A stretch of 9,884 bases of DNA from the NCBI GenBank assembly GCA_030429345.1, contig JAUIFJ010000058.1, forward strand, positions 1 through 9,884. The letters run 5' to 3'. The position numbers and the translations under genes are program-made. The notes beneath the pieces were generated by a model that ran no database searches, was not told where the DNA came from, and was given only the letters and a program-made list of their open reading frames with translations. Source of the stretch: a bacterium (GTDB taxonomy: Bacteria > CAIWAD01). Positions 1 through 9,884 of this stretch are shown piece by piece (positions within the stretch are counted from its first letter, which is position 1; each line of letters begins with the position of its first letter).

Positions 1-2
1 AG

Positions 3-887
3 GAGGATCCCGAGTGGGTGTACTGGGTGGAGACCTGGGCGCCGAAGGCGGGGCCCACGCTGGGCAAGCTGTGTGGCAAACCGGTGTCGGTGGCCAAGCA
101 CCTGGCGGCCAACCTGTTTCCCCTGCTGCAGGCCTTCGTGGGCACGAGCGCCACGCTGACCACGACCCGCGGGGACTTCAGTTTCATTCGCGATCGCCTG
201 GGCTTGCCAGAAGGCCGGACCCGCCAGCTGATCCTTCCCAGCCCCTTCGACTTCCGATCCAGCGCACTGGTCGTCGTGCCCGACCAGCTGCCGGAACCGA
301 ATGCCGAAGACTTTCGGGACCGGATGATCGACACGCTGGCTCGGGCGGTGCCTGCGGCTGGCGGCCGGAGCCTCCTGCTCTTCACGTCCAATGCCGCGAT
401 GCAAGAAGCCTGGCATGCCCTTGAGCCCGAGTTCGGCCGTCTGGGATACCGGTGCTTCCGCCAGGGCAGCGCGCCCAGCACGGTGCTGATCCAGCGATTC
501 AAGGACGACGTGTCGAGCGTCCTGTTCGCCACACGGACCTTTTTCCAGGGCATCGATGTCCCGGGCGAAGCCCTATCGCTCGTTGCGCTGGATCGCCTGC
601 CCTTTCCCTCGCCCGCGGACCCGGTCATGGACTGGATCGCGGAGCACGATCCCAAAGGCTGGTTCTTCCGCCATAGCCTGCCGCTCTCTCTGATCACCTT
701 CAAGCAGATTTTCGGCAGGCTGATCCGCCGTGATACGGACCGAGGGGTCATGCTGCTGATGGACGGGCGCGTGAAGACCAGGCGCTATGGTCAGCAGTTC
801 CTGAAGGCCATTCCGGGCGGCATGCTGTCCACCGAAATCCAGGCCATCCAGTCCTTCCTGTCCGACGACGACGACCCTTTCTCGTAG
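3..887 (+). CDS. DinG/XPD-family superfamily 2 DNA helicase, C-terminal part (5' end outside window)
   Basis: The frame is open from the left edge, so only the last 294 residues are seen and the true start is missing. The visible part matches the second half of DinG-type 5'-3' helicases. A motif III-like VGTSATL lies at nt 138-158. A helicase C domain follows with LLLFTS, the FFQGIDVPGE segment near nt 541-570, and motif VI QIFGRLIRR at nt 705-731 followed by DTDRG, whose Arg residues would contact ATP. DinG proteins are ATP-dependent helicases that resolve R-loops, D-loops and G-quadruplexes. The Walker A motif and any Fe-S cysteines would lie upstream, so activity and Fe-S status cannot be judged. 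The protein ends SDDDDPFS, resembling the acidic tip of SSB. It leads into a + strand replication module, 55 bases before the next gene. The family call is firm; a specific orthology to host DinG is not claimed. Confidence 0.88.
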   Translation, partial: EDPEWVYWVETWAPKAGPTLGKLCGKPVSVAKHLAANLFPLLQAFVGTSATLTTTRGDFSFIRDRLGLPEGRTRQLILPSPFDFRSSALVVVPDQLPEPNAEDFRDRMIDTLARAVPAAGGRSLLLFTSNAAMQEAWHALEPEFGRLGYRCFRQGSAPSTVLIQRFKDDVSSVLFATRTFFQGIDVPGEALSLVALDRLPFPSPADPVMDWIAEHDPKGWFFRHSLPLSLITFKQIFGRLIRRDTDRGVMLLMDGRVKTRRYGQQFLKAIPGGMLSTEIQAIQSFLSDDDDPFS

Positions 888-942
888 CACTTGACCTTCG
901 TAGCACACCGGGCAGGCCCCGGACCAACTCAGTGAGGATGAA

Positions 943-1272
943 ATGGAAGACACCACCAAAACCAAGACGAGCAACGAACTGCAAAACACGAAATCCGACA
1001 ACGCGGGGATGGAGAAGCCTGCAAGCACGTTGTTCGCGCGCCTGCAGGCTGCCTACCCTCAGTCTCAGTTTTCACCCACGATTCACTGGACCCTGACAGA
1101 GCAGGAGATACGGGCAATCAATGAGAACCCTGATCTGCTGCGGAAGATGATGATCAAGTATGTCCTGCGCGGACGCTCTGGCATGAGTCTGATCGAACAG
1201 TCGATCAAGGCAACCATTCGTGTCATCACAGCCGAGAAAGTGGTCCGTGAGACAATCGGGATCGTAGAGTAG
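943..1272 (+). CDS. Small hypothetical protein (109 aa)
   Basis: I do not recognise this protein. The start is supported by GAGG at 934-937, five bases before ATG. The first 25 residues are polar and rich in Thr, Lys, Asn and Ser, so probably disordered. The rest looks like a compact helical domain (LTEQEIRAINENPDLLRKMM, then a basic stretch YVLRGRSG and a final amphipathic helix). There is no signal peptide, membrane segment or cysteine. It lies 55 bases after the DinG-like gene and may be co-transcribed with it. Its base composition is lower in GC than the flanking helicase genes (32 of 60 bases G or C at 1141-1200 by hand count), which fits a separately acquired accessory gene. The charged sequence and location would allow a DNA- or protein-binding accessory role, but nothing shows it. 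Confidence 0.72.
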   Translation: MEDTTKTKTSNELQNTKSDNAGMEKPASTLFARLQAAYPQSQFSPTIHWTLTEQEIRAINENPDLLRKMMIKYVLRGRSGMSLIEQSIKATIRVITAEKVVRETIGIVE

Positions 1273-1300
1273 AGGCGCTACCGCAATGACTTCCTCGTGT

Positions 1301-1501
1301 TCAGTTCTGACCGGGGTCTTTTACCCGATTGCGTGTGTCCTGAATGTAGATCAGGCACTCATTGAAAACATGAAAGCACTCGTCCCTGGGATTGTCTCTG
1401 TAGGGCTCGGCAGAAGCTCCCTGCAGGGCACGAACTGTCTCAAGAATTTCGTGCGTCAACTTCATGGCAAGCTCCATGTCTCCCGTATGCACCTTTTCCA
1501 T
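1301..1501 (-). CDS. Probable small hypothetical protein on the opposite strand (66 aa)
   Basis: The frame encodes a Glu/Lys/Asp-rich helical protein (MEKVHTGDMELAMKLTHEIL...) with two cysteines in the C-terminal half and no membrane segment. I chose the ATG at 1501-1499 because the - strand has GGAGG (plus-strand 1507-1511) exactly five bases before it. An in-frame ATG at 1513 would add MEAV but lacks a ribosome site. The gene converges with the 943-1272 gene, with 28 bases between the stops, and diverges from the helicase-RuvC gene. A competing + strand frame across the same bases (1286-1669) has a Cys/His/Arg-rich, poorly structured translation and a badly spaced ribosome site, so the - strand reading is preferred. 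It is the only - strand gene I support here. Function unknown; a small regulator or phage accessory protein is possible. Confidence 0.5.
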   Translation of the reverse strand: MEKVHTGDMELAMKLTHEILETVRALQGASAEPYRDNPRDECFHVFNECLIYIQDTRNRVKDPGQN

Positions 1502-1506
1502 CACGG

Positions 1507-1511
1507 CCTCC
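1507..1511 (-). promoter_or_regulatory. Shine-Dalgarno GGAGG deciding the start of the - strand small gene
   Basis: Read on the - strand this is GGAGG, followed by five bases and ATG at 1501. It lies inside the frame opened by the upstream ATG at 1513, so it favours the shorter 66-residue product. Confidence 0.5.
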
Positions 1512-1562
1512 ATCTGTCAACAGTTGAGTCCTGTCAGCACCCCATGCGCCGGCAGATGGAGG
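1507..1562. repeat. 10-bp perfect inverted repeat in the divergent intergenic region
   Basis: CCTCCATCTG at 1507-1516 and its exact complement CAGATGGAGG at 1553-1562 are separated by 36 bases. The left arm contains the ribosome site of the - strand gene; the right arm lies about 100 bases before the helicase-RuvC start. A second small dyad, TCAACAGTTGA, sits at 1517-1527. The arms could be operator half-sites or a transcript hairpin controlling the divergent pair; chance is not excluded. The remainder of this 152-base gap (1514-1665) has an A-rich stretch at 1574-1618 but no convincing -35/-10 pair. Confidence 0.4.
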
Positions 1563-1655
1563 TCACTTTAGCAACCTGCCAAGCCGCTCGCCAAAGAAAA
1601 AGAATTGCATCAGAAAAACGGCATGGCGGGGCGAGTGATCTGTGCACATTGAAGT

Positions 1656-1660
1656 TGAGG
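1656..1660 (+). promoter_or_regulatory. Shine-Dalgarno TGAGG deciding the ATG at 1666
   Basis: TGAGG ends five bases before ATG 1666. An in-frame GTG at 1642 would add eight residues but has no ribosome site, so the ATG is the better start. Confidence 0.6.
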
Positions 1661-1665
1661 AACCC

Positions 1666-3732
1666 ATGATCACCGTCGATTCCGTGATCCGTGTGCCCAG
1701 TCGCCTGTTAAGCGCCCTGGCCCGCAAGCAGATTCAGAAGAACCTGAGCTACCCCAACCCCGAGTACCTGGGGGCCAAGCGGCGGGGGAAGCAGCGGCCG
1801 ATGAAGAAGGTGGACGGGAAGTGGGTGCAGATTCCGCCCAGGCTGGAAGGCTGGACCGAGGACCGGACCGAGCTCACGGTGCCCCGCGGGGCCATCGAGC
1901 TGCTCAAGCGATCGATCCATCCCTGGCCGGGTGTGCGCGACCTTCGCATGTTACACGACCGTGTGGCCTTCAAGGCCGGGGGCTGGGCGCTCAGGCCCTA
2001 CCAGCAGAAAGCCTGCGGCGCCATGGTCGACCGTGTCCAGGGCGTGGTGGTCATCCCCGCCGGCGGCGGCAAGACCTTTACCGCCCTGGCGGCCGTCGCA
2101 AGAATCGGACAGCCGACCCTGATCCTGGTCCACACGCTGGACCTGGTGGACCAGTGGGCGGAAGCGATTGAGGAGCAGCTGGGGATTGAGGTCGCCCAGT
2201 TGTCGGCAAAGAAACCGGCGATGAAGCCCGGGCAGTCCCTGGCGATTGCCACCGTCCAGTCCCTGGCGCGCATGGAGGAGGAGGTGTTGCGAAGCGCCCT
2301 CAGCGCCTTTGGCTGCATGATCCTGGATGAAGGACATCACGCGCCGGCCACGACTTTCGACCGGATCATCGGCCAGTGCCCCGCCAAGTACCGCCTGGCC
2401 CTGACGGCCACGCCCGAGCGGGCGGATGGCCTGACCCAGAAACTGACCGACACCTTTGGACCCGTGATCCACGAGACGGATCAGCGGGCGCTGCTGGACC
2501 AGGGCTACTTGGTATCGGCGCGGATCCATGAGATCCACACGGCCTTCACCTTCCCCTACGGCGGGGCAGCCGACTGGCAGGCCCTGGCCGACGCGCTGGC
2601 CGGCAACGCCGCGCGCAACAAGCAGATCCTGGACCTGCTGGCCCAGCTGTACAACGACCCGGACCGCGTGATCCTCGTGCTTTCTGGCCGTGTGGAGGAT
2701 CATCTGGTACCGCTCTACGAGGCCGCTGCTGAACGCGGAATCCAGGGCGAGCTGCTGGTGGGGAAGGTCAAGAAAGACACCCGGCGGCTGATTAGGAAGA
2801 GTGTGCGCGCCGGAGCGGTCCGCGTCCTCTTCGCCAGCACCGTGGCCGACGAGGGGCTCAACATCCCCGAGCTGAACACCCTGCTGCTCACCTTCCCGGC
2901 CAAGAGCGAGAGTCGGGTGGAACAACGTGTGGGCCGCGTGATGCGCGCCTGTCCGGGAAAGGAGCGGGGCGAGGTATTCGACTTCGTGGATAGCGGCGTG
3001 GTCCACGTGGGCGGGGACAGCAAGCCGCTTGTGCGCCAGTACAACCAGCGAAAGAAGGCGTATCACAAGCTGCGGGCAGAGATCGTCAAGGGCGAGCCCG
3101 TGGCGTCGCGCACGCAGCTGACCATCGATGCCGGCGCTCCGATCCTCAAGCCCCCGCGGCTTGGCCCGCAGGTGGCGGGTACCACACGCTTTGCCGTCGG
3201 TATGGATCCCAGTTTTACCCACTTCGGCCTGGTGGCCATCGAACTTTCGTCCTGGTGGCCGGCGGGAATCCAGACCATCGTGACGGCCAAGTCGGACAAG
3301 AAACTGGGCCTCCGGGTCTCCGACGATGACACACGCCGGCTGGAGCTGCTGCTGGCCGGGCTGCACTCGTTTCTCACCCAATATCCCCCGGCCGTCATCT
3401 GCTGCGAGACACCGTCTTCCGGTGCCCAGAGCGCAGACGCCCTGAAAGGCCTGGCCTACGCCAAGGCCCTGGCCTGTGCAGCAAAGGTCTTTCACGAGGT
3501 GCCGACGGTGTGGCTGCTGCCCGGGGAGGTGAAGCAGCGTGTGGGCGGCAGCCTCCTGGCCACCAAGGCCCACCTGGCGGATGTGGTGAAGGCCGGGGCT
3601 TCGCGCACGGGGCGACCCTGGAAGGAAGCCCAGTGGGATAGGACGAAAGCACGCTCCGAGCACCAGTTCGACGCCGCAGCCACCGTTCTGGCCGCCCGTG
3701 ATACCGACCTGTTCCAGATGGCCCTGAAATAG
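1666..3732 (+). CDS. SF2 helicase fused to a C-terminal RuvC-like Holliday junction resolvase (688 aa)
   Basis: One uninterrupted frame carries two enzymes. Residues 1-105 form an N-terminal domain (NPEYLGAKRRG, then VPRG) like that preceding XPB/UvsW-type helicases of mobile elements. The helicase core follows: LRPYQQKA at 109-116, Walker A PAGGGKT 131-137, DEGH box 221-224, LTATPER 246-252 and motif VI QRVGRVMR 420-427. After a linker (about 455-505) comes an RNase H-fold nuclease: VGMDPSFTHFG with D514, CCETPSS with E581, the conserved-looking LPGEVKQRVGG at 618-628, and EHQFDAA with H666 and D669. D-E-H-D matches the active site of RuvC proteins whose third site is His (Thermus RuvC uses D7, E70, H143, D146). 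Helicases of this type move branched DNA, and RuvC cuts four-way junctions with metal ions, so the fusion probably couples migration and resolution (inference). It is followed nine bases later by the primase-helicase gene. Confidence 0.88.
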   Translation: MITVDSVIRVPSRLLSALARKQIQKNLSYPNPEYLGAKRRGKQRPMKKVDGKWVQIPPRLEGWTEDRTELTVPRGAIELLKRSIHPWPGVRDLRMLHDRVAFKAGGWALRPYQQKACGAMVDRVQGVVVIPAGGGKTFTALAAVARIGQPTLILVHTLDLVDQWAEAIEEQLGIEVAQLSAKKPAMKPGQSLAIATVQSLARMEEEVLRSALSAFGCMILDEGHHAPATTFDRIIGQCPAKYRLALTATPERADGLTQKLTDTFGPVIHETDQRALLDQGYLVSARIHEIHTAFTFPYGGAADWQALADALAGNAARNKQILDLLAQLYNDPDRVILVLSGRVEDHLVPLYEAAAERGIQGELLVGKVKKDTRRLIRKSVRAGAVRVLFASTVADEGLNIPELNTLLLTFPAKSESRVEQRVGRVMRACPGKERGEVFDFVDSGVVHVGGDSKPLVRQYNQRKKAYHKLRAEIVKGEPVASRTQLTIDAGAPILKPPRLGPQVAGTTRFAVGMDPSFTHFGLVAIELSSWWPAGIQTIVTAKSDKKLGLRVSDDDTRRLELLLAGLHSFLTQYPPAVICCETPSSGAQSADALKGLAYAKALACAAKVFHEVPTVWLLPGEVKQRVGGSLLATKAHLADVVKAGASRTGRPWKEAQWDRTKARSEHQFDAAATVLAARDTDLFQMALK

Positions 3733-3741
3733 AAAGCCACC

Positions 3742-6717
3742 ATGGCGTACTACAGCGACCTGATCGAGCGAATCAAGCGGGACCTGCCCATCGAGTCCCT
3801 GCTGCCCAAGGAGGCGGCAGGAAAGCGCAGCATCTGCTGTCCGCTGCCCGACCACGAGGACACGGGACCCAGCTTCACCATCTACCGCGAGACCAACAGC
3901 TGGATCTGCTGGTCCCACCCGGGCGGCCAGTCCGCTGGCAGCGTGCTCGACTACCTGATGGCCGAGCGAAAGGTGGAGTTCCGGGCGGCCGTGGAGATCG
4001 GGGCCCAGATGCTGGGCTTGGAAGTCAAACCGCCGACGGAGGAAGAACGGCAGGAGCTGGAGACCTGGCGCCGCCGGGAAGACATTCTGACCACCGTGGC
4101 CCGTGCGTGCGCCGGCTGGCTGCAGGGGGAGACGGAAGCAGCGCAAGGCGCGCGCGCCTACCTCGAAAGGCGAGGCTTTGGCCGGGACTTCCAGCGCCAG
4201 CATCTGCTGGGCTTGGTCGAGATCCGCAAGCTGTATGACATTCGGCCCAAGCATCCGGGGCTGGCGGGCTACGAGCCCGAGGAGTACAACGAGCTGGGCC
4301 TGCGCCGGCTGAATGACAAGGGCGAGTGGAGGCGGCTGTTCTACGACACGCGGATCTCCATTCCCCTGATGCGCCGCCAGCGCGTTGTTGGCATGACCTT
4401 CCGCTCCCTGGATCCGGATCAGCGGGCCAAGTACATCCACCTGCCGGGTCCTGCAGGCCTGTACAACGAGGACGACCTGCATCACCGTGAGGTCGTGCTC
4501 ACCGAAGGCGTCCCCGACTGCTGGACCCTCATGGACTGGGGTGTCCCGGCCGTCGGGAACCTGGGCGTCCATGCCGTCAAGCATGCCAAGAAATTCAAGC
4601 GGATCGATACCCTGACCCTCGTGTGGGACAACGACGAGGCGGGCCGGAAGAACGTCCTGAAGACCGCCCAGGCCATCCAGTCCGAGATGCAGGACGGGGA
4701 AGTCCGGATCCTGCACATCCCGGACGCCAACGACATCAACGACTGGGCGCAGGCCGGCCACACGGTCAAAGAGTTCCAGTCCCTGGTCGACCAAGCTCCG
4801 CCCCTACTGGAGTACATGATCGACCAGCTGCCCGATGAACAGGCGGGCGAGCGGCTGACCCGTGATACAACCAATGACTTGAACGATGTGCTGCGCGCCG
4901 TAGCCAGCCTGTCTGAAGTGCAGCAGGCATTTCCGCTGAAACAGATGGCAAAGCGCCTGGGCTGCAGCCTGCAAAGCCTGCGCCGGGATATGACGAACCT
5001 GGTGAAACAGGACAGTCGAATTCGTGACCGAAACAAGGCCCCGGACAGAGGCGACAACTCAAAGCAGAATGCCCCAGACGGAGGCTACGCCTTCAAGGAA
5101 GTTCGGCGTACGGTAGCGGCACTGGATTTCAACTTCGAGAACGCAAGCCCCATCGGAAACATTGGTCTCTGGCTTAGGCCGCTTCTTTCCGGCGAAGATG
5201 AAGATGGGGATCTGCAGGAATGCCTGATTGAATGTGAGCACCTTGAGAATGGTCCGCGTGTACAGATCACCCCCTATCGGGACAGGCAGGTCGACGATCC
5301 CAAGATGCTCAGGTTCCCGGATAATGACCTGCCCCGTTGGAGCATCGGGGAAAAGCACCCGTTCAGTGTGCCACGCTTCATCAACGATCCTGCGGGCAAC
5401 ACGCCCAATACTTGCGAGCTCTATCGGGAGCTGCGAAAGCTGCTGACCGAGTACATCTGGTATCCGGATGACCACGAGTACGACATCGTGTCCACATGGA
5501 TCATGATGACCTACGTATACCCCATTTTCGGGGCTGTTGGATTCCTGCACTTCAATGGAGGAAAGTCTTCAGGCAAGACCCTGTCCATGGATTTTGTGGA
5601 GCGCCTGGCCTTCAACCCCCGGAAGGCTGAGAGCGTGACGGAAGCTGTTCTATTCCGCATTGCCCACAACAATCGATCGACCTTGATCCTGGATGAGGCC
5701 GAAAAGTTCAATTACCCGAAGAACGGCACACCGGAGCACAGTCAAAGACTGCTGCTCAACGGAAGCTACAAGCGGGGGGCCACGGCCGCACGCATCAACA
5801 TGGACACCGGTAGATCGGAGTACTTCGAGACCTATTCTCCCAAGTGCTTCGGGTCCATTAACGAGATCGATCACGTGCTCGGAGATCGCTGTATCGTGAT
5901 CCGCTGCCTGAAGATTCGCAAGAAAGACGCGCTGACCTGCCTGGATTACGCGCAGACGGATGAAGAGCTGCAGGCGCGCACACGCCTGCTACGGGACCAG
6001 CTGCACTGCTGGTCCCTGACCCATTTCCCCAAGATTCGGCAGCTCTTCCGTTCATCGAATCGGAAGATGGTGCCCGACCTGATTGCCCGCGAACGCGAAG
6101 TCTGGATTCCCCTGATCACAATAGCCCAGCTGGTCGACCAGACAAGTGGGGGAAAGATGCCTTCCCTGTTTGAGCTGCTACTCAAGGCCCATAAGGTGAA
6201 GCTGGAGGAGAAGCAGGAGCGCGAGCGCCGCGAGAACCTGGACATCATTGTACTCCAGGCATTGTTGGACATTTTGGACGACAGAAATACACGTATCAGT
6301 CTCGAGTTGATGAACTTTCCGAGTTGGTATCACAGCGCGAAGCTCGCTACAGAGATCCACACCATGCTGTCAGATGATGGGAGCTGGCCGTTTGAGAAGA
6401 AACTGTCTGGCAACCTGCTGACCCGGATCTTGAAGAAGAACGGGATCGTCAAGGACCATCAGATTCAAAAGAAGCAGGAGGGGTCTTCTCGGGGATATGC
6501 AGTGTGTGTCCTCCCGCAAGCCGTGCAAGAAGCGCTTTCCAGGCTCCGTGGTGATGGTGATGCAGCTGAGGATGGGGAAGGGTCCAGCTCAACAAGCCAG
6601 ACCGAAGAAACACAGGATGGGGGTTCCCGTCAATCACCTGCGGATGCTGAAGCACAGCCCCCTGCCCGGCAGGAACAGGGGTCCATTCAGCTTGATAACG
6701 ACGACCTCCCATTCTAG
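3742..6717 (+). CDS. Primase-helicase: CHC2-like zinc finger, TOPRIM primase and AAA-type helicase with SSB-like acidic tail (991 aa)
   Basis: This is a multidomain replication protein. The N-terminus has a variant CHC2-type zinc finger with C33 (or C32), H38, C56 and H59 around GPSF. A TOPRIM domain follows with E255 in TEGVPD and the DxD pair D296/D298 in WDNDEAG, the metal sites for primer synthesis. Around 385-420 is a short helix-turn-helix-like stretch, then a variable region. The C-terminal ATPase has Walker A GGKSSGKT 606-613, Walker B LILDE 648-652, the LLLNGSYKRGA segment 670-680 and a DR (715-716) likely to be sensor or arginine-finger residues, as in DUF3631-like phage and plasmid helicases. 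From about 937 the chain is a polar disordered tail ending LDNDDLPF. The ribosome site is weak (AGAAAG) and the gene starts nine bases after the previous stop, suggesting translational coupling. It probably unwinds and primes DNA for the element; a defence role is less likely. Confidence 0.88.
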   Translation: MAYYSDLIERIKRDLPIESLLPKEAAGKRSICCPLPDHEDTGPSFTIYRETNSWICWSHPGGQSAGSVLDYLMAERKVEFRAAVEIGAQMLGLEVKPPTEEERQELETWRRREDILTTVARACAGWLQGETEAAQGARAYLERRGFGRDFQRQHLLGLVEIRKLYDIRPKHPGLAGYEPEEYNELGLRRLNDKGEWRRLFYDTRISIPLMRRQRVVGMTFRSLDPDQRAKYIHLPGPAGLYNEDDLHHREVVLTEGVPDCWTLMDWGVPAVGNLGVHAVKHAKKFKRIDTLTLVWDNDEAGRKNVLKTAQAIQSEMQDGEVRILHIPDANDINDWAQAGHTVKEFQSLVDQAPPLLEYMIDQLPDEQAGERLTRDTTNDLNDVLRAVASLSEVQQAFPLKQMAKRLGCSLQSLRRDMTNLVKQDSRIRDRNKAPDRGDNSKQNAPDGGYAFKEVRRTVAALDFNFENASPIGNIGLWLRPLLSGEDEDGDLQECLIECEHLENGPRVQITPYRDRQVDDPKMLRFPDNDLPRWSIGEKHPFSVPRFINDPAGNTPNTCELYRELRKLLTEYIWYPDDHEYDIVSTWIMMTYVYPIFGAVGFLHFNGGKSSGKTLSMDFVERLAFNPRKAESVTEAVLFRIAHNNRSTLILDEAEKFNYPKNGTPEHSQRLLLNGSYKRGATAARINMDTGRSEYFETYSPKCFGSINEIDHVLGDRCIVIRCLKIRKKDALTCLDYAQTDEELQARTRLLRDQLHCWSLTHFPKIRQLFRSSNRKMVPDLIAREREVWIPLITIAQLVDQTSGGKMPSLFELLLKAHKVKLEEKQERERRENLDIIVLQALLDILDDRNTRISLELMNFPSWYHSAKLATEIHTMLSDDGSWPFEKKLSGNLLTRILKKNGIVKDHQIQKKQEGSSRGYAVCVLPQAVQEALSRLRGDGDAAEDGEGSSSTSQTEETQDGGSRQSPADAEAQPPARQEQGSIQLDNDDLPF

Positions 6718-6718
6718 A

Positions 6719-6723
6719 AAGGA
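6719..6723 (+). promoter_or_regulatory. Shine-Dalgarno AAGGA for the 6730 gene
   Basis: AAGGA lies six bases before ATG 6730, in the 12-base gap after the primase-helicase stop. It supports a true start despite the tight packing. Confidence 0.6.
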
Positions 6724-6729
6724 ACGACC

Positions 6730-7095
6730 ATGTGGCTTTTCACACGTCACGGGTTCTACAGCATCACCCGCAGTCGGGACGAGCCGGACAAGCTGCAGAT
6801 CCGCGCACGGGACCGGCAGCACCTGGTGGAGCTGAAGCTGCTGCTTCGAACGGCGGAGGGGACGGACATGCTGGGCCCGATTCTCGAAACCCCGGCTGCC
6901 GACTACGGATACCGGATCATCGCCGATCCGGAGACGGTGCAGATCGTCCAGGCACGGCTGTGTGACGACATCCAGTATTTCAATTTCAAGAACGCGGCGC
7001 ACGCCCAACCCAGGCATGATGGCCTTTATGGCCGAGCCCTCAGCCGCGTGTGGTCCATCATGTACAGGCTGCAGCACCGTGACCCCGCGCTGTAG
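6730..7095 (+). CDS. Conserved hypothetical protein of the MWLFT...GFxSI type (121 aa)
   Basis: The start MWLFTRHGFYSITR, the middle LQIRARDRQHLVEL, the DYGYRIIADPE segment at 58-68 and the end IQYFNFKNAA...LYGRALSRVWSIMY resemble a small conserved family I know from many bacterial genomes (often beginning MWLxTxxGFFSIV and ending with a NFK and VW motif). No biochemical role for that family is known to me. The composition is mixed alpha/beta, with no membrane segment or signal peptide and a single cysteine. It lies 12 bases after the primase-helicase and 16 bases before the Rad50-like ATPase, so it is surely co-expressed with them, pointing to an accessory role in nucleic acid metabolism. 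The Arg/Lys content would suit nucleic acid binding, but that is a guess. Family recognition is from memory and would need a profile search. Confidence 0.8.
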   Translation: MWLFTRHGFYSITRSRDEPDKLQIRARDRQHLVELKLLLRTAEGTDMLGPILETPAADYGYRIIADPETVQIVQARLCDDIQYFNFKNAAHAQPRHDGLYGRALSRVWSIMYRLQHRDPAL

Positions 7096-7100
7096 TACGG

Positions 7101-7106
7101 AAGGAG
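7101..7106 (+). promoter_or_regulatory. Shine-Dalgarno AAGGAG deciding the ATG at 7112
   Basis: AAGGAG ends five bases before ATG 7112. The same frame is open upstream to 6962, but that extension would lie inside the preceding gene and has no ribosome site. Confidence 0.75.
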
Positions 7107-7111
7107 TTTCC

Positions 7112-8503
7112 ATGCCCCCGAAGAAACAGAACAAGACCGAGCCCCAGCTGGCGGACAGCTACCGCATCTACGGCGTGCAGGCCGACAACTTCCTGCGCCT
7201 GAAGACTGCGAACGTGCGTTTCGACCCCGATTCCAGCATGGTGATCCTGAGTGGCAAGAATGAGCAGGGGAAGACGAGCCTCCTGCAGGCCATCTGGGTA
7301 GCGCTGGGAGGGCCGAAGATCGCGCCCAAAGAAGTGGTCCGCGATGACGCGGAGCGCGCGGAGCTGGTGGTCGACCTGGTGCCGGCGGAGGATCCGCAGT
7401 TCGATAGCCCGGGCCGGATCCGGGTTTGCCGGTCCATCAGCCAGGGCGGGAAGTGGTCGCTGAAGATCTATGCCGACGGCCGGACCAATCCGTTCCGCAG
7501 TCCCCAGGCCCTGCTGGACCAGTTCTTCAACCACCTGGCCTTCGATCCCAGCGAGTTTCTGCGGATGAAGCCTGAGAAGCAGCAGCAGGTGGTGATCCAG
7601 CTGGGCGGCGTTGAGGACCAGGTCAAGAAGCTGAAGGACAAGCGCCAGGAAGTGTACGACGAACGCACGGCGGCCAACACCCTGGTTCGCAACGCCCAGG
7701 CTGCGGTGGATCGGCTGCCCCAACCCCGGCCGGGCGGCCAGGTGGAAGAGGTGAACACGAAGGAGCTGCTGACCCAGCTGGATCAGAGGCGGGAGCAGCG
7801 CCGGCAGAACGAGGAGCAACGGGAGAAGCTGCAGCAGCTGTACGCCGAACACGCGGAGCTTGGACAGCAGATCACGGACGCAGAGGCAGAGCTGGCCGCG
7901 CTGCAGGCCCGCCTCGAGGACTTGCGGTCACGCCAGCAGCAGGTGAAAGAGAATGGGAAGGCCCAGAAGGAAGTGATTGCTGCGCTCGTCGAACCGGATA
8001 CACAGGAGATCGAAGAGAGGCTGGCCCAGGTCGACCAGCTGAACCTGGAGGCCCGGCAGGCCCGGGAATACCGGGAGGCGAAGGAGGAGCTGGCGGAGCA
8101 CGAGTCCAGGGCGGAAAGCCTGACCAACGATCTGTCTGACATCGATACCCAGATCCGGACCGTCCTGGCGGGTGGCAAACTGCCGATCGAGGGGCTGGAG
8201 ATTCGCGAGGATGGTGGCGTGTACTTCGAGGGCCGGCCTTTCGAGCAGGCAAGCAGTGCGCGCAGGCTGGAGATCAGCCTGGCCATGGGGGCGGCGATGC
8301 ACCCGCGCCTGAAGTTCCTGTCCCTGCAGGAAGCCTCGATGATGGACGAGGGCACACGCGCCCGGGTCCAGGCCTGGGCCGAGGAGCACGGGTTCTTCGT
8401 CCTGATGGAGCTCGCGACCAGCGAACGGATCGGCATCCACATCGTGGACGGCGAGATCGAGACCCCGAAGCAGGAGGACCCCGGTGTCCAGCAAGCTGTC
8501 TGA
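7112..8503 (+). CDS. Rad50/SMC-like coiled-coil ATPase (463 aa)
   Basis: The N-terminal half-ATPase contains VQADNFLRLKTANVRF and Walker A GKNEQGKTS at residues 48-56, typical of RecF/Rad50/SMC-type ABC ATPases that act on DNA. A long Gln/Glu/Arg-rich coiled coil spans roughly 155-355, broken by Pro/Gly near 205 and around 290. No CxxC zinc hook and no cysteine occurs in the coil. The C-terminal half has EQASSARRLEISLAMG (ABC signature region, S381/S382), then KFLSLQEASMMDE with D412/E413 in place of a standard hydrophobic-DE Walker B, and a VLMELATS strand. At 463 residues it is much shorter than cellular SbcC/Rad50 (about 1000 or more) and matches compact phage versions. The usual partner, an SbcD/Mre11-type nuclease, is not in the window. 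It likely helps end processing or recombination. Its 3' end overlaps the next gene by 20 bases. Confidence 0.85.
   Translation: MPPKKQNKTEPQLADSYRIYGVQADNFLRLKTANVRFDPDSSMVILSGKNEQGKTSLLQAIWVALGGPKIAPKEVVRDDAERAELVVDLVPAEDPQFDSPGRIRVCRSISQGGKWSLKIYADGRTNPFRSPQALLDQFFNHLAFDPSEFLRMKPEKQQQVVIQLGGVEDQVKKLKDKRQEVYDERTAANTLVRNAQAAVDRLPQPRPGGQVEEVNTKELLTQLDQRREQRRQNEEQREKLQQLYAEHAELGQQITDAEAELAALQARLEDLRSRQQQVKENGKAQKEVIAALVEPDTQEIEERLAQVDQLNLEARQAREYREAKEELAEHESRAESLTNDLSDIDTQIRTVLAGGKLPIEGLEIREDGGVYFEGRPFEQASSARRLEISLAMGAAMHPRLKFLSLQEASMMDEGTRARVQAWAEEHGFFVLMELATSERIGIHIVDGEIETPKQEDPGVQQAV
8472..8477 (+). promoter_or_regulatory. Shine-Dalgarno AGGAGG supporting the GTG start at 8484
   Basis: A full AGGAGG lies six bases before GTG 8484, inside the end of the ATPase gene. 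It makes the non-ATG start credible and indicates coupled translation. Confidence 0.75.
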
Positions 8504-9212
8504 CCCCTTCGAGCGCATTGATCGCTGGCCCGGCGGGCGGCCTGCCCGCTGGGCAACTTCCGAGGTCCTAGACTTAATGGACCTGCTGGACGAGATGCGC
8601 GATGCGGATCACCTGCTGGCCCACGCTGCAGGGATCGCGGACCAGACCTTCCGCGGCGCGTACCTGCTGATGAACCGATCCACGCGCGAGGATGCCAAGG
8701 AAGAGAGGCAGCGCCGCCGGCGGATGAAGCTGCTGGTGCAGGCGTGGAACAAGCTGCAGCTTTTGCGGCGATTGAAGGACGCCACACAGGCTATTTCGCT
8801 CAGCGCCTGGTCCATCCGGCGGGACATGCCGCGCCGCACGGGCTGGCGGACCCGGCGGTCAATGCAACAGCTACTGAAACTGGCTGGCAACCAGGTGCTC
8901 GAGATTGGCCAGCGGCTGCGCCTTCTACTGGAAACGGATCCAGCCCTCCTTGAAAGTGCGCGTGCGCTTTCCATGCACCATCTGCGGATGCAGAAGACGG
9001 AGATGGATGGAGTGGATCTGCGTAGGGTGTTGGCCCGTCACACCACACACCTGGTGCTGGAAACGGCGATCGGTCTGCATCACGGCCTACGCCTCCGCCA
9101 GGGACGAATGGGCGATGACCCCACGAAAGCCAGCTGGGATATGATGGCGGCTTTTGGATCCGATGAAACCGGAACCACCTACTTGGATGCTATTCGACAC
9201 TACTGCTGCTAG
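8484..9212 (+). CDS. Hypothetical helical protein coupled to the Rad50-like ATPase (242 aa)
   Basis: I do not recognise a family. The GTG start has a perfect ribosome site and overlaps the ATPase gene by 20 bases. The sequence is almost entirely predicted helix: an acidic, leucine-rich segment (EVLDLMDLLDEMRDADHLLAH, residues 27-47), a very basic cluster EERQRRRRMK at 73-82, a second basic stretch with IRRDMPRRTGWRTRR at 111-125, and Leu/Arg-rich helices to about 205. There is no signal peptide or clear membrane span. The protein ends in two cysteines. The basic clusters could contact nucleic acid and the helices could pair with the ATPase coiled coil, but neither is shown. The tight coupling suggests the two products act together or are needed in similar amounts. 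Its stop is followed by a 98-base gap, the likely end of the operon. Confidence 0.8.
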   Translation: MSSKLSDPFERIDRWPGGRPARWATSEVLDLMDLLDEMRDADHLLAHAAGIADQTFRGAYLLMNRSTREDAKEERQRRRRMKLLVQAWNKLQLLRRLKDATQAISLSAWSIRRDMPRRTGWRTRRSMQQLLKLAGNQVLEIGQRLRLLLETDPALLESARALSMHHLRMQKTEMDGVDLRRVLARHTTHLVLETAIGLHHGLRLRQGRMGDDPTKASWDMMAAFGSDETGTTYLDAIRHYCC

Positions 9213-9310
9213 ACCCCTCCATTTTTCTGCAAAATTCTTTCGTCCCATGTCACAAATCTGGATTTCGTCGAGCCATACCCATGTAGGCACCCCCAGAATT
9301 CGAGGCCTAC
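9213..9310 (+). promoter_or_regulatory. Intergenic control region before the helix-turn-helix gene
   Basis: This 98-base gap is richer in A and T than its surroundings, especially 9219-9262, and is the only sizeable gap in the run from 1666 to the right edge. A 7-base direct repeat CCCATGT occurs at 9244-9250 and 9278-9284. I see no clear rho-independent terminator and no convincing -35/-10 pair, so a promoter is plausible by position only. Confidence 0.4.
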
Positions 9311-9313
9311 ATG
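9280..9313. repeat. 9-bp perfect inverted repeat spanning the start codon of the helix-turn-helix gene
   Basis: CATGTAGGC at 9280-9288 is exactly complementary to GCCTACATG at 9305-9313, with a 16-base spacer. The right arm contains the ATG of the helix-turn-helix gene and touches its GAGG ribosome site (9302-9305). It could be an operator bound by the gene's own product, or an mRNA hairpin hiding the start. Which of these, if either, cannot be told from sequence. Confidence 0.5.
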
Positions 9314-9583
9314 CAGGATTCCATCCAGATTGAAGCCCGGCAGGCGCGACTGCAGCTGGCGGTCCTCCGCGCCCTGGGCCACAAGCCAGACCAACCCCCG
9401 GTATTCCTGACCGATGTGGAGACCGCGCAGATCCTGCAGCAGAAGCCGCAGACGCTGGCCAAGTGGCGGTGCACCGGCCGGTACGAAATCCCGGTCACCA
9501 AACTCGGGCGCCAGGTGCTCTACCGGCTGACTGACGTGCTGGACTTCATTGAAAGCCGGACGCACGAGGTGGCCGATGATTGA
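9311..9583 (+). CDS. Helix-turn-helix DNA-binding protein, excisionase/HTH_17-like (90 aa)
   Basis: The start ATG has GAGG five bases upstream. Residues 1-30 are a helix and linker. Residues 31-80 (VFLTDVETAQILQQKPQTLAKWRCTG, then KLGRQVLYRLTDVLDFIESR) have the winged helix-turn-helix pattern of MerR-like/AlpA/excisionase proteins: a first helix DVETAQIL, a recognition helix with QTLAKWR, a wing with Gly-Arg-x-V-L-Tyr, and a final helix. Proteins of this type bind short DNA repeats and act as excision factors or transcription regulators of mobile elements. One clear difference is that the family's common Arg-x-G after the recognition helix is CTGR here. It overlaps the next gene by eight bases. 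The inverted repeat over its own start makes self-control possible. Whether it is an excisionase or a repressor/activator is undecided, since no integrase or att site is seen. Confidence 0.8.
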   Translation: MQDSIQIEARQARLQLAVLRALGHKPDQPPVFLTDVETAQILQQKPQTLAKWRCTGRYEIPVTKLGRQVLYRLTDVLDFIESRTHEVADD

Positions 9584-9884
9584 GATCGCCACGCCCCATG
9601 CCGTTCTGGCTGCCCTGGGCTGCATGCTCTTGGGTGCCGGCATCACCTGGATTGCAATTCGTCCCCGGCGACTGGGCCAGCGTGCCACACAGAAGTTCCT
9701 GGCCCAGCTGGAGGCGCTCAGGCCGGCTTGTGTGGATTCCCATGAAGCACAGATGCTGCTGGAGCTGTTGCACAACGCCTGTGCCACGGGCCGGATCTCC
9801 CTGCAGGAAGCACGGCGTGAAATCCGCCTGGCCCACCGTCGCACGGTCGACGGACTATGCCTTCCAATCCTGACCCAGATCACA
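9576..9884 (+). CDS. Hypothetical single-pass membrane protein, N-terminal part (cut by window end)
   Basis: The frame starts at ATG 9576, overlapping the helix-turn-helix gene by eight bases, and stays open to the right edge (103 residues seen). A GAGG at 9566-9569 could serve as ribosome site. After a short polar start (MIEIATPH) a hydrophobic segment AVLAALGCMLLGAGITWIAI spans about residues 9-28 and is followed by RPRR, so an N-out, C-in anchored topology is likely by the positive-inside rule. The remainder is a soluble, helix-rich domain (FLAQLEALRP, EAQMLLELLHNA, SLQEARREIRLAHRR). I do not recognise a family. Another frame over the same bases (9580-9873) gives a Trp/Pro/Ser-rich translation and is rejected. 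A phage or element accessory membrane protein is possible. Confidence 0.65.
   Translation, partial: MIEIATPHAVLAALGCMLLGAGITWIAIRPRRLGQRATQKFLAQLEALRPACVDSHEAQMLLELLHNACATGRISLQEARREIRLAHRRTVDGLCLPILTQIT

Follow-up and report, generated by a model that had tools for sequence, protein, structure and literature searches.

In the RuvABC system, Holliday junctions are handled by separate proteins, with the hexameric AAA+ protein RuvB acting together with RuvA as the motor and RuvC as the nuclease. Archaeal Hef is an SF2 helicase fused to a nuclease and acts on branched DNA; its nuclease is of the XPF/ERCC4 type, not RuvC. In archaeal XPB-Bax1, an XPB-family helicase has a nuclease partner (PMC7293015), the two being separate proteins of the nucleotide excision repair pathway, and Bax1 is not a RuvC. 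The phage helicases T4 UvsW and T5 D10 lack a nuclease domain, the cutter being encoded by another gene, and migration of three- and four-way junctions by D10 was shown experimentally (PMC5180179). RuvC of phage bIL67 is a dimer and makes a ruvABC mutant UV-resistant again (PMC3864405). Jumbo-phage RuvC enzymes were described as having no RuvB-like motor coupled to them (PMC7824862).

The window, i.e., the whole 9,884-nucleotide stretch of bacterial DNA analysed here, carries a gene in which a helicase and a RuvC-like domain are joined in one polypeptide. As in RuvABC, a motor and a RuvC nuclease are proposed to act on Holliday junctions, whereas here the motor is an SF2 protein covalently joined to RuvC. 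The motor belongs to the same XPB-like SF2 lineage as UvsW and D10, with matching motifs and the same phrog_16 family; unlike them, the fusion carries its own RuvC. This domain shares its fold and the D-E-H-D residues with phage RuvC-like resolvases (phrog_159, including SSU5 gp77 and proteins of 70-77 kb viral contigs), to which it is 20-31% identical, and it is also like bIL67 RuvC by fold; the phage enzymes, however, are stand-alone. Many phages place a helicase of the same lineage beside a resolvase gene of the Hjc/RecU type, yet there the genes are separate and the upstream one encodes a resolvase of the PD-(D/E)XK type, unrelated to RuvC, whereas in the fusion RuvC forms the C-terminus. 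The fusion is a new domain architecture assembled from known families.

Reading frame, copies and upkeep of the fusion gene

The coordinates of all features are collected in Table 1. The frame at 1666-3732 was translated into 688 residues without an internal stop. Its start codon is ATG 1666, preceded immediately by GAGGAACCC, as in the sister copies, and on contigs C63 and C2 of the same genome GAGGAACCCATG abuts the stop codon of the upstream helicase gene. A longer start at GTG 1642 was rejected as spurious, as it sits within an insertion (884-1655) described below.

Table 1. Features of the fusion gene and of its neighbours in the window
Feature	Position	Strand	Basis or remark
YoaA/DinG-type helicase, C-terminal part, cut by contig end; upstream neighbour	3-887	+	profiles
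Likely ribosome-binding site GAGG	1657-1660	+	ahead of ATG 1666; GAGGAACCCATG context shared by C63 and C2 copies
Helicase-RuvC fusion gene, 688 aa plus stop	1666-3732	+	translation, profile matches
N-terminal region, residues 1-107	1666-1986	+	kept in phage and plasmid relatives; inside the model's XPB match
SF2 helicase core, residues 108-470	1987-3075	+	profiles, model, structure matches
Walker A of fusion helicase	2056-2076	+	
DEGH motif of fusion helicase	2326-2337	+	
Motif VI of fusion helicase	2923-2946	+	
Variable linker, residues 471-505	3076-3180	+	helicase-only relatives terminate roughly here
RuvC-fold resolvase domain, residues 506-688	3181-3729	+	profiles, fold
Catalytic D514 (predicted)	3205-3207	+	invariant in 59 sequences
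Catalytic E581 (predicted)	3406-3408	+	invariant in 59 sequences
Catalytic H666 (predicted)	3661-3663	+	invariant in 59 sequences
Catalytic D669 (predicted)	3670-3672	+	invariant in 59 sequences
DnaG-type primase (zinc ribbon, Toprim) with C-terminal P-loop region; downstream neighbour	3742-6717	+	profiles
SbcC/Rad50-like ATPase (phrog_1499); downstream neighbour	7112-8503	+	profiles

The window's genome contains three full copies of the fusion, 93-97% identical, on contigs C76, C63 and C2. Two more full copies, at about 63% identity, were found together with contig-edge fragments in a second genus within the family. The parts of the fusion are separate genes in other elements, as would be expected if annotation or assembly had joined two genes. 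Two genomes together carry five full-length copies, each on a contig of its own and each intact, so the fusion is not a frameshift or assembly artefact, and this explanation retains practically no probability. In particular, the frame was open in 5/5 full-length copies near nt 3120-3190, where the sequence-only reading had allowed for a frameshift separating two genes.

The Nei-Gojobori dN/dS was below 1 for both domains in all pairs, with values of 0.05-0.31 across all pairs for the RuvC domain; both domains are under purifying selection. The linker (471-505) was the most variable segment in most comparisons with or within the second genus. The C2 copy (L029, G000:C2) contains a diverged block at residues about 160-215, with a 7-residue insertion before helicase motif II, which forms a mosaic patch within an otherwise very similar protein.

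Helicase and resolvase domains

The phrog_16 DNA helicase profile matched residues 109-455 (E 9e-70), and the scores of Pfam ResIII and Helicase_C exceeded the cut-off. SF2 motifs I, II, III and VI are intact, PAGGGKT, DEGH, LTATPER and QRVGRVMR lying at residues 131-137, 221-224, 246-252 and 420-427, where they had been placed earlier. In a sequence search against solved structures, archaeal and human XPB were closest and T4 UvsW stood lower in the list. The two halves of the fusion were modelled separately. The helicase model, built from 37 window and viral sequences, reached a pLDDT of 92.0 and matched XPB in TFIIH, archaeal XPB-Bax1 and, by Foldseek, T4 UvsW (2oca); Bax1 complexes are among its closest structures. 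With XPB chain 7egb_6, model residues 1-481 gave Z 30.1 over 412 aligned residues, the N-terminal region included. The Hef model NF010337 matched the helicase weakly (E 1e-14), and no Hef-type XPF/ERCC4 nuclease domain was found in the fusion, the C-terminus of which has the RuvC fold. From sequence and model, residues 1-470 are predicted to be an XPB/UvsW/T5-D10-type SF2 helicase, neither RecG nor RuvB.

For the C-terminal half, the phrog_159 profile of RuvC-like Holliday junction resolvases matched residues 461-684 (E 2e-18); against the C-terminal fragment alone it gave E 1e-18 over fragment residues 14-199, spanning the whole domain. With the C-terminus alone, phmmer found E. coli RuvC 1hjr (E 1.8e-5). 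The models for cellular RuvC scored lower, PF02075 at 19.3 bits under a cut-off of 22.2 and TIGR00228 at 24.8 bits under a cut-off of 100.65, and the domain is therefore not filed as cellular RuvC. Its AlphaFold model, built from 59 window and viral sequences, had a pLDDT of 82.7, and the best 12 Foldseek matches were all RuvC chains. Alignment of the model with the 154-residue D. radiodurans RuvC gave Z 18.7 and rmsd 2.3 over 152 residues. The profile, sequence and fold matches of the two halves lie far above chance level.

The catalytic tetrad D-E-(H/D)-D is present in the alignment, and D514, E581, H666 and D669 are invariant in 59/59 RuvC-like sequences, including phage proteins with just 20-28% identity to the window's protein. 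These four residues and the segment LPGEVKQRVGG (618-628) lie exactly where the sequence-only reading had put them, and its assignment of this half to the RuvC fold was upheld by profile and fold alike. By fold, residues 506-688 are a predicted RuvC-superfamily resolvase with putative nuclease activity. Profiles, fold and the conservation of the catalytic residues confirm the central claim of the sequence-only reading, a branch-migration-type motor and a RuvC-fold resolvase in one chain.

In a tree with long branches, the fused RuvC clustered with phage-type RuvC, away from cellular RuvC, and bIL67 RuvC cuts forks besides junctions (PMC3864405). Both observations would suit a general debranching endonuclease, in which a promiscuous RuvC domain mainly cuts forks and flaps for segregation or packaging of the element, the motor just loads it, and Holliday junctions are a minor substrate. 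The modelled fold, however, resembles cellular RuvC more closely (Z 18.7) than it does bIL67 RuvC (Z 14.6), and the partner nucleases of related helicases belong to families named Holliday junction resolvases; we consider a debranching role unlikely.

Rarity of the fusion and resolvase genes beside related helicases

No place covering 80% of the fusion protein was found in any of 50,697 phage and 72,556 plasmid records. No such fusion was found among these records. A profile of the RuvC part was run against two samples, one of 386 genomes centred on the host and one of 388 centred elsewhere, and recovered the fusion in the two genera alone; beyond the family, some 770 sampled genomes lacked it. 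The collections include five genomes of the sparsely sampled host phylum and may lack records very close to the window's genome. Such a fusion was not found in the literature searched, a scope outside which most subscription papers lay.

A single-sequence search of viral contigs with the fusion protein gave no matches. Helicase relatives were examined at 82 viral loci; none had RuvC attached and none of the loci yielded a RuvC relative, and these helicases end 34-63 residues past motif VI, compared with 261 in the fusion (distances taken only from viral helicases where a simple pattern located motif VI). RuvC relatives at 80 viral loci were stand-alone genes with open frames of 185-354 aa, and none of them lay within 6 kb of a helicase relative. 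In 44 viral helicase records, phrog_159 gave no match.

A different resolvase family accompanied the viral helicases. In 22 of these 44 records the phrog_843 Holliday junction resolvase was present; it lay upstream of the helicase on the same strand in 20 of the 22, and in 17 its match was at most about 60 bp from the helicase start, or slightly overlapping. At 64 loci, the gene directly upstream was phrog_843 in 28, matched Pfam Hjc or RecU in 23, and was a VapE-type helicase in 19; since the last class is sizeable, the motor-resolvase pairing is common and not universal. The conserved phrog_843 Hjc/RecU-type gene directly upstream of a UvsW/D10-like helicase was observed across L168-L247, in many phages, and the two seem to form a general motor-plus-resolvase unit. 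The same pair occurs in Bacillus phage BboS-125, where an annotated resolvase stands beside a UvsW-like helicase; its identity as RuvC was ruled out, the protein being Hjc/RecU-like by profile. In sister genome G003, a RusA gene was found upstream of a helicase-only relative. One phage helicase relative (L216:3630-6083) has LAGLIDADG and weak Hint matches before the helicase core and seems to be interrupted by an intein.

Judged from gene order, the XPB/UvsW/D10 lineage is repeatedly paired with a resolvase, and in the fusion the pairing is covalent and with RuvC. That Hjc/RecU, RusA and RuvC stand beside or are fused with one motor lineage is as a motor-plus-resolvase unit predicts. Functional coupling gains independent support, because motor relatives lie directly downstream of non-homologous resolvase genes in many phages.

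The fusion is probably an enzyme that processes branched DNA with a single chain and belongs to a phage-like element able to integrate. The XPB/UvsW/D10-type motor would translocate on duplex DNA and migrate or regress four-way and fork junctions, while the RuvC domain, probably a dimer like characterised RuvCs, would introduce paired nicks into the junction. With the two parts tethered, two motors would sit around one dimeric nuclease, and the protein could act as a one-gene counterpart of RuvAB and RuvC on the element's own recombination or replication intermediates. We infer its DNA substrates, nuclease activity, dimerisation and translocation-cleavage coupling. Against this reading count the RuvC scores under the Pfam and NCBIfam cut-offs, the RuvB and RuvC which the host already has, and phage SSU5, where each half has a relative encoded by a gene of its own, with about 30 kb between the two. 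A more specific proposal, a one-gene resolvasome in which translocation controls the place or time of cutting, with phage UvsW/D10-like helicases pairing with resolvases of interchangeable fold (Hjc/RecU, RusA, RuvC), is put forward tentatively, at slightly less than an even chance.

The fusion and the phage gene pairing both point to UvsW/D10-like helicases as the motor for phage RuvCs and suggest that these helicases can fill the role of a RuvB-like partner. The fusion joins two machines for which related phages have distinct genes, offering a simple system for testing how moving and cutting are coupled; a single polypeptide would allow the coupling of branch migration to resolution to be tested on one protein, with point mutations in the motor or in the nuclease.

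Genomic setting and host

The neighbouring genes (Table 1) place the fusion in the replication module of an integrated element. Near the C63 copy and in the G001:C100 region, tyrosine integrase and restriction-modification genes were found. Terminase, portal and capsid were not among the first 25 of 60 families matched by 43 proteins from these regions, a set that covers part of them. The element may be a prophage, a phage-plasmid or another integrative element.

The position between the YoaA/DinG-type helicase and the primase would also fit recombination-dependent replication restart, with UvsW-like action on R-loops, D-loops and stalled forks, cutting of regressed forks by RuvC, and resolution of recombinants as a secondary task; UvsW and D10 do work on forks (PMC5180179). 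By itself, however, this explanation leaves the repeated pairing with three unrelated resolvase folds unaccounted for, and it is given a low probability. Helicase-nuclease fusions are frequent in defence, and the related element on C63 has an MmeI-type restriction enzyme, which could point to a protein attacking competing DNA. Yet among PADLOC models the generic helicase core was the sole match in the fusion, the neighbours are replication genes and the junction-resolvase residues of the nuclease are intact, so that a defence or restriction role is very improbable. The MmeI-type enzyme is a type IIG restriction-methyltransferase at L028:11526-14339, close to the C63 copy.

The host carries chromosomal ruvB and ruvC genes of its own, which lie near each other on another contig, and therefore the fusion is additional to host junction resolution. 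No RuvB-type AAA+ partner is encoded with the fusion nuclease: the motor is SF2, and ruvB and ruvC are host genes. The earlier description of the system as working without RuvAB is accordingly valid just for that part of the element which the window shows, and not for the host, which encodes ruvB and ruvC.

Related copies of the replication module lie on contigs C76, C63 and C2 of the window's genome (G000) and on C100, C58, C22, C23, C93 and C7 of G001, many of them at contig ends. Several copies per genome suggest multiple co-resident related elements.

No RNA family was found in the window. Two reading frames follow the SbcC-like gene, a 242-aa ORF (8484-9212) without a convincing family match and one encoding a small HTH_17 protein (9311-9583). 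Mosaic structure marks the primase gene: on both sides of 4870-6699 it shares about 95% DNA identity with the C63 copy, while within this segment identity is about 65% or no match was obtained, as if its central and C-terminal part had been swapped by recombination. A clean 772-bp insertion (884-1655) separates the fusion gene from the upstream YoaA/DinG-type helicase gene and is absent in the C63 and C2 copies; the ORF within it (943-1272) has no family match. In G001:C100 the equivalent slot is occupied by a DNA methyltransferase (L031:9691-10926), and from these comparisons the slot looks like a variable cargo site.
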